The notes under the pieces are model-generated. The model was not told the DNA's origin. It did not search any database and saw only the letters and a list, made by a program, of their open reading frames with translations. A program made the translations under genes and the position numbers. Shown here piece by piece: positions 1 through 64,000 of a DNA stretch of 64,000 nucleotides. Position 1 is the first letter of the stretch. Every line of letters begins with the position of its first letter. The DNA comes from Ruminococcus bromii (lineage in GTDB: Bacteria; Bacillota; Clostridia; Oscillospirales; Acutalibacteraceae), in contig NZ_NNBY01000031.1 in NCBI RefSeq assembly GCF_002834235.1, forward strand, positions 62,001 to 126,000, given 5' to 3'.

Positions 1-1
1 C

Positions 2-502
2 AGAGATAACTTTAAGGAAAGATGCGAGAAAAAGCTTTCAAAGTTTAATCGTATTTTCTCGGAGGATGCTTCTGTCAATGTAGTTGTCACCCTCGAAAAG
101 AACCGTCAGACTGTTGAAATTACAATCCGTGACAACGGTATGATTTATCGTGCCGAAAGCACAATGCCCGAAATGAATGACGCTCTTGACAAGGTTTGCG
201 ACATTCTTATGCGTCAGATTCGTAAGAATAAAACGAGGCTTGAAAAGAAAATTAAATCCGCCGGTATTGAAGATTTAATCACGGAAGCTGCTCAGACTGG
301 TGAACCGGAGGACGATGAATACAGCGTAGTTCGTAAAAAACATGTTCTTGTAAAGCCGATTTCGGTTGATGAAGCTATTCTTGAAATGAATATGGTAAAC
401 CATAACTTCTTTATGTTTATCAATTCCGAGACAGATGAAATCAATGTTGTTTACAAGCGTGCAGACGGCAACTATGGTGTGCTCGAGCCGACAACCGATT
501 AA
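2..502 (+). CDS. hpf: Ribosome hibernation promoting factor, long form (5' truncated)
   Basis: The reading frame is open from the window edge to the stop at 500-502, so the start codon lies upstream; 166 residues are visible. Long-form HPF binds the 30S subunit and drives 100S ribosome dimer formation in slow-growing cells. The N-terminal part shows the S30AE pattern of alternating strands followed by a basic helix (LDKVCDILMRQIRKNKTRLE). A charged linker leads to the C-terminal dimerisation domain, with VRKKHVLVKPISVDEAILEM and a terminal YGVLEPTTD. An internal ATG at 140 is not the likely start, because the domain continues upstream of it. Only about 10-20 residues should be missing compared with typical long HPFs. 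A strong terminator follows directly. Confidence 0.93.
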   Translation, partial: RDNFKERCEKKLSKFNRIFSEDASVNVVVTLEKNRQTVEITIRDNGMIYRAESTMPEMNDALDKVCDILMRQIRKNKTRLEKKIKSAGIEDLITEAAQTGEPEDDEYSVVRKKHVLVKPISVDEAILEMNMVNHNFFMFINSETDEINVVYKRADGNYGVLEPTTD

Positions 503-517
503 TTTTTTAAAAGCAAG

Positions 518-549
518 GGGTATCGGTTATTCCGATACCCTGTTTTTTT
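518..549 (+). terminator. Rho-independent terminator of hpf
   Basis: A perfect 9-bp stem (GGGTATCGG / CCGATACCC, 518-526 and 532-540) with a 5-nt loop is followed by a run of T. It sits 16 nt after the hpf stop. Confidence 0.93.
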
Positions 550-598
550 GTCTTTCAGTCTTAATAGAATTTGTGTATCAATAAAACAGGAGATAAAT

Positions 599-1714
599 AT
601 GAATATGAAATTTTCCGCTCCATGCATTTTCGGTCTTGAAGGTCTTTGTGCAAATGAGCTGAGATATCTCGGTGTTGAAAATGTCAATGCCGAAAACGGC
701 AGAGTTACCTTTACAGGCGATTGGTCAACACTTGCACTTGCAAATATAAATTCCCGTTATGCGGAGCGAATACTCATTCTTCTTGCAGAATTTGAGGTTC
801 ACACCTTTGACGATTTGTTTGAGGGCGTAAAGGCAATCCCGTGGGAAGATTATATCGGAATTTCCGAGGCTTTTCCCGTAAAGGGAAGATGTCTTGATTC
901 CGATCTTATGAGTGTTCCCGATTGTCAGAAAATCGTTAAAAAGGCAGTCGCAGACCGCCTTTCACAAAAATATATGCTCCCGTGGTTTGATGAAACAGGT
1001 GCTCCGCATCAGATTCAGTTTCTCATTCTTCGCAACAAGGTAAGTATTATGCTTGACACTTCGGGCGCAGGACTTCACAAGCGTGGATATCGTGCCGATT
1101 CAAATGATGCTCCTATAAAAGAAACACTTGCCGCCGCTATGGTTGACCTTTCAAGAGTAAGGGCAAACCACTTTGTAACCGATCCTATGTGCGGCAGCGG
1201 CACAATTCTCATTGAGGCGGCTATGAAAGCACTTAACATTGCTCCGGGACTTAACCGTTATTTTGCCTGTGAACATTGGAATTGTGTTCCGAAAGATGTT
1301 TTTGAAACAGCAAGAGAAAATGCAAGACAGAAAATAAGACACGACGCAACATTTAGGGCAACAGGTTACGATATAGATGATTCAGCCCTTGCAATCGCAA
1401 AGAAAAACGCAGAAATTGCAGGAGTTGCCGACAGAATAACATTTGCAAACCGTGATATTAAAGATTTTGAACTTGAGGACGGTTTTCAGACAATCATCAC
1501 AAATCCGCCATACGGTGAACGATTACTTGATGTAAAATCAGCTGAAAAGCTGTATGCAGTTATGGGTGAACATTTTAAAAGAATGAAGGGTAAAAGCTAC
1601 ACCGTTATAAGCCCCGATGATGATTTTGAAAAAATCTTCGGCAGAAAGGCTGACAAACGCCGCAAACTTTATAACGGAACGCTTAAATGCGAACTTTATA
1701 TGTATTTTAAATAA
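599..1714 (+). CDS. THUMP-domain class I SAM-dependent RNA methyltransferase (RlmL/YpsC family)
   Basis: A 371-residue protein close in length to the YpsC-type family of predicted 23S rRNA guanine-N2 methyltransferases. The N-terminal ~150 residues match the ferredoxin-like plus THUMP arrangement. The C-terminal half is a Rossmann methyltransferase, with the SAM-binding segment DPMCGSGTILIEAA and the catalytic NPPYGERL motif. The frame extends upstream to 548, but AGGAG at 588-592 is 6 nt before the ATG at 599, which makes 599 the best start; a second ATG follows at 605. The target base is inferred from the family, not seen. It appears monocistronic, between the hpf terminator and the next promoter. 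Confidence 0.9.
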   Translation: MNMKFSAPCIFGLEGLCANELRYLGVENVNAENGRVTFTGDWSTLALANINSRYAERILILLAEFEVHTFDDLFEGVKAIPWEDYIGISEAFPVKGRCLDSDLMSVPDCQKIVKKAVADRLSQKYMLPWFDETGAPHQIQFLILRNKVSIMLDTSGAGLHKRGYRADSNDAPIKETLAAAMVDLSRVRANHFVTDPMCGSGTILIEAAMKALNIAPGLNRYFACEHWNCVPKDVFETARENARQKIRHDATFRATGYDIDDSALAIAKKNAEIAGVADRITFANRDIKDFELEDGFQTIITNPPYGERLLDVKSAEKLYAVMGEHFKRMKGKSYTVISPDDDFEKIFGRKADKRRKLYNGTLKCELYMYFK

Positions 1715-1746
1715 TTTTCATTACATTTTAACGGCATAAAAAACAG

Positions 1747-1775
1747 TTGATTTTCTTTCATATTTATAGTATGAT
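1747..1775 (+). promoter_or_regulatory. Sigma-A-type promoter of the 1811 gene
   Basis: TTGATT (1747-1752), 17-bp spacer, TATGAT (1770-1775). The predicted transcript starts near 1782, so the ATG at 1784 would be essentially leaderless, whereas the TTG at 1811 has a proper ribosome site. Confidence 0.75.
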
Positions 1776-1810
1776 AGAAAGCGATGACAAAATTTAAGGA
1801 GGTATCACAG

Positions 1811-2758
1811 TTGGACGAGAATAAAGAAATTCTCACTTCTGAAAATGAGGCAGAGAATACCAACACAGATACAACAGCAGAAACAACAGAAAATACAACA
1901 TTCGTTGCAGATGAGCCCACAGAAAGCGAAGAAATGTCTTTTGCTGAAACAGAACCTGTAAACGAAAACGGCGTGACTGCTCCGCAGCCAAAGAAAAAGA
2001 GTATTATTCAGCTTCCTATCATTATAGGTATCGTAATTGTTGCGGTTGCGGCAGCTACTCTTTTCGTAATCAAAGGATTTTTTGATACAAGCATTGTAGG
2101 AACATGGATTGAATCTGTTGATGTAACAGGCAATTCAGCATCATCCGACGAGGCGTCAAAGGTTGATGTTTACTACACATTTAACGGTGACAATACTCTC
2201 AATTACAGAATCGGTTCAATGGTTTGGAACGGTACATACACGGTTTCAACAGATGATTCGGGTAATCAGACACTTGCCATGACGCTTAACGGCAATGAAA
2301 CAAGCTGTAACTACGCTGTTTCGGGTAATATGTTCTCCGGCAGAACTCTTGAGCTTTCAACTTCAACTGCTGCCAACAAGGTTAAACTCAAGTCAGGTTC
2401 AGAGGTTAAGCCTGAATTGAAGGTTGATAAGGACTTCAAGGCTGACAAGAAAATCACAGGTTCATGGACTTATGATAACGGTTACGCTAAGATGACATAC
2501 AAGTTCAATGATGACGGTACTGTTGAAATCAACCAGTCAGACGCACTCAATGTTGACGGTACTTACTTAATCAAGAACGGCACAATCATCATCAAGTACT
2601 ATTACACAGATGAAGTTGAAATGGATGTTGCTTATTCCGTAGAGAGCAACGGACTCAAGCTCAATGACATTCTCTATACAAAGGATGACGATTCGGCAAA
2701 AACTACAGCAGCAGTAACCGAGGCGGCTACGGAAACAGCTACAACTTTAGCAAAGTAA
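1811..2758 (+). CDS. Single-pass membrane protein with two GTW/GTY-type beta repeats, function unknown
   Basis: The start is taken as TTG 1811 because AAGGAGGT (1796-1803) lies 7 nt upstream; an in-frame ATG at 1784 lies before that ribosome site. The 315-residue product has an acidic, Thr/Glu-rich N-terminal region of about 55 residues, a basic stop-transfer (KKKS), one membrane helix (IIQLPIIIGIVIVAVAAATL), and an extracellular part. That part contains two related segments, each opening with GTW or GSW, running through an FN(G/D)D(N/G)T turn and ending in a GTY strand, as in small lipocalin-like domains found in Firmicutes. The C-terminus is Thr/Ala-rich. No enzymatic motif is visible. It is flanked by its own promoter and terminator, so it is probably expressed alone. 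Confidence 0.8.
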   Translation: MDENKEILTSENEAENTNTDTTAETTENTTFVADEPTESEEMSFAETEPVNENGVTAPQPKKKSIIQLPIIIGIVIVAVAAATLFVIKGFFDTSIVGTWIESVDVTGNSASSDEASKVDVYYTFNGDNTLNYRIGSMVWNGTYTVSTDDSGNQTLAMTLNGNETSCNYAVSGNMFSGRTLELSTSTAANKVKLKSGSEVKPELKVDKDFKADKKITGSWTYDNGYAKMTYKFNDDGTVEINQSDALNVDGTYLIKNGTIIIKYYYTDEVEMDVAYSVESNGLKLNDILYTKDDDSAKTTAAVTEAATETATTLAK

Positions 2759-2780
2759 ATCTTTTGAACTTTTAATGCAG

Positions 2781-2812
2781 GGCAACGGCAGATTATCTGC
2801 TGTTGCCTTTTT
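2781..2812 (+). terminator. Rho-independent terminator
   Basis: A 12-bp stem (GGCAACGGCAGA / TCTGCTGTTGCC, one G-U pair) with a 3-nt loop is followed by TTTTT, 22 nt after the stop of the membrane protein gene. Confidence 0.9.
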
Positions 2813-2841
2813 AAAAATACAATAATATGAGGAGGATTAAT

Positions 2842-3420
2842 ATGACACCGCAGGAAGAATTTATTGAAATCTACAACAAATATATCACAAGACAGGGTGC
2901 TGACGAGCTTCTTGAATGGCTCAAAAGAACCGATTTTTTTACTGCCCCTGCAAGTTCAAAATATCATTGTGCCTGTGAAAACGGTCTTGTAATGCACTCC
3001 GTCAGCGTGTTCAATACAATGATGGAAAAGCACTATGATGAAGAAACCGACAATATTGAAAGTTTTGCAATCTGCGGACTTCTTCACGATTTGTGCAAGG
3101 CTCAGTTCTACAAGGTTTCAAGCAGAAATGTCAAGAATGAAAAAACTGGTCAGTGGGAAAAAGTTCCGTATTATGCAATTGAAGATCAGTTTCCTTACGG
3201 TCACGGTGAAAAGTCTGTTTTTCTCATTGAACGCAAAATGCACCTTAAAATTGATGAGGCTATGGCAATTCGTTGGCATATGGGTGAATTCGGTGACAAA
3301 AACAGCAACACAATCAGTCAGGCTTATGACAAGTATCCGCTTGCCGTAAAGCTTCACCTTGCAGACCTTGAATCAACTTTCCTCCGTGAAAAAGGAACTT
3401 CACAGGTTAATAACAGGTAA
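2842..3420 (+). CDS. HD-domain hydrolase
   Basis: A 192-residue protein with the metal-binding HD-domain layout: an early His (HCACENGLVMHS), the central HD doublet (LLHDLCKA), then paired His residues near HGEKS and RWHMGEF, and a C-terminal Asp in LHLADLES. Such proteins are phosphohydrolases acting on nucleotides or cyclic nucleotides; the substrate cannot be read from the sequence. The start is ATG 2842, preceded by GAGGAGG at 2829-2835; an ATG at 2827 lies before that site. A gap of 62 nt separates it from ligA, with no terminator between, so the two may be cotranscribed. Confidence 0.85.
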   Translation: MTPQEEFIEIYNKYITRQGADELLEWLKRTDFFTAPASSKYHCACENGLVMHSVSVFNTMMEKHYDEETDNIESFAICGLLHDLCKAQFYKVSSRNVKNEKTGQWEKVPYYAIEDQFPYGHGEKSVFLIERKMHLKIDEAMAIRWHMGEFGDKNSNTISQAYDKYPLAVKLHLADLESTFLREKGTSQVNNR

Positions 3421-3467
3421 TATTTTAAACACAGGTGCAGATACTTATTTTACCGATAAATTTATGA

Positions 3468-5468
<2,001 letters not shown>

Positions 5469-5481
5469 TTACAATAAATAC

Positions 5482-5510
5482 TTGACACTGTATATATGCT
5501 GTTGCATAAT
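5482..5510 (+). promoter_or_regulatory. Sigma-A-type promoter of the 5533 lipoprotein gene
   Basis: TTGACA (5482-5487), 17-bp spacer, CATAAT (5505-5510), immediately downstream of ligA. This explains why the longer in-frame reading from 5482 is not the real start. Confidence 0.85.
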
Positions 5511-5532
5511 TATGGCGAAAGGGGTACTTAAA

Positions 5533-6021
5533 ATGAAAAAATATTTGATTTTAGCTGTCGTAACTTTACTTGCTGTTGCATTATCTGCTTGCAGCGGAAG
5601 TGTAAAAAGTAACGATACTTCTGCTGAAAATACAACTACTCAGGTTTCAACCTCGGTTAATGAAACAGTTCAGACATCAAATGCTGAATTGCCGAAAATT
5701 TATAATCCGACCAATGTAGAAATCCGTGATAATGAAGATGAAAACAAAGTTATTATTGAGTCATCTCAAATCGAGTATGTGTGTTTGCTTGATGATATTA
5801 ACGGTATGGTGTTAAATATGAAACTTACAGCTGACGGAACTGATAAGTTTGCAGACTACACTAAAAATAATATCGGTTCTGCTGTTCGGTTTGTTATTAA
5901 CGGAAAGACTGTTTCAAACCCGTATATAAATGTTGAAATTACTGACGGCAATATTAATTTTACAGGTGATTACACTAACGAAGAATATGCTGCTATCTTT
6001 AGTGAAATAAAAAGCAAATAA
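5533..6021 (+). CDS. Lipoprotein with a stand-alone SecDF P1-head-like domain
   Basis: The start is ATG 5533, with AAAGGGG at 5518-5524. The 162-residue product has a lipoprotein signal (MKKYLILAVVTLLAVALSAC, lipobox LSAC), a Ser/Thr-rich linker of about 40 residues, and then a region resembling the P1 head of SecD. The resemblance covers a leading strand with LLDDINGMVLNMKLT, DGTDKFADYTKNN, a V-x-F-V-I-N-G-K strand, SNPYINVEI, and the closing FTGDYTNEEYAAIF. In SecD this head moves translocating proteins on the outer face of the membrane; here there are no transmembrane helices beyond the lipid anchor. Whether it interacts with Sec is unknown. It has its own promoter and terminator. Confidence 0.75.
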   Translation: MKKYLILAVVTLLAVALSACSGSVKSNDTSAENTTTQVSTSVNETVQTSNAELPKIYNPTNVEIRDNEDENKVIIESSQIEYVCLLDDINGMVLNMKLTADGTDKFADYTKNNIGSAVRFVINGKTVSNPYINVEITDGNINFTGDYTNEEYAAIFSEIKSK

Positions 6022-6031
6022 AACAATTTTC

Positions 6032-6063
6032 AATCCTCCGATTTATGTCGGGGGATTTTTTTT
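6032..6063 (+). terminator. Rho-independent terminator
   Basis: AATCCTCCGA (6032-6041) pairs with TCGGGGGATT (6048-6057, one G-U pair), followed by eight T. It separates the lipoprotein gene from the spoIIIA operon. Confidence 0.9.
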
Positions 6064-6071
6064 ATGCCCTT

Positions 6072-6103
6072 TTGACATATGACTGTGCTTGTCTGCATAG
6101 TAT
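6072..6103 (+). promoter_or_regulatory. Candidate promoter of the spoIIIA operon (sigma-E-like or sigma-A-like)
   Basis: CATAGTAT (6096-6103) resembles the mother-cell sigma-E -10 (CATACANT), with an ATA-containing element about 14 bp upstream (ACATATG, from 6075). TTGACA at 6072-6077 with an 18-bp spacing to CATAGT would alternatively fit sigma-A. In Bacillus subtilis this operon is sigma-E dependent, which favours the first reading. Confidence 0.4.
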
Positions 6104-6138
6104 TTATTGTACAAACTCTTTTGGGAGGAATTTAAAAT

Positions 6139-7089
6139 ATGCTTGCTGAACAAAACGAAAAGAGATTTACGGCGGCACTCAACTGCCTTTGCAAGAATAT
6201 TTCACGCAGACTTTTACCGCTTGTACCTAAATTAGCCGATTCGGTTCAGGAAATCAGATTACGACTTTCCCGACCGCTTGCACTTGTCTGTCCCGACAAT
6301 ACATACTACCTAACGCAAAACGGCGGACTTAGCAATACAATCCTTGACGGTGCAATGCTTGTTGTCTCAAAAGCAGATATTGTCGATACTTTCAACAACA
6401 TTTGCAACTACTCCGTGTATAACAGACAGAACGAAATTGTAAACGGCTTTGTCACAATGTACGGCGGTCACAGGGCAGGAATCTGCGGAACAGCGGTTGT
6501 AAACAACGGAAAAATTGTGAATATCCGTGATATAACTTCAATCAATGTCCGCATAGCAAGGGAGCATAAGGGTTGTGCGGATTCTCTTTATAATAAGATA
6601 ATTGCCGTTTCGGGAGGTGTTCTCATATGCGGAGCACCTTGCAGCGGAAAAACAACCGTACTTCGTGACCTTGCAAGACTTCTGTCAACCAAGGGCAAGA
6701 AGAATGTTGCCCTGATTGATGAAAGAGGAGAGCTTGCAGGCACGGCATCGGGTAAATTTCAGAATGATATCGGAATGTGCGATGTCTATGATTCATACAA
6801 CAAGAGCGAGGCAATGCTTCACGCAATCCGCAGTATGGCACCCGAAATTGTTATCTGCGATGAAATCGGCTCAAAAGAAGATATCTATGCCGTTGAAAAG
6901 TCGGTCAACTGCGGAGTTCGGATAATTTCATCAACGCATTGTGCAAATGAATACGAACTGAAACAGAAAGCAAACATGGTTTCTCTCATGAAAACAGGGG
7001 CATTTCAAACGCTTGTGTTTTTGTCAAATCGAACCCACGCAGGTGAAATTGTAAAAATATCGCAGGTAGGTGACAACTTTGCCGTTTAA
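6139..7089 (+). CDS. spoIIIAA: Stage III sporulation protein AA, ATPase of the feeding-tube complex
   Basis: A 316-residue P-loop ATPase related to type II/IV secretion ATPases. It is the motor of the SpoIIIA-SpoIIQ channel joining mother cell and forespore. Walker A is GAPCSGKTT (about residues 165-173) and Walker B lies in EIVICDEIG. The N-terminal third has the family's TYYLTQNG and YGGHRAGICGTAV segments. Start ATG 6139 has GGGAGG 11 nt upstream. It is the first gene of eight in the canonical order, and its 3' end overlaps spoIIIAB. Confidence 0.97.
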   Translation: MLAEQNEKRFTAALNCLCKNISRRLLPLVPKLADSVQEIRLRLSRPLALVCPDNTYYLTQNGGLSNTILDGAMLVVSKADIVDTFNNICNYSVYNRQNEIVNGFVTMYGGHRAGICGTAVVNNGKIVNIRDITSINVRIAREHKGCADSLYNKIIAVSGGVLICGAPCSGKTTVLRDLARLLSTKGKKNVALIDERGELAGTASGKFQNDIGMCDVYDSYNKSEAMLHAIRSMAPEIVICDEIGSKEDIYAVEKSVNCGVRIISSTHCANEYELKQKANMVSLMKTGAFQTLVFLSNRTHAGEIVKISQVGDNFAV

Positions 7090-7573
7090 ACTCATAGGAT
7101 GTTTGCTTGTTGTCTGCACGGGTACAATGATAGGTTTTGTTTTGTCGGGTAGGTTATACAAACGCAGAGATTTTCTGAAATCATTCACGGAATTTATATC
7201 ATTGCTTGCAACAAATCTTCGCTACAGCGGTGATGATATCTTTACTCTGGTTAATTCCTGTGCGGAAAATTCAAGCCTTGATTTATTGCTTTTTTCAGAA
7301 TGTGACAGACCTTTTGATGAATTGTGGCTTGAAAGGGTAAAACAATTATCTTCTGAAATACCGCTTTCAAAATCCGACATTTCAATGCTGAACGATTTCG
7401 GAGGTCAGCTCGGAAAAACCGATACAGAGGGGCAGTTAAAACATCTTGAACTCTACGAGGTGTCATTTTCAAAACAGCTTTCATCAGCCCTTGATGCCAT
7501 AACAAAAAAATCAAAGCTATATAAAACAATGGGATTTTTTGCAGGAAGTGCAATCGCCCTTATGATGATTTAG
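7079..7573 (+). CDS. spoIIIAB: Stage III sporulation protein AB
   Basis: A 164-residue membrane-associated protein, with hydrophobic segments at both ends (LIGCLLVVCTGTMIGFVLSG and GFFAGSAIALMMI) and a helical middle, resembling the GspF-like SpoIIIAB fold. Two starts are possible. GTG 7070 lacks a spaced ribosome site. TTG 7079 is preceded by AGGTAGGTG and gives the family-like beginning MPFKLIGC, so TTG is preferred. The gene overlaps the end of spoIIIAA by 11-20 nt, indicating translational coupling. Confidence 0.92.
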   Translation: MPFKLIGCLLVVCTGTMIGFVLSGRLYKRRDFLKSFTEFISLLATNLRYSGDDIFTLVNSCAENSSLDLLLFSECDRPFDELWLERVKQLSSEIPLSKSDISMLNDFGGQLGKTDTEGQLKHLELYEVSFSKQLSSALDAITKKSKLYKTMGFFAGSAIALMMI

Positions 7574-7581
7574 AGGTAGTA

Positions 7582-7776
7582 ATGGATGTTGAGCTTATTT
7601 TCAAAATTGCCGCTGTCGGCATAATTGTTGCGGTTCTTACCCAACTTCTCATACGAAGCGGTCGAGAGGAGCAGGCAATGCTGACCTCGCTTGCCGGACT
7701 TATAGTTGTGTTGACGCTGATAATAACGCAAATCAGCACTCTGTTCAACACAATAAAACAGCTTTTCGGTTTTTAA
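7582..7776 (+). CDS. spoIIIAC: Stage III sporulation protein AC
   Basis: A 64-residue protein with two membrane helices, the normal size for this family. It contains the conserved segment RSGREEQAMLTSLAGLI between the helices. It starts at ATG 7582 after GAGGTAG, 8 nt beyond the spoIIIAB stop, and ends one base before spoIIIAD. Confidence 0.95.
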   Translation: MDVELIFKIAAVGIIVAVLTQLLIRSGREEQAMLTSLAGLIVVLTLIITQISTLFNTIKQLFGF

Positions 7777-7777
7777 T

Positions 7778-8167
7778 ATGAATATTCTGTCAATTTCCGT
7801 GCTTGCCGTTGTGACCGTAATAATCTGCGTAATGCTCAAACCGAAAAATGCGGAAATCTCCGTAATGCTCGGTATAAGCTGTTCCGTTATTATTTTAATC
7901 GGCGTGCTTACTCAGGTTTCGGCTATCGTTACAACAATCAATCAAATCATAGCCTCATCGGGAATAAGCATTGACTACATAGTAATTCTGCTGAAATCAA
8001 TCGGAATATGCCTTGTCACCGAGTTCGCCGTGAATACCTGCAAGGATTCGGGCAGTCAGTCGCTTGCATCAAATGTTTCGCTTGCGGGAAAAATTATGGT
8101 TACGGTAACGGCACTTCCGCTTTATTCGGATATTTTAAAAACCGTGTTGTCACTTGCAGGCAATTGA
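7778..8167 (+). CDS. spoIIIAD: Stage III sporulation protein AD
   Basis: A 129-residue protein with four predicted membrane helices and the family features KNAEISVMLGISC, ITEFAVNTCKDSG (here VTEFAVNTCKDSG) and ALPLYSDILKTV. It is a membrane component of the SpoIIIA complex. The start ATG is one base after the spoIIIAC stop; the genes are effectively contiguous. Confidence 0.95.
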   Translation: MNILSISVLAVVTVIICVMLKPKNAEISVMLGISCSVIILIGVLTQVSAIVTTINQIIASSGISIDYIVILLKSIGICLVTEFAVNTCKDSGSQSLASNVSLAGKIMVTVTALPLYSDILKTVLSLAGN

Positions 8168-8176
8168 GGTGAAGAA

Positions 8177-9295
8177 GTGAAAAAAAGTGTTGTAATAATT
8201 ACTGTCGTGTTTGTGCTTATCGCCCTTTCATGTGTCTGTGCAAATGCTGAAGAAGGTGAAATGATTTATGATATGTCAAATGTTTTTGATTCGCTGTCCG
8301 ACGATATAAAGCAAAGCCTTCAGAATATGGGCGTTGATCTGGGGGATTTTTCAAAGCTTGCCAACCTGTCTTTTGAAAATGTAATGGGCGAAATTCTCTC
8401 GCTTGCACTCGGCAACATTTCTTCACCGCTCAAAGGTCTTGTCAATATAACCGCCCTGCTTTTGCTCTGTTCCGTAATCAGCGCCTACAACGGTTCGCTG
8501 TCCTGTGATATTTCAAACTCGTTGAATATAACCGCAACGCTCTGTATAACCTGTGCCGCAGTAGTCCCGGCTGTCGGAGTCATCGCATCAACGGGTTCGG
8601 TAATCTGCACCGCATCAAATATAATGCTTGCCTATGTTCCTGTTATGGCTGTAATTATGGCAAGCTCGGGTTCTGTGGCAGGTTCGGCATCATACTATGC
8701 CGTAATGATAGGGGCAGGGGAGGGTGTGTCACAGCTTTCATCAAAAATAATCGTTCCTCTGCTCAATATGTTCCTCGGTCTGTCAATAACATCATCCGTA
8801 TCGCCGTCCGTAAATCTCAGCGGTTTTATGTCAATGATTTCAAAGAGCGTAAAGTGGCTTTTGGGCTTTGCTATGACAATCTTCACAGCCGTGCTGACAT
8901 TCAGACAGCTTATAAGCGTTTCGGTTGACAATGTTTCAACCCGTGCTGTAAGGTTTACCCTCAATTCATTTATCCCGATAGTCGGTTCGGCACTTTCGGA
9001 TGCCTACAAGGTAGTTCAGGGCAGTATCGGACTTTTGAAATCGGGAATAGGAATAATAGTGATTCTGTCCGTTACAATCGTGTTTATGCCTGTGATTTTA
9101 CAGGGGGTAATGTGGATGTTCACCCTTTGGATCGGCAAATCAACGGCAGAGGTTCTCAATCTAAACGGTCCGGCAAAACTGCTTGAAAACATATCGTCTG
9201 TGTTTTCAACTCTCATAGCTGTTTTGCTGTGCATTATGTCAATTTACATTCTTTCAACGGCGGCGGTAATTATGCTTGGCGGAGGTTCATCATGA
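8177..9295 (+). CDS. spoIIIAE: Stage III sporulation protein AE
   Basis: A 372-residue polytopic membrane protein beginning with GTG 8177, with GAGGTG 5 nt upstream. An N-terminal signal sequence ends at CANAEEG. A soluble stretch follows (about residues 25-85), then roughly seven to eight hydrophobic helices. The length and layout match SpoIIIAE, a channel component of the mother-cell membrane. Its stop overlaps the ATG of spoIIIAF (ATGA). Confidence 0.96.
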   Translation: MKKSVVIITVVFVLIALSCVCANAEEGEMIYDMSNVFDSLSDDIKQSLQNMGVDLGDFSKLANLSFENVMGEILSLALGNISSPLKGLVNITALLLLCSVISAYNGSLSCDISNSLNITATLCITCAAVVPAVGVIASTGSVICTASNIMLAYVPVMAVIMASSGSVAGSASYYAVMIGAGEGVSQLSSKIIVPLLNMFLGLSITSSVSPSVNLSGFMSMISKSVKWLLGFAMTIFTAVLTFRQLISVSVDNVSTRAVRFTLNSFIPIVGSALSDAYKVVQGSIGLLKSGIGIIVILSVTIVFMPVILQGVMWMFTLWIGKSTAEVLNLNGPAKLLENISSVFSTLIAVLLCIMSIYILSTAAVIMLGGGSS

Positions 9296-9765
9296 GCGGA
9301 CTTTTTACGGTTGTTGTTGTAATGTGTGCGTCTGCGTTAATATGCTCGCTTGTTCAGACCTTTGTTACAGACGGCAGTACAAAGAAAATCATCAGCCTTG
9401 TTTTAGGCGCTTTTATTATCTGCTGTATGGTTGTTCCCGTAAAAAATGCCGTATCGTCATTTAATACCGATATTGAGGAAAAGCAAAATTCTGTTAAAGA
9501 AATATCAACTGATGATGAGGCATACAGCAATGCCGTTATAAAGCAGACGGAGATAAATCTTGAAACTGCATTAAAAAATCTTCTTTTACAGAATAATATA
9601 ACAATCAAATCGTGTGACATAATTTTGAGCAGAGTTGAAAACAACGGCATAATCATAGCGTCAATCAGCATATATATAGACAAAGAATTTGTTCGGTACA
9701 CAAATCTTGTATCGTCAATTGTTTATGACAATTTCGGAATTACATCAAACATTATGACGGAGTGA
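9292..9765 (+). CDS. spoIIIAF: Stage III sporulation protein AF
   Basis: Start ATG 9292 overlaps the spoIIIAE stop and follows GGAGG at 9281-9285; the longer upstream reading is out of place. The 157-residue product has two N-terminal membrane helices (the second LVLGAFIICCMVVPV) and an extracytoplasmic ring-building-motif-like domain at the C-terminus. The family belongs to the same channel. Confidence 0.93.
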   Translation: MSGLFTVVVVMCASALICSLVQTFVTDGSTKKIISLVLGAFIICCMVVPVKNAVSSFNTDIEEKQNSVKEISTDDEAYSNAVIKQTEINLETALKNLLLQNNITIKSCDIILSRVENNGIIIASISIYIDKEFVRYTNLVSSIVYDNFGITSNIMTE

Positions 9766-9768
9766 ATT

Positions 9769-10218
9769 ATGGAAGACAAAACAAGTTCAAAGCTGAAATC
9801 AATGCTCGACAGTAAAAAAATAAGAAATATCATAATCGTTGTCGGTCTTATCGGCATAGGTTTAATATTTCTTTCAAACTGGGTTGATTTCGGTTCTTTG
9901 ACATCAGGAAAAGGAGATGAAGCATTTTCCGTAAAAACATACAGCACAAAAATAGAAAATGATTTGCAGACGGTGATTTCAAAAATTCAGGGAGCAGGCA
10001 AGACGGAAGTTTTGCTCACAATGGAAAATTCCGTTGAATATGTTTATCTTGACAACAGCACCACCAAAACAAAGGAAATTGAACCTTTGATAAGAGGAGT
10101 GCTTGTAGTGTGTGAAGGCGGTGATGATCCTGTTGTGGTTGAGCGTGTCACCGATGCAGTCACAAAAGCGCTTGATATTTCAACAGCAAAAGTATGTATT
10201 ACAAAATTATCAGAATAA
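9769..10218 (+). CDS. spoIIIAG: Stage III sporulation protein AG
   Basis: A 149-residue protein with one membrane helix (IIIVVGLIGIGLIFLS) and a C-terminal secretin-like ring domain ending in VTDAVTKALDISTAKVCI, typical of SpoIIIAG. In other spore formers it forms a large ring in the intermembrane space. It is shorter than the B. subtilis version. The gene begins 4 nt after spoIIIAF. Confidence 0.95.
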   Translation: MEDKTSSKLKSMLDSKKIRNIIIVVGLIGIGLIFLSNWVDFGSLTSGKGDEAFSVKTYSTKIENDLQTVISKIQGAGKTEVLLTMENSVEYVYLDNSTTKTKEIEPLIRGVLVVCEGGDDPVVVERVTDAVTKALDISTAKVCITKLSE

Positions 10219-10232
10219 AGGTCGGGAGTAAT

Positions 10233-10775
10233 ATGAAATCTAAGAAAAAATATATCGTTTTTGCATCACTTGTGCTTGCACTTTCGGCAGCAGTGTACAT
10301 AAACTGGCAGCTTTCGGGAGCTAAAACTCCTCAAAGTGCCAAAGAACTCGGTGCGGCATCATATGTCAGTGCAACCGCTTCGGCGTCGGATGATGAAGTA
10401 CAGCAGACGGCGGCGCTTTCAAACGAGAGCAAAAGCTATTTTTCAGCCGAAAGGACAAAGCGGCAGGCAACTCAGGATAAAATAATTGATGATGCAAAAG
10501 AAATTTTCAATCTTGAAAGCTCGTCTGATGCCGACAAAAGCGAGGCTGAAAAGAATGTTGAAGAGCTTCTCAAAACCTTTACAATTCAGGACAGCATTGA
10601 AAGTATTGTCAAAGCCAAAGGATTTTCAGAATGCCTTTGCTATATAAGCGATCAAGGTGTGTCGGTAATTGTTCCGAAATCTCAGCTTGACGATACATCT
10701 GTTCTGATTATTGACGATGCCGTGGTTACTCATTATGAGGTTGATTATGACGATATATCGGTAATAGGGGCATAA
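10233..10775 (+). CDS. spoIIIAH: Stage III sporulation protein AH
   Basis: A 180-residue protein beginning at ATG 10233, after CGGGAG at 10223-10228. One N-terminal membrane helix (YIVFASLVLALSAAVYINWQ) is followed by a charged coiled region, then a YscJ/FliF-like domain near the C-terminus (IESIVKAKGFSECLCYI). It is the mother-cell partner of SpoIIQ. This is the last gene of the operon, with a terminator directly after it. Confidence 0.95.
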   Translation: MKSKKKYIVFASLVLALSAAVYINWQLSGAKTPQSAKELGAASYVSATASASDDEVQQTAALSNESKSYFSAERTKRQATQDKIIDDAKEIFNLESSSDADKSEAEKNVEELLKTFTIQDSIESIVKAKGFSECLCYISDQGVSVIVPKSQLDDTSVLIIDDAVVTHYEVDYDDISVIGA

Positions 10776-10780
10776 AATTA

Positions 10781-10809
10781 GCAGAGGGCATAGTGTCCTC
10801 TGCTTTTTT
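10781..10809 (+). terminator. Terminator of the spoIIIA operon
   Basis: GCAGAGG (10781-10787) pairs with CCTCTGC (10797-10803), followed by TTTTTT; it begins 6 nt after the spoIIIAH stop. Confidence 0.9.
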
Positions 10810-10890
10810 GTGCATAAAATCAACCTCATTCGGTTGCGAGAAAAGTTAAAAAAGTAAATGATTTTTAACGGACATCTTTGTTAATTATTG

Positions 10891-10919
10891 TTTACATTCA
10901 TTTTCAGTTATGGTATAAT
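10891..10919 (+). promoter_or_regulatory. Sigma-A promoter upstream of nusB
   Basis: TTTACA (10891-10896), 17-bp spacer and TATAAT (10914-10919), with an extended -10 TG at 10911-10912. It leaves an 80-nt leader before nusB in which no known riboswitch was recognised. Confidence 0.85.
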
Positions 10920-11008
10920 CTTGTAAGTAAATTAGGGAGTTACTCTGATTTGAATCTTAATGATATGATTTTAGTGATATTGTAATTTAACGAAAAGTTG
11001 GGTTTATT

Positions 11009-11503
11009 ATGAATAACGAAATTAACAATGAATTAAATGAAATTGAAGTAAATGACGCTGAAACAAGTGACATCTTTGAAAAAGAGGTTAATCTCACAAG
11101 AAGTGAGTCAAGAGAGCAGGCTTTTATGCTTTTGTTTTCAAAGTCTTTTGACGATGAGCCTCTTGAAGAAACAATAGATGATAATTCGGAAATGTTTGTA
11201 GGCGGTGTTTGCGCATATGCTCAGGCTGTAGTTTCCGGCATTGAGGACAAGCATGGGGAGATTGACGAAATCATTGCAAGCCACCTGAAAAAGGGCTGGA
11301 CTCTTTCAAGAATTTCAAAGCCGTCGCTTGCAATTCTCCGCCTTGCAATCTATGAGATGAAGTATCTCGACAATGTTCCGCAGAGCGTATCAATCAACGA
11401 GGCTGTTGAACTTGCAAAGAAATATACAATCGACGAGAGCAAATTTGTAAACGGTATTCTCGGCACATATTCCCGTGAAATTTCGGGAAAGTCGGAGAAG
11501 TGA
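11009..11503 (+). CDS. nusB: Transcription antitermination factor NusB
   Basis: A 164-residue protein. The NusB domain begins at SRSESREQAFMLLF-like sequence (RSESREQAFMLLFS, about residue 31) and ends with the typical SINEAVELAKKY and FVNGILGTY. NusB acts with NusE on rRNA antitermination. An acidic extension of about 30 residues precedes the domain; no shorter start with a better ribosome site was found, although the site before ATG 11009 is poor. The next gene starts 2 nt after its stop. Confidence 0.95.
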   Translation: MNNEINNELNEIEVNDAETSDIFEKEVNLTRSESREQAFMLLFSKSFDDEPLEETIDDNSEMFVGGVCAYAQAVVSGIEDKHGEIDEIIASHLKKGWTLSRISKPSLAILRLAIYEMKYLDNVPQSVSINEAVELAKKYTIDESKFVNGILGTYSREISGKSEK

Positions 11504-11504
11504 T

Positions 11505-12455
11505 ATGAGCCTTTTTCTCGGAATTGACACTTCAAATTACACAACATCAACCGCCCTTTACGACAGCAAAACGGGCGAAATGGTTCAGCAGAAAAAACTT
11601 CTTCCCGTAAAAGAAGGTCAGCTCGGACTTCGTCAGAGTGACGCTGTGTTTCACCACACAGCACAGCTGCACACGCTTATTGAAGAACTTTTGAAAGATG
11701 TTGATACAAGCAAAATAGCCGCAATTGCGGCGTCAAGCCGTCCAAGACCTGTTGACGGCTCATATATGCCGTGTTTCACCGTTGGAGAGAACACGGCAAA
11801 AATTTTATCTTCCGCAATGAAAATCCCTCTTTACACATTTTCGCATCAGGAGGGACATATCTCGGCGGCATTGTTCGGCTCGCAGAGAACAGATTTGTTT
11901 GATAAGCAGTTTATCGCTTTCCATGTCAGCGGAGGTACAACCGAGGCAGTATTTGCCAAAGGATTCGGCACGGGCTTTTCCGTTGAACTTGCGGCACACA
12001 CACTCGACCTTAATGCAGGACAGGCAATTGACCGCACAGGACTTATGCTCGGTTTAAAATTTCCGTGCGGTCCTCAGCTTGAACAGCTTGCCCTTAAAAA
12101 TACAGAAAAAATCAAGGTGAAACCAACTCTCAAGGGTTGCGATTGTTGCCTGAGCGGAGTTGAAAATCTTTCCAAAAAGCTGATTGACGAAGGCAAATCT
12201 CCCGAATATGTTTCGGCATTCTGTCTTAAATATATTGAACAGACTTTGTCCGAAATGACCAAGCGACTGCTTGAAAAATACGGAGAACTTCCATTGCTCT
12301 TTGCCGGCGGAGTAATGTCAAATCGGATAATCAAAAATTCTTTTGAAGAAAAATACAATGCAATATTCGCACCGCCGCAGTTTTCGGCAGATAACTCGGC
12401 AGGAATTGCATATTTAGGATACAGGAAGTATAACGATGTACACACCCGAGTTTAG
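11505..12455 (+). CDS. Short TsaD/Kae1-like protein (O-sialoglycoprotein endopeptidase family)
   Basis: Start ATG 11505 with GGAG about 6 nt upstream; 316 residues. The ASKHA fold begins with GIDTSNYTTSTALYD. A metal-binding HQEGH occurs near residue 115, corresponding to HxxxH in TsaD, and FHVSGGTTE and LLFAGGVMSN complete the nucleotide site. It is shorter than classical TsaD (about 340 residues) and many Clostridia carry both. Involvement in threonylcarbamoyl-adenosine formation is therefore uncertain. It lies between nusB and xseA and overlaps xseA by 20 nt. Confidence 0.85.
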   Translation: MSLFLGIDTSNYTTSTALYDSKTGEMVQQKKLLPVKEGQLGLRQSDAVFHHTAQLHTLIEELLKDVDTSKIAAIAASSRPRPVDGSYMPCFTVGENTAKILSSAMKIPLYTFSHQEGHISAALFGSQRTDLFDKQFIAFHVSGGTTEAVFAKGFGTGFSVELAAHTLDLNAGQAIDRTGLMLGLKFPCGPQLEQLALKNTEKIKVKPTLKGCDCCLSGVENLSKKLIDEGKSPEYVSAFCLKYIEQTLSEMTKRLLEKYGELPLLFAGGVMSNRIIKNSFEEKYNAIFAPPQFSADNSAGIAYLGYRKYNDVHTRV

Positions 12456-13650
12456 CAAACCACGAGTTTTAAGTGTTTCACAACTGAATTTCTATATAAA
12501 GTCAATTATTGAAAATGACGCAAGGCTGAATTTTGTCTTTGTTACGGGTGAAATTTCAAACCTAACCGACCACTACAGAAGCGGACACATCTATCTTTCA
12601 ATCAAAGACGAAAAATCCGTTATAAGAGCCGTAATGTTTGCCGGCAATGCCCGTAATTTAAAGTTCAGACCGACCGACGGAATGAAAGTAATCTGCCGTG
12701 GCAGAGTTGCAGTCTATGAACCCACAGGTCAGTATCAGCTTTATATTGAAGATATGCAGCCCGACGGCATAGGTGCGCTTTCGCTTGCTTATGAACAACT
12801 TAAAAAGTCACTTGCCGAAAAAGGACTTTTTGCTCCCGAACATAAGAAGAAAATTCCGCCGTTTCCGAATTCAATCGGTGTAATTACTTCTCCCACAGGT
12901 GCGGCAGTACAGGATATCCGCAACATTCTTTCAAGAAGATTTCCGTCTGCCGATATAATTATGTGTCCCGTACTTGTTCAGGGCGATAATGCTCCCGCTC
13001 AACTTATTGACGCCGTACAGAAACTTGATAAATACAACGCCTGTGAAGTTATCATAATCGGCAGGGGCGGCGGTTCAATTGAAGATTTGTGGGCGTTCAA
13101 TGATGAAAATCTTGCCTATGCAATCTACAACTGTAAAATTCCGGTAATTTCCGCTGTCGGTCATGAAACCGATTTTACAATCTGTGACTTTGTATCCGAT
13201 CTCAGAGCGCCGACTCCGTCTGCGGCGGCAGAGCTTGCAGTTCCCGATACTGCGGAGCTTGTTGATTACTATAAATCGCAAAAGCAGTATGTTTCGTCAA
13301 TGGCAACATTGAAATTAAGGCAGGAATATAATGCTCTTACGGAATTAAAAACAAGACTGTCCGTTGTATCACCACAACAGAGAATTTTTGAATATGAAAA
13401 ATCTCTTGAACTTTGCAAAACGAAAATACAGCATTTTGTTCAGGAAACAATAAATAAAAAGACTGCCGACATCACAAAGACAGCCGCTAAACTTGAAGGA
13501 CTCAACCCCGTTAAAATTCTTTCAAGAGGTTATTCGATTGCCGAAAAAGACGGTAAGGCGGTAAATTCCGCAAAAATGCTGAAAAGCGGAGATGAATTTA
13601 CACTCCGTTTTTCAGACGGTGAAATAAAGGCAAAAGCAACAGGTGAGTAA
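12436..13650 (+). CDS. xseA: Exodeoxyribonuclease VII large subunit
   Basis: A 404-residue protein. It has an N-terminal OB-fold nucleic-acid-binding domain (about residues 8-105, with FVTGEISNLTDH), then the catalytic region with GVITSPTGAAVQDI, GRGGGSIEDLW and SAVGHETDFTI, and a coiled-coil C-terminal part. With the small subunit XseB it degrades single-stranded DNA. It overlaps the preceding gene. No xseB follows: dnaE starts 2 nt after the stop. Confidence 0.97.
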   Translation: MYTPEFSKPRVLSVSQLNFYIKSIIENDARLNFVFVTGEISNLTDHYRSGHIYLSIKDEKSVIRAVMFAGNARNLKFRPTDGMKVICRGRVAVYEPTGQYQLYIEDMQPDGIGALSLAYEQLKKSLAEKGLFAPEHKKKIPPFPNSIGVITSPTGAAVQDIRNILSRRFPSADIIMCPVLVQGDNAPAQLIDAVQKLDKYNACEVIIIGRGGGSIEDLWAFNDENLAYAIYNCKIPVISAVGHETDFTICDFVSDLRAPTPSAAAELAVPDTAELVDYYKSQKQYVSSMATLKLRQEYNALTELKTRLSVVSPQQRIFEYEKSLELCKTKIQHFVQETINKKTADITKTAAKLEGLNPVKILSRGYSIAEKDGKAVNSAKMLKSGDEFTLRFSDGEIKAKATGE

Positions 13651-13651
13651 A

Positions 13652-16600
13652 ATGGCATTTACACATTTACATCTTCATACAGAATACAGTCTGCTTGACG
13701 GTGCCTGCCGTTTGAGCAGACTTGCAAAAGCCGCAAAAGAAAAAGGAATGACTGCACTCGCAATCACCGACCACGGTGTAATGTACGGTGCAGTCGATTT
13801 TTATAAGGAATCCAAAAAACAGGGTATAAAGCCGATAATCGGCTGTGAAGTGTATGTTGCACCGCAAAGCCGTTTTGACAAGACCACATCCTACGGAAAA
13901 TACTATCATATGGTTCTGCTCTGCAAAAATCATACAGGTTATCAGAATCTTATCAAGCTTGTGTCAAAGGGTTTTACGGAGGGATTCTATACAAAGCCGA
14001 GAATTGATGATGAACTTCTTACCGAGTATCATGAGGGCTTAGTCTGCCTCTCTGCCTGTCTGGCGGGTGAAATTCCTCAAAAGCTCCTTGACGGTGATTA
14101 TGCCGGTGCAAAGTCAAAGGCAGAATTTTACCGTGATATATTCGGGAGTGAGAACTTTTTTATAGAGCTTCAAGACCACGGAATTGAGGAACAGAAAAGG
14201 ATAATTCCAAGCCTTATAAAAATTGCCCGTGAAATCGGTGTTGACATTGTTGCAACAAACGATTGTCACTATATTGAAAAACAGGACAGCACGGTCCACA
14301 ATATTCTTCTCTGTATTCAGACCAACCGAACAGTCAATGACAGCGACAGAATGGAGTTCAAAACTTCGGAATTTTATCTTAAAACAGAAGATGAAATGCG
14401 TGAGGTGTTTGCAAGTTATCCCGAAGCAATCGACAATACACAGAAAATTGCCGATATGTGCAATGTGGATTTTGAATTCGGTGTACGCAAGCTTCCGAGA
14501 TTTGATGTTCCTAATAACGAAGATCATCTGCATTATTTCAGAAGAAAATGCTATGAGGGGCTTTATAAACACTACGGAGAAAATCCCGATCAATCTCTGA
14601 TTGACCGACTTGAATATGAAATCAACACGGTGTCGCAAATGGGTTTTGTAGATTACTACCTCATTGTAAATGACTTTGTAAGCTACGCAAAATCATGCCA
14701 AATTCCTGTCGGACCCGGCAGAGGCTCGGGTGCAGGCTCACTTTGTGCCTACTGCATAGGCATAACCGCAATCGATCCGATAAAGTACAATCTTCTTTTT
14801 GAAAGATTTCTCAATCCCGAAAGAGTCAGTATGCCCGATTTTGATGTCGATTTTTGTAAGGAACGCAGGGGAGAGGTTATCGACTATGTTGTGCGTAAAT
14901 ACGGCGAAGATCATGTTGCACAGATAATTTCGTTCGGTACAATGGCGGCAAGAGGTGCAATCCGAGATGTCGGAAGGGTGCTTGAAATTCCGTATGCGAC
15001 AGTAGATTCTGTTGCAAAGCTTGTTCCTATGGAACATGATATGACAATCGAGGAGGCGCTGAAACTGAGTCCCGATCTGAGAAATCGTTGTAATAACGAT
15101 CCGCAGATAAAAAAACTGCTTGATGTTGCAATGAGCATTGAAGGAATGCCCCGTCACGCTACAATGCACGCCGCAGGTGTTGTAATCACCGACAAGCCTG
15201 TCAGCGACTATGTTCCGCTGTCAAAAAATGACGATAATATTGTAACGCAGTTTACCATGACGGCACTTGAAGAACTCGGTCTTTTAAAAATGGACTTCCT
15301 CGGGCTCAGAAACTTAACCGTAATCAATGATGCAGAAAAGCAGATAAAACATAAAAATCCAGACTATAATCCCGATATGGTTGATGAAAACGATAAAAAA
15401 GTTTTTGAAATGTTTTCAAAAGGATACACGGAGGGTGTGTTTCAGTTTGAAAGCCAAGGAATGAAAAATGTCCTCACTCAGCTAAAACCGGAGCGAATTG
15501 AGGATCTCATAGCCGTTACGGCACTCTATCGTCCCGGACCTATGGACAGCATCCCCGTTTATATTGACTGTCGTCACAATCCGTCGCATATTCGTTACAA
15601 ACATCCGCTTTTAAAGGAAATTCTCGGAGTTACAAGCGGTTGCATAATTTATCAGGAACAGGTTATGCAGATTTTCAGAACGCTTGCAGGCTACAGCCTT
15701 GGCAGAGCGGACATAGTGCGCCGTGCAATGAGCAAGAAAAAACTTGCCGTAATGGAGTCGGAGCGTGAAATATTCATTCACGGTCTTACTGATGATGACG
15801 GAAATATCATAGTTGAAGGATGCATTCGCCGTGGGGTTGATGAAAAAACGGCAATTTCCGTTTATGATGAAATGGAAAGCTTTGCACACTACGCATTTAA
15901 CAAATCCCATGCGGCGGCATATGCCAACATTTCCTACAAAACTGCATGGCTCAAATGCCACTATCCCCGTGAATATATGGCGGCTCTGCTTTCAAGTGTT
16001 CTTGATAATCAAAATAAACTTGCGTCATATATCACTGAGTGCAAACGGCTCGGAATCCGTGTGTTGCCACCTAATGTCAACGAAAGCAATCTTCATTTTA
16101 CAGTCAGCGGAAACGATATCCGTTACGGACTTCTTGCCGTTAAAAATCTCGGCAGAAATTTCATAGATGAAATCATCTCGGAGCGCATAAATAATCCTTA
16201 TGAAGATTTCTTCGATTTCTGCAAAAGGCTCTACGGCAGAAATATGAACAGCAGAGCAATTGAAAGTCTGATAAAATGCGGTGCATTTGACGGACTCGGA
16301 GCAAATCGCAGACAATTGCTCGCAATCAGTAAAACCGTACTTGATGATGTTGAGTACGAAAGCAGAAGAAATGCGGGCGGTCAGATGTCGTTTTTTGATG
16401 ATGCAGAGGTTGATGCCCAATCATCAAAGCCAAAAATTCCCGATTTGCCCGAATTTCCCGTTTCTGAACTTTTGCATATGGAAAACGAAATTGCAGGAAT
16501 GTATCTCAGCGGTCATCCGCTCGATGAATACACAACTTTTTCAAAAGCAATCCATGCCGACAAAACGGGCGATATAATCAATAATGACAGCGGTATGTAT

Positions 16601-17176
16601 TTTGACGGAAAAAAAGTCAGCCTTGTCTGCATAGTTGCAAAGCTGAAAACCCAGCTTACAAAAAATAACAGGATTATGGCTTTTGTCAATGCCGAGGACA
16701 GATACGGAATGCTTGAAATCGTGATTTTCCCGAATGTATATGAAAAATATTCCGCCCTTCTCGGTGCAGGCGGTGCGTTGCTGTTCCGTGGAACTGTCAA
16801 TTTAAAAGAAAACGAAGAGCCGAAAATCATCTGCGATTCCATAGCGTCTGCCCGTACAAACGAGGATTGCAAAAATAACCCTGTTGCAATAAAAAACACA
16901 GAACATTTTTCGCAAAATTATCAGATGCAAGCCGTGAAAAATGATACACAAAAGCCTTCTGCGTTGTATTTGCGTATTGATGACCTCAATACCGACAAAT
17001 ACAACCGTGCAAAGCGTGTTCTTGACATTTTTGACGGCAGAACGCCTGTTATTTTCTATCTTACCGACACTAAAAGAAAGGTGAAAGCCCCCTCGTCAAT
17101 GTGGGTTGATATCAATCCTGTAATGATAAAAGAACTCAAATATCAGCTTGGTGACGAAAATGTGGTGGCAAAATAA
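13652..17176 (+). CDS. dnaE: DNA polymerase III subunit alpha (DnaE)
   Basis: A 1,174-residue replicative polymerase. The N-terminal PHP domain shows THLHLHTEYSLLDG, ITDHG and NDCHY. The polymerase core has PVGPGRGSGAGSL and the catalytic aspartates in PDFDVDFC. Helix-hairpin-helix and OB regions follow (SGHPLDEY, then LVCIVAKLKTQ). Start ATG 13652 is chosen because AGGTGA ends 5 nt upstream; an in-frame GTG at 13643 is less well placed. The PHP metal-binding residues look intact. Clostridia usually also carry PolC, which is not in this window. Confidence 0.98.
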   Translation: MAFTHLHLHTEYSLLDGACRLSRLAKAAKEKGMTALAITDHGVMYGAVDFYKESKKQGIKPIIGCEVYVAPQSRFDKTTSYGKYYHMVLLCKNHTGYQNLIKLVSKGFTEGFYTKPRIDDELLTEYHEGLVCLSACLAGEIPQKLLDGDYAGAKSKAEFYRDIFGSENFFIELQDHGIEEQKRIIPSLIKIAREIGVDIVATNDCHYIEKQDSTVHNILLCIQTNRTVNDSDRMEFKTSEFYLKTEDEMREVFASYPEAIDNTQKIADMCNVDFEFGVRKLPRFDVPNNEDHLHYFRRKCYEGLYKHYGENPDQSLIDRLEYEINTVSQMGFVDYYLIVNDFVSYAKSCQIPVGPGRGSGAGSLCAYCIGITAIDPIKYNLLFERFLNPERVSMPDFDVDFCKERRGEVIDYVVRKYGEDHVAQIISFGTMAARGAIRDVGRVLEIPYATVDSVAKLVPMEHDMTIEEALKLSPDLRNRCNNDPQIKKLLDVAMSIEGMPRHATMHAAGVVITDKPVSDYVPLSKNDDNIVTQFTMTALEELGLLKMDFLGLRNLTVINDAEKQIKHKNPDYNPDMVDENDKKVFEMFSKGYTEGVFQFESQGMKNVLTQLKPERIEDLIAVTALYRPGPMDSIPVYIDCRHNPSHIRYKHPLLKEILGVTSGCIIYQEQVMQIFRTLAGYSLGRADIVRRAMSKKKLAVMESEREIFIHGLTDDDGNIIVEGCIRRGVDEKTAISVYDEMESFAHYAFNKSHAAAYANISYKTAWLKCHYPREYMAALLSSVLDNQNKLASYITECKRLGIRVLPPNVNESNLHFTVSGNDIRYGLLAVKNLGRNFIDEIISERINNPYEDFFDFCKRLYGRNMNSRAIESLIKCGAFDGLGANRRQLLAISKTVLDDVEYESRRNAGGQMSFFDDAEVDAQSSKPKIPDLPEFPVSELLHMENEIAGMYLSGHPLDEYTTFSKAIHADKTGDIINNDSGMYFDGKKVSLVCIVAKLKTQLTKNNRIMAFVNAEDRYGMLEIVIFPNVYEKYSALLGAGGALLFRGTVNLKENEEPKIICDSIASARTNEDCKNNPVAIKNTEHFSQNYQMQAVKNDTQKPSALYLRIDDLNTDKYNRAKRVLDIFDGRTPVIFYLTDTKRKVKAPSSMWVDINPVMIKELKYQLGDENVVAK

Positions 17177-17228
17177 CCAAAAACAAACTTTTATTTCAGC
17201 TATTTGTAATAAAAATTAGTGAAAGCTA

Positions 17229-17257
17229 TTGAAAATTTCGTTTTTTTGTATTATAAT
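17229..17257 (+). promoter_or_regulatory. Sigma-A promoter of the ABC importer operon
   Basis: TTGAAA (17229-17234), 17-bp spacer, TATAAT (17252-17257). The leader of about 85 nt contains a near-direct repeat at 17281-17297 and 17314-17331. Confidence 0.85.
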
Positions 17258-17280
17258 TTATGTTGTTAAAACACTTTATT

Positions 17281-17331
17281 GCATAAAAGTGCAGAAGTAT
17301 ATGATGCTTTACAGCGTAAAAGTGCTGAAAG
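17281..17331 (+). repeat. Direct repeat pair in the importer leader
   Basis: Two copies of GC(A/G)TAAAAGTGC(A/T)GAA(A/-)G at 17281-17297 and 17314-17331 have the same orientation and start 33 bp apart. They lie between promoter and ribosome site and may be an operator or RNA element. Confidence 0.5.
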
Positions 17332-17348
17332 CTTAGGAGGAAATTTAA

Positions 17349-18353
17349 ATGAAAAAAGCTAAAAAAATTGTCGCAGTTGCTCTTGCGGCGGCTTCTATGT
17401 CACTCGCATTTGCAGGATGCGGCGGTTCTGCAGAAAGCTCAAAGGCAGATAATTCAGGCACGGACGGTAAGGTTTACAATATCGGTATCTGTCAGCTTGT
17501 TCAGCACGAGGCTCTTGATGCCGCAACAAAAGGCTTTAAAGATTATCTTACTGAGAAACTCGGTGCAGACAATGTAAAGTTTGACGAGCAGAACGCTCAG
17601 GGCGATTCAGCCACTTGCGCTACAATCTGTAACCAGTTTGTTTCTTCAAACTATGACCTTATTCTCGGCAACGGTACTGCCGCACTTCAGGCAGCATACA
17701 CGGCAACACCGAATATTCCGATTCTCGGTACTTCAATCACAGACTACGGCACAGCGCTTGACAAGTCTGATTGGAACGGCGTTTCGGGTATGAATGTTTC
17801 GGGTACAACAGACCTTGCTCCGCTTGATCAGCAGGCGGCAATGCTCAAGGAGCTTTTCCCCGATGCAAAGAATGTCGGAATTCTATACTGCTCGGCTGAG
17901 GCTAACTCAAAGTATCAGTGCGATACAATCACTCCTTATTTCAAGGATGCAGGCTATACTGTAAAATCATATTCATTTGCAGATTCAAACGATGTTGCCG
18001 CAGTTGCAAAGACTGCCTGTGACGAGAGCGATGTTCTTTACATCCCGACAGATAACACAGCGGCATCTAACACAGGTATCATCGACAATGTTGCCACAGC
18101 CGCAAAAACTCCTATTGTTGCCGGCGAAGAAGGCATCTGTAAGGGCTGCGGTGTTGCAACACTTTCAATCAGCTATGACGAACTCGGCAGAAAAACAGGC
18201 GAAATGGCTTACAACATTCTTGTAAAGGGCGAGGACATTACAAAGATGAAGGTTGAGGCCGCTCCGAATGTAACAAAAGAATATATCAAAGATCGTTGTG
18301 ACACATACGGAATCAAAGTTCCCGACGGTTACACAGAAATCAAAGCAGAATAA
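17349..18353 (+). CDS. ABC transporter substrate-binding lipoprotein (TrpX-like family)
   Basis: A 334-residue protein with a lipoprotein signal (lipobox LAFAGC, Cys near residue 24), a Ser/Ala-rich linker, and a periplasmic-binding fold of the ABC_sub_bind family. Typical stretches are IGICQLVQHEALDAA, GTSITDYGTAL, NVGILYCSAEANS and PIVAGEEG. Related systems are predicted to import aromatic amino acids, but the ligand cannot be read here. The ribosome site is AGGAGG (17335-17340), 8 nt before ATG 17349. It is the first gene of a three-gene importer; a hairpin after it could keep its mRNA level above that of the permease. Confidence 0.93.
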   Translation: MKKAKKIVAVALAAASMSLAFAGCGGSAESSKADNSGTDGKVYNIGICQLVQHEALDAATKGFKDYLTEKLGADNVKFDEQNAQGDSATCATICNQFVSSNYDLILGNGTAALQAAYTATPNIPILGTSITDYGTALDKSDWNGVSGMNVSGTTDLAPLDQQAAMLKELFPDAKNVGILYCSAEANSKYQCDTITPYFKDAGYTVKSYSFADSNDVAAVAKTACDESDVLYIPTDNTAASNTGIIDNVATAAKTPIVAGEEGICKGCGVATLSISYDELGRKTGEMAYNILVKGEDITKMKVEAAPNVTKEYIKDRCDTYGIKVPDGYTEIKAE

Positions 18354-18380
18354 TTCATATTCAGAAAAATAATATTGGCA

Positions 18381-18404
18381 GGGGTGCCGTGCAAGCGACA
18401 CCCC
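18381..18404 (+). promoter_or_regulatory. Intercistronic hairpin between binding protein and permease
   Basis: GGGGTG (18381-18386) pairs with CACCCC (18399-18404), followed by GATATTTTG rather than a clean T run. Such hairpins often act as partial terminators or mRNA stabilisers downstream of binding-protein genes. Confidence 0.6.
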
Positions 18405-18429
18405 GATATTTTGTGTATAGGTGGTTTTT

Positions 18430-19395
18430 ATGGATTTTTTAGCAAACTACTTCGGTTCTCTTAATCCAATGAGCTTTTTATCCGCACTTCCGGGTAATAT
18501 TGCTCAGGGTATAATCTGGGGACTTATGGGACTCGGTGTATTTCTCACCTTTAAGCTTTTGAACTTTGCCGACCTCAGCGTTGACGGTTCATTTGCAACA
18601 GGCGGTGCAGTAACCGCAGTTATGCTCATCAACGGCTGTCCAGTTTGGGCAACAATCATCGTAGCAATCCTTGCAGGTCTTGCGGCAGGTCTTGTAACGG
18701 GACTTCTTCACACGCTTCTCGGAATCCCCGACATTCTCGCAGGTATCCTCACACAGATTGCTCTTTATTCAATTAACCTGAATATTATGGGAAAATCAAA
18801 CCTCCCAATCAGCTACAGAAACTATACGCTTGTTGTTTCTGCAAGCAATATAAATATGGCAATTCTCGTAGGTCTTGGAATTTGTGCCGTTGTAATTGCC
18901 GCAATGTATTGGTATTTCGGCACGGAACAGGGTTCAACAATCCGTTCAACAGGTTCAAACCCTGCAATGAGCAAGGCACAGGGCATTAACATCAATTTTA
19001 CAAAGGTAATTGCTCTTGCACTTTCAAACGGACTCGTTGCACTTTCGGGTTCACTTTTTGCTCAGTATCAGGGCTTTGCGGATATCAACATGGGCAGAGG
19101 CGCAATCGTAATCGGTCTTGCCGCTGTAATCATCGGTGAAGTTCTCGGGGAGGCAATTTTCCGCAAGCACATGAATTTCATCATCAGAATGGTCTTTGTA
19201 ATTGTCGGCGGTATTCTCTATTATATCGCAATGGGCATCGTACTCTGGCTCAAGATGCCGACAGACGATACAAAGCTCTTCACGGCAATTATCGTTGCAA
19301 TCTTCCTTGCAGTTCCGTATCTCCAGAAAAAGAGAAAGACTTCATTCAAGAAAGTTGCAAAAATGAATGCTAAAAACGCACAGAAGGAGGGTTAA
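18430..19395 (+). CDS. ABC transporter permease (LivH-like)
   Basis: A 321-residue integral membrane protein with eight or more hydrophobic helices. It belongs to the branched-chain-type permease family (BPD_transp_2), with FKLLNFADLSVDGSFATGG near the N-terminus and SNGLVALSGSLFAQYQGF in the cytoplasmic coupling area. ATG 18430 follows AGGTGG (18419-18424); an in-frame GTG at 18421 falls inside that site. It pairs with the binding protein upstream and the ATPase 2 nt downstream. Confidence 0.93.
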   Translation: MDFLANYFGSLNPMSFLSALPGNIAQGIIWGLMGLGVFLTFKLLNFADLSVDGSFATGGAVTAVMLINGCPVWATIIVAILAGLAAGLVTGLLHTLLGIPDILAGILTQIALYSINLNIMGKSNLPISYRNYTLVVSASNINMAILVGLGICAVVIAAMYWYFGTEQGSTIRSTGSNPAMSKAQGININFTKVIALALSNGLVALSGSLFAQYQGFADINMGRGAIVIGLAAVIIGEVLGEAIFRKHMNFIIRMVFVIVGGILYYIAMGIVLWLKMPTDDTKLFTAIIVAIFLAVPYLQKKRKTSFKKVAKMNAKNAQKEG

Positions 19396-19397
19396 GA

Positions 19398-20201
19398 ATG
19401 CTTGAAATCAAGAATGTATGGAAAACCTTTAATAAAGGCACAGTAAACGAAAAGCAGGCACTCTGCGGAGTTAATCTCACCCTCAATGACGGCGATTTTT
19501 GTACGGTAATCGGCGGTAACGGTGCAGGCAAATCAACAACACTCAACGCAATTGCAGGCGTGTGGCCTGTTGACTGCGGTCAGATTCTCATTGACGGCAA
19601 GGATATTTCCGCATTGCCCGAGCATAAAAGAGCGCCGTACCTCGGCAGAGTATTTCAGGACCCGATGACAGGCACGGTAGCCGATATGGAAATTATAGAA
19701 AACCTCGCAATTGCCGCAAGACGAGGCAAGAAAAGAGGACTTTCATGGGGCGTAAAGGCTGACGAAAGATTTCGTTACCGTCAGATGCTTGCAGAGTTCG
19801 ACCTCGGACTTGAGGACAGAATGTCATCAAAAGTAGGACTTCTCTCGGGCGGTCAGCGTCAGGCAATAACACTCCTTATGGCAACAATCAAAAAGCCAAA
19901 GCTTCTCCTGCTTGACGAGCATACAGCCGCCCTTGACCCGAAAACAGCCGCAAAGGTGCTTGAACTTTCCGACAAAATCATTGCCGAAAACAATCTTACG
20001 GCACTTATGGTAACTCATAATATGCATGACGCAATTACTCACGGCAACCGTCTTATTATGATGAGTGACGGCAAAATTATCCTCGATATCTCAGGCGAAG
20101 AAAAGAAAAATCTTACGGTTGAACACCTCCTCGAAATGTTTGAAAAAGCAAGCGGTTCAAAGCTTGAAAACGACCGTATGCTTTTAAGTAAGGATAAATA
20201 A
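19398..20201 (+). CDS. ABC transporter ATP-binding protein
   Basis: A 267-residue ATPase: Walker A GGNGAGKST, signature LLSGGQRQA, Walker B KLLLLDEHTAALD, and H-loop MVTHNMHDA. AAGGAGGG ends about 8 nt before the ATG. It energises the importer of the two preceding genes. A terminator 28 nt after the stop closes the operon. Confidence 0.96.
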   Translation: MLEIKNVWKTFNKGTVNEKQALCGVNLTLNDGDFCTVIGGNGAGKSTTLNAIAGVWPVDCGQILIDGKDISALPEHKRAPYLGRVFQDPMTGTVADMEIIENLAIAARRGKKRGLSWGVKADERFRYRQMLAEFDLGLEDRMSSKVGLLSGGQRQAITLLMATIKKPKLLLLDEHTAALDPKTAAKVLELSDKIIAENNLTALMVTHNMHDAITHGNRLIMMSDGKIILDISGEEKKNLTVEHLLEMFEKASGSKLENDRMLLSKDK

Positions 20202-20229
20202 TCAAAATCATATAATTTCAAACAAAATG

Positions 20230-20254
20230 CCCGACACCGCAGTCGGGTATTTTT
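20230..20254 (+). terminator. Terminator of the ABC importer operon
   Basis: CCCGAC (20230-20235), loop ACCGCA, GTCGGG (20242-20247), then TATTTTT. Confidence 0.85.
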
Positions 20255-20594
20255 ATTTGTATATGAAACTATGCACGGTTATCCGTAGCTGTGCCCGTTG
20301 GACTGCCGTCACGCAAAGGCGGAAAATTTTCCGTTAAACTGATTTTATAATGTTACTGTACAACATTCAAATATTGAACTTTCAGCAAAATAACATTATC
20401 AAATTTGTAACACACGGCAGAACAATTTCTTAATCGGAATAATTAAAAACACCGATATATAGACGAATTCTACAAAAAACGCACCATAACTTGTGCATAA
20501 CATAAAAATATCTTGTCAAAACGGCAAAACTGAATGTAAAAACAAACACAAAACTATCACATTAAACAAACACAATAAAATTATTGCAACCTAA
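20255..20594. other. Long gene-free stretch with a palindrome
   Basis: No credible coding sequence is seen. The first ~85 bases are less AT-rich than the rest. They hold short inverted repeats (ACGG/CCGT near 20275-20286) and a perfect 14-bp palindrome, CGGAAAATTTTCCG, at 20320-20333. The remainder is AT-rich. No known riboswitch or tRNA was recognised. Confidence 0.5.
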
Positions 20595-20623
20595 TTGAAA
20601 AAATCAATCTAAAATGGTATAAT
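20595..20623 (+). promoter_or_regulatory. Strong sigma-A promoter of the giant secreted protein
   Basis: TTGAAA (20595-20600), 17-bp spacer, TATAAT (20618-20623) and an extended -10 TG at 20615-20616. Transcription from near 20630 gives a leader of about 200 nt. Confidence 0.88.
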
Positions 20624-20640
20624 CTACTATAAAGAATATG

Positions 20641-20793
20641 GGTTAGTGTTCACATTTTGACTGAAACAAGCTCAAGGACACATTTTTTAGCTAAAGACAC
20701 GGCACTTTTTGTAAATTAGCAACAAAATCCCGTGGCTTTGCCGATTATGTTTCACCGTTGGTCAGGCGGTAAATGTCAACCCCGAACCTAACC
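20641..20793 (+). ncRNA. Structured 5' leader of unknown class
   Basis: Long-range pairings close the element: GGTTAG (20641-20646) with CTAACC (20788-20793), then ACATTT (20652-20657) with AAATGT (20771-20776). Inside are a hairpin CACGG/CCGTG (20698-20702, 20730-20734) extended by TTTTGT/ACAAAA, and ACCG/CGGT (20754-20757, 20767-20770). The layout suggests a multi-branched regulatory RNA. The element ends 22 nt before the ribosome site of the giant gene. No known family was identified. Confidence 0.5.
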
Positions 20794-20827
20794 AAAACCA
20801 AAATATTCGGTTATGGAGGTAATATTT

Positions 20828-23800
20828 ATGAAAACAAAAATTTCTCATTTAGGCAGAAGCACTGTTTCCGTCATCCTTGCGGTAATGATGCTCCTGTCAA
20901 CAATGCTTATCGGCACTGTTTCAACAGTTAATGCTGTCACTAAGACTTTTGAAGCCGTAAATCTTGTTGGTAATATTAACGGTAACACTAAATGGGATTC
21001 AACTAAGTATCCTTTTACTTTTGATGAAACAACAGGTTATTGGTATTTAGACATTACCATTACACAGTCGAGTGAATTTAAAGCTCGTGTCAATAAGGAT
21101 TGGGTTATTAGTTTCGGTGCTTCTGGTGGTGGCAACTATATTATATCTGAAATTGGTGATTACAGAATCTCCGTTAAAGACGGTGCTGAAAATGGTACTG
21201 AACTTACTGTACAAAAGACAGTAAAAAAAGTTGCTGATAGTGTAACTCTCACAGCTAACCCTACATCTGTAAAAGTCGGAAATTCCGTTACTCTTACACC
21301 TACAGTAAGTGGTGCAAAATCGGATAATCTTACTTATACTTATAAAAAGACATCTGATGGCACAGCAACTGAAGAAAAGAATGCTGACAATTCTCTTACT
21401 GTAACCCCGACTGTAGCCGGCACTTATAAGTATACGGTCACAGTTTCAGCAGACGGTTGTTCGCCTGTTACAAGCAACGAGGTTAGTTTTACAGTAACTG
21501 ATTCTGTTAAATATTATATTGGCGGTAGATTTAAGGGTGAAAGTTGGAATCCCAACAGAACTGATATGCAATTTGTGAAGGTGGACGGAGAGTCCAATCT
21601 TTATAAATATGAAACAAATATGACAGTATCTCAACTTTCTCAAAATGTTGATAACGCTAAACAATATTTCTTCATTCATACAGGTAATGGTAACGAGAAA
21701 GTATATTATGCGAGTAGTGATAGATTAGGTCATACATTTCATAAGAATTCTATTAACAATCAGTTGACGCTAAAGTATTATCCTACTAAAGCGGATGATG
21801 AAAAAAATTATATAAAATTTGATGATGTAGCTGATAGTTCATCAAATGTAGTTCTGTATCTTGACACATCAGATAAGGATAACTTAAAGCTTTACTATTC
21901 TGCTGATATTGAACCGGACTACAGAATCACAGGTAATCTGTCAGCAATTGGCGAATGGAATGGTTATGATAGTGCTTTAAAATTCGATACCGCTGAATCA
22001 GACGGTTCATATAGTAAAGTAATTACTGTTACAGATGATGATGTAAACAATAAGTTTTTTAAGCTGATTAAGTCGGAGAATGGTTCGGACAAATATTATG
22101 GTCCGAACGATAGTACATATGATATTATTTCGAGTAATTCATCAGTTACAGCGTATGACACATTCGAAGGTTCAGGTGAAGGTAACGACTTCTATTTTAG
22201 TAAAGCAGGCACATACAAGATTCATTATATTGTAAAGACTGGTAAAAATACACCAAGTGTTTGGGTAGAGGAAAATACCACAAAATACAATGTTACTGTA
22301 GCAGAAAATATAAAGTCAATTGCGTCTGTTAATAAGACAAAGGCTGCAAAAGGCGAAAAGGTTACTGTTACTGCAACCTCGATTCCGCAAGGACAGATTC
22401 TTAACACGGTAACTGTTGTGGGTGAAGATGGTAGTACTCCAATTGAAACCACCGTAAGTGGCAACACCGCAACATTTGCAATGCCTAATCAGAATGTTAC
22501 CGTAACAAATGTAACATTCCGTACCGCAAACACATACACAGTAACATTCAGTTCAAGTGACGATAAATTCGGTACTGTTTCCGCTGAATACAACGGAACT
22601 GATTTCACTTCCGGTACAACAGTAACCGAGGGTGATGAAGTAACATTCACTGCAAAACCAAAGGATGGCTACGCTCTTTCCGACTGGACTGTAAACGGTG
22701 TATCAGCTTCTTCAACAGCTAATCCGTATACAATTACAGTCCAAAAAGACACAACCGTAGTCGCTAACTTTAAAGTAGAAGATTCAGGTACAATCGTGAA
22801 TGATATGTACTTTTTGTATGGTAGCACTAACAACCCAACAAGTTGGGAAGGACAGCAGGGATATAATCAATCAGGATATGGAAAGTATAATGTTTATAAA
22901 AAAGACGGAAAATATATAGTAACTCTTAATAAAGAACATTATAAGCAACTGTATTTTGCTTTTTCAACATCTAACTATTATAAGAACATGACACCAAAGG
23001 ATAAACTTGCCGGTGTAAATCCTGATAATCCTGTTGATTTACGTCTTGTCACCACCAGTAAAGAAAGTTTTAATGCAGATAATACCCAATATGTATTCGG
23101 TATGATGAGTGTTGTAAGTGAAAATTCTGAATATATCGGAGATATAAAAATCATCTACGACCCGATTGCTAATACATATACGGTAAAAGCTACCAAAGAT
23201 AGTGTTTCTGATACAACCGTAAATATTACAGGTAAAGACGGTACAATTCGTGCAGGCTTTACTAATACTGGTGATAAAAAAACTACCGCTGTTTTAGGTG
23301 ATACAACTCTTTCAATAACAACTCCTGATGATAAAATAATTACTGCATCTGATTCATACAAGATTGATGGTAAAAATCGTGCTGTTACTGCTAAGAAAGT
23401 TCCTTATGGCTCAACAGTAACCGTTACAACCACAATTGACCCTGACGCAACCTTTGCAGGTCACAATGGCAGTGATTACTATGTTAAGGGATTCAGCGTA
23501 AACGGTATCTTTGGCGGAGTTCTTTCACAGACTGAAGGTAAAAATCATAGTAGTGATGTATATACTTATACTTTTGAAGTAAATCAAGAGATTTATGGTT
23601 CAAAGCTTGAAATCACTCCTGTGTATTTCCTTAAAGATGATGCTAACTGCGTATATTTCTACATTGAGAACTACGATTCTGCAAAACAAATTTGGGGCAA
23701 TACTCCTTCATGTTATGTATATTATGGTAGTGGTACTACAACATTAGAAGCATTAGGCTATTACCCCGGACAACCAATGGTTGACTACAACGGTTCTATC

Positions 23801-26629
23801 TTTACTCAGATTCCTAAATCTATAGACAATGGTGATACCCCAGAAAAAATTACAGGTATGACGCTTAATAACTATGTTTGGGACGATATTCATAGTGCTT
23901 ATAACGGTAAAGATCAAAAAAGTGATAATGCACAGACATACGACTACGATGATTTTGTTAAGATAGCTGATAGCAGTGTTAATGCTGATAACATTATTTA
24001 TCGTTTTAAGTATAATACACACGATAATGTACCAGGCGCTACATTAGCTACTTCTGATGCTGATGCTGCCGGTTGGGAAGTATTCCTCGACTACCAGAAT
24101 TATCCGACAGATATTTTTGGTAATAGAATTGGTAATGATAAGCTTGACTATAAGGATACTGATAGTGTAACGAATAAGGATAATTACCTGTCAATTATTT
24201 CGGACGGTTATCAGAATAACTACATCGGTAAATATGCAACTGCGTGGAGCATTTATAACAAGGCTGGCAAAAGAGTGGCTACTATTCCTTCATCAGCTCT
24301 CTTGTATGCCCTTGACAAGACCGATGCGCAAATAAAAAAAGCCATTGATTCTGCATCAACTCCTGCTGACTTCCTCCCAGGTAAGGAAGATAGAGATAAA
24401 CATTGGGCAACATTTAAAACTTTATATGAAAATTATAAAGGTTTTTATGCTCAGATTAACTTTGAGGCAGCTATCAAAGGTGGTGCCGATTATGGCAATC
24501 GTCTTGACGGTCGTTGGTACTATACTAAGAGTCAACAGGAAATCACCGGTGAAATCAAGATTCAGTATGCAAATACCCTTGATGACTACAAAGTAGGCGG
24601 TTTCCAAGAAGATACATTTGCTGATGATCAAGCTTCATCAGTTGTCGGAAAGACAACAGGAGCAAGTGCATACTTTACCGATCCTACGAATAATGTAAGA
24701 AAACTTAAAACTGTAGCTGATAATACTCAGGATTATAAGTTTAAAGTTACTGCAACTTCAACTGCAGCATACACATTTGTTGGTTGGTACCGTCTTATTG
24801 ATGGTGATTACAAGGCAATCAATCCTTCAAATATGAGCAGTTTGACAGGTGCAGTTACACAAAATTCAGATGTAACGCTTGTTGCTCGTTATATCAAAAC
24901 TCCGGGCGGTTCAATGACCTTCCACCATTCATTGTACAACGGAACAAATGCAGGCGGCGGTAAAGCCACTACAGAAATTCAGGTTGTTGTTAAAGACAGC
25001 ACGGGTAAATCTCTTTATGATTCAGGCAAAATTGCCGGCACAGCTTCAATCGATAAGACTAAGATTGCTGAATTAGCAAAGCAAGAAGGTCTTACTGTAA
25101 CTGTTACTCTTTACACAACAACAAAGAACCTTTATAATTTCAATGGTTACTATTCTGCTGAAAACACAACAGATATAACTGCTTTTAAACCTACTTCTAC
25201 ACCAGTTGTTAGCGGAAACAGAACAGATGGCCTTGTAACTACATTAGACTATACGTTCTCGTTTGATAAATACTATAAGAAGTATGCAGACATTCTTACT
25301 GCTGCTGATGCGGGAACAGTATATTATAATTTCTATTCTGACATTACTTCTATTAAAGTACCGTATAAGGTTCAGTTCTCTTACACTGACAGAACGGGTG
25401 AACAAAAGTATTACAACAAGGCTGGTTATGTTGATCCCGAAGACACTTCATCATACACAATTGATGAGGCTACTACTAATGTTGAAGGTGTAGAATCACA
25501 TCCTGTAAAGGTAACTCTTACAGATAGCTTTATCCTTACTCTTGCACCGTATGAGTCAAACTTTACAAAGAATCTTACTTGGGATAATCCTACAGATTCT
25601 AAGCCTTTTGATTCATCAGTTAATAGCTCAATAGCGTCAGCTGTTGTTAATTCAACTCAGTCAGAAAGAACAATCCACCTTAATATTTATAAAGACAGTG
25701 AGGGTAATCCTACTCCGCTTATAAATAATGCTGGTACTTTTGCTCTTTACGAAAAAAATGGTTCATCTGAATTACCTTACGGTTCAGTGTTCTATGAACA
25801 AAATTCTGACGGAACTTATAAGTATGATATCACTGCTCTGAAAACATATAAAGATAAAGATAGTGGTAAAGAACTTCAGTTTATGTATTGGGCAATCTAC
25901 TCCGATCCGGACTGTAAAAATCTTGTTATTAATGCATACAACAGTGAAGGAAATTTCAGCTATGTAGCGTATGATAACTGTTGGATAGTTCCTGTTTATG
26001 GCGAAAGCTCAACTCCAGTTGCATCTGTTAAGGAAGTTTCTACTTCAACTCAGTTTATGGAAGTAACAAGAAATCAGTGGACAGCTGATACAAATTCCAA
26101 TTTTGCAGGATTTAACGCTGATAGTATGACTACACTTGATACAGCTAAAGATTTCATTAAGGAAAAAGGTGAAGACAAGCTTTACGCTGACTTTGTACTT
26201 AACTTTTTCTATAACGGCAAACAGCTTAGTGTATTTGATCCTGACAGCAAAAAGGTTAAGGCAGGCGTTCTTATTCAGAGGTTAGAACTTGATGAAAATG
26301 AGACTAGTACTGGATATATAACCGATTTGAATCATTATGCTAAAAAGTATGATAAGACTGCTCTTGAAAATGCTAAAAGTGATGCAATCCAAAAAATTAC
26401 AACTGGCACTTCTAATATTAAATCTGTAAAACAACAGATTAATAATAGTAGACTTGATAACAAGAACAGACTTCAGTATTATACTCTTTTTAAAAATGTC
26501 AAAGGTAATAATGATTGTGTATTTAGACTCTATACATATATCCAGTATACCGATGCAGATGGTAATTCGGCTGTTAAACTTAGCGATCCGGTTTACTTCA
26601 CATTTTATGATATTGCAAACAAGTCATAA
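20828..26629 (+). CDS. Giant secreted multi-module protein with carbohydrate-binding-like and Ig-like domains
   Basis: A 1,933-residue product from ATG 20828 (GGAGGT at 20815-20820; the in-frame ATG at 20813 overlaps this site). A signal peptide of about 36 residues ends at STVNA. Modules in order: a strand-rich module (about 40-125, ending EIGDYRISV); an Ig-like domain (about 136-225, SVTLTANPTSVKVGNSVTL); a module starting YYIGGRF (about 229-360); and a CBM20-like stretch (about 365-480, LSAIGEWNGYDSALKF). A bacterial repeat domain follows (about 568-649, GYALSDWTVNG and TTVVANF), then more than 1,200 residues of Tyr/Asn/Asp-rich strands with a further GWY...TLVARY repeat. No glycoside hydrolase catalytic motif, LPXTG signal, dockerin or cohesin was seen. 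Base use is more AT-rich than in neighbours. A role in binding starch or other glycans outside the cell is inference. Confidence 0.8.
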   Translation: MKTKISHLGRSTVSVILAVMMLLSTMLIGTVSTVNAVTKTFEAVNLVGNINGNTKWDSTKYPFTFDETTGYWYLDITITQSSEFKARVNKDWVISFGASGGGNYIISEIGDYRISVKDGAENGTELTVQKTVKKVADSVTLTANPTSVKVGNSVTLTPTVSGAKSDNLTYTYKKTSDGTATEEKNADNSLTVTPTVAGTYKYTVTVSADGCSPVTSNEVSFTVTDSVKYYIGGRFKGESWNPNRTDMQFVKVDGESNLYKYETNMTVSQLSQNVDNAKQYFFIHTGNGNEKVYYASSDRLGHTFHKNSINNQLTLKYYPTKADDEKNYIKFDDVADSSSNVVLYLDTSDKDNLKLYYSADIEPDYRITGNLSAIGEWNGYDSALKFDTAESDGSYSKVITVTDDDVNNKFFKLIKSENGSDKYYGPNDSTYDIISSNSSVTAYDTFEGSGEGNDFYFSKAGTYKIHYIVKTGKNTPSVWVEENTTKYNVTVAENIKSIASVNKTKAAKGEKVTVTATSIPQGQILNTVTVVGEDGSTPIETTVSGNTATFAMPNQNVTVTNVTFRTANTYTVTFSSSDDKFGTVSAEYNGTDFTSGTTVTEGDEVTFTAKPKDGYALSDWTVNGVSASSTANPYTITVQKDTTVVANFKVEDSGTIVNDMYFLYGSTNNPTSWEGQQGYNQSGYGKYNVYKKDGKYIVTLNKEHYKQLYFAFSTSNYYKNMTPKDKLAGVNPDNPVDLRLVTTSKESFNADNTQYVFGMMSVVSENSEYIGDIKIIYDPIANTYTVKATKDSVSDTTVNITGKDGTIRAGFTNTGDKKTTAVLGDTTLSITTPDDKIITASDSYKIDGKNRAVTAKKVPYGSTVTVTTTIDPDATFAGHNGSDYYVKGFSVNGIFGGVLSQTEGKNHSSDVYTYTFEVNQEIYGSKLEITPVYFLKDDANCVYFYIENYDSAKQIWGNTPSCYVYYGSGTTTLEALGYYPGQPMVDYNGSIFTQIPKSIDNGDTPEKITGMTLNNYVWDDIHSAYNGKDQKSDNAQTYDYDDFVKIADSSVNADNIIYRFKYNTHDNVPGATLATSDADAAGWEVFLDYQNYPTDIFGNRIGNDKLDYKDTDSVTNKDNYLSIISDGYQNNYIGKYATAWSIYNKAGKRVATIPSSALLYALDKTDAQIKKAIDSASTPADFLPGKEDRDKHWATFKTLYENYKGFYAQINFEAAIKGGADYGNRLDGRWYYTKSQQEITGEIKIQYANTLDDYKVGGFQEDTFADDQASSVVGKTTGASAYFTDPTNNVRKLKTVADNTQDYKFKVTATSTAAYTFVGWYRLIDGDYKAINPSNMSSLTGAVTQNSDVTLVARYIKTPGGSMTFHHSLYNGTNAGGGKATTEIQVVVKDSTGKSLYDSGKIAGTASIDKTKIAELAKQEGLTVTVTLYTTTKNLYNFNGYYSAENTTDITAFKPTSTPVVSGNRTDGLVTTLDYTFSFDKYYKKYADILTAADAGTVYYNFYSDITSIKVPYKVQFSYTDRTGEQKYYNKAGYVDPEDTSSYTIDEATTNVEGVESHPVKVTLTDSFILTLAPYESNFTKNLTWDNPTDSKPFDSSVNSSIASAVVNSTQSERTIHLNIYKDSEGNPTPLINNAGTFALYEKNGSSELPYGSVFYEQNSDGTYKYDITALKTYKDKDSGKELQFMYWAIYSDPDCKNLVINAYNSEGNFSYVAYDNCWIVPVYGESSTPVASVKEVSTSTQFMEVTRNQWTADTNSNFAGFNADSMTTLDTAKDFIKEKGEDKLYADFVLNFFYNGKQLSVFDPDSKKVKAGVLIQRLELDENETSTGYITDLNHYAKKYDKTALENAKSDAIQKITTGTSNIKSVKQQINNSRLDNKNRLQYYTLFKNVKGNNDCVFRLYTYIQYTDADGNSAVKLSDPVYFTFYDIANKS

Positions 26630-26642
26630 TAAATTTTAATTT

Positions 26643-26672
26643 GTATGTGCAGCAGGCAACTGTTGCACATAC
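26643..26672 (+). promoter_or_regulatory. Intercistronic hairpin after the giant gene
   Basis: GTATGTGCA (26643-26651) pairs with TGCACATAC (26664-26672), extended by CAG/CTG around a GCAA loop. No T run follows, so it is more likely an RNA-stability or processing hairpin than a terminator. It suggests that the small peptide gene is on the same transcript. Confidence 0.6.
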
Positions 26673-26694
26673 AGAATGAATTAAGGAGTTATTT

Positions 26695-26835
26695 ATGAAA
26701 AAAGAATATTTCTCCCCTGAATTTGAGCTTGTTAAGTTTCAATTTGAGGATGTAATTTTAGTAGGAAGCTTAACTGATGTTCCGGAAGTAGGAGACAGTA
26801 ATGGAGATAAGGTTGATGGCTTTGAAGAGGAATAA
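26695..26835 (+). CDS. 46-residue peptide resembling a RiPP leader/precursor
   Basis: ATG 26695 follows AAGGAG (26683-26688) by 6 nt. The product begins MKKEYFSPEFELVKFQFEDV, continues ILVGSLTDVPEVGDSNGD and ends KVDGFEEE. It has no signal peptide and is acidic at its C-terminus. The YxxPxF segment resembles the YxxPxL motif by which lasso-peptide leaders bind their recognition protein. Its end overlaps the start of the LRR-dockerin gene, so it is translated with its neighbours. An HprK-like P-loop gene, a partner type known from some lasso-peptide clusters, lies 0.9 kb downstream. No cyclase, PqqD-like protein or peptidase is nearby, so a RiPP role is only a hypothesis. It could be a small regulatory or secretion-related peptide. 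Confidence 0.6.
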   Translation: MKKEYFSPEFELVKFQFEDVILVGSLTDVPEVGDSNGDKVDGFEEE

Positions 26836-27700
26836 ACAGTTTTTTGTTTCGATAAAAAAGATTTCTGCTTTTATCTTCGCATTTTTGTTGGTGCTGATTT
26901 CTATATTTCAAATTTCTGCGGCTTCATATGAAACCGACGGCTTTGTATATTCTGTTTCCGATGGTAATGCGAGCGTAACCGGATATAAAGGTGATAAGAC
27001 CGATATTGTTCTTCCGCTTAAGCTCCAAAGCTGGTCGGTATCGGAAATTTCTGATTTTGCCTTTGTGGGAAAGACCGCAATAACATCGGTCAGGCTTAAC
27101 GAAGCAAGATATCTTAGAAGAATCGGTACTGATTCTTTTTACGGTTGTACTTCACTTGAATCAATTTCAATTCCTATCTGGGTGAGAGATTTTGGTGCTG
27201 CCGTATTTCAGAATTGCACAAGTTTGAAATCTGTTACCTTTAACTGTGTGCCGAGTAAAATTACCGATCAGATGTTTTACAATTGTACTTCTTTAGGCAA
27301 GGTATATTTACCTGCCGGTACAAGTGCGATTGGTAAGAGTGCTTTTGCTGAATGTGCATCACTGTCAGAGGTGTATATTCCTACATCCGTGACTTCTATT
27401 GCTTCTAACGCTTTCAGAAGCTCTCCGAATGTAACAATCAAGGGCAGTTACGGTTCTTATGCCGAGGAATATGCAAAGGCTAACAATATTCCGTTTAACG
27501 GCATTTCTGTTTATGATGTCGGTGATGTTAATATGGATGGCGGGATTAATATTTTAGATGCAACTCTTGTGCAGAAGTATGTTGTCGGTATTGTTGAACT
27601 TTCGGCAGAACAAAAACATCTTGCCGATTATAACAACGACGGTGACATCACAGTATTTGACGCAACGGGAATTCAGAAGTTTATCGTTCATTTAAACTAA
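26816..27700 (+). CDS. Secreted BspA-type leucine-rich-repeat protein with C-terminal type I dockerin
   Basis: A 294-residue product from ATG 26816 (GGAG 26803-26806); ATG 26801 is an alternative with GGAG at 26791. Both overlap the peptide gene. A signal sequence ends near QISAAS. Residues ~50-215 form LRR_5/BspA-type repeats (CTSLESISIPIWV, CTSLKSVTF, CTSLGKVYLP, CASLSEVYIPTSVTSI). The C-terminal ~60 residues are a dockerin with two calcium-binding F-hands (GDVNMDGGINILDATLVQKY and DYNNDGDITVFDATGIQKF). Dockerins bind cohesins on scaffoldins, so the protein probably joins a cell-surface complex such as a cellulosome or amylosome. The cohesin partner is not in this window. Confidence 0.9.
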   Translation: MALKRNKQFFVSIKKISAFIFAFLLVLISIFQISAASYETDGFVYSVSDGNASVTGYKGDKTDIVLPLKLQSWSVSEISDFAFVGKTAITSVRLNEARYLRRIGTDSFYGCTSLESISIPIWVRDFGAAVFQNCTSLKSVTFNCVPSKITDQMFYNCTSLGKVYLPAGTSAIGKSAFAECASLSEVYIPTSVTSIASNAFRSSPNVTIKGSYGSYAEEYAKANNIPFNGISVYDVGDVNMDGGINILDATLVQKYVVGIVELSAEQKHLADYNNDGDITVFDATGIQKFIVHLN

Positions 27701-27710
27701 CCAATAAAAA

Positions 27711-27743
27711 AACAGGCTCACTTTTTGTGAGTCTGTTTTATTT
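27711..27743 (+). terminator. Hairpin terminator between the dockerin gene and the HprK-like gene
   Basis: AACAGGCTCAC (27711-27721) pairs with GTGAGTCTGTT (27727-27737, one G-U pair), followed by TTTATTT. The next gene's ribosome site begins 2 nt later, so readthrough may still feed it. Confidence 0.75.
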
Positions 27744-27754
27744 CGGAGGACGCT

Positions 27755-28468
27755 TTGCCAAAATATTTAATAGCTGATTTTATCGTTGAAATTGAACCAA
27801 AATTTGATTACTTAAAAAAATTGTGCGAACCGTTTTTGTATGAAGGGGAGAGAATTGCAGATTTTTCTGCAATACCGTCAGACTCATACTTAAATTCCCT
27901 GTTGAGCCGTATGGTTGAAGGTTCAACCATTGATGAAGCCGAAGAATTTGCAACGGCGTCAATTTTTAACCGCAAAATAATTCACTGTGGTGCTATGCTT
28001 GTTCATTCCTCGGCACTTGTTTTTGACGGAAAAGCGTATTTGTTTTCCGCCGATTCAGGTGTCGGCAAATCCACTCATACAAAGATGTGGCTGAAAAGAT
28101 TCGGCTCAAAAGCTCATATTCTCAATGACGATAAGCCTGTTGTGAAAATTAAAAACGAAGTCCCGCTATGCTGTGGAACTCCGTTTGACGGCGGAAGCGG
28201 AATTGCTAACAACGAAACCGTTCCCGTAGGCGCTATAATATTTATAGAACGCTCAGACGATAATTTTGTTACAATTCACGACACAAATGAGATTGTACAA
28301 AGACTCTATAAATCAACTGTCAAATTTGTGAATAAGTCAGACGGAATGTCTTTGCTCTCAAATCTCGATAATCTTATTCGGCATACAAAATTTTATGTAC
28401 TGCATTGCAATACAGATGAGTGTGCCGTAGATGTTGCCTACAACAATATAATTAAAAACTGCAAATAA
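27755..28468 (+). CDS. HPr-kinase-like P-loop protein (PadeK/PEPCK-like fold)
   Basis: A 237-residue protein starting with TTG 27755, 4 nt after GGAGGA. About 85 residues of alpha/beta sequence are followed by HSSALVFDGKAYLFSADSGVGKST, holding a Walker A (about residues 98-107), and by ILNDDKPVV, which matches the second phosphate-binding motif of HprK-type kinases. Homologues of this size without the HprK N-domain are known as tailoring kinases in some lasso-peptide clusters and as uncharacterised genes elsewhere. True HprK is longer and carries a different signature, so this is not the carbon-catabolite kinase. Its nearest candidate substrate here is the 46-residue peptide. A bidirectional terminator separates it from ilvE. 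Confidence 0.75.
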   Translation: MPKYLIADFIVEIEPKFDYLKKLCEPFLYEGERIADFSAIPSDSYLNSLLSRMVEGSTIDEAEEFATASIFNRKIIHCGAMLVHSSALVFDGKAYLFSADSGVGKSTHTKMWLKRFGSKAHILNDDKPVVKIKNEVPLCCGTPFDGGSGIANNETVPVGAIIFIERSDDNFVTIHDTNEIVQRLYKSTVKFVNKSDGMSLLSNLDNLIRHTKFYVLHCNTDECAVDVAYNNIIKNCK

Positions 28469-28470
28469 AA

Positions 28471-28494
28471 GACGGTCTGTTCTCGCAGACCGTC
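28471..28494. terminator. Bidirectional terminator between HprK-like gene and ilvE
   Basis: GACGGTCTG (28471-28479) pairs with CAGACCGTC (28486-28494), flanked by A-rich and T-rich ends. It serves the plus-strand gene and possibly the converging ilvE. Confidence 0.8.
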
Positions 28495-28515
28495 TTGTTA
28501 TATGTATAAAATTGA

Positions 28516-29544
28516 TTACTTGATTTCCTTAATCCAGCCTTCGGGAGCTTCGATTCTGCCCATCTGAATACCTGTAAGTGTATCGTAAAGCTTCTTTGTA
28601 ATCGGACCCATTTCATCCATACCGCTCGGGAAACAAATTTCCTTGCCGTGGTCGTTAATTTTGCCGACAGGTGAGATTACGGCAGCTGTACCGCAAAGAC
28701 CGCATTCTGCAAAGTCCTTAACTTCATCAAAGTAAACTTCTCTTTCTTCAACCTCAAGACCAAGATAATGCTCAGCAACATACATAAGTGAACGGCGGGT
28801 AATTGAGGGGAGAATGCTGTTAGACTTTGGAGTAACAACCTTGTTGTCCTTTGTTACAAAAATAAAGTTAGCACCGCCTGTTTCTTCAACCTTAGTTCTT
28901 GTAGCGGCGTCAAGATACATATTTTCGTCAAAACCTTCTGCATGAGCGGTAACAATAGCGTGAAGGCTCATTGCATAGTTAAGTCCTGCCTTGATGTGAC
29001 CTGTGCCGTGAGGAGCAGCTCTGTCAAAGTCTGAAACCTTAATTGTAATAGGCTTTGCACCGCCCTTGAAGTAAGGACCTACAGGAGTAGTAAATACTCT
29101 GAACTGATATTCTGCCGACGGCTTAACACCGATTACAGGACCGCTGCCGAACATATACGGGCGAATATAAAGTGTTGCGCCTGTGCCGTACGGAGGAACG
29201 TAATCTGCATTTGCCTTAACAACATTGCAAACAGCCTCAACAAACTTTTCTTTTGGAAATACAGGCATCTCAAGACGCTTACAGCTGTCCTCCATTCTCT
29301 GTCCGTTAAGGTCAGGTCTGAACACAACAATTCTGCCGTCACAGGTAGTGTACGCTTTCATACCCTCAAAGCAAGTCTGAGCATACTGCAAAACGCCTGC
29401 ACATTCGCTGATAGTAATTGTGGTGTCGGCTGTCATACTGCCGTTGTGCCACTTACCGTCTTTATAATTAGCTACAAATCTTTCACCGATGGGCATATAA
29501 CCGAAGCCAATGTTTGCCCAGTCAATATTCTGCTTTTTCATCAT
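28516..29544 (-). CDS. ilvE: Branched-chain amino acid aminotransferase
   Basis: A 342-residue fold-IV PLP enzyme that transfers amino groups between glutamate and branched-chain 2-oxo acids. Recognisable segments are AQTCFEGMKAYTT, FRPDLNGQRM, the Lys-containing GTGHIKAGLNYA (Schiff-base lysine), VEETGGANFIFV and CGTAAVISPVG. The length matches the family. The start is one of two adjacent ATGs (29544 or 29541), with AGGAAG upstream. A TTGACA/TAAAAT promoter lies on this strand. No T-box leader was found. Confidence 0.96.
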   Translation of the reverse strand: MMKKQNIDWANIGFGYMPIGERFVANYKDGKWHNGSMTADTTITISECAGVLQYAQTCFEGMKAYTTCDGRIVVFRPDLNGQRMEDSCKRLEMPVFPKEKFVEAVCNVVKANADYVPPYGTGATLYIRPYMFGSGPVIGVKPSAEYQFRVFTTPVGPYFKGGAKPITIKVSDFDRAAPHGTGHIKAGLNYAMSLHAIVTAHAEGFDENMYLDAATRTKVEETGGANFIFVTKDNKVVTPKSNSILPSITRRSLMYVAEHYLGLEVEEREVYFDEVKDFAECGLCGTAAVISPVGKINDHGKEICFPSGMDEMGPITKKLYDTLTGIQMGRIEAPEGWIKEIK

Positions 29545-29591
29545 AAATACTTCCTTTCAATATAAGAAAAAACCTCATTGGTTATACACAT

Positions 29592-29621
29592 ATTTTAGCA
29601 CTTTAACACGCAACTTGTCAA
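29592..29621 (-). promoter_or_regulatory. Sigma-A promoter of ilvE
   Basis: On the minus strand, TTGACA (29621-29616), an 18-bp spacer and TAAAAT (29597-29592). Confidence 0.7.
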
Positions 29622-29821
29622 TGTTATAACAGCATATTTCACCTTTTTTATGATAATTTATACGCTTTTTAATGTATAATATGAATTTTACTGCATAAGA
29701 AACTTTCATTTTGCCGATATTATCTTTTAAAGGGCAAAAACAAACAACAATGTTCTTCTATAGAATAAAAAAATTGCTGTTGGGATATATACTAAATTTA
29801 TTAAGTTACATGGGTGATTTT

Positions 29822-30922
29822 ATGGCTGAAGTTGTAAAAATAGTATTGACGGGAGGACCTTGCGGTGGCAAGACTTCCGCATTAAAATATATCAGCGAAG
29901 AGCTTAAAAAGCTTAATGTTCCTGCAATTACAATCGGTGAGGTTGCAAGCAGATTGTTTAGTGAGGGCAAAACCCCTGAAAATGTCGGTTCTTATGAATT
30001 TCACAGAGAACTGTTTGAAATTCAGCTTGCTGAGGAGAATGAAAAAACGCAAATTGCCAAAAATATGGATTGCGAAAAGGCGGTTTTGCTTTTTGACAGA
30101 GGATTGCTTGACAGCAGAGCATATGTTACGGAAGATGAGTTTGCAAAGTATGCAGGTATTCACAATTTGAATGAAGATGTAATACGAAATTCTTATGACG
30201 CAGTATTTCATCTTGTGACTTCCGCAGACGGTGCTGAAGAGTATTACGGAAAAGAAACCAATATTTTCCGCAGAGAAGAAAGTCTTGAAAAAGCAAGAGA
30301 AGTTGACACAGATGTTATGGCTGTGTGGACAGGCACACCGCATCTGAGAATTATTGATAATTCGACCGACTTTGATACTAAGCTGAAAAGACTTCTCAAG
30401 GAGGTTGTCGCATTTCTCGGAATTCCGAAACCACTTGAAATTGAAAGAAAATTTTTGATTGAATATCCTGATATTGAATTTTTGAACAGCATAAAAACCT
30501 GTCGCAGAATTCCTATTACACAGGCATACCTCACTACTCCCGAGGAAGGATATTTCAGAATCCGCAAAAGGGGAGAGGGTGACAAGGCTGTATATATCAA
30601 AACTGTAAAAATCAAAATATCGGATATTAAGCGGATCGAAATTGAAAATTATATTTCAAAAGAACAATACGATTCGTACCTTGCTCAAAGGCAGTATGTT
30701 ACAGGCGTCATCAGTAAAGACAGATATTGCATTGTTGACAACAGCACCTACTACGAACTTGATGTTTATCCGTTCTGGAATGACAGGGCAACAATAGAAA
30801 TTGAATTGCTTAGTGAAGATCAGCGGTATCAACTTCCTAAGTTTGTAAAGCTTATAAGAGAGGTTTCATCTGAACCCGATTATAGGAATCTTGCACTTGC
30901 TCAGAAATACGGAAAGCCGTAA
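29822..30922 (+). CDS. P-loop ATPase (AAA_28-like) fused to a CYTH/triphosphate tunnel domain
   Basis: A 366-residue fusion. Residues ~1-200 form a kinase-like P-loop domain: Walker A TGGPCGGKTS, then LLFDRGLLDSRAY and a NadR-like lid region. From about residue 204 the CYTH motif LEIERKFLIEYPD appears, followed by the tunnel strands ITQAYLTTPEEGYFRIRKRG, AVYIKTVKIKIS, RIEIENYISKEQY and ELDVYPFW. CYTH domains bind or cleave triphosphates; plant TTM proteins fuse one to a uridine-kinase-like domain. ATG 29822 follows GGGTGA; other in-frame starts up to 29711 are possible, but they add a hydrophobic, non-conserved stretch. The substrate is unknown. Confidence 0.85.
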   Translation: MAEVVKIVLTGGPCGGKTSALKYISEELKKLNVPAITIGEVASRLFSEGKTPENVGSYEFHRELFEIQLAEENEKTQIAKNMDCEKAVLLFDRGLLDSRAYVTEDEFAKYAGIHNLNEDVIRNSYDAVFHLVTSADGAEEYYGKETNIFRREESLEKAREVDTDVMAVWTGTPHLRIIDNSTDFDTKLKRLLKEVVAFLGIPKPLEIERKFLIEYPDIEFLNSIKTCRRIPITQAYLTTPEEGYFRIRKRGEGDKAVYIKTVKIKISDIKRIEIENYISKEQYDSYLAQRQYVTGVISKDRYCIVDNSTYYELDVYPFWNDRATIEIELLSEDQRYQLPKFVKLIREVSSEPDYRNLALAQKYGKP

Positions 30923-30986
30923 TTTGACGTATTTTGTCCGAAAAAAACTTTTTAAAAATTAAATATGAAAAAAATTCAAAAAAGTG

Positions 30987-31015
30987 TTGACAAATATGCC
31001 GTATATGGGTATAAT
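30987..31015 (+). promoter_or_regulatory. Consensus promoter of the tRNA cluster
   Basis: A perfect TTGACA (30987-30992), 17-bp spacer and perfect TATAAT (31010-31015). A small hairpin GCTGAC/GTCAGC (31022-31037) lies just before the first tRNA. Confidence 0.95.
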
Positions 31016-31044
31016 ATAAAGGCTGACTGAGGTCAGCAACTGAT

Positions 31045-31121
31045 GCGCCAATAGCTCAGCTGGATAGAGCAACTGCCTTCTAAGCAGTAGGTCAGGGGTT
31101 CGAGTCCCTTTTGGCGCGCCA
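31045..31121 (+). tRNA. tRNA-Arg (anticodon TCT)
   Basis: Acceptor GCGCCAA pairs with TTGGCGC, the anticodon loop CTTCTAA sits in an ACTGC/GCAGT stem, and the T loop is TTCGAGT. CCA is encoded. It reads AGA codons. Confidence 0.97.
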
Positions 31122-31126
31122 CTTAT

Positions 31127-31204
31127 GGTGGGATTAGCGTAGTTGGTTAACGCGCCAGTTTGTGGCACTGGAGACCGCCGGTTCGAATCCGGCATTCCAC
31201 CCCA
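31127..31204 (+). tRNA. tRNA-His (anticodon GTG)
   Basis: Acceptor GTGGGAT pairs with ATTCCAC, with the extra 5' G (31127) opposite C73 that is characteristic of tRNA-His. The anticodon loop is TTGTGGC and CCA is encoded. Confidence 0.97.
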
Positions 31205-31207
31205 TTT

Positions 31208-31283
31208 GACTCATTAGCTCAGTTGGCAGAGCACTTGACTTTTAATCAAGGTGTCCGGAGTTCGAATCTCCGATGGGTCACCA
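31208..31283 (+). tRNA. tRNA-Lys (anticodon TTT)
   Basis: Acceptor GACTCAT pairs with ATGGGTC, the anticodon loop is CTTTTAA in a CTTGA/TCAAG stem, the T loop is TTCGAAT and CCA is encoded. Confidence 0.97.
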
Positions 31284-31348
31284 ACAGCCGCTGAAGAAAT
31301 TCTTTGGCGGCTTGTTTTTTTAATAATCAATAAGAATAGAATATATAC

Positions 31349-31423
31349 TGAGCCGTCGCCAAGCGGTAAGGCAACGGACTTTGACTCCGTCACCCGTGGG
31401 TTCGAATCCCGCCGGCTCAGCCA
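31349..31423 (+). tRNA. tRNA-Gln (anticodon TTG)
   Basis: Acceptor TGAGCCG pairs with CGGCTCA, the anticodon loop is CTTTGAC in an ACGGA/TCCGT stem, and CCA is encoded. It is the last tRNA of the cluster. Confidence 0.96.
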
Positions 31424-31424
31424 T

Positions 31425-31460
31425 GAAACAGGCACTTGCAATTATGTAAGTGCCTGTTTC
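31425..31460 (+). terminator. Terminator of the tRNA cluster
   Basis: A 13-bp perfect stem (GAAACAGGCACTT, 31425-31437, with AAGTGCCTGTTTC, 31448-31460) has a 10-nt loop and begins right after the encoded CCA. Confidence 0.85.
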
Positions 31461-31549
31461 AATTATAGTTACCTGTCGAGGGTTATGCTATTGCGTTGTA
31501 ACGATATACATAAAAAAGAATGCAAAAGATAAATTTTTTAAAAATACTC

Positions 31550-31580
31550 TTGACCTAAAGTTAGCTTGAGGCTATATAAT
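31550..31580 (+). promoter_or_regulatory. Promoter of the DXS-like/CMD genes
   Basis: TTGACC (31550-31555) with TATATA (31573-31578, 17-bp spacer) or TATAAT (31575-31580, 19-bp spacer). Confidence 0.7.
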
Positions 31581-31644
31581 ATAGCTAAAGAAAAACATCT
31601 CTAATTTATATTTAAAATTTATATGATAAGGAGCTCTGATTACG

Positions 31645-33402
31645 ATGTATATTGAAAAAATAAACGGACCGCATGATGTTAAGAAACTCAGTATTGATGA
31701 ACTTAACGCTCTTGCATCGGAGATGCGTGACGCTTTACTTCACCGTGCAAGTGTTCACGGCGGTCACTTCGGCCCGAATTTCGGTATTGTAGAGGCAACA
31801 ATTGCCCTTCATTATGTATTTGATTCACCACAGGACAAGTTTGTGTTTGATGTATCACACCAGTCATATCCGCATAAAATCCTCACAGGCAGAAAAGAGG
31901 CATATATTGCACAGGAGCATTACGATGATGTAACAGGCTATACAAGCCCCATAGAGAGCGAACACGATATGTTTACTGTCGGTCATACATCAACCTCTGT
32001 CAGCCTTGCCTGCGGACTTGCAAGGGGCAGAGATGTAACAAACGGCAAGGGCAATGTTATTGCACTCATTGGTGACGGCTCAATCAGCGGCGGTGAGGCT
32101 CTTGAAGGTTTTAATGTTGCCGGTGAAATGGATTCAAACCTGATTATTGTTGCAAATGATAACCAAATGTCAATTGCAGAAAATCACGGCGGACTTTATA
32201 AAAATCTCAAACTTCTTCGTGACACAGACGGCAAGGCTGAATGTAACCTTTTCAAGTCAATGGGGCTTGATTATGTATATGTCAAGGACGGCAACAATAT
32301 TGAAGAGCTTATCAAGGCTTTTAAGTCTGTAAAAGACATTGATCATCCTGTTGTTGTTCATATTAACACTCTTAAAGGTAAAGGTTATAAGCCTGCTGAA
32401 ACTGACAAAGAAAGCTGGCATTGGTGTATGCCGTTTGATATTGAAACAGGCAAAACTACTGTTAATTTCCCTGAGGAGGAGGACTACAGCTCAATTACAA
32501 CAGATTATCTTAGAAATAAGATGAAGTCTGACAAGTCAGTTGTGGCGATTACAGCCGGCACTCCCGCACTTTACGGCTTTACTCCTGATGAGAGAAAAGC
32601 ATTCGGCAGACAGTTCCTTGATGTAGGTATCGCAGAACAGACAGCTGTTGCAATGGCATCTGCTATCGCAAAGAACGGCGGCAAGCCCGTATTCAATGTT
32701 TACAGCTCATTTATCCAGAGAACCTACGATCAGCTTTCACAGGACTTGTGCATTGACTCAAACCCTGCAACAATCCTTGTTCAGACTGCGTCGGTAAACG
32801 GTATGACAGATGTTACACACCTCGGAATTTTTGATATTCCCATGATTTCAAACATTCCTAACCTTGTTTATATCGCTCCGACAACTAAGGAAGATTACCT
32901 TGCAGTCCTCGACTGGAGCATTGAGCAGACAGATTACCCTGTTGCAATTCGTGTTCCCGTTGCAGAACTTGTTTCAACAGGCAAGCCTTGCACAAAGAAT
33001 TTTGCAGAACTTAATAAATATGAAGTTGCTCAGCAGGGCGGTAAGATTGCCGTAATCGCACTCGGTTCATTCTATGGAATGGGCGAACAGGCTGCAAAGC
33101 TTATTGAAGAAAAAACAGGCACAGCACCTACTCTTATCAATCCTTACTACATTACAGGCGTTGACACAGAACTTCTTGAAAGCCTCAAGAAAGACCATGA
33201 TGTCGTTGTAACACTCGAAGACGGAGTGCTTGACGGTGGTTTTGGTGAGAAGATTGCCCGTTTCTACGGTTCGTCAGATGTAAAGGTTATCAATTTCGGT
33301 CTTAAAAAGGAATTCATTGACAGATATAATCCTGCCGATGTCCTCAAAGAAAACCGCCTCACACCCGAACAGATTGCAGAAGATGCAGTCGCTTTGATTT
33401 AA
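31645..33402 (+). CDS. DXS-like transketolase-family enzyme
   Basis: A 585-residue thiamine-diphosphate enzyme built in one chain like 1-deoxy-xylulose-5-phosphate synthase. The N-terminal part has VHGGHFGPNFGIVEATIALH and the TPP motif GDGSISGG...NDN. The pyrimidine domain has the catalytic Glu in VGIAEQTAV, and a C-terminal domain follows. Genuine DXS is usually 620 or more residues and has AEQHA where this has AEQTA, so it may not make DXP. Annotation pipelines would probably call it DXS or transketolase. A carboxymuconolactone-decarboxylase-family gene follows 47 nt later, suggesting a shared pathway not recognised here. Start ATG 31645 follows AAGGAG. Confidence 0.8.
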   Translation: MYIEKINGPHDVKKLSIDELNALASEMRDALLHRASVHGGHFGPNFGIVEATIALHYVFDSPQDKFVFDVSHQSYPHKILTGRKEAYIAQEHYDDVTGYTSPIESEHDMFTVGHTSTSVSLACGLARGRDVTNGKGNVIALIGDGSISGGEALEGFNVAGEMDSNLIIVANDNQMSIAENHGGLYKNLKLLRDTDGKAECNLFKSMGLDYVYVKDGNNIEELIKAFKSVKDIDHPVVVHINTLKGKGYKPAETDKESWHWCMPFDIETGKTTVNFPEEEDYSSITTDYLRNKMKSDKSVVAITAGTPALYGFTPDERKAFGRQFLDVGIAEQTAVAMASAIAKNGGKPVFNVYSSFIQRTYDQLSQDLCIDSNPATILVQTASVNGMTDVTHLGIFDIPMISNIPNLVYIAPTTKEDYLAVLDWSIEQTDYPVAIRVPVAELVSTGKPCTKNFAELNKYEVAQQGGKIAVIALGSFYGMGEQAAKLIEEKTGTAPTLINPYYITGVDTELLESLKKDHDVVVTLEDGVLDGGFGEKIARFYGSSDVKVINFGLKKEFIDRYNPADVLKENRLTPEQIAEDAVALI

Positions 33403-33449
33403 ATAATTTAAAAATAACTATTATAAACGAATTTTAGGAGTTAATATCA

Positions 33450-33773
33450 ATGGTAAAACAGACAGCAGGAAGAGATAAACTCGGTGAGTTTGCACCGAAA
33501 TTTGCAGAAATTAATGACGATGTGCTTTTCGGTGAAGTGTGGAGTAGGGAAGACAAACTTTCACTTCGTGACCGTTCACTTGTTACAGTTGTTGCACTTA
33601 TGTCACAGGGACTTGTAGATTCTTCTTTTAAGTATCATCTTATGTCAGCCAAAAACAACGGCATTACAAAGGAAGAAATTGCAGAAATCATCACTCATTC
33701 CGCATTCTATGCAGGATGGTCAAAAGCTTGGGCAGCTTTCAATATGGCAAAAGAGGTTTGGACAGAAGAATAA
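33450..33773 (+). CDS. Carboxymuconolactone decarboxylase (AhpD-like) family protein
   Basis: A 107-residue all-helical protein with the family's LSLRDRSLVTVVALM, LKYHLMSAKNNGITKEEI-like (FKYHLMSAKNNG) and HSAFYAGWSKAWAAF segments. The redox CxxC of true AhpD is absent, so it belongs to the non-peroxidase group. The start is ATG 33450 after AGGAG. It probably shares a transcript with the DXS-like gene upstream. Confidence 0.9.
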   Translation: MVKQTAGRDKLGEFAPKFAEINDDVLFGEVWSREDKLSLRDRSLVTVVALMSQGLVDSSFKYHLMSAKNNGITKEEIAEIITHSAFYAGWSKAWAAFNMAKEVWTEE

Positions 33774-33780
33774 AGAGCAG

Positions 33781-33809
33781 TTGCATATATATTTCTCTTG
33801 TGATACAAT
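33781..33809 (+). promoter_or_regulatory. Promoter of the small membrane protein pair
   Basis: TTGCAT (33781-33786), 17-bp spacer, TACAAT (33804-33809) with an extended -10 TG (33801-33802). Confidence 0.7.
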
Positions 33810-33854
33810 TAACTGTAGTTATTTTAAATCTTAATTTTTACAAAGGGAAATATT

Positions 33855-34178
33855 ATGAGAAAGACTAAATTTATAATCACCTTGTTAATGGCTGTTCTGA
33901 TGACTTTTTCATCAGCCTTTTGTGTAAGTGTATCTGCGGCGTCTTCGCCCGATGAGGCGATGATTTCGGGCAATTATGACGGCATTGAGCCTATTCCCAC
34001 AGAAAAGCCCGAGGACAAGCCCGTAAAGCACGGCAAGGGCTTTTCAAGCGGAGATTACGCCTTGTTCTATACTCAGACAACATTCCTTGCACTTCTTGCA
34101 GGATACCTGATTATCTTCAAAGTAAAGGGCACAAAGACAAAAGAGAAAATGCACAGAAGAAAACTTGACCGAAAGTGA
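33855..34178 (+). CDS. Small exported membrane-anchored protein, function unknown
   Basis: A 107-residue protein with a signal peptide (cleavage expected after SVSAA), a Pro/Glu/Lys-rich stretch (EPIPTEKPEDKPVKH), one membrane helix near residues 72-90 (TQTTFLALLAGYLIIF), and a basic tail. No catalytic motif was seen. ATG 33855 follows AAAGGGA. The downstream gene overlaps its stop, so the two are likely coupled. I do not recognise the family. Confidence 0.75.
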   Translation: MRKTKFIITLLMAVLMTFSSAFCVSVSAASSPDEAMISGNYDGIEPIPTEKPEDKPVKHGKGFSSGDYALFYTQTTFLALLAGYLIIFKVKGTKTKEKMHRRKLDRK

Positions 34179-34186
34179 AGTGGAAT

Positions 34187-34621
34187 ATGAAAATAAGTGA
34201 AATATTTTTAACTGTTCTTTTTATTTTTTCGGCACTTTCGTCTTTACTGACCCAAATACCTGTTATAAGAAATTCGATTGTATTTTTTATTCTCTTGTTA
34301 GCACAGCTTTTGTTTGTATTTATATTTCATCACAACATAAAGAAAATGAAAATATACGGTACTGTTATTACTGCGCTTGCTGTATCCAACATTATCAACG
34401 GTATTATCGCATGGTGTTGGGCGTATCAATCAATTAACAGCATAAGCGTACCAATAAAACAGGGAACGGACATACTTGGAATTGTTATGGCAAAGGCATC
34501 ATTTGGTATGTTTGCCTACCTTATTTCAGGGATTGCAATAGTTGTTTTTGCAGAATGTATTGTTTCGGTATTTATAAAATACCGAACAAAAAAGAAACAA
34601 CAGCTTATTCACAACATCTAA
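34187..34621 (+). CDS. Four-helix membrane protein, function unknown
   Basis: A 144-residue hydrophobic protein with about four membrane helices and a basic C-terminal tail (KYRTKKKQQ). The start is ATG 34187, or GTG 34175 overlapping the previous stop; neither has a strong ribosome site, which fits translational coupling to the upstream gene. No homologous family was recognised. It is the last gene before the converging V-ATPase operon. Confidence 0.7.
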   Translation: MKISEIFLTVLFIFSALSSLLTQIPVIRNSIVFFILLLAQLLFVFIFHHNIKKMKIYGTVITALAVSNIINGIIAWCWAYQSINSISVPIKQGTDILGIVMAKASFGMFAYLISGIAIVVFAECIVSVFIKYRTKKKQQLIHNI

Positions 34622-34624
34622 AAC

Positions 34625-34661
34625 AAAACGGATTGGCTCAATAAAAATGCCAATCCGTTTT
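34625..34661 (+). terminator. Terminator of the small membrane gene pair
   Basis: AAAACGGATTGGC (34625-34637) pairs perfectly with GCCAATCCGTTTT (34649-34661), then ATT. Confidence 0.88.
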
Positions 34662-34677
34662 ATTATGTTGACACATT

Positions 34678-34707
34678 AAAACAGCCCGACCAATTACGGT
34701 CGGGCTG
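34678..34707 (-). terminator. Terminator of the V-ATPase operon
   Basis: CAGCCCGAC (34682-34690) pairs with GTCGGGCTG (34699-34707). On the minus strand the hairpin is followed by TTTT, 6 nt beyond the subunit D stop. Confidence 0.9.
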
Positions 34708-34712
34708 ATAAT

Positions 34713-35375
34713 TTATGCGCTTTCAGCACTTAATTCTTTAGCTTTTTTCAAAGCAGCATCTTTTTGCTTTTTCTTCTTGATTACCTTGAGTCGGCTGAAT
34801 TCCTCACGATCCTTTTCGTCAAGTGCGTCGGAAATGAACTTAACTGTTTCCTCAAAACGGGGAATCATAATGTTCTTGAGAGCGTTTGCTCTCTTCTGAG
34901 TTTTCTTGATTGAATCGGCAAGGCGGTAAACGCTGTTCTCAATCTCGGCAAGCTCAACTGTAAGGTTTTTAACTTCGGTAAATTTTGTATAAACCTTATC
35001 AATTGCCGAATTTGTTGTGCGCAGACCGTAGTGTAGGTAGTGATGGTCTTCTTGTCCCTCAATAGTGAGAATCGGAATTTCAACACCCATAACACTTCTT
35101 GAATCAAGCTTCAAGCCGTTCTCATAGGGAATAGCGTTAGAAATATCTTCACAAAAGCCGTTGGTAACATTTGCCGTTTGAAGTGCTGTGTAAGCCTCTG
35201 CATAAGCGTCATCAATTTTCTGCTGGATTGCGTTTGCATGGTCAATAAGCGTCATCATTTCTCTGATGAGAATGTTACGCTTTCTGTCCAACAGTTCATA
35301 GCCGTTTTTGGCGAGTGCAAGGGATTTCTTAGTATTCATAAGATTACCCTTGGTAGGTACTGTCTGTACTGCCAT
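34713..35375 (-). CDS. ntpD: V-type ATP synthase subunit D
   Basis: A 220-residue central-stalk subunit, largely two long helices with a short beta region between them, as expected. The N-terminus VPTKGNLMNTKKSLALAKNGY and the segment LLDRKRNILIREMM are characteristic. It ends in a Lys/Ala-rich tail. It is the last gene of the operon; D rotates inside the A3B3 head. Confidence 0.95.
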   Translation of the reverse strand: MAVQTVPTKGNLMNTKKSLALAKNGYELLDRKRNILIREMMTLIDHANAIQQKIDDAYAEAYTALQTANVTNGFCEDISNAIPYENGLKLDSRSVMGVEIPILTIEGQEDHHYLHYGLRTTNSAIDKVYTKFTEVKNLTVELAEIENSVYRLADSIKKTQKRANALKNIMIPRFEETVKFISDALDEKDREEFSRLKVIKKKKQKDAALKKAKELSAESA

Positions 35376-35403
35376 AAATGCTCACACTCCTTTCTTCAAA
35401 CGA

Positions 35404-36783
35404 TTATTTGTCACCCTTATAGTACTGATCAAGTAAAGCATCGTCAACACGGTCAAGTTCTGCTCTCGGCAATGTTGAAAGCAATTCCCAACCAAGGTCA
35501 AGACTCTGTTCAATACTTCTATTTTCATTAAAGCCCTGATTAACGAACTTTGATTCAAACAATCTGCCAAACTCAATGTACTTCTTATCAGTAGGAGAAA
35601 GCTCCTCTTCACCGATAACAGATGCAAGCGATCTTGCGTCAATTACCTTTGCATAAGAAGCGAAAAGCTGGTTTGCAAGAGGCTGGTGATCGGCTCTTGT
35701 GTAACCCTCACCGATACCGTCCTTCATAAGACGGGAAAGGGAAGGAAGAACATTAACAGGCGGATACAATCCCTGTCCCTGAAGTGAACGGTCAAGAACA
35801 ATCTGTCCCTCTGTAATGTAACCTGTAAGGTCGGGGATAGGATGTGTAATATCGTCGTTAGGCATTGTCAAAATCGGAATCTGTGTAACAGAACCGTTGT
35901 GACCTTTAATCATACCTGCACGCTCATAAAGTGATGCAAGGTCAGAATAAAGATAGCCGGGGTAACCCTTTCTGCCCGGAATTTCACCTTTTGATGACGA
36001 GAACTCACGAAGAGCCTCGGCATAAGATGTCATATCGGTCATAATAACAAGAATGTGCATATCAAGCTCAAATGCAAGATATTCAGCAATTGTAAGAGCA
36101 CATCTCGGTGTAAGAGTTCTTTCAATGATAGGATCGTTTGAAAGGTTCAAAAGCATTACAACTCTTGAAAGTACACCGCTTTCTTCAAAGCTCTTCTTAA
36201 AGTATTCTGCAACATCTTTTTGAACACCCATTGCGGCAAATACAACACCGAAGTTAGAGCTGTTTGCACCGCTGATTTTAGCCTGTCTTACAATCTGAAC
36301 GGCAAGGTCATTATGCTTCATACCTGAGCCGGAGAAGATAGGCAGCTTCTGACCTCTGATAAGAGTCATAAGCGTATCAATGGTTGAAATACCTGTGTTG
36401 ATGTAGTTTTTAGGATAAACACGGGAAACAGGGTTGATAGGAGTACCGTTGATATTAGCCTTTTTAACAGGGAAAATATCTCCGAGTCCGTCAATAGGTT
36501 TGCCCGCACCGTCAAGTACACGGCCGATAATTTCAGGGGAAAGAGGCATCTCCATAGGATGACCTGTAAGTCTTGTTCTTGTGTTTTTAAGGCTGATTCT
36601 TCTTGTACCCTCAAAAACCTGAACAACTATTCTTTCGCCCTCAATCTGAACGACACGACCCTGACGCATTGTACCGTTATCAAGACGAATGTCAACAATT
36701 TCCTCGTTGGAAACGCCCTTAACACCGTCCATAACTATAAGAGAGCCGTTAATTTCTTTAACGCCTACATAATCTATAATCAT
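35404..36783 (-). CDS. ntpB: V-type ATP synthase subunit B
   Basis: A 459-residue non-catalytic head subunit. It has the family segments [30 protein letters not shown] (a degenerate P-loop, lacking GKT), [21 protein letters not shown] and [15 protein letters not shown]. Subunit B alternates with A in the A3B3 ring. It lies 18 nt after subunit A. Confidence 0.97.
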
Positions 36784-36801
36784 TATTGCGTTCCCTCCTT
36801 A

Positions 36802-38556
36802 TTAAGAAATTGCAGCAAGCTTTTCGTCAATTTCCTTAATGTAATCGTCAAACATTTCAGGCTTGCTGTTAGGAATATCATACTTCATCTTTGTAAGCTT
36901 ATCAAACAGACCAAGGTTAAGAATCTTGGAAAGCGGAATATTCTGAGCAACTATATCCTTAGCTTTGGCATGAAGATGAAGAATGGTTTTCATCATAAGC
37001 TTTTGCTTTTCAAGCGGAACATAAGTATCATCGGCATGGAAAGCGTTCTGTTGTAAGAAACCGACACGAATTACTCTTGCTGTTTCAATTACAAGCTTCT
37101 GATCATCGGGGAGTACATCCGAACCGATGAGCTTTACGATTTCCATAAGTGAACTTTCTTCCTGTAAAAGTGCGCTTATTCTGTTTCTGTATTCAATAAA
37201 ATCCTCACCGAGATTTTCCCTGAACCACGGATCAAGGTCGTTAAAATACTCGCTGTAGCTGTCCATCCAGTTAATGGCAGGATAATGTCTTGAATAAGCA
37301 AGAGCCTTATCAAGAGCCCAGAAACATCTTGTAAAACGCTTTGTGTTCTGTGTTACAGGCTCAGAGAAGTCTGAACCCTGCGGAGAAACCGCACCGATAA
37401 GCGTTACAGAGCCTTCGCCGCCGCTGAGAACCTCAGCACGACCGCCACGCTCATAGAACTCGGCAAGTCTTGAAGGAAGGTACGCAGGGAAACCTTCTTC
37501 GGCAGGCATTTCTTCAAGTCGGCCTGAAATCTCACGGAGAGCCTCAGCCCAACGGGATGTTGAGTCAGCCATCATGGCAACATGATAACCCATATCTCTG
37601 TAATATTCGCCAAGAGTAATACCTGTGTAAATTGAAGCCTCACGAGCCGCAACAGGCATATTTGATGTGTTGGCGATAAGTACGGTTCTGTCGGTCATAG
37701 GACGCTGTGACTTTGGGTCAATAAGCTCTGAGAATTCCTCAAGAACCTGGCTCATTTCGTTACCACGCTCACCGCAACCGACATAGATAATGATATCGGC
37801 GTCGCACCACTTTGCAAGCTGGTGCTGAGTCATTGTTTTACCTGTACCGAAACCGCCCGGAATAGCTGCTGTACCGCCCTTTGCAATAGGGAAGAGAGTG
37901 TCAATAACTCTCTGACCCGTGATAAGCGGAACAGATGATGTAAGTCTTTCCTTAACAGGACGGGAAGTTCTGATTGGCCACTGCTGACAAAGGGTAAGGT
38001 TGTGTTCAACGCCTTCGTCATCCTTGATTACAACAACTGTATCAAAGAGCTTGTACTCGCCGTTTGGATTAACCTTTACTACTTCACCCGAAAGCTCAGG
38101 CGGAACCATAAGTCTGTGTTCAATGATAGGAGTTTCGGGGAGAGTAGCGTAAATTTGACCGCCCTCAAGCTTGTCACCGACTTTAACCTTCATTGTAACA
38201 TTCCACAGCTTCTTGTCATCAAGAGCAGAAACTGAAGAACCACGGTTAATAAACGCACCTGCCTCTTCTTCAATAGCCTTCAGCGGTCTTTCGATACCGT
38301 CAAAGATGTTGTCAATAATACCGGGGCCGAGAAGAACATTCATAGGAGCACCGGTACCCTCAACGGGATCGCCCGGTTTAAGTCCTGTTGTTTCCTCATA
38401 AACCTGAATAGTTGTGATGTCGTCTGTAATACCGATGATTTCACCGACAAGCTTTTGCTTGCCTACATGAACCATTTCCATCATCTCAAAGCTGTCGGTA
38501 TTTTTTACGGTAACAACAGGTCCGTTTATTCCATATATAACATTGTTGTTTTCCAT
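36802..38556 (-). CDS. ntpA: V-type ATP synthase subunit A (catalytic)
   Basis: A 584-residue catalytic subunit. The Walker A is PGGFGTGKT. The non-homologous insert and VGCGERGNEM, MADSTSRWAEALREIS and GSVTLIGAVSPQG match the family. Length is normal. With B it forms the ATP-hydrolysing or ATP-making head. Confidence 0.98.
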   Translation of the reverse strand: MENNNVIYGINGPVVTVKNTDSFEMMEMVHVGKQKLVGEIIGITDDITTIQVYEETTGLKPGDPVEGTGAPMNVLLGPGIIDNIFDGIERPLKAIEEEAGAFINRGSSVSALDDKKLWNVTMKVKVGDKLEGGQIYATLPETPIIEHRLMVPPELSGEVVKVNPNGEYKLFDTVVVIKDDEGVEHNLTLCQQWPIRTSRPVKERLTSSVPLITGQRVIDTLFPIAKGGTAAIPGGFGTGKTMTQHQLAKWCDADIIIYVGCGERGNEMSQVLEEFSELIDPKSQRPMTDRTVLIANTSNMPVAAREASIYTGITLGEYYRDMGYHVAMMADSTSRWAEALREISGRLEEMPAEEGFPAYLPSRLAEFYERGGRAEVLSGGEGSVTLIGAVSPQGSDFSEPVTQNTKRFTRCFWALDKALAYSRHYPAINWMDSYSEYFNDLDPWFRENLGEDFIEYRNRISALLQEESSLMEIVKLIGSDVLPDDQKLVIETARVIRVGFLQQNAFHADDTYVPLEKQKLMMKTILHLHAKAKDIVAQNIPLSKILNLGLFDKLTKMKYDIPNSKPEMFDDYIKEIDEKLAAIS

Positions 38557-38598
38557 ATTATTACCATCTCTTTCAAAAGAAATTAACAGTCAGCAAGA

Positions 38599-39195
38599 TT
38601 AAAGCACACTCAGTCCGGAATTTTCAATAAACCATTCTTTCTGTGCATAGAGCTTGCTGTCAAGAGTTTCATCGGCAACAATATTCATTGCCTTGCAAAA
38701 GCCTTTGATTCCGCCGATTTTAATTGATTTGTCGGCAACAACCTCGGTGCTTCCTGCAAAAACTGCCTTGATTTTGTCTGAGTTCTTCATATCTCTTTCG
38801 TTGACATAAACAACACAGTCGTTGTCTGCAAAAAGCTTAGCAACTTCCTTTGCACTTTTTACAAGGCTGTTTGAGTAATCTGATGTTTTTGTGTATTCAA
38901 CAAGCTTTTCTTCAGCCTTTTTAAATACGCTTTCAGTCATTTCAGCTCTCTCGAGAAACAGTTTTTTCTGACCTTCCTGAATTTTCTTTGCAAGAATACC
39001 AGTCTGCCTGTTTCTTGATTCTTCAAGTTTGTCCTTGATATATTTTTCGCTGTCATGTCTGCCTTTTTCGGTTGCCTCTTTCAGCTTTTCTTCTTTAAGC
39101 TGAGCAACCTCTGTCTGCATGGCACTTCTTTGTTCATCAGCATATTTTTTAATGGCTTTCAGAAAGTTATCTGTTTTGTTTTTGGAGTTTTCCAT
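38599..39195 (-). CDS. ntpE: V-type ATP synthase subunit E
   Basis: A 198-residue peripheral-stalk subunit. Its N-terminal ~100 residues are a charged, Lys/Glu-rich helix and the C-terminal half is a mixed alpha/beta domain (DNDCVVYVNERDM, KIGGIKGFCKAMN). Weak sequence conservation is normal; position in the operon supports the call. Confidence 0.88.
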   Translation of the reverse strand: MENSKNKTDNFLKAIKKYADEQRSAMQTEVAQLKEEKLKEATEKGRHDSEKYIKDKLEESRNRQTGILAKKIQEGQKKLFLERAEMTESVFKKAEEKLVEYTKTSDYSNSLVKSAKEVAKLFADNDCVVYVNERDMKNSDKIKAVFAGSTEVVADKSIKIGGIKGFCKAMNIVADETLDSKLYAQKEWFIENSGLSVL

Positions 39196-39234
39196 TAAAA
39201 ATAACCTCCCTGAATAAATTCAGATATGTGATAA

Positions 39235-39543
39235 TTACAGCTTTACGCCGATTGCGTCCTGAACATATTTTGTAATACTGTCCTTGGTTCTTCCGTTACC
39301 GTGACGGTCGGGAATTTCAACAATAAGCGGCTGTTTGCGGTTAAGCTTGAGGTCATAAATAAGGTCGGGACAGAGCGAAACAAGTGTTTCCGTAATAAGA
39401 ATAACTGCAATATCATCCCTGTTCACAGCCTTTTCAAGCTCACTGCGTACCTCATCCTCCTGATGAACAACTACGCCTTCAATACCTGCAAATCTCATAC
39501 CCATTTTGGTATCGACATTATCACTTATAAGAAAAAATTTCAT
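39235..39543 (-). CDS. ntpG: V-type ATP synthase subunit F
   Basis: A 102-residue subunit with a Rossmann-like fold: KFFLISDNVDTKMGMRFAGI at the start, then VILITETLVSLCPDLI and VEIPDRHG. ATG 39543 is chosen, with AAGGA 9 nt upstream; the TTG at 39552 is too close to that site. F binds the central stalk with D. The symbol follows the Enterococcus hirae naming, where ntpG encodes subunit F. Confidence 0.93.
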   Translation of the reverse strand: MKFFLISDNVDTKMGMRFAGIEGVVVHQEDEVRSELEKAVNRDDIAVILITETLVSLCPDLIYDLKLNRKQPLIVEIPDRHGNGRTKDSITKYVQDAIGVKL

Positions 39544-39579
39544 AATAATCAATCCTTAACGAAACTTAAATCGCTTAAA

Positions 39580-40005
39580 TTATCTTGCAAAGATAAGAAG
39601 AATTGAAACGAGCATACCGTAAATAGCGATACCTTCACCAAGTACAACGAAGATGATTGCCTTACCGAATGCCTTAGGATCTTCACTTGTAGCACCGATA
39701 GCGGCAGGAGCAGCGTTACCAACGGCAATACCGCCGCCGATACATGAAAGACCTGTTGCAAGAGCGGCACCGATATATGCAAGACCGTCAGCCATACCCG
39801 ATGTAGCGGCAGCAGCATCACCTGTAGCAGCACTTGCTACGATAGGGCATACCATGCAGAATGCAAATACAGCAGCGAATGAGCAAATCTGAGTAAGAAC
39901 TGTTTTCTTTCTGTTCTTTCCATGCTCAAAAGCCTTTACTGCGAGGATTGCAGATGCACAAAGAAATACTACCGGAACAGCTAACATAATTAAATTGAAT
40001 AACAT
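39580..40005 (-). CDS. ntpK: V-type ATP synthase subunit K (membrane rotor proteolipid)
   Basis: A 141-residue protein with four membrane helices (about 3-23, 36-58, 76-98, 114-138), i.e. two c-type hairpins. Only the second hairpin carries the ion-binding carboxylate (Glu124 in LGEGIAIYG); the first shows no acidic residue in its helices. The glycine-rich GLSCIGGGIAVG helix is typical. Whether H+ or Na+ is carried cannot be decided; I see no obvious glutamine ligand of Na+-type rings. Confidence 0.95.
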   Translation of the reverse strand: MLFNLIMLAVPVVFLCASAILAVKAFEHGKNRKKTVLTQICSFAAVFAFCMVCPIVASAATGDAAAATSGMADGLAYIGAALATGLSCIGGGIAVGNAAPAAIGATSEDPKAFGKAIIFVVLGEGIAIYGMLVSILLIFAR

Positions 40006-40026
40006 AATAATACCTCCAAAAAATTA

Positions 40027-41961
40027 TCAATCAATATTTAATTTAACAGGTTCGTAAGGTCTGCCTTCACCGGAATAGAAACGGCTGAACATCTCGTAAT
40101 ATTCAAGTCTTAACACCTGAATTGCAACAAGAAGCGCCTCAAGAACCATTACAAAAACATTACCTAAAACAACTACGGGCCAGTATGCTACTGCGGGAGC
40201 TGTTTGGGCAAGTACGAAAACAACCGTCATCATACCTGCATGTACAAGAACGAATGCACCGACTCTTAAAAAGCTTACCGTGTTTGTAACATACTCAAGC
40301 AAAAATTCGATTGACTCGATAGCATGCTCAAGAATATATCCGCCCCAGCTTTCGGGCTGCCAGTCTTTTTCACCGGCGATAAGAAGTCCGAGAGGCTCAC
40401 CAAAGAAGATGAGCAGATAGGGGAGAACGATAAGACAAAGAATGTATGCAAGGGAAAATACCTGCAGACCCAATACGAGCTGCCCTGCAACACCGAAAAT
40501 AATTGAACAGTAGAATACAAGACCTGCACAACCGCTTGATCCGAACAAGGCTCTTCCCACTTCTCCCTGCTTGAAGGAACTGTAAATATTAAGTCCCATA
40601 GCAACCACAACAAGCGAAATACCTATTGCAACCGCCGCAAGAAGAATCATTACAATTGAGCCTGATGACATTACTTCAATCGGTTTTTCATCAAGTCCGA
40701 AGAGTGCCTTGTAAAGAGGATCGAGCACATGCTCAAATCCGAACACACTTCCGAACACACAGCCGAATATCGCAGAAGAAATTCCGCACGGCACAAGAAT
40801 CTTACCGATTTTCATTTTCCTGAGTTTCCACATAAGCGCACCGACAATTGATACACAAATGCCCTGACCGAGGTCAGCAAACATTATGCCGAATATAATG
40901 ACATAAGTGATAGCGATAAAGAGTGACGGATCAATTTCGTTATATTTCGGAACACCGTACATCTCCGTGTAAAATTCAAACGGTTTTGCAAGGAAACAGT
41001 TTTTGAGTTTGACAGGCGGCGATTTTGCAATCTCCGTCTTGCCGTCTGAAAAATCTACATTGACGCTGGCAATTTTTTTGAGTCTGCGTCTGAGAGGCTT
41101 AGCATCCTCTGTAGGAACCCAACCTACAATGATAAAGCTTTTGCTGTATTGCAATGCTTTTGTGCGGATTTTGGCATAAAGATTAAGCTCTTCAAGCTTA
41201 GAAAGATATTTACAGATTCTAACCTCATACTTGTCAACATAATCGTCAACTCGCTTCTGAGCTTCTTTAAGCTTTTCCTCAAGATGGGGAATAAGGCTCT
41301 CAAGTTTTTTCAGATGAATTCTCGGTGTGTCATTAACTCCGAGAACATCACATTTTTCAAAGTACAATCCTGAAAAGATTCTGTCAATTTCCTCGGTTTT
41401 GTCTATCGGAGCAAAATAAACGCCCCAATAATGTGATTTATCCTCGGAACAGACAATAAAATCCACATAAGGATTATCTTTATAGGCTGAAAGCTTTTCA
41501 AAGCTTTCCTTAGGCAATCTGCCAAAGCGTGAACTGATATACTTTAAGGTTAAAAGCTTTTCAATTTCAACCCCAAGTCCGACAAAGTGTGTTGTTTCAA
41601 CAAGATTTTCCTTTGCCTGCATCAACTGCTCTTCAACAAACAGCCTGTCATCTGCAAGAACTTCAATGTCGCTGTTTATCTGATTTGTAAACAGCTCAAT
41701 TTCTTTAAAGGTCGGATTAAAGTCACTTACATCAACAAGATTAAACTTGCGTTTTGTAAGGCTTAATGTTGCTTTAAGAGTGTTAAGAGGTTCAGCATAG
41801 ATGTTTTTTGATTGCAGATGTGTAAAATCCTTTGTGTTGCTGTAGAAAGATGAAACATCATCGGGATGGAACACACCTGATTCACCAAGTACCGATATTA
41901 CATTATCAATATCCCTTGTAAGTCCGATAATGCTTACGGCCTGCATGGTTGAAACAGCCAA
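40027..41961 (-). CDS. ntpI: V-type ATP synthase subunit I
   Basis: A 644-residue stator subunit. The N-terminal ~330 residues are soluble and coiled-coil rich. The C-terminal half has about seven or eight membrane helices, with MFADLGQGICVSIVGALMW, GEPLGLL, and the conserved arginine helix around YVTNTVSFLRVGAFVLVHAG that faces the rotor carboxylate. Size and layout are normal. Confidence 0.96.
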   Translation of the reverse strand: MAVSTMQAVSIIGLTRDIDNVISVLGESGVFHPDDVSSFYSNTKDFTHLQSKNIYAEPLNTLKATLSLTKRKFNLVDVSDFNPTFKEIELFTNQINSDIEVLADDRLFVEEQLMQAKENLVETTHFVGLGVEIEKLLTLKYISSRFGRLPKESFEKLSAYKDNPYVDFIVCSEDKSHYWGVYFAPIDKTEEIDRIFSGLYFEKCDVLGVNDTPRIHLKKLESLIPHLEEKLKEAQKRVDDYVDKYEVRICKYLSKLEELNLYAKIRTKALQYSKSFIIVGWVPTEDAKPLRRRLKKIASVNVDFSDGKTEIAKSPPVKLKNCFLAKPFEFYTEMYGVPKYNEIDPSLFIAITYVIIFGIMFADLGQGICVSIVGALMWKLRKMKIGKILVPCGISSAIFGCVFGSVFGFEHVLDPLYKALFGLDEKPIEVMSSGSIVMILLAAVAIGISLVVVAMGLNIYSSFKQGEVGRALFGSSGCAGLVFYCSIIFGVAGQLVLGLQVFSLAYILCLIVLPYLLIFFGEPLGLLIAGEKDWQPESWGGYILEHAIESIEFLLEYVTNTVSFLRVGAFVLVHAGMMTVVFVLAQTAPAVAYWPVVVLGNVFVMVLEALLVAIQVLRLEYYEMFSRFYSGEGRPYEPVKLNID

Positions 41962-41993
41962 ATTATAATCACCTCTTCTTGACAGTCAAATAA

Positions 41994-43037
41994 TCATTTA
42001 ATGAGCAATGACTGTGTAATTTTATTGTCAAGTTCATATCTTGTGCCCTCAATCAGAGTGACAATATTCATCAGCTCTGTTTCGGCAACAAAAATATATG
42101 AAATCATTACAACCGAAGGGTTGTTGGAAAAGTGCATATTTTTCCTTGCAAGCCTGTATTTTACTCTCGGTGAAATATCGCTTGCATAAACATATCCGAT
42201 TTTATCAATCAATCTTCCGTTATGCGTATTCTGCATAATTGAGAATATCTCGCCCGAAGATTCCGCCTTACACATCATGTCAATGGTCTTTTCGCTGAGA
42301 TTTGTGTAATTAAGCAAGAGGTTTGCTTTGATATCATCGGGAGAAAGCTTATAATACTTTTTCAATCTCAGAATTCTCGAGAAAATATTATAATCGTTAA
42401 TCGTAAAGAAAAAATTGATAAGCTCGTGCTTTTCCTGTCCTTTTGTTGTAGCTTTAATCAGTTTTGTCAGTTTTCCGAACACCAAGTTATACAGCTTGTT
42501 CTCAATGTCCGATATTGGAAGTCGATTTTTCTCATCTGGAGAAAATTGCTTGAGAATATCGTAGAATTGGGAGGACTGTGTGGCGTTCAGAAACTCTTCA
42601 TAATTTTTTGCGTTGGCAAGCTTGTTAACATCTATTTCCGTATGTTTTGAAATATACCCCGGGAATTGATAGATGAACTTGTCAGTCGAGTTTGAACTGA
42701 GCAGAATAAGGAATCTTATAATCTGCTCAACCTCTAATGTCGAGATAATGTACGATGACAAACCCGAGCTTACGCTCGAATCGTATCTGCACAAAGAGTC
42801 AAATTCATAGAAAAGGTTTTGCCTCAAAAGAGCCTCAAGCCGTCCTCTGTGAATTTCACGCTCACTGACATCAGTCAGAGCCTTGGAGTAATGCGTATTA
42901 TTTTTAAGATACGACATAATCTCTCCGACACTCTGGCATGCAAGCAAACTCTGGTAATCCTTTTCGGTAAGTCTGTTGCCGAACTTTGACCTTGCTTTTG
43001 TCAGAACTGCAAACGAAGTTTTTGACATTATCCGCAT
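41994..43037 (-). CDS. ntpC: V-type ATP synthase subunit C
   Basis: A 347-residue all-helical subunit linking the central stalk to the membrane ring. It has the family segment ARSKFGNRLTEKDYQSLL near the start, plus repeated Tyr/Leu-rich helices. The start is ATG 43037 or the in-frame ATG 43028; AAGGAGG lies 3 nt before the first and 12 nt before the second. Confidence 0.9.
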   Translation of the reverse strand: MRIMSKTSFAVLTKARSKFGNRLTEKDYQSLLACQSVGEIMSYLKNNTHYSKALTDVSEREIHRGRLEALLRQNLFYEFDSLCRYDSSVSSGLSSYIISTLEVEQIIRFLILLSSNSTDKFIYQFPGYISKHTEIDVNKLANAKNYEEFLNATQSSQFYDILKQFSPDEKNRLPISDIENKLYNLVFGKLTKLIKATTKGQEKHELINFFFTINDYNIFSRILRLKKYYKLSPDDIKANLLLNYTNLSEKTIDMMCKAESSGEIFSIMQNTHNGRLIDKIGYVYASDISPRVKYRLARKNMHFSNNPSVVMISYIFVAETELMNIVTLIEGTRYELDNKITQSLLIK

Positions 43038-43066
43038 ACACCTCCTTGTAAACAGTAAATGGAATG

Positions 43067-43378
43067 TTACTGTGCAACCGTTCTTTTGACGATTTCGTCA
43101 ACCCACTTGTCACAGTTGAGTTTAAAATCAGAGTCAAGCTTGATATGCACTGAATTGTGCTTGCCCTGAATTTCCTCCCATTGCTGTTCGGCTTTCTTTG
43201 TTTCCTGAATGTCGTTGCGTTTCACAACCTCTTCAGCTTTTGCCATGAAGTCGTCATAAATCTTCTTCGTTTCGGCTTCAATAGTTTTGGAAAGTTCCTC
43301 TTTTTCTTCAAGAGTATCCTTTTCCATGGCTTTGGCTTCGTTGTCGGCATCAACGATTTTTTTAATCATATTCTCCAT
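43067..43378 (-). CDS. V-type ATP synthase subunit H/G-like stalk protein
   Basis: A 103-residue, strongly charged coiled-coil protein (KKIVDADNEAKAMEKDTLEE and EAETKKIYDDFMAKAEE). It is first among the ATPase genes and matches the peripheral-stalk partner of subunit E (called G, H or NtpF in different species). Sequence alone is weak; gene position carries the call. It starts 20 nt after the UPF0210 stop, too close for a separate promoter outside coding DNA. Confidence 0.75.
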   Translation of the reverse strand: MENMIKKIVDADNEAKAMEKDTLEEKEELSKTIEAETKKIYDDFMAKAEEVVKRNDIQETKKAEQQWEEIQGKHNSVHIKLDSDFKLNCDKWVDEIVKRTVAQ

Positions 43379-43398
43379 AAAACCACCCCCGTGAAAAA

Positions 43399-44760
43399 TC
43401 AGTTTTTAAGCGCCTGAAGCGGAGCCGGAATTCTTCCGCCACGCTTAATAAATGCCTCCGGTGAACCTTTCCTTACAGGCATAACGGGACCTCTGCCGAG
43501 CAGTCCGCCGAAATTAAGTTCTTCGCCTGCACTTTTTCCGATAGCCGGAATAAGTCTTACCGCAGTTGTTTTGGTATTTACCATACCAATTGCAGCCTCA
43601 TCTGCAATAATTGCAGAGATAACCTCGGGAGTTATGTCACCGGGTACTACAATCATGTCAAGACCAACCGAACATACGGCTGTCATTGATTCAAGTTTTG
43701 TAATATCAAGGTAACCTTCAGTAGCGGCATGAATCATACCTGCATCCTCGGAAACGGGGATAAAAGCACCGCTCAGACCGCCGACATGGGAAGAAGCCAT
43801 AACGCCGCCTTTTTTAACAGCGTCATTAAGAAGTGCAAGTGCAGCGGTTGTACCGTGGCATCCGCACACTTCAAGTCCCATCTCCTCAAGAATATAAGCA
43901 ACACTGTCACCGACAGCAGGTGTCGGGGCAAGTGAAAGGTCAACAATACCAAAGGGAACACAAAGTCGCTTGCTTGCTTCTCTTGCAACAAGCTGTCCCA
44001 TACGGGTGATTTTGAATGCAGTTTTCTTAACCATATCTGCAATTTCCGTGATGTCTTTTCCTGCACCGTCTTTTGCAAGAGCGGCTCTTACAACGCCGGG
44101 ACCCGATACACCGACATTGATAACAGTATCGGCTTCACCGACACCGTGGAAAGCACCCGCCATAAACGGGTTGTCTTCGGGAGCGTTACAGAATACAACG
44201 AGCTTTGCGGCACCGATGCAGTTTCTGTCGGCTGTAACTTCTGCAGCCTGCTTAACGACCTTACCCATCATCTTAACAGCATCCATATTGATGCCGGCTT
44301 TTGTAGAACCGATATTTACGGATGAACAAACGAAATCGGTTTCGCTCAAGGCCTGTGGAATACTCTCGATAAGAGCGTAGTCACCGCTTGCAAAACCCTT
44401 CTGAACAAGAGCGGAATAACCGCCGATGAAGTTTACGCCGAGTTCCTTTGCGGCTTTGTCAAGAGTGTGGGCAAACTTGACAACATTCTTGCTCTGGCAC
44501 GGAGCGGCTACCATACCGATAGGGGTAACTGAAATTCTTTTATGGATAATCGGAATACCAAATTCCTTCTGGATGTCTTCACCTGTTTTAACAAGGTCTT
44601 TTGCATTTCGACAGATTTTGTCATAAACCTTTGTGCAGGCCTTATCAATGTCCTCGTCAATGCAGTCAAGCAATGAAATACCCATTGTAATTGTTCTTAC
44701 ATCAAGGTTTTCATTGTCTATCATATTTATGGTTTCAAGTATATCTCTTGTTTCTAACAT
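43399..44760 (-). CDS. UPF0210 (PFL-like) family protein
   Basis: A 453-residue protein of the UPF0210/DUF711 family, distantly similar to pyruvate formate-lyase-type folds. Characteristic segments are [39 protein letters not shown], and [20 protein letters not shown] near the C-terminus. The biochemical function is not established. It is next to an ACT-domain protein (UPF0237) in many Firmicutes, as here, implying that a small ligand controls it. Confidence 0.93.
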
Positions 44761-44793
44761 ATTATGTATATCCTTTCAATTCGGTAGCACTGA

Positions 44794-45063
44794 TCAAATT
44801 CTGTGCATGCTGTTAAAGATGTCCTCGTGCATAACATGAACCTTTGTATTTGTTGATTCTCCGACTGCTTTGAGGTTTGTACGGAGCTGCTCAAATCCGA
44901 TGTTGGATTTGTCAATTTCAACAAGCATAATCATAGCAAACATATCCTGAAGAACACTCTGTGTTACTTCCACGATATTAACATCAGCCTTTGAACAGGC
45001 CTCTGAAACTTTTGCAAGGATTCCAACGCTGTCTTTACCGATTACTGTGATAACTGCCTTCAT
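44794..45063 (-). CDS. ACT-domain protein (UPF0237 family)
   Basis: An 89-residue protein that is a single ACT domain: KAVITVIGKDSVGILAKVSE, then NIVEVTQSVLQDMFAMIMLV. ACT domains bind amino acids or other small ligands. It is the regulatory partner usually found before UPF0210. GGAGG lies 6-7 nt before the ATG. It is the first gene of the long minus-strand operon leading into the V-ATPase. Confidence 0.95.
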   Translation of the reverse strand: MKAVITVIGKDSVGILAKVSEACSKADVNIVEVTQSVLQDMFAMIMLVEIDKSNIGFEQLRTNLKAVGESTNTKVHVMHEDIFNSMHRI

Positions 45064-45076
45064 TTTTTACCTCCTG

Positions 45077-45109
45077 TTTATGCAGATTTTCGTTGGAATT
45101 CTGCATAAA
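45077..45109 (-). promoter_or_regulatory. Perfect 10-bp inverted repeat in the ACT/UPF0210/V-ATPase leader
   Basis: TTTATGCAGA (45077-45086) and TCTGCATAAA (45100-45109) with a 13-nt loop end a few bases before the ribosome site. It could be an operator or an RNA hairpin controlling initiation. Confidence 0.65.
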
Positions 45110-45132
45110 ACTGCTTTTCTTTATTTGTGCAT

Positions 45133-45161
45133 ATTATATAACTAATTTTTAATAAAGTAAA
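45133..45161 (-). promoter_or_regulatory. Promoter of the ACT/UPF0210/V-ATPase operon
   Basis: On the minus strand, TTTACT (45161-45156), a 17-bp spacer and TATAAT (45138-45133). Confidence 0.75.
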
Positions 45162-45169
45162 GTGCAATA

Positions 45170-45198
45170 TTGAAAAAAATTTTTTCATATGTTATCAT
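45170..45198 (+). promoter_or_regulatory. Promoter of the PHP phosphatase gene
   Basis: TTGAAA (45170-45175), 17-bp spacer, TATCAT (45193-45198), with an extended -10 TG. It is divergent from the minus-strand promoter 9 bp away. Confidence 0.7.
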
Positions 45199-45221
45199 CT
45201 TTTTTGTGAGGTGTTTTACTA

Positions 45222-46043
45222 ATGAAAATATGTGATATTCATACCCATTCAAGCAACTCTTTTGATGCTGAAAATACAGTTGAAGAAATGTGCAACAGTG
45301 CCTGTAACAAGGGACTTTTTGCACTTGCAATCACCGACCACTGCGAAGCTCCCGAGATTTTGCTCGGCTCTGAAAGTGAGTACGGAGATTTCAGCAAATT
45401 AATTCCAAAATCGAATTATGAAACTTCGACTTTGCAAGATAGATACAAGGGTAAAATCAAAATACTGAGAGGCATTGAACTCGGTGAGCCGATGCACAAT
45501 GACGAATGTACAAAAAAAGCACTTTGTTTTGGAGATTTTGACATAATAATCGCATCCGTGCATAACCTGAGAAACAGACCGGATTTTTATTATATGGATT
45601 TCAAAAAAGAAGATGCACATATAATTCTCGATATGTACTTTGATGAACTTCTCGAAACCGCCTCTTTTGACAGCTTTTGTACTCTTGCACATCTTACATA
45701 TCCGTTGAGATATATTAAGCGTGATACGGGCGTTATTCCGAATCTTTCACCGTACAGAGATAAGATTGACCTTATCTACGAAACACTTATTAAAAAGGAT
45801 AAGGCTCTTGAAATTAATGTTTCGGGACTGTTCAAGGGACTCGGTGAAACTCTCCCTGCATTTGATGAAATTAAACGCTATCACGACCTTGGAGGCAAGT
45901 ACATAACCCTCGGAAGTGACGCACATAATATGAATGATGTCGGCAGAGATATTGAAAAGGGGATAGAGCTTGCTTTTAAAGCCGGGTTCAAATCATACTA
46001 TATATATGAAAACTGTTGCCCTTATGAAATAACAATTGAATAA
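45222..46043 (+). CDS. PHP-domain histidinol-phosphatase-like protein
   Basis: A 273-residue PHP hydrolase. The metal-binding pattern is DIHTHSSNS at the N-terminus, then ITDHCEAPE, RGIELGEP, ASVHNL, LAHLTYPLRY and TLGSDAHNM near the end, matching the HisK-type histidinol phosphatases. No other histidine-biosynthesis gene is nearby, so the actual substrate is uncertain. GAGGTG precedes ATG 45222. Confidence 0.88.
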   Translation: MKICDIHTHSSNSFDAENTVEEMCNSACNKGLFALAITDHCEAPEILLGSESEYGDFSKLIPKSNYETSTLQDRYKGKIKILRGIELGEPMHNDECTKKALCFGDFDIIIASVHNLRNRPDFYYMDFKKEDAHIILDMYFDELLETASFDSFCTLAHLTYPLRYIKRDTGVIPNLSPYRDKIDLIYETLIKKDKALEINVSGLFKGLGETLPAFDEIKRYHDLGGKYITLGSDAHNMNDVGRDIEKGIELAFKAGFKSYYIYENCCPYEITIE

Positions 46044-46074
46044 CAAAGAATTAAAATAGTTCTTAAAAGCAAAA

Positions 46075-46119
46075 AGAGGATTTCGCACTGATATGATGTG
46101 AAATCCTCCTTGTTTTTTT
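46075..46119 (+). terminator. Terminator after the PHP gene
   Basis: GAGGATTT with CAC further in pairs with GTG and AAATCCTC (stem about 46076-46107, small bulge), followed by a run of seven T at 46113-46119. Confidence 0.8.
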
Positions 46120-46179
46120 GAATCCAATATTTAACTGCAGCACATTATACTGCACTTTTCTGAAAATTGCAATACCTTT

Positions 46180-47052
46180 TTACAAAGTTTTTGCAAGATT
46201 TTTTATGTAATCCTTCAATAAATCTTTTGTTTCAGGGTGTTCAAGCCCAATTTCTATCTGAGCCTGCAAGATTCCGAATTTATTGCCCATATCGTATCTC
46301 TTGCCCTCAAACTCAACGGCTGTCATTCCTTTTGTTATTGCAATCTCTCTCATTGCGTCTGTAAGCTGAATTTCTCCGCCGATTCCGGGCTTTGTATTTT
46401 CGAGAATTTCGAAAATTTCAGCCGGGAGCACGCATCTGTCAAGAATCGAATAAAGCGAAAGAACTTCTTCGGGAGTCTGCGGCTTTTCCTTCATGTCCGT
46501 ACAGGCAAAAATATTGTCGTGCATATGTTCAACTTTGAGTGAACCGTACTTGTGAATGTCTTTGGCGTCAACCTTTTTAACGCCTACAACGCCTTCACCG
46601 TATTCACCGTAATGATCGATGAGCTGTTTGATTGCAGGAACCTTGCCTGTAATAACGCCGTCACCGTACATAACGGCAAAAGGTTCATTGCCTACAAAAG
46701 ATTTTGCTTTGAGAACGGCATGTCCAAGGCCTTTCATTTCTTTCTGTCTGATAAAAGAAATGTTTGCAAGGTTTGAAATATTTCTGACTGTTTCAAGAAA
46801 TTCTGTTTTGCCGCTCTTTTCAAGCAGACTTTCAAGTTCCGGAGAAGCGTCAAAATGATCCTCCATAAGTCCTTTGCCACGGTTTGTGATGATGAGAATA
46901 TCTGTAATTCCTGCCGCAACAGCCTCCTCAACTATGAACTGAATAGTTGGCTTGTCAACGATAGGATACATTTCTTTCGGCATATTTTTTGTTGCGGGAA
47001 GAACTCTTGTACCGAGTCCAGCCGCCGGGATAACCGCCTTTGTTATACGCAT
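46180..47052 (-). CDS. galU: UTP-glucose-1-phosphate uridylyltransferase
   Basis: A 290-residue enzyme making UDP-glucose. It has the nucleotidyl-transferase signature GLGTRVLPATKNMPKEM at the N-terminus, FAVMYGDGVI, and the catalytic-site GIGGEIQLTDAM. Length is typical. It follows the zinc-ribbon membrane gene by 36 nt on the same strand. Confidence 0.97.
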   Translation of the reverse strand: MRITKAVIPAAGLGTRVLPATKNMPKEMYPIVDKPTIQFIVEEAVAAGITDILIITNRGKGLMEDHFDASPELESLLEKSGKTEFLETVRNISNLANISFIRQKEMKGLGHAVLKAKSFVGNEPFAVMYGDGVITGKVPAIKQLIDHYGEYGEGVVGVKKVDAKDIHKYGSLKVEHMHDNIFACTDMKEKPQTPEEVLSLYSILDRCVLPAEIFEILENTKPGIGGEIQLTDAMREIAITKGMTAVEFEGKRYDMGNKFGILQAQIEIGLEHPETKDLLKDYIKNLAKTL

Positions 47053-47088
47053 AATATTCCTTCTTTCTGTTCTGTTTTAGAGTTTTAT

Positions 47089-48132
47089 TTAAATAAAAAA
47101 TATCGGTAGATAATTTGCAACAATCAGTGCGGCTGCAACTGAGATTGCAAGCGGAAGGTTGACCCCGCCTTTGGTTTCAAGAACTTCTGCAAGATGTTCT
47201 TGATCTGTTGTGCTTTTGATTTTTTTAATCTTTTTAACTGAATGGTTAAAAAAGCATTTGTTTGCTGTCAAGCCGCATATCAACATCACCGCCATGGAAA
47301 TTATGTTTGCAATCAAGGGTGATAAAAACAGCCAAAAATCTTCGGTTGAAAGTCCAAAATTATTTGTTAGCGAAACAACCTGACCCGACCCCTGTGCCTG
47401 AAGTATATTATTATATATATTTTGCCAAGCAGGAAGAGTTTTTATATAACCCGAAGCGATTGTAGAACCGAATGTCAGCACGGAGAAAAGTATTCCCAAA
47501 GCATACATTTTTCGGTACAGAAAATATATTCCCGATAAAATAAATGCGGAAAAATTGAATCTGCTCTTTTTAAACTTATTGATAAAGTTGAAAATCCTCA
47601 GATAATAAGGGGTGTTCTTACCAATGAATTTTGCGGCTTCACCTGCAGTGATATCGTCAACAAGCGGTTCGTCGCTCTTCATTCCTGCCATAGGATCAAA
47701 AGCGGCAGCCATTTGCGGATTTGCCTGACCAAAAGGAACACCGAACGGCGGCATACCCTGATTCTGATTGAAATTCGGGTTTGGCTGACCGTTATTCTGA
47801 TTCTGCTGAAAGTTCGGATTATTTTTGTCATCACCGTAAAGCGGTGCGCCGCAGCTGCAGCAATAGAACATTTCTTTTGGATTTTCCGCTCCGCAGCGCT
47901 TGCAAAGAACTACACCGTCTTTAGCGTCCTGCTCTGCCTGCTGTTCGGCCTCTTCCAGCTGTTCCTTTTCAAAAGAAAAATCAGCACCGTGTTTGTCTGC
48001 AAAATGACAATGACCTTCTTTTTCATAACATTCTCTGTGATGCGGTGCTCCGCATTCAGGGCAGACTACAATATCGTCACCCTTTTTGAACTGTTTGTCA
48101 CATACCGGACATTTGTATTCTGTAAATTCCAT
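47089..48132 (-). CDS. Zinc-ribbon/RING-like multi-pass membrane protein
   Basis: The start is ATG 48132, preceded by GGAGG at the proper distance; an upstream in-frame start at 48207 would begin before the promoter's -10. The 347-residue product has an N-terminal RING-like zinc motif (CPVCDKQFKKGDDIVVCPEC, then HHRECY), a second zinc ribbon (CKRCGAENP...CCSCGAPL), an Asn/Gln/Pro-rich linker (about 40 residues), and three or four membrane helices. Proteins of this plan (with DUF2628-like membrane parts) are widespread in Clostridia and uncharacterised. It shares a transcript with galU. Confidence 0.85.
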   Translation of the reverse strand: MEFTEYKCPVCDKQFKKGDDIVVCPECGAPHHRECYEKEGHCHFADKHGADFSFEKEQLEEAEQQAEQDAKDGVVLCKRCGAENPKEMFYCCSCGAPLYGDDKNNPNFQQNQNNGQPNPNFNQNQGMPPFGVPFGQANPQMAAAFDPMAGMKSDEPLVDDITAGEAAKFIGKNTPYYLRIFNFINKFKKSRFNFSAFILSGIYFLYRKMYALGILFSVLTFGSTIASGYIKTLPAWQNIYNNILQAQGSGQVVSLTNNFGLSTEDFWLFLSPLIANIISMAVMLICGLTANKCFFNHSVKKIKKIKSTTDQEHLAEVLETKGGVNLPLAISVAAALIVANYLPIFFI

Positions 48133-48178
48133 TATAAACCTCCAAAGGATACACAATACGGTGTACCTATACACTTTA

Positions 48179-48207
48179 ATTATAACAAATAGTATTGATA
48201 AATGCAA
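48179..48207 (-). promoter_or_regulatory. Promoter of the zinc-ribbon/galU operon
   Basis: On the minus strand, TTGCAT (48207-48202), a 17-bp spacer and TATAAT (48184-48179). Confidence 0.75.
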
Positions 48208-48254
48208 CTTGTTTTTGTATATAAGTTTACTTATGAATAAAATAGCTGTTTTTC

Positions 48255-48283
48255 TTTACTTTTGTGGATGTTTTTGCTATAAT
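48255..48283 (+). promoter_or_regulatory. Promoter of prfB
   Basis: TTTACT (48255-48260), 17-bp spacer, TATAAT (48278-48283) with an extended -10 TGC (48275-48277). Confidence 0.75.
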
Positions 48284-48328
48284 ATTAAATTGTGAAAGGA
48301 TAAACTATATTCAGAAAGGTACATGTTT

Positions 48329-49447
48329 ATGGTACAGTTTGAGGAATTACTTTTAAAGCTTCAGGCTCTCAAGCCTGAAATAGACGATTTGTCCGATGCA
48401 CTCGGTATGAAGGGCATGCTCTCGGAGATTCAACAGCTTGAACTCAAGGCAACCGAGCCGGGATTTTGGGACGATGTGGAAAAATCACAAAAGGTTTTAC
48501 AGCGTACGGGCTCTTTAAAGGGCAAGGTTGAGGCTTACGAAGGTCTTGTTGCCAAATACGAGGATACTCACGCTTTGATTGAACTTGCAAATGAGGAAGA
48601 GGACGAATCTCTTCTTGAAGAGGCAGAAAGTGAAGTTGAGGCTGTCAAGGAAAATCTTGAAAAACAGCGTTTGCAGACTTTGCTCACAGGCGAATATGAT
48701 AAAAATAACGCAATTCTTACATTTCACGCAGGTTCGGGCGGAACAGAGGCTCAGGACTGGGCAGAAATGCTTTACAGAATGTACACCCGTTGGGCAGAGG
48801 CTCACGGCTTTAAGGTTAAAGAGGTTGACTACCTTGACGGCGATGAGGCAGGACTTAAAAGTGCCGTGCTTCTTGTTGAAGGTGAAAATGCTTACGGCTA
48901 CTTAAAGAGCGAGGCAGGCGTTCACCGTCTTGTTCGTGTATCTCCGTTTGACTCGGCAGGCAGAAGACACACAAGCTTCTCATCTCTTGAGGTTATGCCG
49001 GAAATTGCAAAAGATACAGAAGTTCACATTCCGCCCGAAGATATCAAAATGGATGTTTACCGTGCCAGCGGTGCAGGTGGTCAGAAAGTCAACAAGACTT
49101 CATCTGCTGTTCGTCTTACTCATATTCCTACAGGTATCGTTGTTGCCAGTCAGGTTGAACGCAGTCAGTATCAGAACCGTGATGTTGCTATGAATATGCT
49201 TATCTCAAAACTCGTTGAAATCAAAGAGCGTGAGCATCTTGAAAAGATCGAGGACATCAAGGGCGTTCAAAAGGAAATCACCTGGGGTTCACAGATTCGA
49301 AGCTATGTATTTATGCCGTATACAATGGTAAAAGACCACAGAACAGGCTTTGAAACAGGTAACATTCAGGCTGTTATGGACGGCGATCTTGACGGCTTTA
49401 TCAACGCATATTTAAAGTGTGCAAGTCTTGGCACACTTCAGAAATAA
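48329..49447 (+). CDS. prfB: Peptide chain release factor 2
   Basis: An intact single reading frame of about 372 residues. The stop-codon recognition tripeptide SPF is in RVSPFDSAGRRHTSF, and the peptidyl-hydrolysis motif is in GAGGQKVNKT. Start ATG 48329 sits 9 nt after AGAAAGG; ATG 48323 is an alternative. Most bacterial prfB genes need a +1 frameshift at an in-frame UGA near codon 26. Here the early region (PEIDDLSDALG) is continuous and no such UGA exists, so RF2 autoregulation by frameshifting is absent. Confidence 0.96.
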   Translation: MVQFEELLLKLQALKPEIDDLSDALGMKGMLSEIQQLELKATEPGFWDDVEKSQKVLQRTGSLKGKVEAYEGLVAKYEDTHALIELANEEEDESLLEEAESEVEAVKENLEKQRLQTLLTGEYDKNNAILTFHAGSGGTEAQDWAEMLYRMYTRWAEAHGFKVKEVDYLDGDEAGLKSAVLLVEGENAYGYLKSEAGVHRLVRVSPFDSAGRRHTSFSSLEVMPEIAKDTEVHIPPEDIKMDVYRASGAGGQKVNKTSSAVRLTHIPTGIVVASQVERSQYQNRDVAMNMLISKLVEIKEREHLEKIEDIKGVQKEITWGSQIRSYVFMPYTMVKDHRTGFETGNIQAVMDGDLDGFINAYLKCASLGTLQK

Positions 49448-49480
49448 ATTTCATATTATACGGAAAGGCTATGAATTAGT

Positions 49481-50692
49481 ATGAAGTATTTAGTAATGCT
49501 CTGTGACGGTATGGCTGATGAGCCAAACGCACAGCTTGATAATTCAACTCCTATGGCAAAGGCTGTTAAGCCTTGTATGGATTACCTTGCCTCAAAGGGC
49601 GAGGTCGGAATGGTTAAAACCGTTGCCGAAGGACTCAAACCCGGCAGCGATGTTGCAAACCTTTCGGTTCTCGGTTATGAGCCTGCTGTTTACTACAGCG
49701 GTCGTTCTCCGCTTGAGGCGGCAAGTATCGGTATTGACCTTAAAGACACCGATGTAACATTAAGATGTAACCTTGTAACTCTGTCCGATGAAGAAAACTA
49801 CGAGGACAAGTCTATGGTCGACTATTGTGCAGGTGATATTTCAACAGAAGAGGCAAGAGAGCTTATCAACTATGTTGAGGAAAAGCTCGGCAACGATATT
49901 TTCAAGTTCTATTCGGGTGTTGCATACCGTCATTGTCTTGTATGGAAAAACGGCAATCCTCATCCGGGCGAACTCACACCTCCTCACGATATCTCAGGTC
50001 GTGTGATTAAAGAATACATTCCAAAGGGTGACGATACTGCCGCTCTCTATGATTTGATGAAGAAAAGCTATGATTTGCTCAAAGATCATCATGTAAACAA
50101 GGCAAGAGTTGAAAAAGGACTTCGTCCCGCTAACTCAATTTGGCTCTGGGGCGAGGGTACAAAGCCTGCTCTTGACAGCTTCTTCGGCAAGTTCGGCAAA
50201 AAGGGCAGTATGATTTCTGCTGTTGACCTTCTCAAAGGTATTGCAATTTGTGCCGGCATGAAAAGCGTTGATGTTGAGGGTGCAACAGGCTATATTGACA
50301 CAAACTTTGACGGAAAGTGCAAAGCCGCAATTGATGAATTCAAAAACGGTGCGGATTTTGTATATATCCATGTTGAAGCTCCCGATGAATGCGGTCACAG
50401 AGGAGAGATTGAGAACAAAGTTAAGGCTATTGAACTCATTGATGAGCATATTCTCAAGCCTGTAACAGATTTTCTCAGAACATTTGATGATTTTGCCGTA
50501 CTCGTATGTCCCGATCATCCCACACCTCTTTCTATCCGCACACACACTTCAAATCCTGTTCCGTATCTTATCTATGACAGCAAAAACGAAGTTGATAGCG
50601 GCGTAAGCAAATTCTGTGAAGAAGAGGCTAAAAAGACAGGCAACTATATTGAAAAAGGTTTCACAATGATGGATTACTTCCTTTCAAAATAA
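49481..50692 (+). CDS. apgM: 2,3-bisphosphoglycerate-independent phosphoglycerate mutase, ApgM type
   Basis: A 403-residue alkaline-phosphatase-superfamily enzyme converting 3- to 2-phosphoglycerate. Its beginning MKYLVMLCDGMADEP carries the metal site, followed by LKPGSDVANLSVLGY with the catalytic Ser, then VHVEAPDECGHRG and CPDHPTP for the second metal. It is the archaeal-type (ApgM) length, not the ~510-residue GpmI. It follows prfB by 33 nt. Confidence 0.95.
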   Translation: MKYLVMLCDGMADEPNAQLDNSTPMAKAVKPCMDYLASKGEVGMVKTVAEGLKPGSDVANLSVLGYEPAVYYSGRSPLEAASIGIDLKDTDVTLRCNLVTLSDEENYEDKSMVDYCAGDISTEEARELINYVEEKLGNDIFKFYSGVAYRHCLVWKNGNPHPGELTPPHDISGRVIKEYIPKGDDTAALYDLMKKSYDLLKDHHVNKARVEKGLRPANSIWLWGEGTKPALDSFFGKFGKKGSMISAVDLLKGIAICAGMKSVDVEGATGYIDTNFDGKCKAAIDEFKNGADFVYIHVEAPDECGHRGEIENKVKAIELIDEHILKPVTDFLRTFDDFAVLVCPDHPTPLSIRTHTSNPVPYLIYDSKNEVDSGVSKFCEEEAKKTGNYIEKGFTMMDYFLSK

Positions 50693-50730
50693 TTTTTTGC
50701 TCCGTACTACATAATAAACCAAAAAAATAA

Positions 50731-50776
50731 CATCCTTGCAGATATAATGAAATTAAAAATCTGTAAGGATGTTTTT
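50731..50776 (+). terminator. Terminator of prfB-apgM
   Basis: CATCCTTGCAGAT (50731-50743) pairs with ATCTGTAAGGATG (50759-50771, one G-U pair), followed by TTTTT. Confidence 0.88.
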
Positions 50777-50911
50777 ATGTTGTGTTTGTTCATTATCATA
50801 ACAATAATGAGTGTGATTACCTTGTTTGTAATTGCATTTTCTTATGTAGTAAAATTCCTTATTGGAATAATAATTAAACATATACGCAAAAACGATTTAG
50901 ATAAGTTTTAA
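50777..50911 (+). CDS. Possible 44-residue membrane peptide
   Basis: ATG 50777 comes directly after the apgM terminator's T run. The product is very hydrophobic over residues 2-33 and ends IKHIRKNDLDKF, a single helix with a positive tail. The only ribosome-site-like sequence (AAGGAT, 6 nt upstream) lies inside the terminator stem, and the 3' end overlaps the converging TSCPD gene. It may be spurious; it is kept because of its sharp membrane-peptide pattern. Confidence 0.3.
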   Translation: MLCLFIIITIMSVITLFVIAFSYVVKFLIGIIIKHIRKNDLDKF

Positions 50912-51151
50912 TGCTTCAACAAGAGCCTTTGAAAGCTGATCGGGGCAGGATGTGCCTCTGCCACGGCAGTCAATGCCTTTTAATCTGTCAACAGCGTCTT
51001 TTGCGTCCATACCTTTAACAAGCATACAAATGCCCTGAGTGTTGCCTGAACAGCCGCCCACAAATTCACAGCTTGTGATTTTACCGTTGTCATCAAGTTC
51101 AAGGTTAATTTGTCTGGAACAAACTCCCGTAGGGAAATATGAATATTTCAT
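50897..51151 (-). CDS. TSCPD-domain protein (TIGR03905-type)
   Basis: An 84-residue protein with the domain's cysteines: GVCSRQINLEL, CEFVGGCSGNTQGI, IDCRGRGTSCPDQL. The TSCPD name derives from the last motif. Related domains occur at ribonucleotide-reductase C-termini and in small free-standing proteins of unknown role. Start ATG 51151 has AGAGGT 7 nt upstream; the frame extends to 51169 without a better start. Confidence 0.9.
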   Translation of the reverse strand: MKYSYFPTGVCSRQINLELDDNGKITSCEFVGGCSGNTQGICMLVKGMDAKDAVDRLKGIDCRGRGTSCPDQLSKALVEALKLI

Positions 51152-51247
51152 TGTAATACCTCTTTTCATAATTTGAAATCATATTATCACAGAAACAGAA
51201 AAAAATCCAGATAATTTTATTTTTTTGTTTTTAAAATTGAAAATCTA

Positions 51248-51256
51248 TGTTATAAT
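51248..51256 (+). promoter_or_regulatory. Extended -10 promoter upstream of the DnaD-like gene
   Basis: TGTTATAAT at 51248-51256 is an extended -10 with a poor -35. The leader of about 160 nt contains a pairing TGCACTT/AAGTGCA (51269-51275, 51331-51337). Confidence 0.6.
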
Positions 51257-51423
51257 TTAAATATAGATTGCACTTTGTTACAAACCTTGCTCCCTGTTAT
51301 GAAAGCAGAGCGTTGTTCTGATTAAAATCCAAGTGCAGATGTTTCATTACTTTAAGAGAATTAAACTATTATAAATATTGTAACAGACATTTACAAAAAG
51401 CAAATCACAGAAAGTAGGATATA

Positions 51424-52521
51424 ATGTCAATTAATATAGATTTGGGAGCATGGAACTCAATTTTTGCAGTTCCCTCCAAAGTAGTCGATGAAGGACTAAA
51501 ATTTTCTGACGGCGTAAAGCTTAAAGTTCTTTTGTTTGTCCTTCGTAATGCCGGTCGTTCCGTTGACGACACAGAAATTTCAAAGGCAACAGGTGTCAAT
51601 GTAACCGATATTCCCGAGGCGCTTGACTATTGGGTTAGTATTGGTGTGTTTAATCGAATTGAAAATACCTTTACTCCCGTAAAAAATAACGAGGAATTTG
51701 TTTCTGTACCGAAGACTTCTGTTCAAACGGAACAGACACCGCAACCTGTTCAGACTGTTTTACAGCCACAACAGACAGTGCCACAGCCTGTTCAAACGGT
51801 TCAAGAGCCTGTAAAACAGGAAACAGAACAGTCACCAAAGGAAAACGCAGAAGAACCGCAAAAACATTTTACGGCTACAAGACCGCAAAAGCCTGATTTT
51901 GTATTTACGGCACAAAGGCTTGCGGTTGATGAAGAATTAAAAATGCTTGTTGAAGAAACGCAGACAACACTCGGAAAGGTTCTTTCAAATTCCGATATTG
52001 CAACTCTGCTTATGCTCAAGGACACCTGCGGACTTCCGCTTGATGTTATCTTTATGCTTATACATTATTGTGCAAGTATTGATAAGGGCAATATCAGAAC
52101 GATTGAAAATATCGGCATTCAATGGGCAAATGACGGTGTTTATTCGCTTGAGGCGGCTGATAACAAGATTAAGCAGATTCAAAAAACAACAGCAAACTTT
52201 TCAATTATTTCAAAAGCATTCGGACTAAAAAATGTCGGTTCTCCTACAAAGAAACAGCTTGAATACGGTGACAAGTGGGTAAGCGAGTGGAAGTTTTCGC
52301 CCGAAATGCTCAGAGAGGCGTATGAAAGATGCGTTGATACAAAGGGAACAATGAATCTTCGCTACATTGACGGAATCTTAAAGCGTTGGAATGCAAGCAA
52401 TCTGCACACGCTTGACGAACTTCATAAGTATGAAAAATCAGCGTCAAAGCCGTCGCAGAAACAGTCGTCATCTTATGATATTAATGAACTCGACAAATTT
52501 AATTCACTTGATAATTTTTAA
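51424..52521 (+). CDS. DnaD-domain replication protein
   Basis: A 365-residue protein. An N-terminal winged-helix-like region (about 1-85) is followed by a Gln/Pro/Val-rich linker with repeated QPVQTV units (about 95-145), then a DnaD/DnaB_2 domain (about 165-260, LMLKDTCGLPLDVIFMLIHYC, IGIQWANDGV). A second, partly similar region lies near 280-330 (KWVSEWKFSPEMLREAYE). In Firmicutes such proteins load the replicative helicase together with DnaI, encoded 13 nt downstream. Which of DnaB or DnaD it replaces is uncertain. Confidence 0.88.
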   Translation: MSINIDLGAWNSIFAVPSKVVDEGLKFSDGVKLKVLLFVLRNAGRSVDDTEISKATGVNVTDIPEALDYWVSIGVFNRIENTFTPVKNNEEFVSVPKTSVQTEQTPQPVQTVLQPQQTVPQPVQTVQEPVKQETEQSPKENAEEPQKHFTATRPQKPDFVFTAQRLAVDEELKMLVEETQTTLGKVLSNSDIATLLMLKDTCGLPLDVIFMLIHYCASIDKGNIRTIENIGIQWANDGVYSLEAADNKIKQIQKTTANFSIISKAFGLKNVGSPTKKQLEYGDKWVSEWKFSPEMLREAYERCVDTKGTMNLRYIDGILKRWNASNLHTLDELHKYEKSASKPSQKQSSSYDINELDKFNSLDNF

Positions 52522-52534
52522 TTAAGAGGTTGGT

Positions 52535-53521
52535 ATGGGATACAGCAATAGTGTTTATAAGGCTGCTTCGGACACATTATATGAACGCAGACTTAACGCC
52601 GAAAAGGCAGCGGAAAGAAGAAAAGAAGAGGTTTATAAAAAATTCCCACGTGTGAAAGAACTTGAAAAACAGATTTCCGTGGGCGGAATCAAAACAGCCC
52701 GAGCAGTTCTTGCGGGCGGAGATGTGAAGGACGCCGTTTCAAAGCTTCGTGATCAGAATCTTGCAATGCAGGCAGAGGTCAGGAAAATCCTTACAGATAA
52801 CGGTTATCCCGAAAATTATTTTGAACCCGATTATTTTTGTAAGAAATGTAATGACAAGGGCTATTTTGACATAAACGGCAAAACTGTCAGATGTTCATGC
52901 ATGAAGTCTGCACTCATAGCCTGTGCATGTGCCGAGCTTAACAGAAACGCTCCGCTGTCACTTTCTACATTTGAAAGCTTTAATCTTGAATATTATGACA
53001 AGACTGTTGATCCAAAGCTTAAGGTATCTCCTTACGACCATATGAGCAGAGTTTTAAGATATTGTCAGAATTATGCCGATAACTTTAACTCACATTCGGA
53101 AAGTATACTTATGAAAGGTGCAACCGGACTCGGTAAAACTCATTTGTCGCTTGCAATTGCAAACGAGGCAATAAAGAGGGGTTACGGTGTGATTTATGCG
53201 TCTGCTCCGCAACTTGTTTCAAAGCTTGAAAAAATATATTTTTCAAACAAGGAAGATGATTCAACATTTGATATGCTTGTTGAATGCGACTTACTTATTA
53301 TAGATGACCTCGGAACGGAATTTCATTCTCAATTTTCCGTATCACAGCTTTACAACATTTTTAACTCAAGAATGTTGTCAAACAAGCCCGTAATTATAAA
53401 TACAAATCTGACAATAAGAGATTTGCAGGAGAATTATACTGACAGATTTGTTTCAAGAATCTGCGGAAATGCCCGTCAGCTTGATTTTTTGGGCAGAGAT
53501 ATAAGGATCAGACGAAAATAA
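52535..53521 (+). CDS. DnaI/DnaC-like helicase-loader ATPase
   Basis: A 328-residue AAA+ protein. A basic helical N-terminus is followed by a zinc-binding CKKCNDKGYFDINGKTVRCSC (about residues 105-125), then the ATPase with Walker A KGATGLGKTH, Walker B LLIIDDLGTE and arginine/sensor motifs (NSRMLSNKPVIINTNL, RFVSRICG). It pairs with the DnaD-like protein upstream. The two genes form an operon. Confidence 0.93.
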   Translation: MGYSNSVYKAASDTLYERRLNAEKAAERRKEEVYKKFPRVKELEKQISVGGIKTARAVLAGGDVKDAVSKLRDQNLAMQAEVRKILTDNGYPENYFEPDYFCKKCNDKGYFDINGKTVRCSCMKSALIACACAELNRNAPLSLSTFESFNLEYYDKTVDPKLKVSPYDHMSRVLRYCQNYADNFNSHSESILMKGATGLGKTHLSLAIANEAIKRGYGVIYASAPQLVSKLEKIYFSNKEDDSTFDMLVECDLLIIDDLGTEFHSQFSVSQLYNIFNSRMLSNKPVIINTNLTIRDLQENYTDRFVSRICGNARQLDFLGRDIRIRRK

Positions 53522-53607
53522 TTTTAAAATATTATCGTCAAAAATCCTGTTGCTGTCGGCTGTTTTGAAGGTCTGAAAACTTTTTTGAAAAAATTTTTAA
53601 AAAAGTA

Positions 53608-53636
53608 TTGACTTTTTGAACGATATGTCTTATAAT
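53608..53636 (+). promoter_or_regulatory. Promoter of the tRNA-Gln/tRNA-Pro pair
   Basis: TTGACT (53608-53613), 17-bp spacer, TATAAT (53631-53636). Confidence 0.9.
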
Positions 53637-53670
53637 TCATATCGTTGCAAGTTCGGTAGCAATTACATCT

Positions 53671-53744
53671 TGTGGAATAGTGTAACGGTAGCACGACAGA
53701 CTCTGACTCTGTTTGTTGGGGTTCGAATCCCTATTCCACAGCCA
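53671..53744 (+). tRNA. tRNA-Gln (anticodon CTG)
   Basis: Acceptor TGTGGAA pairs with TTCCACA, the anticodon loop is CTCTGAC in an ACAGA/TCTGT stem, the T loop is TTCGAAT and CCA is encoded. It reads CAG; the CAA-reading isoacceptor is at 31349. Confidence 0.96.
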
Positions 53745-53745
53745 C

Positions 53746-53774
53746 AGCCCCGAAGTTATTCGGGGCTCTTTTAT
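53746..53774 (+). terminator. Hairpin between tRNA-Gln and tRNA-Pro
   Basis: AGCCCCGAA (53746-53754) pairs with TTCGGGGCT (53759-53767) around GTTA, followed by CTTTTATTT. It may be a terminator, partial if tRNA-Pro lacks its own promoter. Confidence 0.75.
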
Positions 53775-53776
53775 TT

Positions 53777-53853
53777 CGAGGTGTAGCGCAGTTTGGTAGC
53801 GCACATCGTTCGGGACGATGGGGTCGCAAGTTCGAATCTTGTCACCTCGACCA
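53777..53853 (+). tRNA. tRNA-Pro (anticodon CGG)
   Basis: Acceptor CGAGGTG pairs with CACCTCG, the anticodon loop is TTCGGGA in a CATCG/CGATG stem, the T loop is TTCGAAT and CCA is encoded. Confidence 0.96.
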
Positions 53854-53858
53854 GTTTG

Positions 53859-53896
53859 GCGCCGTACTTTTTTAAGTTCGGCGCATTTTCTTTTTT
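53859..53896 (+). terminator. Terminator after tRNA-Pro
   Basis: GCGCCG (53859-53864) pairs with CGGCGC (53879-53884), with ACTT/AAGT inside, followed by ATTTTCTTTTTT. Confidence 0.85.
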
Positions 53897-53917
53897 AAAA
53901 AATTTGGAGGTAATTTT

Positions 53918-54382
53918 ATGAAAAAAGTAATTTCGCTTGCAGTTGCTCTTGTTCTTTGCCTTTCGATATTCGCAGGTTGCGGTGCAAAGGAAGTTAATCT
54001 TGCTGATCTTATGGATAAGATGAATTCCGAGTACAGCGTAGATGCAACAAAGTATGAAACAAAGGATGATATGTACAAATATTACAATATCAATGCCGAC
54101 GATATCAAGCAGTTTGCCGCTGAGGTCGGTAAGTCTGATACAGACAGCAAAAATACAGAGGTAGTTCTTGTTGAGGCAACTGATTCGGATGCCGCTTCAA
54201 GAGTTGAAACTGCTCTTACAAACCGCTATAATTCAATCTTTCAGCAGAACGCTTCCTATTCGGCTGAAGAGCTTGATATGGTGAAAAATTGTAAGGTTAC
54301 AAAAGACGGTAACTTTGTTACAATGATTATCGGCGAAAAGGCATCCGATATGCTTACAATGTTTAATGACAGCATTAAATAA
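53918..54382 (+). CDS. DUF4358-type lipoprotein
   Basis: A 154-residue protein with a lipoprotein signal (VLCLSIFAGC, Cys near residue 21) and a DUF4358-like body. Typical features are NLADLMDKMNSEY, a TKDDMYKYYNINADDI segment, VVLVEATD and VETALTNRYNSIFQQNASY. The family is common in Clostridia and its function is unknown. GGAGG precedes ATG 53918 by 7 nt. A terminator follows. Confidence 0.85.
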   Translation: MKKVISLAVALVLCLSIFAGCGAKEVNLADLMDKMNSEYSVDATKYETKDDMYKYYNINADDIKQFAAEVGKSDTDSKNTEVVLVEATDSDAASRVETALTNRYNSIFQQNASYSAEELDMVKNCKVTKDGNFVTMIIGEKASDMLTMFNDSIK

Positions 54383-54401
54383 TTCATTTAAAATTTACTG
54401 A

Positions 54402-54427
54402 GGGCGAACATCGTTCGCCCCTTTCTT
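54402..54427 (+). terminator. Terminator of the DUF4358 lipoprotein gene
   Basis: GGGCGAA (54402-54408), loop CATCG, TTCGCCC (54414-54420), then CTTTCTT. Confidence 0.85.
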
Positions 54428-54453
54428 TTGCAATATTTTAAGGCAGGTTAAAA

Positions 54454-56703
54454 ATGGTACAGACTGAGATTCAAAAAAACTTTTCACATATGAATGATAT
54501 GCAGAAACAGGCTGTTTTCTGCACAGAAGGACCTTTGCTTATACTTGCAGGTGCCGGTTCGGGCAAAACAACTGTTCTTGTTAACAGAATAGCCTACATT
54601 TTGCAGTGTGAGCTTTGTAAACCATGGCAGATACTTGCCATTACTTTTACCAATAAAGCCGCAGGAGAACTTAAAGAACGAATCTGTGCGGCAGTTCCCG
54701 AGGGCGGTGCCGACATCTGGGCGGCTACCTTTCATTCAACCTGTGCAAGAATCCTTCGCAGATACGGCGACAGAATCGGTTATACAAGTCATTTCACAGT
54801 TTACGGGACTGACGATCAGAAAAAACTCGTCAAGGATATTTTAAAGCAACTCAATATTGCCGAAAAAACTTTGCCTGTAAAATCAATTCTCTCCGAAATT
54901 TCAAAGGCTAAGGATAAAATGCTTACTCCCGAAGAAATGCGTAAAGAGGCTGAATTTGACAGCAGAAAAGCACAGATTGCAAAGGTTTACGAAATCTATC
55001 AGACAAAGCTTAAAACAGCCGACGCAATGGATTTTGACGATATGCTTTGCAATACCGTAAAGCTTTTTGAAACAGCACCCGATATACTTGACTATTACAG
55101 AAATCAGTTCAAGTACATCATGGTCGATGAGTATCAGGATACTAACAAGGTGCAGTACAAATTTGTAAGCCTGCTTGCAAGCAAATACGGCAATATCTGC
55201 GTTGTCGGTGATGATGACCAGAGTATCTACAAATTCCGTGGTGCTACAATCGAAAATATTCTTTCTTTTGAAAATACATTTAAGAACGCAAAGATGATTC
55301 GCCTTGAACAGAACTACAGAAGTACACAGAATATCCTCAATGCCGCTAACGAGGTCATCTCAAATAACACAATGCGTAAGGGTAAAACTTTGTGGACCGA
55401 AAACGGTCAGGGCGAGAAAATTAAGGTACATACAGCCGAGAATGAGCGTGACGAGGCTAATTTCATTGCTCAGACTATTCTTGACGGTGTAGCCGACGGA
55501 AGAAAATATTCCGACTATGCAATTCTTTACAGAATGAATGCCCAGTCAAACGCAATTGAGCAGGCTTTGTCACGAAGCGGTGTTCCGCACCGTGTAATCG
55601 GCGGTCACAGATTCTATGACCGTGAAGAAATTCGTGATATGGTTGCATACCTTCAGGTTATAAATAATCCTCATGATGATGTCAGACTTTCAAGAATTAT
55701 CAATGTTCCTAAAAGGGGAATAGGTGCGACAACCGTTTCCCATGCCGCAGACATTGCCGCAGGACTCGGCGAAAGCATTTACGATGTAATCAAGGAGGCG
55801 GAAAACTATCCGCAGCTTTCTCGTGCCTCTGCAAAGCTCAAAGCTTTTGTTGCACTTATTGACGGACTTATTGAAGCCGAGCAGAGTGGCGAATATTCTC
55901 TTGCAGAATTATATAACCTTGTGATTGAACATACATCATACGAACAGTATCTTAAAACCGAAAAGGACAACCCTGAAGTTCGTATTGAAAACATTGAAGA
56001 ACTTTCTTCAAATATCGTCAAGTTTGAAGAGGACTACGGCGATGAGGCAGACCTCTCTGCATTTCTTGAAGAAATTTCTCTCCAGACCGATATTGATAAC
56101 TACGATGCAGATGCAGATACCTGCGTAATGATGACATTACATTCGGCAAAGGGACTTGAATTTCCTGTTGTGTTCATCGCAGGCATGGAAGAAGGAATGT
56201 TCCCGTCCGTTGCAACAATGATGAATCCCGATGAACTCAACGAGGAAAGGCGACTTGCTTATGTCGGAATTACAAGAGCAAAGGAAATTCTCTATTTCAC
56301 AAAAACAAATTCGAGAATGCTGTTCGGCTCAACAAGCTATAATAAGGGCTCAAGATTCTTAAACGAGATTCCCGATAATCTTCTTGAATACAGCGGTGGA
56401 AGAAAGCAGATGTTCACACAGGCTTCTTCCGGGTTTGCATCGGGAACAGGTGAAAAAGTTTCTGTCGGCAAATCGTCGGTTAGCTCGTATTCACCGAATA
56501 AATCATTTGGATTTACAAAACCTCCTGTTAAGAGCGGTGCTGTATTCAATGTAGGAGATTGTGTTCAGCACAAGGTGTTCGGCAAGGGTATGGTAATGAA
56601 AGCCGAGAAAATGGGTAATGATACTATGCTTGAAATTGCCTTTGACAAAGCCGGCACAAAAACTCTTATGGCGAACTATTGCAGTAATATGAAAAAAATC
56701 TGA
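54454..56703 (+). CDS. pcrA: ATP-dependent DNA helicase PcrA/UvrD
   Basis: A 749-residue superfamily 1A helicase. Motifs: NDMQKQAVFCTEGPLLILAG (Q motif), GAGSGKTT (Walker A), FTNKAAGELKERI, VDEYQDTN (Walker B), GDDDQSIYKFRGA, LEQNYRS, LMTLHSAKGLEF-like (MMTLHSAKGLEFPVVF), and ERRLAYVGITRAKE. The last ~60 residues form the tudor-like tail (FNVGDCVQHKVFGKGMV) of PcrA. It unwinds DNA for repair and removes RecA. Confidence 0.97.
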   Translation: MVQTEIQKNFSHMNDMQKQAVFCTEGPLLILAGAGSGKTTVLVNRIAYILQCELCKPWQILAITFTNKAAGELKERICAAVPEGGADIWAATFHSTCARILRRYGDRIGYTSHFTVYGTDDQKKLVKDILKQLNIAEKTLPVKSILSEISKAKDKMLTPEEMRKEAEFDSRKAQIAKVYEIYQTKLKTADAMDFDDMLCNTVKLFETAPDILDYYRNQFKYIMVDEYQDTNKVQYKFVSLLASKYGNICVVGDDDQSIYKFRGATIENILSFENTFKNAKMIRLEQNYRSTQNILNAANEVISNNTMRKGKTLWTENGQGEKIKVHTAENERDEANFIAQTILDGVADGRKYSDYAILYRMNAQSNAIEQALSRSGVPHRVIGGHRFYDREEIRDMVAYLQVINNPHDDVRLSRIINVPKRGIGATTVSHAADIAAGLGESIYDVIKEAENYPQLSRASAKLKAFVALIDGLIEAEQSGEYSLAELYNLVIEHTSYEQYLKTEKDNPEVRIENIEELSSNIVKFEEDYGDEADLSAFLEEISLQTDIDNYDADADTCVMMTLHSAKGLEFPVVFIAGMEEGMFPSVATMMNPDELNEERRLAYVGITRAKEILYFTKTNSRMLFGSTSYNKGSRFLNEIPDNLLEYSGGRKQMFTQASSGFASGTGEKVSVGKSSVSSYSPNKSFGFTKPPVKSGAVFNVGDCVQHKVFGKGMVMKAEKMGNDTMLEIAFDKAGTKTLMANYCSNMKKI

Positions 56704-56713
56704 GGTGATTAAA

Positions 56714-57925
56714 GTGCTTATATCATCAAAAAAGGTTCTGTGTCTTGCAATTTCTGCGTTGACAGCTTTTTCTGTGTGCCTTACAGGCTGCGGAAAGGAC
56801 ACGCAGTCTTCTGTATCTGCTACCGAGAAAACAACCGCCGTTGCTGCTTCACAGCCTGTAACAAAGGCGGCAACCTCCGATGAGCAGACACAAGAACCCA
56901 CATGGAACTATTCCGAACTCAAAAGAAAATCTTCCGATATTTCCGAAAATCTTGACGCAATAATAACCGATAACAAATTCAGGGGAACGGTTTATGTCAA
57001 AATCGGAAATGCTCTTGAGTATATCGGCACTAACGGATTTTCCGACAAGGACAGGCACACAAAGAATTCTACGGACACATGCTTTAGAATTGCTTCGCTC
57101 ACAAAGCAGTTTACTGCTGTTGCGGTTATGCAGCTTGTTGAGGATGGAAAGCTTTCACTTGATGATACAATCGACAAATATTTTCCGTCATATAAATACG
57201 GCAAAAAAATCACCGTTAAAAACCTGCTTACAATGACAGCGGGCATAAAGGATTACATCAACAAAGACGGCGATACAAATACTTATGCATACAACGAATC
57301 TCAGATTGAATATAAGGTTTCAGCCGAAAATTCTGCAAAGAAAAATAAAAAAGCCGTAATGGACTGGATACTTGATCAGGAACTTAATTTTGAACCCGAT
57401 GAGAAGTATATGTACTCAAACAGCGCATATTTTCTTCTCGGTGATATCATCGAACAGGTCAGCAAAACCTCGTACGAAAAATATATTAAAGAGAATATTC
57501 TTAAACCGTTGGAAATGATGAACACAGGCTTTGAGAGCACAGATAAGCTCGCTGTAGGATATCAGGATATTTACGATAATGCGTGGACATTGTATCCCGG
57601 AGTAGGATATTCTGCAACAAGTTTAATTTCCAATGTTCCCGATTTACTCAAATGGGTTGACGCTCTTTGTACAAACAAGCTCATTTCGGAAAAATCTTTT
57701 AAAGAAATGACAACGCCGTACAAGGGTAACTACGGTTACGGCTTTGTTGTGTCAAAAGACAGCAATATGATTTCTCACACAGGAAAAATCGACAAGTATA
57801 ATGCCGCTCTTGTTTTTACCAAAGACGAAAATCAAATTTATATAGCACTTTCAAACTATTCAAACAGCAGTCCGATTAATCTGTTTAATAACATTCAGAA
57901 AACACTTGCCCCGTTTTACGGTTAA
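56714..57925 (+). CDS. Serine beta-lactamase-like lipoprotein (class C/DD-peptidase fold)
   Basis: GTG 56714 is preferred because GAGGTG (56702-56707) lies 6 nt upstream; the GTG at 56705 is inside that site. The 403-residue product has a lipoprotein signal (lipobox LTGC, Cys26), a Thr/Ala-rich linker, and the beta-lactamase/transpeptidase domain. The nucleophile is in SLTK (about 128-131), the second motif is YSN in YMYSNSAYFLLGDI, and the third is HTG. Such proteins may be esterases, peptidases or cell-wall carboxypeptidases; antibiotic resistance should not be assumed. It starts 10 nt after pcrA. Confidence 0.88.
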   Translation: MLISSKKVLCLAISALTAFSVCLTGCGKDTQSSVSATEKTTAVAASQPVTKAATSDEQTQEPTWNYSELKRKSSDISENLDAIITDNKFRGTVYVKIGNALEYIGTNGFSDKDRHTKNSTDTCFRIASLTKQFTAVAVMQLVEDGKLSLDDTIDKYFPSYKYGKKITVKNLLTMTAGIKDYINKDGDTNTYAYNESQIEYKVSAENSAKKNKKAVMDWILDQELNFEPDEKYMYSNSAYFLLGDIIEQVSKTSYEKYIKENILKPLEMMNTGFESTDKLAVGYQDIYDNAWTLYPGVGYSATSLISNVPDLLKWVDALCTNKLISEKSFKEMTTPYKGNYGYGFVVSKDSNMISHTGKIDKYNAALVFTKDENQIYIALSNYSNSSPINLFNNIQKTLAPFYG

Positions 57926-58021
57926 TTTTCGGCTGTTAATCACCAAAAATCAAAACCTCCATAAAATGTATTGTTACAGTGCATTAATTGAACTGTCAAT
58001 ACTTTTACGGAGGTTATTTTT

Positions 58022-58888
58022 ATGTCAGATGTACCTTTCTGTTCCTCGGAAAATGCATGCACCGAAGGCGGCGAGCAAACTAACGGTTGTGAACCTGTTT
58101 GTATCAATGTTTCACGAATCTATGACAGTTGCGGAGCAAAAGATTGCCTTTCGAATCTTCCTGTTATGTTTACCGAAGCAAACCAGAAAATTATTGATGG
58201 GGCTTGTTCCGTAAAGATAAGTAATGTGCGCATAATTACATCTACGGTAGAGGTTGAGCCTGTTGCGTTCCATCGTGGCTTTTATTCGGTTGATATGATG
58301 TACTATTTTGCCGTCACCGTTGAAGCCTATACAGCCGCAGGTGCGATTCCCGAAACTGTCACAGGTCTTGCAATGTACGGCAAAAGAGTTGTGCTTTACG
58401 GCGGTGAAGGCTGCGTAAAGTCATTCTCCAGCGACAAAGATGTTGTTTGCGATACATCAGATTCGGATTGTCCGTGCAAATATCCCTATTGCCTGCCGAG
58501 AGCAACGGTTCAAATTTCAAATCCAATGGCATTGTCTGCAAATCTACAGGATTACAATAATGCGAATCCGATAACTGTTTGCAGAACATTTCCGAATTGC
58601 GTTATTGATTACCTTGACGGAGAACCTGCACAGCCTGAAACACAGCGAGTGCTTGTTACAATCGGTATTTTTACGATTACAAGGCTTGAAAGAGATGTAC
58701 AGATTATGATTCCGTCCTATGATTTTTGTGTTCCCCGCAAGGAATGTCCGTCAGCGCCCGATGATCCGTGCGAAGTTTTCAGTAAAATTGATTTTCCTAC
58801 AGACTCATTCTTCCCGCCGAACGCAATACACCGTGGCGACCGTGACTCTTCTCATACATCTTCTTTTAAATGCGGTTGTGAAAACTGA
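58022..58888 (+). CDS. Cysteine-rich protein, function unknown, possibly spore-associated
   Basis: A 288-residue protein with no signal peptide or membrane helix. Cysteines cluster at both ends and in the middle (CSSENACTEGGEQTNGC, CDTSDSDCPCKYPYC, FKCGCEN). The core is strand-rich, with VCINVSRIYDSCGAKDC, EPVAFHRGFYSVDMMYYF and GKRVVLYGGEG. Similar proteins are known to me only as uncharacterised products of spore-forming Clostridia, so a spore-coat role is a guess. GGAGG (58011-58015) precedes ATG 58022. It stands alone, followed by a bidirectional terminator. Confidence 0.75.
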   Translation: MSDVPFCSSENACTEGGEQTNGCEPVCINVSRIYDSCGAKDCLSNLPVMFTEANQKIIDGACSVKISNVRIITSTVEVEPVAFHRGFYSVDMMYYFAVTVEAYTAAGAIPETVTGLAMYGKRVVLYGGEGCVKSFSSDKDVVCDTSDSDCPCKYPYCLPRATVQISNPMALSANLQDYNNANPITVCRTFPNCVIDYLDGEPAQPETQRVLVTIGIFTITRLERDVQIMIPSYDFCVPRKECPSAPDDPCEVFSKIDFPTDSFFPPNAIHRGDRDSSHTSSFKCGCEN

Positions 58889-58896
58889 TTATACAG

Positions 58897-58926
58897 AAAA
58901 ACGGGGCTGATTTCAGTCCCGTTTTG
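58897..58926. terminator. Bidirectional terminator
   Basis: AAAACGGGGCTG (58897-58908) pairs with CAGTCCCGTTTT (58913-58924, one G-U pair). A run of A on one side and T on the other lets it serve both converging genes. Confidence 0.88.
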
Positions 58927-58931
58927 TTATG

Positions 58932-60296
58932 CTATTTTGAAATTGTTTCATAAAGTAATTTTATTCCGCTTTCAATTTTTACATCTTTTATTCCCGAAAA
59001 GCTTAACACAATCATATTTTCGGCTTTGTTGAACTGCATAGTTTTAATTAATGCGTCGTCAATTTTCTTTATAACAGAATCATCAATCGTTTTATCCTTA
59101 AAAATCAGCGAAACATAAAGCGAAGTTTCGTTAAACACAATTTTAACGGAGGTTCCGAAATATTTCTTTATGTTTGAAAGCATAAGGTTGCTTTTTTCAA
59201 GATAAATTCTTCTTGCTTTTCTCAGATGAACATCAAGCTTACCGTTATTAATATACTTTGCAAGGGCAATTTGTTCTGTTTTTGATGCTGTCTGATTTGT
59301 GTATTTTTTGATTTTGTTGTATTCATCGGTGAGTTTTTGCGGAAGAACCATATAACTGATTCTGACAGAGGGAAGAAGTATCTTTGAAAAAGAGCCGAGA
59401 TAAACCGTGTTTTCGGTATCGTAATTCTGTACGCACGGCATAGGGTGCGTACTGTATCGAAGTTCACCGTTGTAATCGTCCTCAATAATCAAAACATTAT
59501 TTTCTTTTGCCCATTTGATTATCTCAAGTCTGCGTGTAACAGGCATTGTAATGTTGCTGTTTACAGTAAAATTAGGATTTATAAGAATTATATCGGGCTT
59601 GATTTCTTCAAGTGAATCAATACAGGCTCCGTATTTATCACATCTGAAATATTTGATGTCATAACCGTGACTGTTGAACACATATTCACTCTGAATGTAG
59701 CTGTAATCCGCAAGTGCGATTTTCTTATTATTGCCGAGAAGTGAACAGAGTATGTGCAAAAGCGTCTGAGTACCTGCTCCGACGATAATATTTTCGTATG
59801 AGGTGTTTACACTCCGTGTGCCGAGGCTGTATTTTTGCAGAGCATTTCTCAGAATTTCTTCACCCTGTTCTTCACCGTAGGAAGTGAGCAGATAGTTTTG
59901 ATTTAAAACTTCTTTAACATATTTTTTCCATTCGTTTATGTTGATTATACCGTCATCAATGCTTTTACTGCTGAAATCATATTCATAGTATCTTTTTGTT
60001 TTGTTGATATTTGAAGACATTTTATCGCTTTTTGACGGTGTACCGCTGAACTGTGCCTCAACATAATATCCGCTTCGTGGCCTGTTTGATATATATCCCT
60101 CTGCACACAACTGTTCATACGCTCCGTTGACAGTAGTTTTTGAAACATCAAGGTCGATACTCAATCGCCTTATTGACGGAAGCTTTGTTCCTTTTTTCAA
60201 ACTTCCCGTTTCAATTGATTTTCTGACTGACATATAAATCTGCCTGTAAAGCGGAGTTTTGTCTTTTTTATTAATAATTATAAAATCGTACAGCAT
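58932..60296 (-). CDS. MocR-family transcription regulator (GntR HTH plus aminotransferase domain)
   Basis: A 454-residue protein. The N-terminal GntR winged helix (about 1-75) has PLYRQIYMSVRKSIETGSL, LPSIRRLSIDLDVSKTTVNG and AYEQLCAEGYI. The fold-I aminotransferase-like domain has the PLP lysine in GSFSKILLPSVRISY and NPNFTVN. MocR proteins sense PLP or amino compounds and bind direct repeats near divergent promoters; PdxR is the best-known member. It is divergent from murD. The ligand and target are unknown. The start codon follows AGGTGAT. Confidence 0.92.
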   Translation of the reverse strand: MLYDFIIINKKDKTPLYRQIYMSVRKSIETGSLKKGTKLPSIRRLSIDLDVSKTTVNGAYEQLCAEGYISNRPRSGYYVEAQFSGTPSKSDKMSSNINKTKRYYEYDFSSKSIDDGIININEWKKYVKEVLNQNYLLTSYGEEQGEEILRNALQKYSLGTRSVNTSYENIIVGAGTQTLLHILCSLLGNNKKIALADYSYIQSEYVFNSHGYDIKYFRCDKYGACIDSLEEIKPDIILINPNFTVNSNITMPVTRRLEIIKWAKENNVLIIEDDYNGELRYSTHPMPCVQNYDTENTVYLGSFSKILLPSVRISYMVLPQKLTDEYNKIKKYTNQTASKTEQIALAKYINNGKLDVHLRKARRIYLEKSNLMLSNIKKYFGTSVKIVFNETSLYVSLIFKDKTIDDSVIKKIDDALIKTMQFNKAENMIVLSFSGIKDVKIESGIKLLYETISK

Positions 60297-60311
60297 AACA
60301 TCACCTACCGT

Positions 60312-60340
60312 ATTTTAACATTTTGAAAATATTATTGCAA
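60312..60340 (-). promoter_or_regulatory. Promoter of the MocR gene
   Basis: On the minus strand, TTGCAA (60340-60335), a 17-bp spacer and TAAAAT (60317-60312). Confidence 0.7.
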
Positions 60341-60356
60341 TATCAGTGTATTACGG

Positions 60357-60385
60357 TTGAAATTATTTCCGTTAAAATGTATAAT
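60357..60385 (+). promoter_or_regulatory. Promoter of murD
   Basis: TTGAAA (60357-60362), 17-bp spacer, TATAAT (60380-60385), 16 bp from the divergent MocR -35. Confidence 0.85.
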
Positions 60386-60393
60386 TATATGGT

Positions 60394-60422
60394 ATGGCAT
60401 AAAGTCACTGAAATGGCATAAA
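60394..60422 (+). repeat. Direct repeat, possible MocR operator
   Basis: Two perfect copies of ATGGCATAAA at 60394-60403 and 60413-60422 start 19 bp apart, at and just after the expected murD transcription start. Direct repeats on one helix face are typical MocR/PdxR sites. Confidence 0.55.
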
Positions 60423-60448
60423 ATACTAATTGCAGAGGGGATTTTACA

Positions 60449-61840
60449 ATGAATGCTATGGCTGATAAATTTTTTGACAGTATAAAAGGGAAAAAAGTTA
60501 CTTTTATCGGAATCGGTACAAGCAATCTTCCGCTTATAAAACTTTTTGTTGAAAAGGGTGCAAAAGTTACTGCTTGCGATAAGAAGAATTTTGAAGATTT
60601 GGGACAGAACGGTATTAAGGCTAAAGAGTACGGTGCAGAACTTTTACTCGGTGAAAATTATCTTTCCGAGATTGATGCCGATATCGTTTTCAGAAGTCCC
60701 GGCACACCTTTTTATAAGGATGAGCTTGTTGCACTTCGTAACAAGGGCGTTGTTCTTACATCCGAAATGGAAGTTTTCTTCGACCTTTGCCCGTGCAGGA
60801 TTATTGCTGTGACAGGTTCTGACGGCAAAACAACCACAACAACGATTATTTCTGAATTTTTAAAGGCGGCAGGTTTTAATGTACACCTTGGAGGTAATAT
60901 CGGCAAGCCGCTTCTTCCTGAGATTGAAAGCGTAAATGACGATGACTGTGCAGTAGTTGAGCTTTCAAGTTTTCAGCTTATCTCTATGAGAAAGAGTCCG
61001 GATATTGCCGTGGTAACAAACCTTGCTCCTAACCATCTTGATATACACAAGGATATGCAGGAGTACATTGATTCAAAGAAAAATATCATTCTTCATCAGA
61101 ATGCTTTTTCAAAGGCTGTTCTCAACCTTGATAATGAGATTACAAACGGCTTTTCCGACAGCGTAAGAGGTCAGCTCGCAAAGTTCTCCGTAAAGGAAAA
61201 TGTTTCAAACGGTGCTTTTCTTGACGGCGATACAATCTGCTATAATGACTACGGAAAAATTACCCGTATTATGAACATTCATGACATCAAAATTCCCGGT
61301 ATGCATAATGTAGAAAATTATCTTGCCGCTATTTCAGCCGTGTGGGGACTTGTTGATGCAGAAACAATGGTAGCCGTTGCAAAGACTTTTGGCGGTGTTG
61401 CTCACCGTGCAGAGTTTGTAAGAGAGGTTGACGGTGTTAAGTATTACAACGATTCAATTGCGTCAAGTCCTACAAGAACCGCACTCGGCACACTTTCACT
61501 TTACAAGCAGAAAATCTGCATTATTGCAGGCGGATATGATAAGCATATTCCTTATGAGCCGCTCGGACCCGTAATCAACGATAAAGTAAAACTCCTTATT
61601 CTTCTCGGTGATACTGCCCCGAAAATTGAAAAAGCCGTTAAAGAGGCTTCAAACTATGATGCAGATGAAATTGAAATTGTCAATGTAACAAATATGGAAG
61701 AGGCTGTAGCTGTTGCCCGTGAGCGTTCAACAAAGGGAGATATTGTTTCGCTTTCACCCGCAAGTGCAAGCTTCGGACTTTACAAGAATTTTGAAGAAAG
61801 AGGTAATCACTTCAAGTCAATTGTCAACGCTTTGAAGTAA
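60449..61840 (+). CDS. murD: UDP-N-acetylmuramoyl-L-alanine--D-glutamate ligase
   Basis: A 463-residue Mur ligase. The N-terminal Rossmann part is KKVTFIGIGTSNLPLIKLF, the ATP site is AVTGSDGKTTTTTI, and the central and C-terminal segments are VVTNLAPNHLDIHKDM, HRAEFVREVDGVKYYNDS and SIASSPTRTALG. MurD adds D-glutamate to UDP-MurNAc-L-Ala in peptidoglycan synthesis. It sits outside a division/cell-wall cluster, divergent from a MocR regulator. GAGGGG precedes ATG 60449. Confidence 0.96.
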   Translation: MNAMADKFFDSIKGKKVTFIGIGTSNLPLIKLFVEKGAKVTACDKKNFEDLGQNGIKAKEYGAELLLGENYLSEIDADIVFRSPGTPFYKDELVALRNKGVVLTSEMEVFFDLCPCRIIAVTGSDGKTTTTTIISEFLKAAGFNVHLGGNIGKPLLPEIESVNDDDCAVVELSSFQLISMRKSPDIAVVTNLAPNHLDIHKDMQEYIDSKKNIILHQNAFSKAVLNLDNEITNGFSDSVRGQLAKFSVKENVSNGAFLDGDTICYNDYGKITRIMNIHDIKIPGMHNVENYLAAISAVWGLVDAETMVAVAKTFGGVAHRAEFVREVDGVKYYNDSIASSPTRTALGTLSLYKQKICIIAGGYDKHIPYEPLGPVINDKVKLLILLGDTAPKIEKAVKEASNYDADEIEIVNVTNMEEAVAVARERSTKGDIVSLSPASASFGLYKNFEERGNHFKSIVNALK

Positions 61841-61848
61841 GATATACA

Positions 61849-62877
61849 ATGAACACAAAAGAACTTATTTTTGAACTCTGTTGTGCAATGGGTGTGTCGG
61901 GCAGGGAAGAGCCCGCTTTGTCTGTTGCCGAAAAGTTTTTATCGGATTACACGGATGACATAAAGATATCAAACGGCAGTCTTATGGCTGTTTGCGGTAA
62001 CAAAAATTCAGATAAAACCATATTGCTTGACGCTCACATTGACCGCATAGGATTTATGGTTACCGAAATAAATGAAAACGGATTTGTAAAAGTTTCTCCG
62101 TGCGGAGGAATTGACGCAAGAACTCTTGCCGATACTCTGCTTTGTCTGCAGAACAATCCTGATGTAACAGGTGTTGTATGCTGTATGCCTCCTCATCTTT
62201 CTGACGGAAAAGAGGACAAGGCTATGCCAATCGACAAAATCTGGGTTGATTTCGGTCTGCCGTATGATGAAGTTAATAAACTCATTTCATTCGGTGATAT
62301 GCTGACATTTGCCTCAAAGCCGGCAAATCTTTTGAACGGCAGAATTGTTGCTCCTTGCCTTGATAACAGATGCGGTGTTGCATCACTTGTTAAGTGTGCA
62401 GAGTTATTGAAAAACAATGAAACAGATTATAAAGTAATTATCCTTTTAAGCTCTCAGGAAGAAACATTTGGCACAGGCGCTAAAACAGGTTCTTTTACAG
62501 TTGAAGCAGATGAGTCAATTGTTGTTGATGTAAGCTTTGCATCTCAGCCGGATGTTTCGGGGTTCTATTCTACGGTTGAACTCGACAAAGGTCCAATGAT
62601 TTGCATTTCTTCAATTCTCAACAAAGAAATGAGCAAATCGCTTGAAAGCATTGCAAAGAATAAAAATATACCGTATCAGCTTGAACCGATAGCAGGCAGA
62701 ACAGGTACAAATGCCGACCATATTTCAATCAGCGGAAAAGGTGTAAAAACTGCTGTTGTATCAATCCCACAGCGATATATGCATACACAGAATGAAGTTA
62801 TTTCTGTAGCTGATGTTGACAATACGGCAAAGCTTATTGCCGAATACATTAAATGCGGAGGTGCTTTCAATGATTGA
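61849..62877 (+). CDS. M42-family peptidase, divergent copy
   Basis: A 342-residue zinc or cobalt aminopeptidase of the glutamyl aminopeptidase/endoglucanase M42 family. Metal-site segments are LLDAHIDRIGFM, CLDNRCGVAS, LLSSQEETFGTGA, VVDVSF and RYMHTQNE. Two positions differ from the usual AHMDEVG and DDRFG seen in the next gene (DRIG, DNRC). It starts 8 nt after murD and overlaps the second M42 gene. No ribosome site is obvious, so it may be translated by coupling. Confidence 0.88.
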   Translation: MNTKELIFELCCAMGVSGREEPALSVAEKFLSDYTDDIKISNGSLMAVCGNKNSDKTILLDAHIDRIGFMVTEINENGFVKVSPCGGIDARTLADTLLCLQNNPDVTGVVCCMPPHLSDGKEDKAMPIDKIWVDFGLPYDEVNKLISFGDMLTFASKPANLLNGRIVAPCLDNRCGVASLVKCAELLKNNETDYKVIILLSSQEETFGTGAKTGSFTVEADESIVVDVSFASQPDVSGFYSTVELDKGPMICISSILNKEMSKSLESIAKNKNIPYQLEPIAGRTGTNADHISISGKGVKTAVVSIPQRYMHTQNEVISVADVDNTAKLIAEYIKCGGAFND

Positions 62878-63919
62878 CATAAAATTGCTTGAACAGCTTT
62901 GCCTTTGCAACGGTATTTCGGGTGATGAGGGGAATGTTCGCAATCTTATAATTAACGAGATTAAAGACTGTGCCGATGATATTAAAACAGATAATCTCGG
63001 CAACCTTATTGTGTTTAAAAAGGGAAAAAAGTCTGCAAAAAGCAAACTTATGGTGTCGGCACATATGGATGAAGTAGGTCTTATGGTAACGGATATAACA
63101 TCTGACGGTTACCTTAAATTTGACGAGGTCGGCGGAATTGACAGAAGAGTTCTTCCCGGTAAGCGTGTATGTGTTGGCAGAAACGGTCTTAACGGTGTAA
63201 TCGGTGTGAAACCGATTCATCTTACAAACGGTGATGAAAAAACTGCTGTTCCGAAAATGAATGATATGTACATTGATATCGGTGCCGAAAGCAGGGAAGA
63301 TGCGCTTAAATATGTAAACTACGGTGACGGCATTAATTTTGAGGGCGACTTTAAGATTAACGGCAAAACTGTTGTTACGAAGGCACTTGACGACCGTTTC
63401 GGCTGCCATGTGCTTATTAATCTTATAAAATCCGAACCCGAATATGATATGTATTTCACATTTGTTGTTCAGGAAGAAGTGGGACTGCGTGGTGCAAGAC
63501 CTGCGGCTTTTACGGTTAATCCTGATTTTGCTCTTGTTATCGAAAGCACAACTGCCGCTGATGTTGCAGAGGTTGATGCATCTCATCAGGTATGCAATTT
63601 GTCAAAAGGCGCAACGGTTACCGTAATGGATAGGGCGACAGTTTATGATAAAGAAATGATAAGTGCCGCTTTTGAACTTGCCGAAAAGAATAACATAGCT
63701 GTTCAGTATAAGAGAGCAGTTGCAGGCGGTAATGATTCGGGTGCAATTCATCAGAGCAGAGGCGGAGTGAGAACTCTTGCGGTATCACTTCCGTCAAGGT
63801 ATATTCATGCTCCTTCAACTGCGGCAAATCTTGGTGATTGCGAAAGTGTTTTAAAACTTGCAAAAGCATTGTCCGATTATATTGCGGGCGGAAATTTAGC
63901 GAAAGGAAAGACGGTCTGA
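62870..63919 (+). CDS. M42-family peptidase, canonical copy
   Basis: A 349-residue aminopeptidase. The motifs are complete: SAHMDEVGLM, ALDDRFGCHV, VVQEEVGLRGA, VIEST and RYIHAPS. Start ATG 62870 lies inside the previous gene, with GGAGGTG at 62857-62863; the longer upstream frame (62813) is not needed. M42 enzymes form large tetrahedral complexes that trim peptides. Two adjacent genes suggest a hetero- or paired system. Confidence 0.93.
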   Translation: MIDIKLLEQLCLCNGISGDEGNVRNLIINEIKDCADDIKTDNLGNLIVFKKGKKSAKSKLMVSAHMDEVGLMVTDITSDGYLKFDEVGGIDRRVLPGKRVCVGRNGLNGVIGVKPIHLTNGDEKTAVPKMNDMYIDIGAESREDALKYVNYGDGINFEGDFKINGKTVVTKALDDRFGCHVLINLIKSEPEYDMYFTFVVQEEVGLRGARPAAFTVNPDFALVIESTTAADVAEVDASHQVCNLSKGATVTVMDRATVYDKEMISAAFELAEKNNIAVQYKRAVAGGNDSGAIHQSRGGVRTLAVSLPSRYIHAPSTAANLGDCESVLKLAKALSDYIAGGNLAKGKTV

Positions 63920-64000
63920 ATGATAGTAACCGCCAATGAAAATTATATAAATGTAATTATGAACCTGTCGGCGGAAGATCCGTTTGCGTGCAGAATAATT
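63920..64000 (+). CDS. Truncated gene start at the window end, unidentified
   Basis: ATG 63920 directly abuts the stop of the second M42 gene (TGAATG). Twenty-seven codons are visible (MIVTANENYINVIMNLS..., reaching CRII). It could be the start of an acetyltransferase-like protein, but too little is present to name it. Confidence 0.6.
   Translation, partial: MIVTANENYINVIMNLSAEDPFACRII

Follow-up and report, generated by a model that had tools for sequence, protein, structure and literature searches.

An ORF of 46 codons lies between two genes for secreted proteins of Ruminococcus bromii and is followed by a gene for a kinase-like protein, in a stretch of 64,000 nt that was analysed as a whole and is hereafter called the window. 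This arrangement raises the question whether so small a frame is a gene and, if so, whether its product belongs with the kinase, with the secreted proteins or with both. A stripped-down RiPP, a peptide phosphorylation signal and a secretion helper had been put forward in a preliminary description of the locus.

A conserved small gene with a leader-like motif

The ORF (MKKEYFSPEFELVKFQFEDVILVGSLTDVPEVGDSNGDKVDGFEEE; positions 26695-26835, forward strand) is preceded by an AAGGAG ribosome site (26683-26688, forward strand) located 6 nt before the ATG, and comparable sites occur in relatives. With 105 ORFs of at least 40 aa listed as overlapping 18 kb, a 46-codon ORF is by itself unremarkable, and this one stands above chance because it is conserved in relatives. 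Versions were found at the equivalent position in R. bromii ATCC 27255 (L003; 41 aa), in RUG11705 (L004; 47 aa, GTG start) and in two loci more distant than these (L006 and L009; 46 and 48 aa, with a comparable first half). In R. bromii and relatives the first half is kept as MKKxYxxPE[FI]E…, and the tail is variable and acidic. When compared to ATCC 27255, changes in the first 24 codons are mostly silent (9 synonymous, 4 non-synonymous), with 4, 2 and 11 nucleotide differences at codon positions 1, 2 and 3, respectively; the pair formed with RUG11705 has 3 synonymous and 8 non-synonymous changes over 22 codons and displays no synonymous excess. The frame is a real gene, as first described along with its ribosome site, and the prospect, raised at the outset, that the peptide might lack conservation in relatives did not materialise. 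No Pfam or NCBIfam family matched the product at E ≤ 1. The overlap with the LRR-dockerin ORF, also pointed out earlier, amounts to 35 nt if the latter starts at 26801, but it depends on that start and is not conserved: in ATCC 27255 the likely LRR-dockerin start lies 4 nt past the peptide stop, without overlap.

The lasso-leader-like YxxPxF segment previously reported is present as Y5-P8-F10 and agrees, as a sequence motif, with the YxxPx[L/F] leader of lasso biosynthesis; the Ser/Thr residues near the middle (S25 and T27, in addition to S34) and the acidic tail, of which the last residue is Glu, were likewise recovered. The peptide belongs to a large, multi-copy family with protein-level conservation across genera. 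Outside the genus, 48 matches, or 38 after removal of near-duplicates, were aligned by a model that was built from the genus peptides and covers the Ser column, many of loci L171-L190 having been picked for holding a kinase; Y or F occurs in 38/38 of them and P in 36/38, and they have in common the motif Y-x2-P…E-D-[VI]-I-T-x-S, in which the Ser is located at Tyr+19. In the genus alignment (83 sites, mostly the best-scoring, with about a dozen of similar score left out; 2 dropped without anchor and 71 kept after near-duplicate removal), conservation of Tyr and Pro is circular because sites were anchored on Tyr and, mostly, on Pro. In the window peptide the Ser lies one position away from the conserved column, and among close relatives L009 and L057 lack a Ser anywhere from Tyr+18 to +20. 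Codons 25-27 (Ser-Leu-Thr; 26767-26775, forward strand) would encode the candidate phosphate acceptors of the window peptide, at Tyr+20 and Tyr+22, that is 1 and 3 residues past the column.

In lasso cores, position 1 is occupied by a small residue, for instance Gly, and Asp/Glu is found at positions 7-9. If the Tyr is placed at -17, which is an assumed cut site, residue 1 of the core is Leu in the window, Leu, Thr or Ala in 24, 10 and 9 of the 71 genus peptides, respectively, and Thr in 20/38 peptides outside the genus. A C-terminal Ser of the paeninodin type occurs in 2/71 genus peptides, the window peptide ending in Glu.

Secreted-protein genes flanking the peptide gene

The upstream gene (20828-26629, forward strand) encodes a giant secreted protein of 1933 aa with a signal-peptide-like start recognised by eye, Flg_new_2 (InlB B-repeat) and a weak Big_3_5 match; comparison with solved structures returned no useful relative, with one antibody match at E 0.099. 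The downstream gene (26801-27700, forward strand) encodes a secreted BspA-type LRR protein with a C-terminal type I dockerin, LRR_5 (4.8e-29) and Dockerin_1 (4.1e-11) both being over cut-off; the dockerin module, at residues 241-294, scores 43.3 bits for a Pfam cut-off of 22.9. Similar neighbours recur in the genus: a same-strand ORF ends at most 120 nt upstream of the peptide in 64/79 loci, a gene resembling the giant one ends just upstream in 41/79, an LRR/dockerin-like gene comes after the peptide in 47/79, and the upstream ORF and the downstream LRR/dockerin-like gene occur together in 43/79. The tie to extracellular proteins proposed earlier is real and, in the genus, steadier than the kinase neighbourhood; the role of secretion helper that was attached to it is weighed below as a rival explanation.

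A 13-bp hairpin with a T-rich stretch behind it (27709-27739, forward strand) separates the LRR-dockerin gene from the ribosome site of the kinase. It is terminator-like and its stem is kept in L003, L004, L006 and L009. It was found by folding on the forward strand, where a promoter/terminator scan left it unflagged; the scan flagged its core on the reverse strand.

A kinase-like protein with a modelled HprK/PEPCK fold

The ORF located past the hairpin (27755-28468, forward strand; TTG start, GGAGG at 27745-27749) encodes a peptide-kinase-like protein of 237 aa. Its earlier reading as an HPr-kinase-like P-loop protein is borne out by the Walker A (SADSGVGKST) and by the HprK/PEPCK fold of the AlphaFold model (pLDDT 91.1), for which Foldseek returned PEPCK (E 3.5e-6) and HprK/P (E 8.0e-6), the best structure match being a PEPCK (Z 13.5, rmsd 3.4, 212 aligned). 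The catalytic motif of HprK-like peptide kinases, H...G..GxGKS...DD, is named for BsfK in PMC10368454; seven of its eight residues have counterparts here when matched by eye and spacing, with A99 in place of the first Gly and the DD 3 residues further on. H84, G102, G104, K105, S106, D125 and D126 are invariant in 14 relatives. By sequence and model, motif and fold are both those of an HprK-like peptide kinase.

Family searches place the protein apart from its named relatives. No Pfam match was obtained at E ≤ 1, searching PDB sequences with a profile of the kinase returned weak P-loop matches only (best E 0.18), and SynChlorMet ScmC (TIGR04249) was matched at E 2.9e-6 with 26.9 bits for a cut-off of 125. 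ScmC and the HprK-related kinases A and B (TIGR04352, TIGR04355), which are also located near PqqD-like genes, are distant sequence relatives of the kinases described here, far below family cut-offs. An ordinary HPr kinase was rejected because Pfam returned no match and the structural likeness is that of a related fold only; HprK/P further differs in gene context, which here consists of peptides and secreted proteins. A second kinase of the window genome (contig C34) has an HprK_rel_B match at 0.0016, and the surrounding 16 kb that were read contain neither peptide nor PqqD.

Gene neighbourhoods and cassettes

The preliminary description had no cyclase, PqqD-like protein or peptidase in view, which agrees with what was found: the sole PqqD of the window genome over the Pfam cut-off is located on another contig (C25:29086-29295), and the lasso B2 protease PF13471 has no match in that genome at E ≤ 1e-5. 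This PqqD has the features of a discrete B1 protein, its best NCBIfam relatives being lasso PqqD chaperones, below cut-off (35.5 vs 70 bits). It is grouped with a signal-peptidase-like and an NTP_transf_5 gene, no ABC gene being found alongside, and the one peptide precursor found in the window genome is unlinked to it. The term stripped-down RiPP comes close to the picture seen in relatives, but the system is split rather than stripped.

In relatives, cassettes that associate the peptide and the kinase with varying subsets of PqqD, peptidase-like, ABC and NTP_transf_5 genes were found at L088, L089, L091 and L100, and also at L171-L177, L179, L180 and L182. All six genes are present in L173 only, among the cassettes listed. 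Secreted-protein genes form part of such cassettes as well. At L082, giant, LRR-dockerin, kinase, PqqD, peptidase-like, ABC and NTP_transf_5 genes occur in a row with no peptide found between them, and the genome has a peptide elsewhere (L085).

Distances within the genus were taken from 150 kinases, 150 PqqD and 148 peptides among the matches listed. Among these, 25/148 peptides have a kinase or PqqD gene at most 3 kb away on the same strand (ca. 0.75 expected by chance) and none has one that near on the opposite strand, 123/148 have neither gene at such a distance, and 36/150 kinases lie within 3 kb of a PqqD (0.37 expected). When the 48 best-scoring kinases, ranked by score, are taken as the window type, 36 have no listed peptide near and one is beside a PqqD. 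A recurrent HprK-like gene without peptide, which had been named as evidence against the system, is seen locally, with 12/48 of these kinases having a listed peptide within 3 kb; genome-wide it is far less true, 40/46 of the genomes that hold them having a peptide among those listed. Departures in the genus include a genome that is 100% complete (G010) with a kinase, two weak peptide matches and no PqqD match, and one that is 72% complete (G074) with peptides and neither kinase nor PqqD.

Co-occurrence across the order

Presence counts from full genome tables of 245 genomes of the order gave the peptide in 55, the kinase in 67 and both in 51. The kinase is found in 51/55 peptide-positive genomes and in 16/190 others, and by genus in 36/39 and 10/88, respectively; the associated p-values treat related genomes as independent. 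The sole check serving as a co-occurrence control is provided by the 33 genomes that have PqqD without the kinase, of which 0/33 have the peptide. Exceptions occur on each side: 4/55 peptide genomes have no kinase, among them G119 (98% complete) and G208 (90%), 7/55 have no PqqD match, three of which (G145, G192 and G252) do have the kinase, and 16/67 kinase genomes have no peptide match, leaving 51/67 that do. Distances at this level, taken from 82 kinases, 84 PqqD and 116 peptides with weaker PqqD matches left out, place PqqD and kinase as adjacent or near genes in several genera. The peptide-kinase link that was first proposed from one locus holds as co-occurrence but not as a constant kinase neighbourhood in the genus. 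Co-occurrence of the peptide with kinase-like and putative leader-binding proteins points to a type of phosphorylated peptide that has not been described and is associated with surface proteins.

Proposed function and alternative explanations

The reading that we consider probable, if well short of assured, is a RiPP-like precursor that would be bound by PqqD, phosphorylated near its middle by the HprK-like kinase and would work with the adjoining secreted proteins. Its N-terminal half would be a leader, the YxxPx[FIL] motif of which resembles those that PqqD-type recognition proteins bind, and its C-terminal half a short, acidic, fast-varying core. The kinase, helped by the PqqD encoded on another contig, would phosphorylate the Ser/Thr just behind the leader, at Tyr+19 in most relatives outside the genus and at S25 or T27 here. 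The phosphate may next be decorated by the NTP_transf_5 protein, much as the nucleotidyltransferase of pseudomycoidin does, and the leader may be removed by the signal-peptidase-like protein. An ABC exporter may carry the product out, and the exported product would act with the giant and LRR-dockerin proteins encoded alongside. Where relatives encode several dispersed precursors, as many do, a single set of enzymes would act on them in trans.

The nearest precedents are found among lasso peptides. HprK-like kinases phosphorylate lasso precursors, BsfK acting on core Ser3 and being strongly stimulated by the PqqD protein that partners it (PMC10368454); recognition of lasso precursors relies on the motif YxxP (PMC12710340), and in pseudomycoidin a nucleotidyltransferase decorates the phosphate (PMC8498205, PMC7533575). 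The phosphorylated lasso clusters (paeninodin, pseudomycoidin and bsf of Bradymonas) share with the present system a YxxP-type leader, a discrete PqqD/B1 and an HprK-like precursor kinase, and often also a nucleotidyltransferase and an ABC exporter; the family Ser at Tyr+19 corresponds to Ser3 of BsfA, the site of BsfK. Unlike them, the system yielded no B2 protease and has no cyclase nearby, its putative core is acidic, several cassettes include a signal-peptidase-like gene, and a single genome of the relatives has several precursors at scattered places, most of them next to genes for secreted proteins. The portions of the open-access literature searched gave no description of a cyclase-free peptide/kinase/PqqD system.

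That YxxP leader, PqqD, HprK-like kinase, nucleotidyltransferase and ABC exporter are all known from lasso clusters (PMC8498205, PMC7533575 and PMC12710340) would fit a lasso system reduced to precursor and kinase, which we nevertheless regard as very improbable: PF13471 was found in 0/100 genus genomes, the window genome included, and in 0/55 peptide-positive genomes of the order. PF00733 (Asn_synthase) occurs in 12 of the 14 genomes tested, either on a different contig from the peptide cassettes or 30 kb or more away from them, and is absent from G121 and G173, which both have cassettes. A lasso peptide was rejected because B2 is absent and Asn_synthase is not near the cassettes; in G026 a PF00733 match lies ca. 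5 kb from a stand-alone kinase, on the opposite strand. Hardly credible, and the least so of the alternatives, is a spurious ORF or a transcription/translation attenuator between two secreted-protein genes, which the small size and the overlap in the window might recall, given the protein-level conservation of a multi-copy family across genera and the mostly silent changes relative to ATCC 27255.

Two further alternatives accept the gene. The unmodified peptide might serve the giant and LRR-dockerin proteins as a chaperone, a pilot or a partner in translation, the kinase being a neighbour with another substrate. The constancy of the secreted-protein genes in the genus, the scarcity of kinase or PqqD near the listed peptides and the hairpin before the kinase are in line with such a secretion or assembly helper, which we consider unlikely since the presence of the peptide across the order closely tracks that of the kinase, PqqD and kinase lie together in several genera, and the ED[VI]ITxS and YxxP motifs are conserved with the spacing of lasso-type precursors. 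More doubtful still is a phosphorylated peptide that would stay in the cytoplasm as a regulator reporting on secretion of the giant protein. No signal-peptide-like stretch was recognised by eye in the peptide and the PqqD trio of the window genome has no ABC gene, both of which suit a lack of export, but an ABC exporter or signal-peptidase-like gene is found in several cassettes.

The RiPP-like precursor may, more tentatively, represent an undescribed class widespread in R. bromii and the order, consisting of phosphopeptides, or perhaps phosphoglycopeptides, that are linear and acidic. One PqqD/HprK-like kinase/NTP_transf_5 set would make them from what are, in many genomes, several scattered precursors, each beside a giant secreted protein and often an LRR-dockerin partner; these peptides might be dedicated cofactors, tags or signals of surface or cellulosome-like proteins rather than antibiotics. 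If so, a modification so far encountered in this analysis only as lasso decoration would lie at the heart of a cyclase-free peptide system common in bacteria of the gut and rumen, among them R. bromii, a keystone degrader of starch, with its dockerin proteins. Such a class would also account for a large family of very small genes next to those of giant secreted proteins, and it predicts the modified residue.

The account of the R. bromii amylosome names, in its accessible part, no such peptide or kinase in connection with the Doc proteins (PMC9112005). Two of these, Doc1 and Doc2, combine LRR with a dockerin (PMC9112005), as does the secreted protein encoded after the peptide in the window, which is a putative amylosome member.

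Conservation of the peptide and its relatives

The 46-aa peptide (26695-26835, + strand), which carries a lasso-leader-like YxxPxF segment, is encoded between a giant secreted protein (20828-26629, + strand) and a secreted LRR protein that bears a type I dockerin (26801-27700, + strand). The gene of an HprK-like P-loop protein follows (27755-28468, + strand), whose closest named relative, in R. bromii ATCC 27255, is 95% identical. A 13-bp hairpin (27709-27739) separates the LRR-dockerin and kinase genes and may be a terminator or control element of the kinase; its stem, ACAGGCTCAC/GTGAG(T/C)CTGT, also precedes the kinase in four relatives (loci L003, L004, L006 and L009), with varying loop and flanks.

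A similar peptide was found upstream of the kinase in five of 13 relatives from public genome contigs (L003, L004, L006, L009 and L015) and none in the other eight (L005, L007, L008 and L010-L014), three of which have short upstream DNA (ca. 265, 857 and 1174 bases in L008, L010 and L011, respectively). The first half of the peptide is kept, reading MKKxYxxPExExxKFxFED in most, and the tail is not conserved. Relative to the window peptide, nine of 13 changed codons are silent in L003 (24 codons compared) and just three of 11 in L004 (22 codons, its GTG start counted). The peptide search profile A2, applied at a lax threshold (E ≤ 1), matched 90 of 100 genus genomes with up to 10 matches per genome, and once in the window genome (52 contigs, 2.4 Mb). 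The conservation in relatives on which a preliminary description had made its proposed peptide-kinase system depend was thus recovered and, judging from sequence comparison, the ORF is a genuine gene belonging to a large family.

In the genus, 83 mostly best-scoring peptide sites were read (81 without duplicates). Their tails, taken from position +20 after the leader Tyr (Tyr+20), are acidic: across 71 non-redundant peptides, the net charge averages -6.0, with extremes of -14 and -2. L104 and L113 form a subfamily with the leader ExxxLEIIKFQTEDVITTS, or near that, in which the tail is also alike (YEDDETSRI), unlike the main family; L131, L138 and L139 are looser members.

Secreted-protein genes next to the peptide

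Among the mostly best-scoring sites read, 79 loci had enough upstream DNA. A same-strand ORF ends at most 120 nt upstream of the peptide (or overlaps it by at most 30 nt) in 64 of them, and 62 of these ORFs are at least 400 aa long or extend past the end of the stretch; 41 ORFs are giant-like. A gene resembling that of the LRR-dockerin protein lies downstream in 47 of 79 loci with enough downstream DNA, and both neighbours flank the peptide in 43. Among the 297 other ORFs of at least 100 aa in the same loci, 9 are giant-like and 11 LRR-dockerin-like. Secreted-protein genes are therefore the most constant neighbours of the peptide in the genus. PMC9112005 reports that two LRR-dockerin proteins, Doc1 and Doc2, were found by R. 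bromii surface proteomics, which indicates that this class of neighbour, if not necessarily this very protein, is real surface material. In L071, L075 and L079, from three genomes, the secreted protein and peptide are followed by a ca. 165-aa gene of one kind, which replaces the LRR-dockerin gene and starts, by eye, like a GNAT acetyltransferase.

Distribution of the kinase and PqqD

Across the order, 245 genomes were searched for the peptide (profile A3, E ≤ 0.01), the kinase (E ≤ 1e-8) and PqqD, the candidate leader-binding protein (E ≤ 1e-5). The kinase was matched in 67, the peptide in 55, both in 51 and neither in 174 (Fisher p 1.6e-33, shared ancestry ignored), so that the co-occurrence check proposed for the HprK-like gene came out in favour of an association, with 51 of the 55 peptide genomes having a kinase. 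Per genus, the kinase occurs in 36 of 39 peptide genera versus 10 of 88 others (p 4.4e-19, shared ancestry ignored). PqqD was matched in 97 genomes (48 with peptide) and NTP_transf_5 in 77 (42 with peptide); 39 of the 55 peptide genomes have kinase, PqqD and NTP_transf_5, and none of the 33 genomes with PqqD but without kinase had a peptide match. Exceptions are four genomes with peptide but no kinase (G119, 98% complete; G164, 75%; G208, 90%; G343, 68%) and three with peptide and kinase but no PqqD (G145, G192 and G252).

Within the genus, the kinase profile matched 98 of 100 genomes (E ≤ 1e-10) and PqqD 97 (E ≤ 1e-5). G010 (100% complete) has the kinase and two weak peptide matches with no PqqD match, G074 (72%) has peptides without kinase or PqqD, and G062 (98%) lacks all three. 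Among the matches listed, 36 of 150 kinases have a PqqD gene within 3 kb (0.37 expected). A same-strand kinase or PqqD is found at this distance for 25 of 148 peptides (0.75 expected), and an opposite-strand one for none of the 148. For the 48 best-scoring, window-type kinases, a listed peptide is that close in 12 cases and a PqqD in one. Precursors and enzymes are mostly unlinked in the genus, which suggests that the enzymes would act in trans.

Where genes are clustered, the order is giant, peptide, LRR-dockerin, kinase, PqqD, ABC exporter and NTP_transf_5 in L088, L089 and L091, and giant-like, peptide, PqqD, signal-peptidase-like, kinase and ABC in L100. In L082 the giant and LRR-dockerin genes precede a complete enzyme set (kinase, PqqD, peptidase-like, ABC and NTP_transf_5); no peptide was found in this cassette, the gap from giant to LRR-dockerin being just 62 nt (L082:5117-5179). 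Similar sets in other genera (L171-L177, L179, L180 and L182) are mostly incomplete, only L173 combining peptide, kinase, PqqD, peptidase-like, ABC and NTP_transf_5. In the window genome, PqqD, signal-peptidase-like and NTP_transf_5 genes occur together near groEL on contig C25, without peptide or kinase, and a second NTP_transf_5 match is on C47.

Candidate phosphorylation and the lasso alternative

No Pfam family matched the kinase, and ScmC, its best NCBIfam relative, reached 26.9 of the 125 bits that the family cut-off demands. Its AlphaFold model (pLDDT 91.1) matches PEPCK and HprK/P, and aligns with a PEPCK over 212 residues (Z 13.5, rmsd 3.4). Seven of the eight motif residues that PMC10368454 reports for BsfK, an HprK-like lasso-precursor kinase, have counterparts (by eye and spacing), invariant in 14 relatives. 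By shared fold and motif, which leave activity unproven, the HprK-like protein is a candidate kinase.

In 38 non-redundant peptides from outside the genus, aligned by the model, Y/F is found in all 38, P at +3 in 36, E at +13 in 28, D at +14 in 34, V/I at +15 in 35, T at +17 in 20 and S at +19 in 29, with S or T somewhere in +17 to +20 in 36; within the genus, Ser occupies Tyr+19 in 37 of 71 non-redundant peptides. As described in PMC10368454, the lasso recognition motif YxxPxL covers -17 to -12, which places Tyr+19 at core residue 3, the residue phosphorylated by BsfK with strong stimulation by its PqqD partner BsfB1; by analogy, the family Ser column would correspond to the BsfK target. Single Ala swaps of Tyr(-17) or Leu(-12) reportedly left phosphorylation unaffected there, so phosphorylation may not depend strictly on the motif. 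The window peptide has its leader Tyr at residue 5; its Ser25 (Tyr+20) and Thr27 (Tyr+22) are close to this column, not exactly in it, and some close relatives (L009, L057) lack Ser from +18 to +20.

A ruminal survey links HprK, PqqD and nucleotidyltransferase genes with lasso clusters (PMC7533575). A lasso system was rejected because the leader protease B2 (PF13471) was matched in none of the 100 genus or 55 peptide-positive order genomes (E ≤ 1e-5) and Asn_synthase is absent or distant from the cassettes: among 14 genomes tested, none was found in cassette genomes G121 and G173, and in the other 12 it lies on a different contig or at least 30 kb away. The initial remark that no peptidase is in view at the locus agrees with the lack of B2 matches. 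In G026, one Asn_synthase lies ca. 5 kb from a lone kinase, on the opposite strand. The signal-peptidase-like protein, a weak match (22.3 versus 51.85 bits), might, we infer, serve as leader protease. No cyclase-free peptide/HprK-like kinase/PqqD system of such kind was found described in the open-access literature searched.

Most likely, PqqD would bind the peptide leader and the kinase would phosphorylate Ser/Thr directly behind it. The NTP_transf_5 protein may then attach a sugar or nucleotide to the phosphate, being likened by proposed role, not by family comparison, to the nucleotidyltransferase that decorates the phosphate of pseudomycoidin (review PMC8498205). The trimmed product would be exported, next to the secreted proteins encoded beside the peptide.

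Other kinase loci

A second HprK-like kinase of the window genome lies on C34 (L081:7733-8485). Two genes follow it, the first of which we take to begin like an NAD(P)HX epimerase, and the same pair recurs in L086, L090 and L092; no peptide was found beside these four loci. One in-frame stop codon, which may reflect decay, an assembly error or recoding, interrupts each of the kinase matches G002:C66, G004:C189, G022:C10, G029:C69, G048:C30 and G084:C13.
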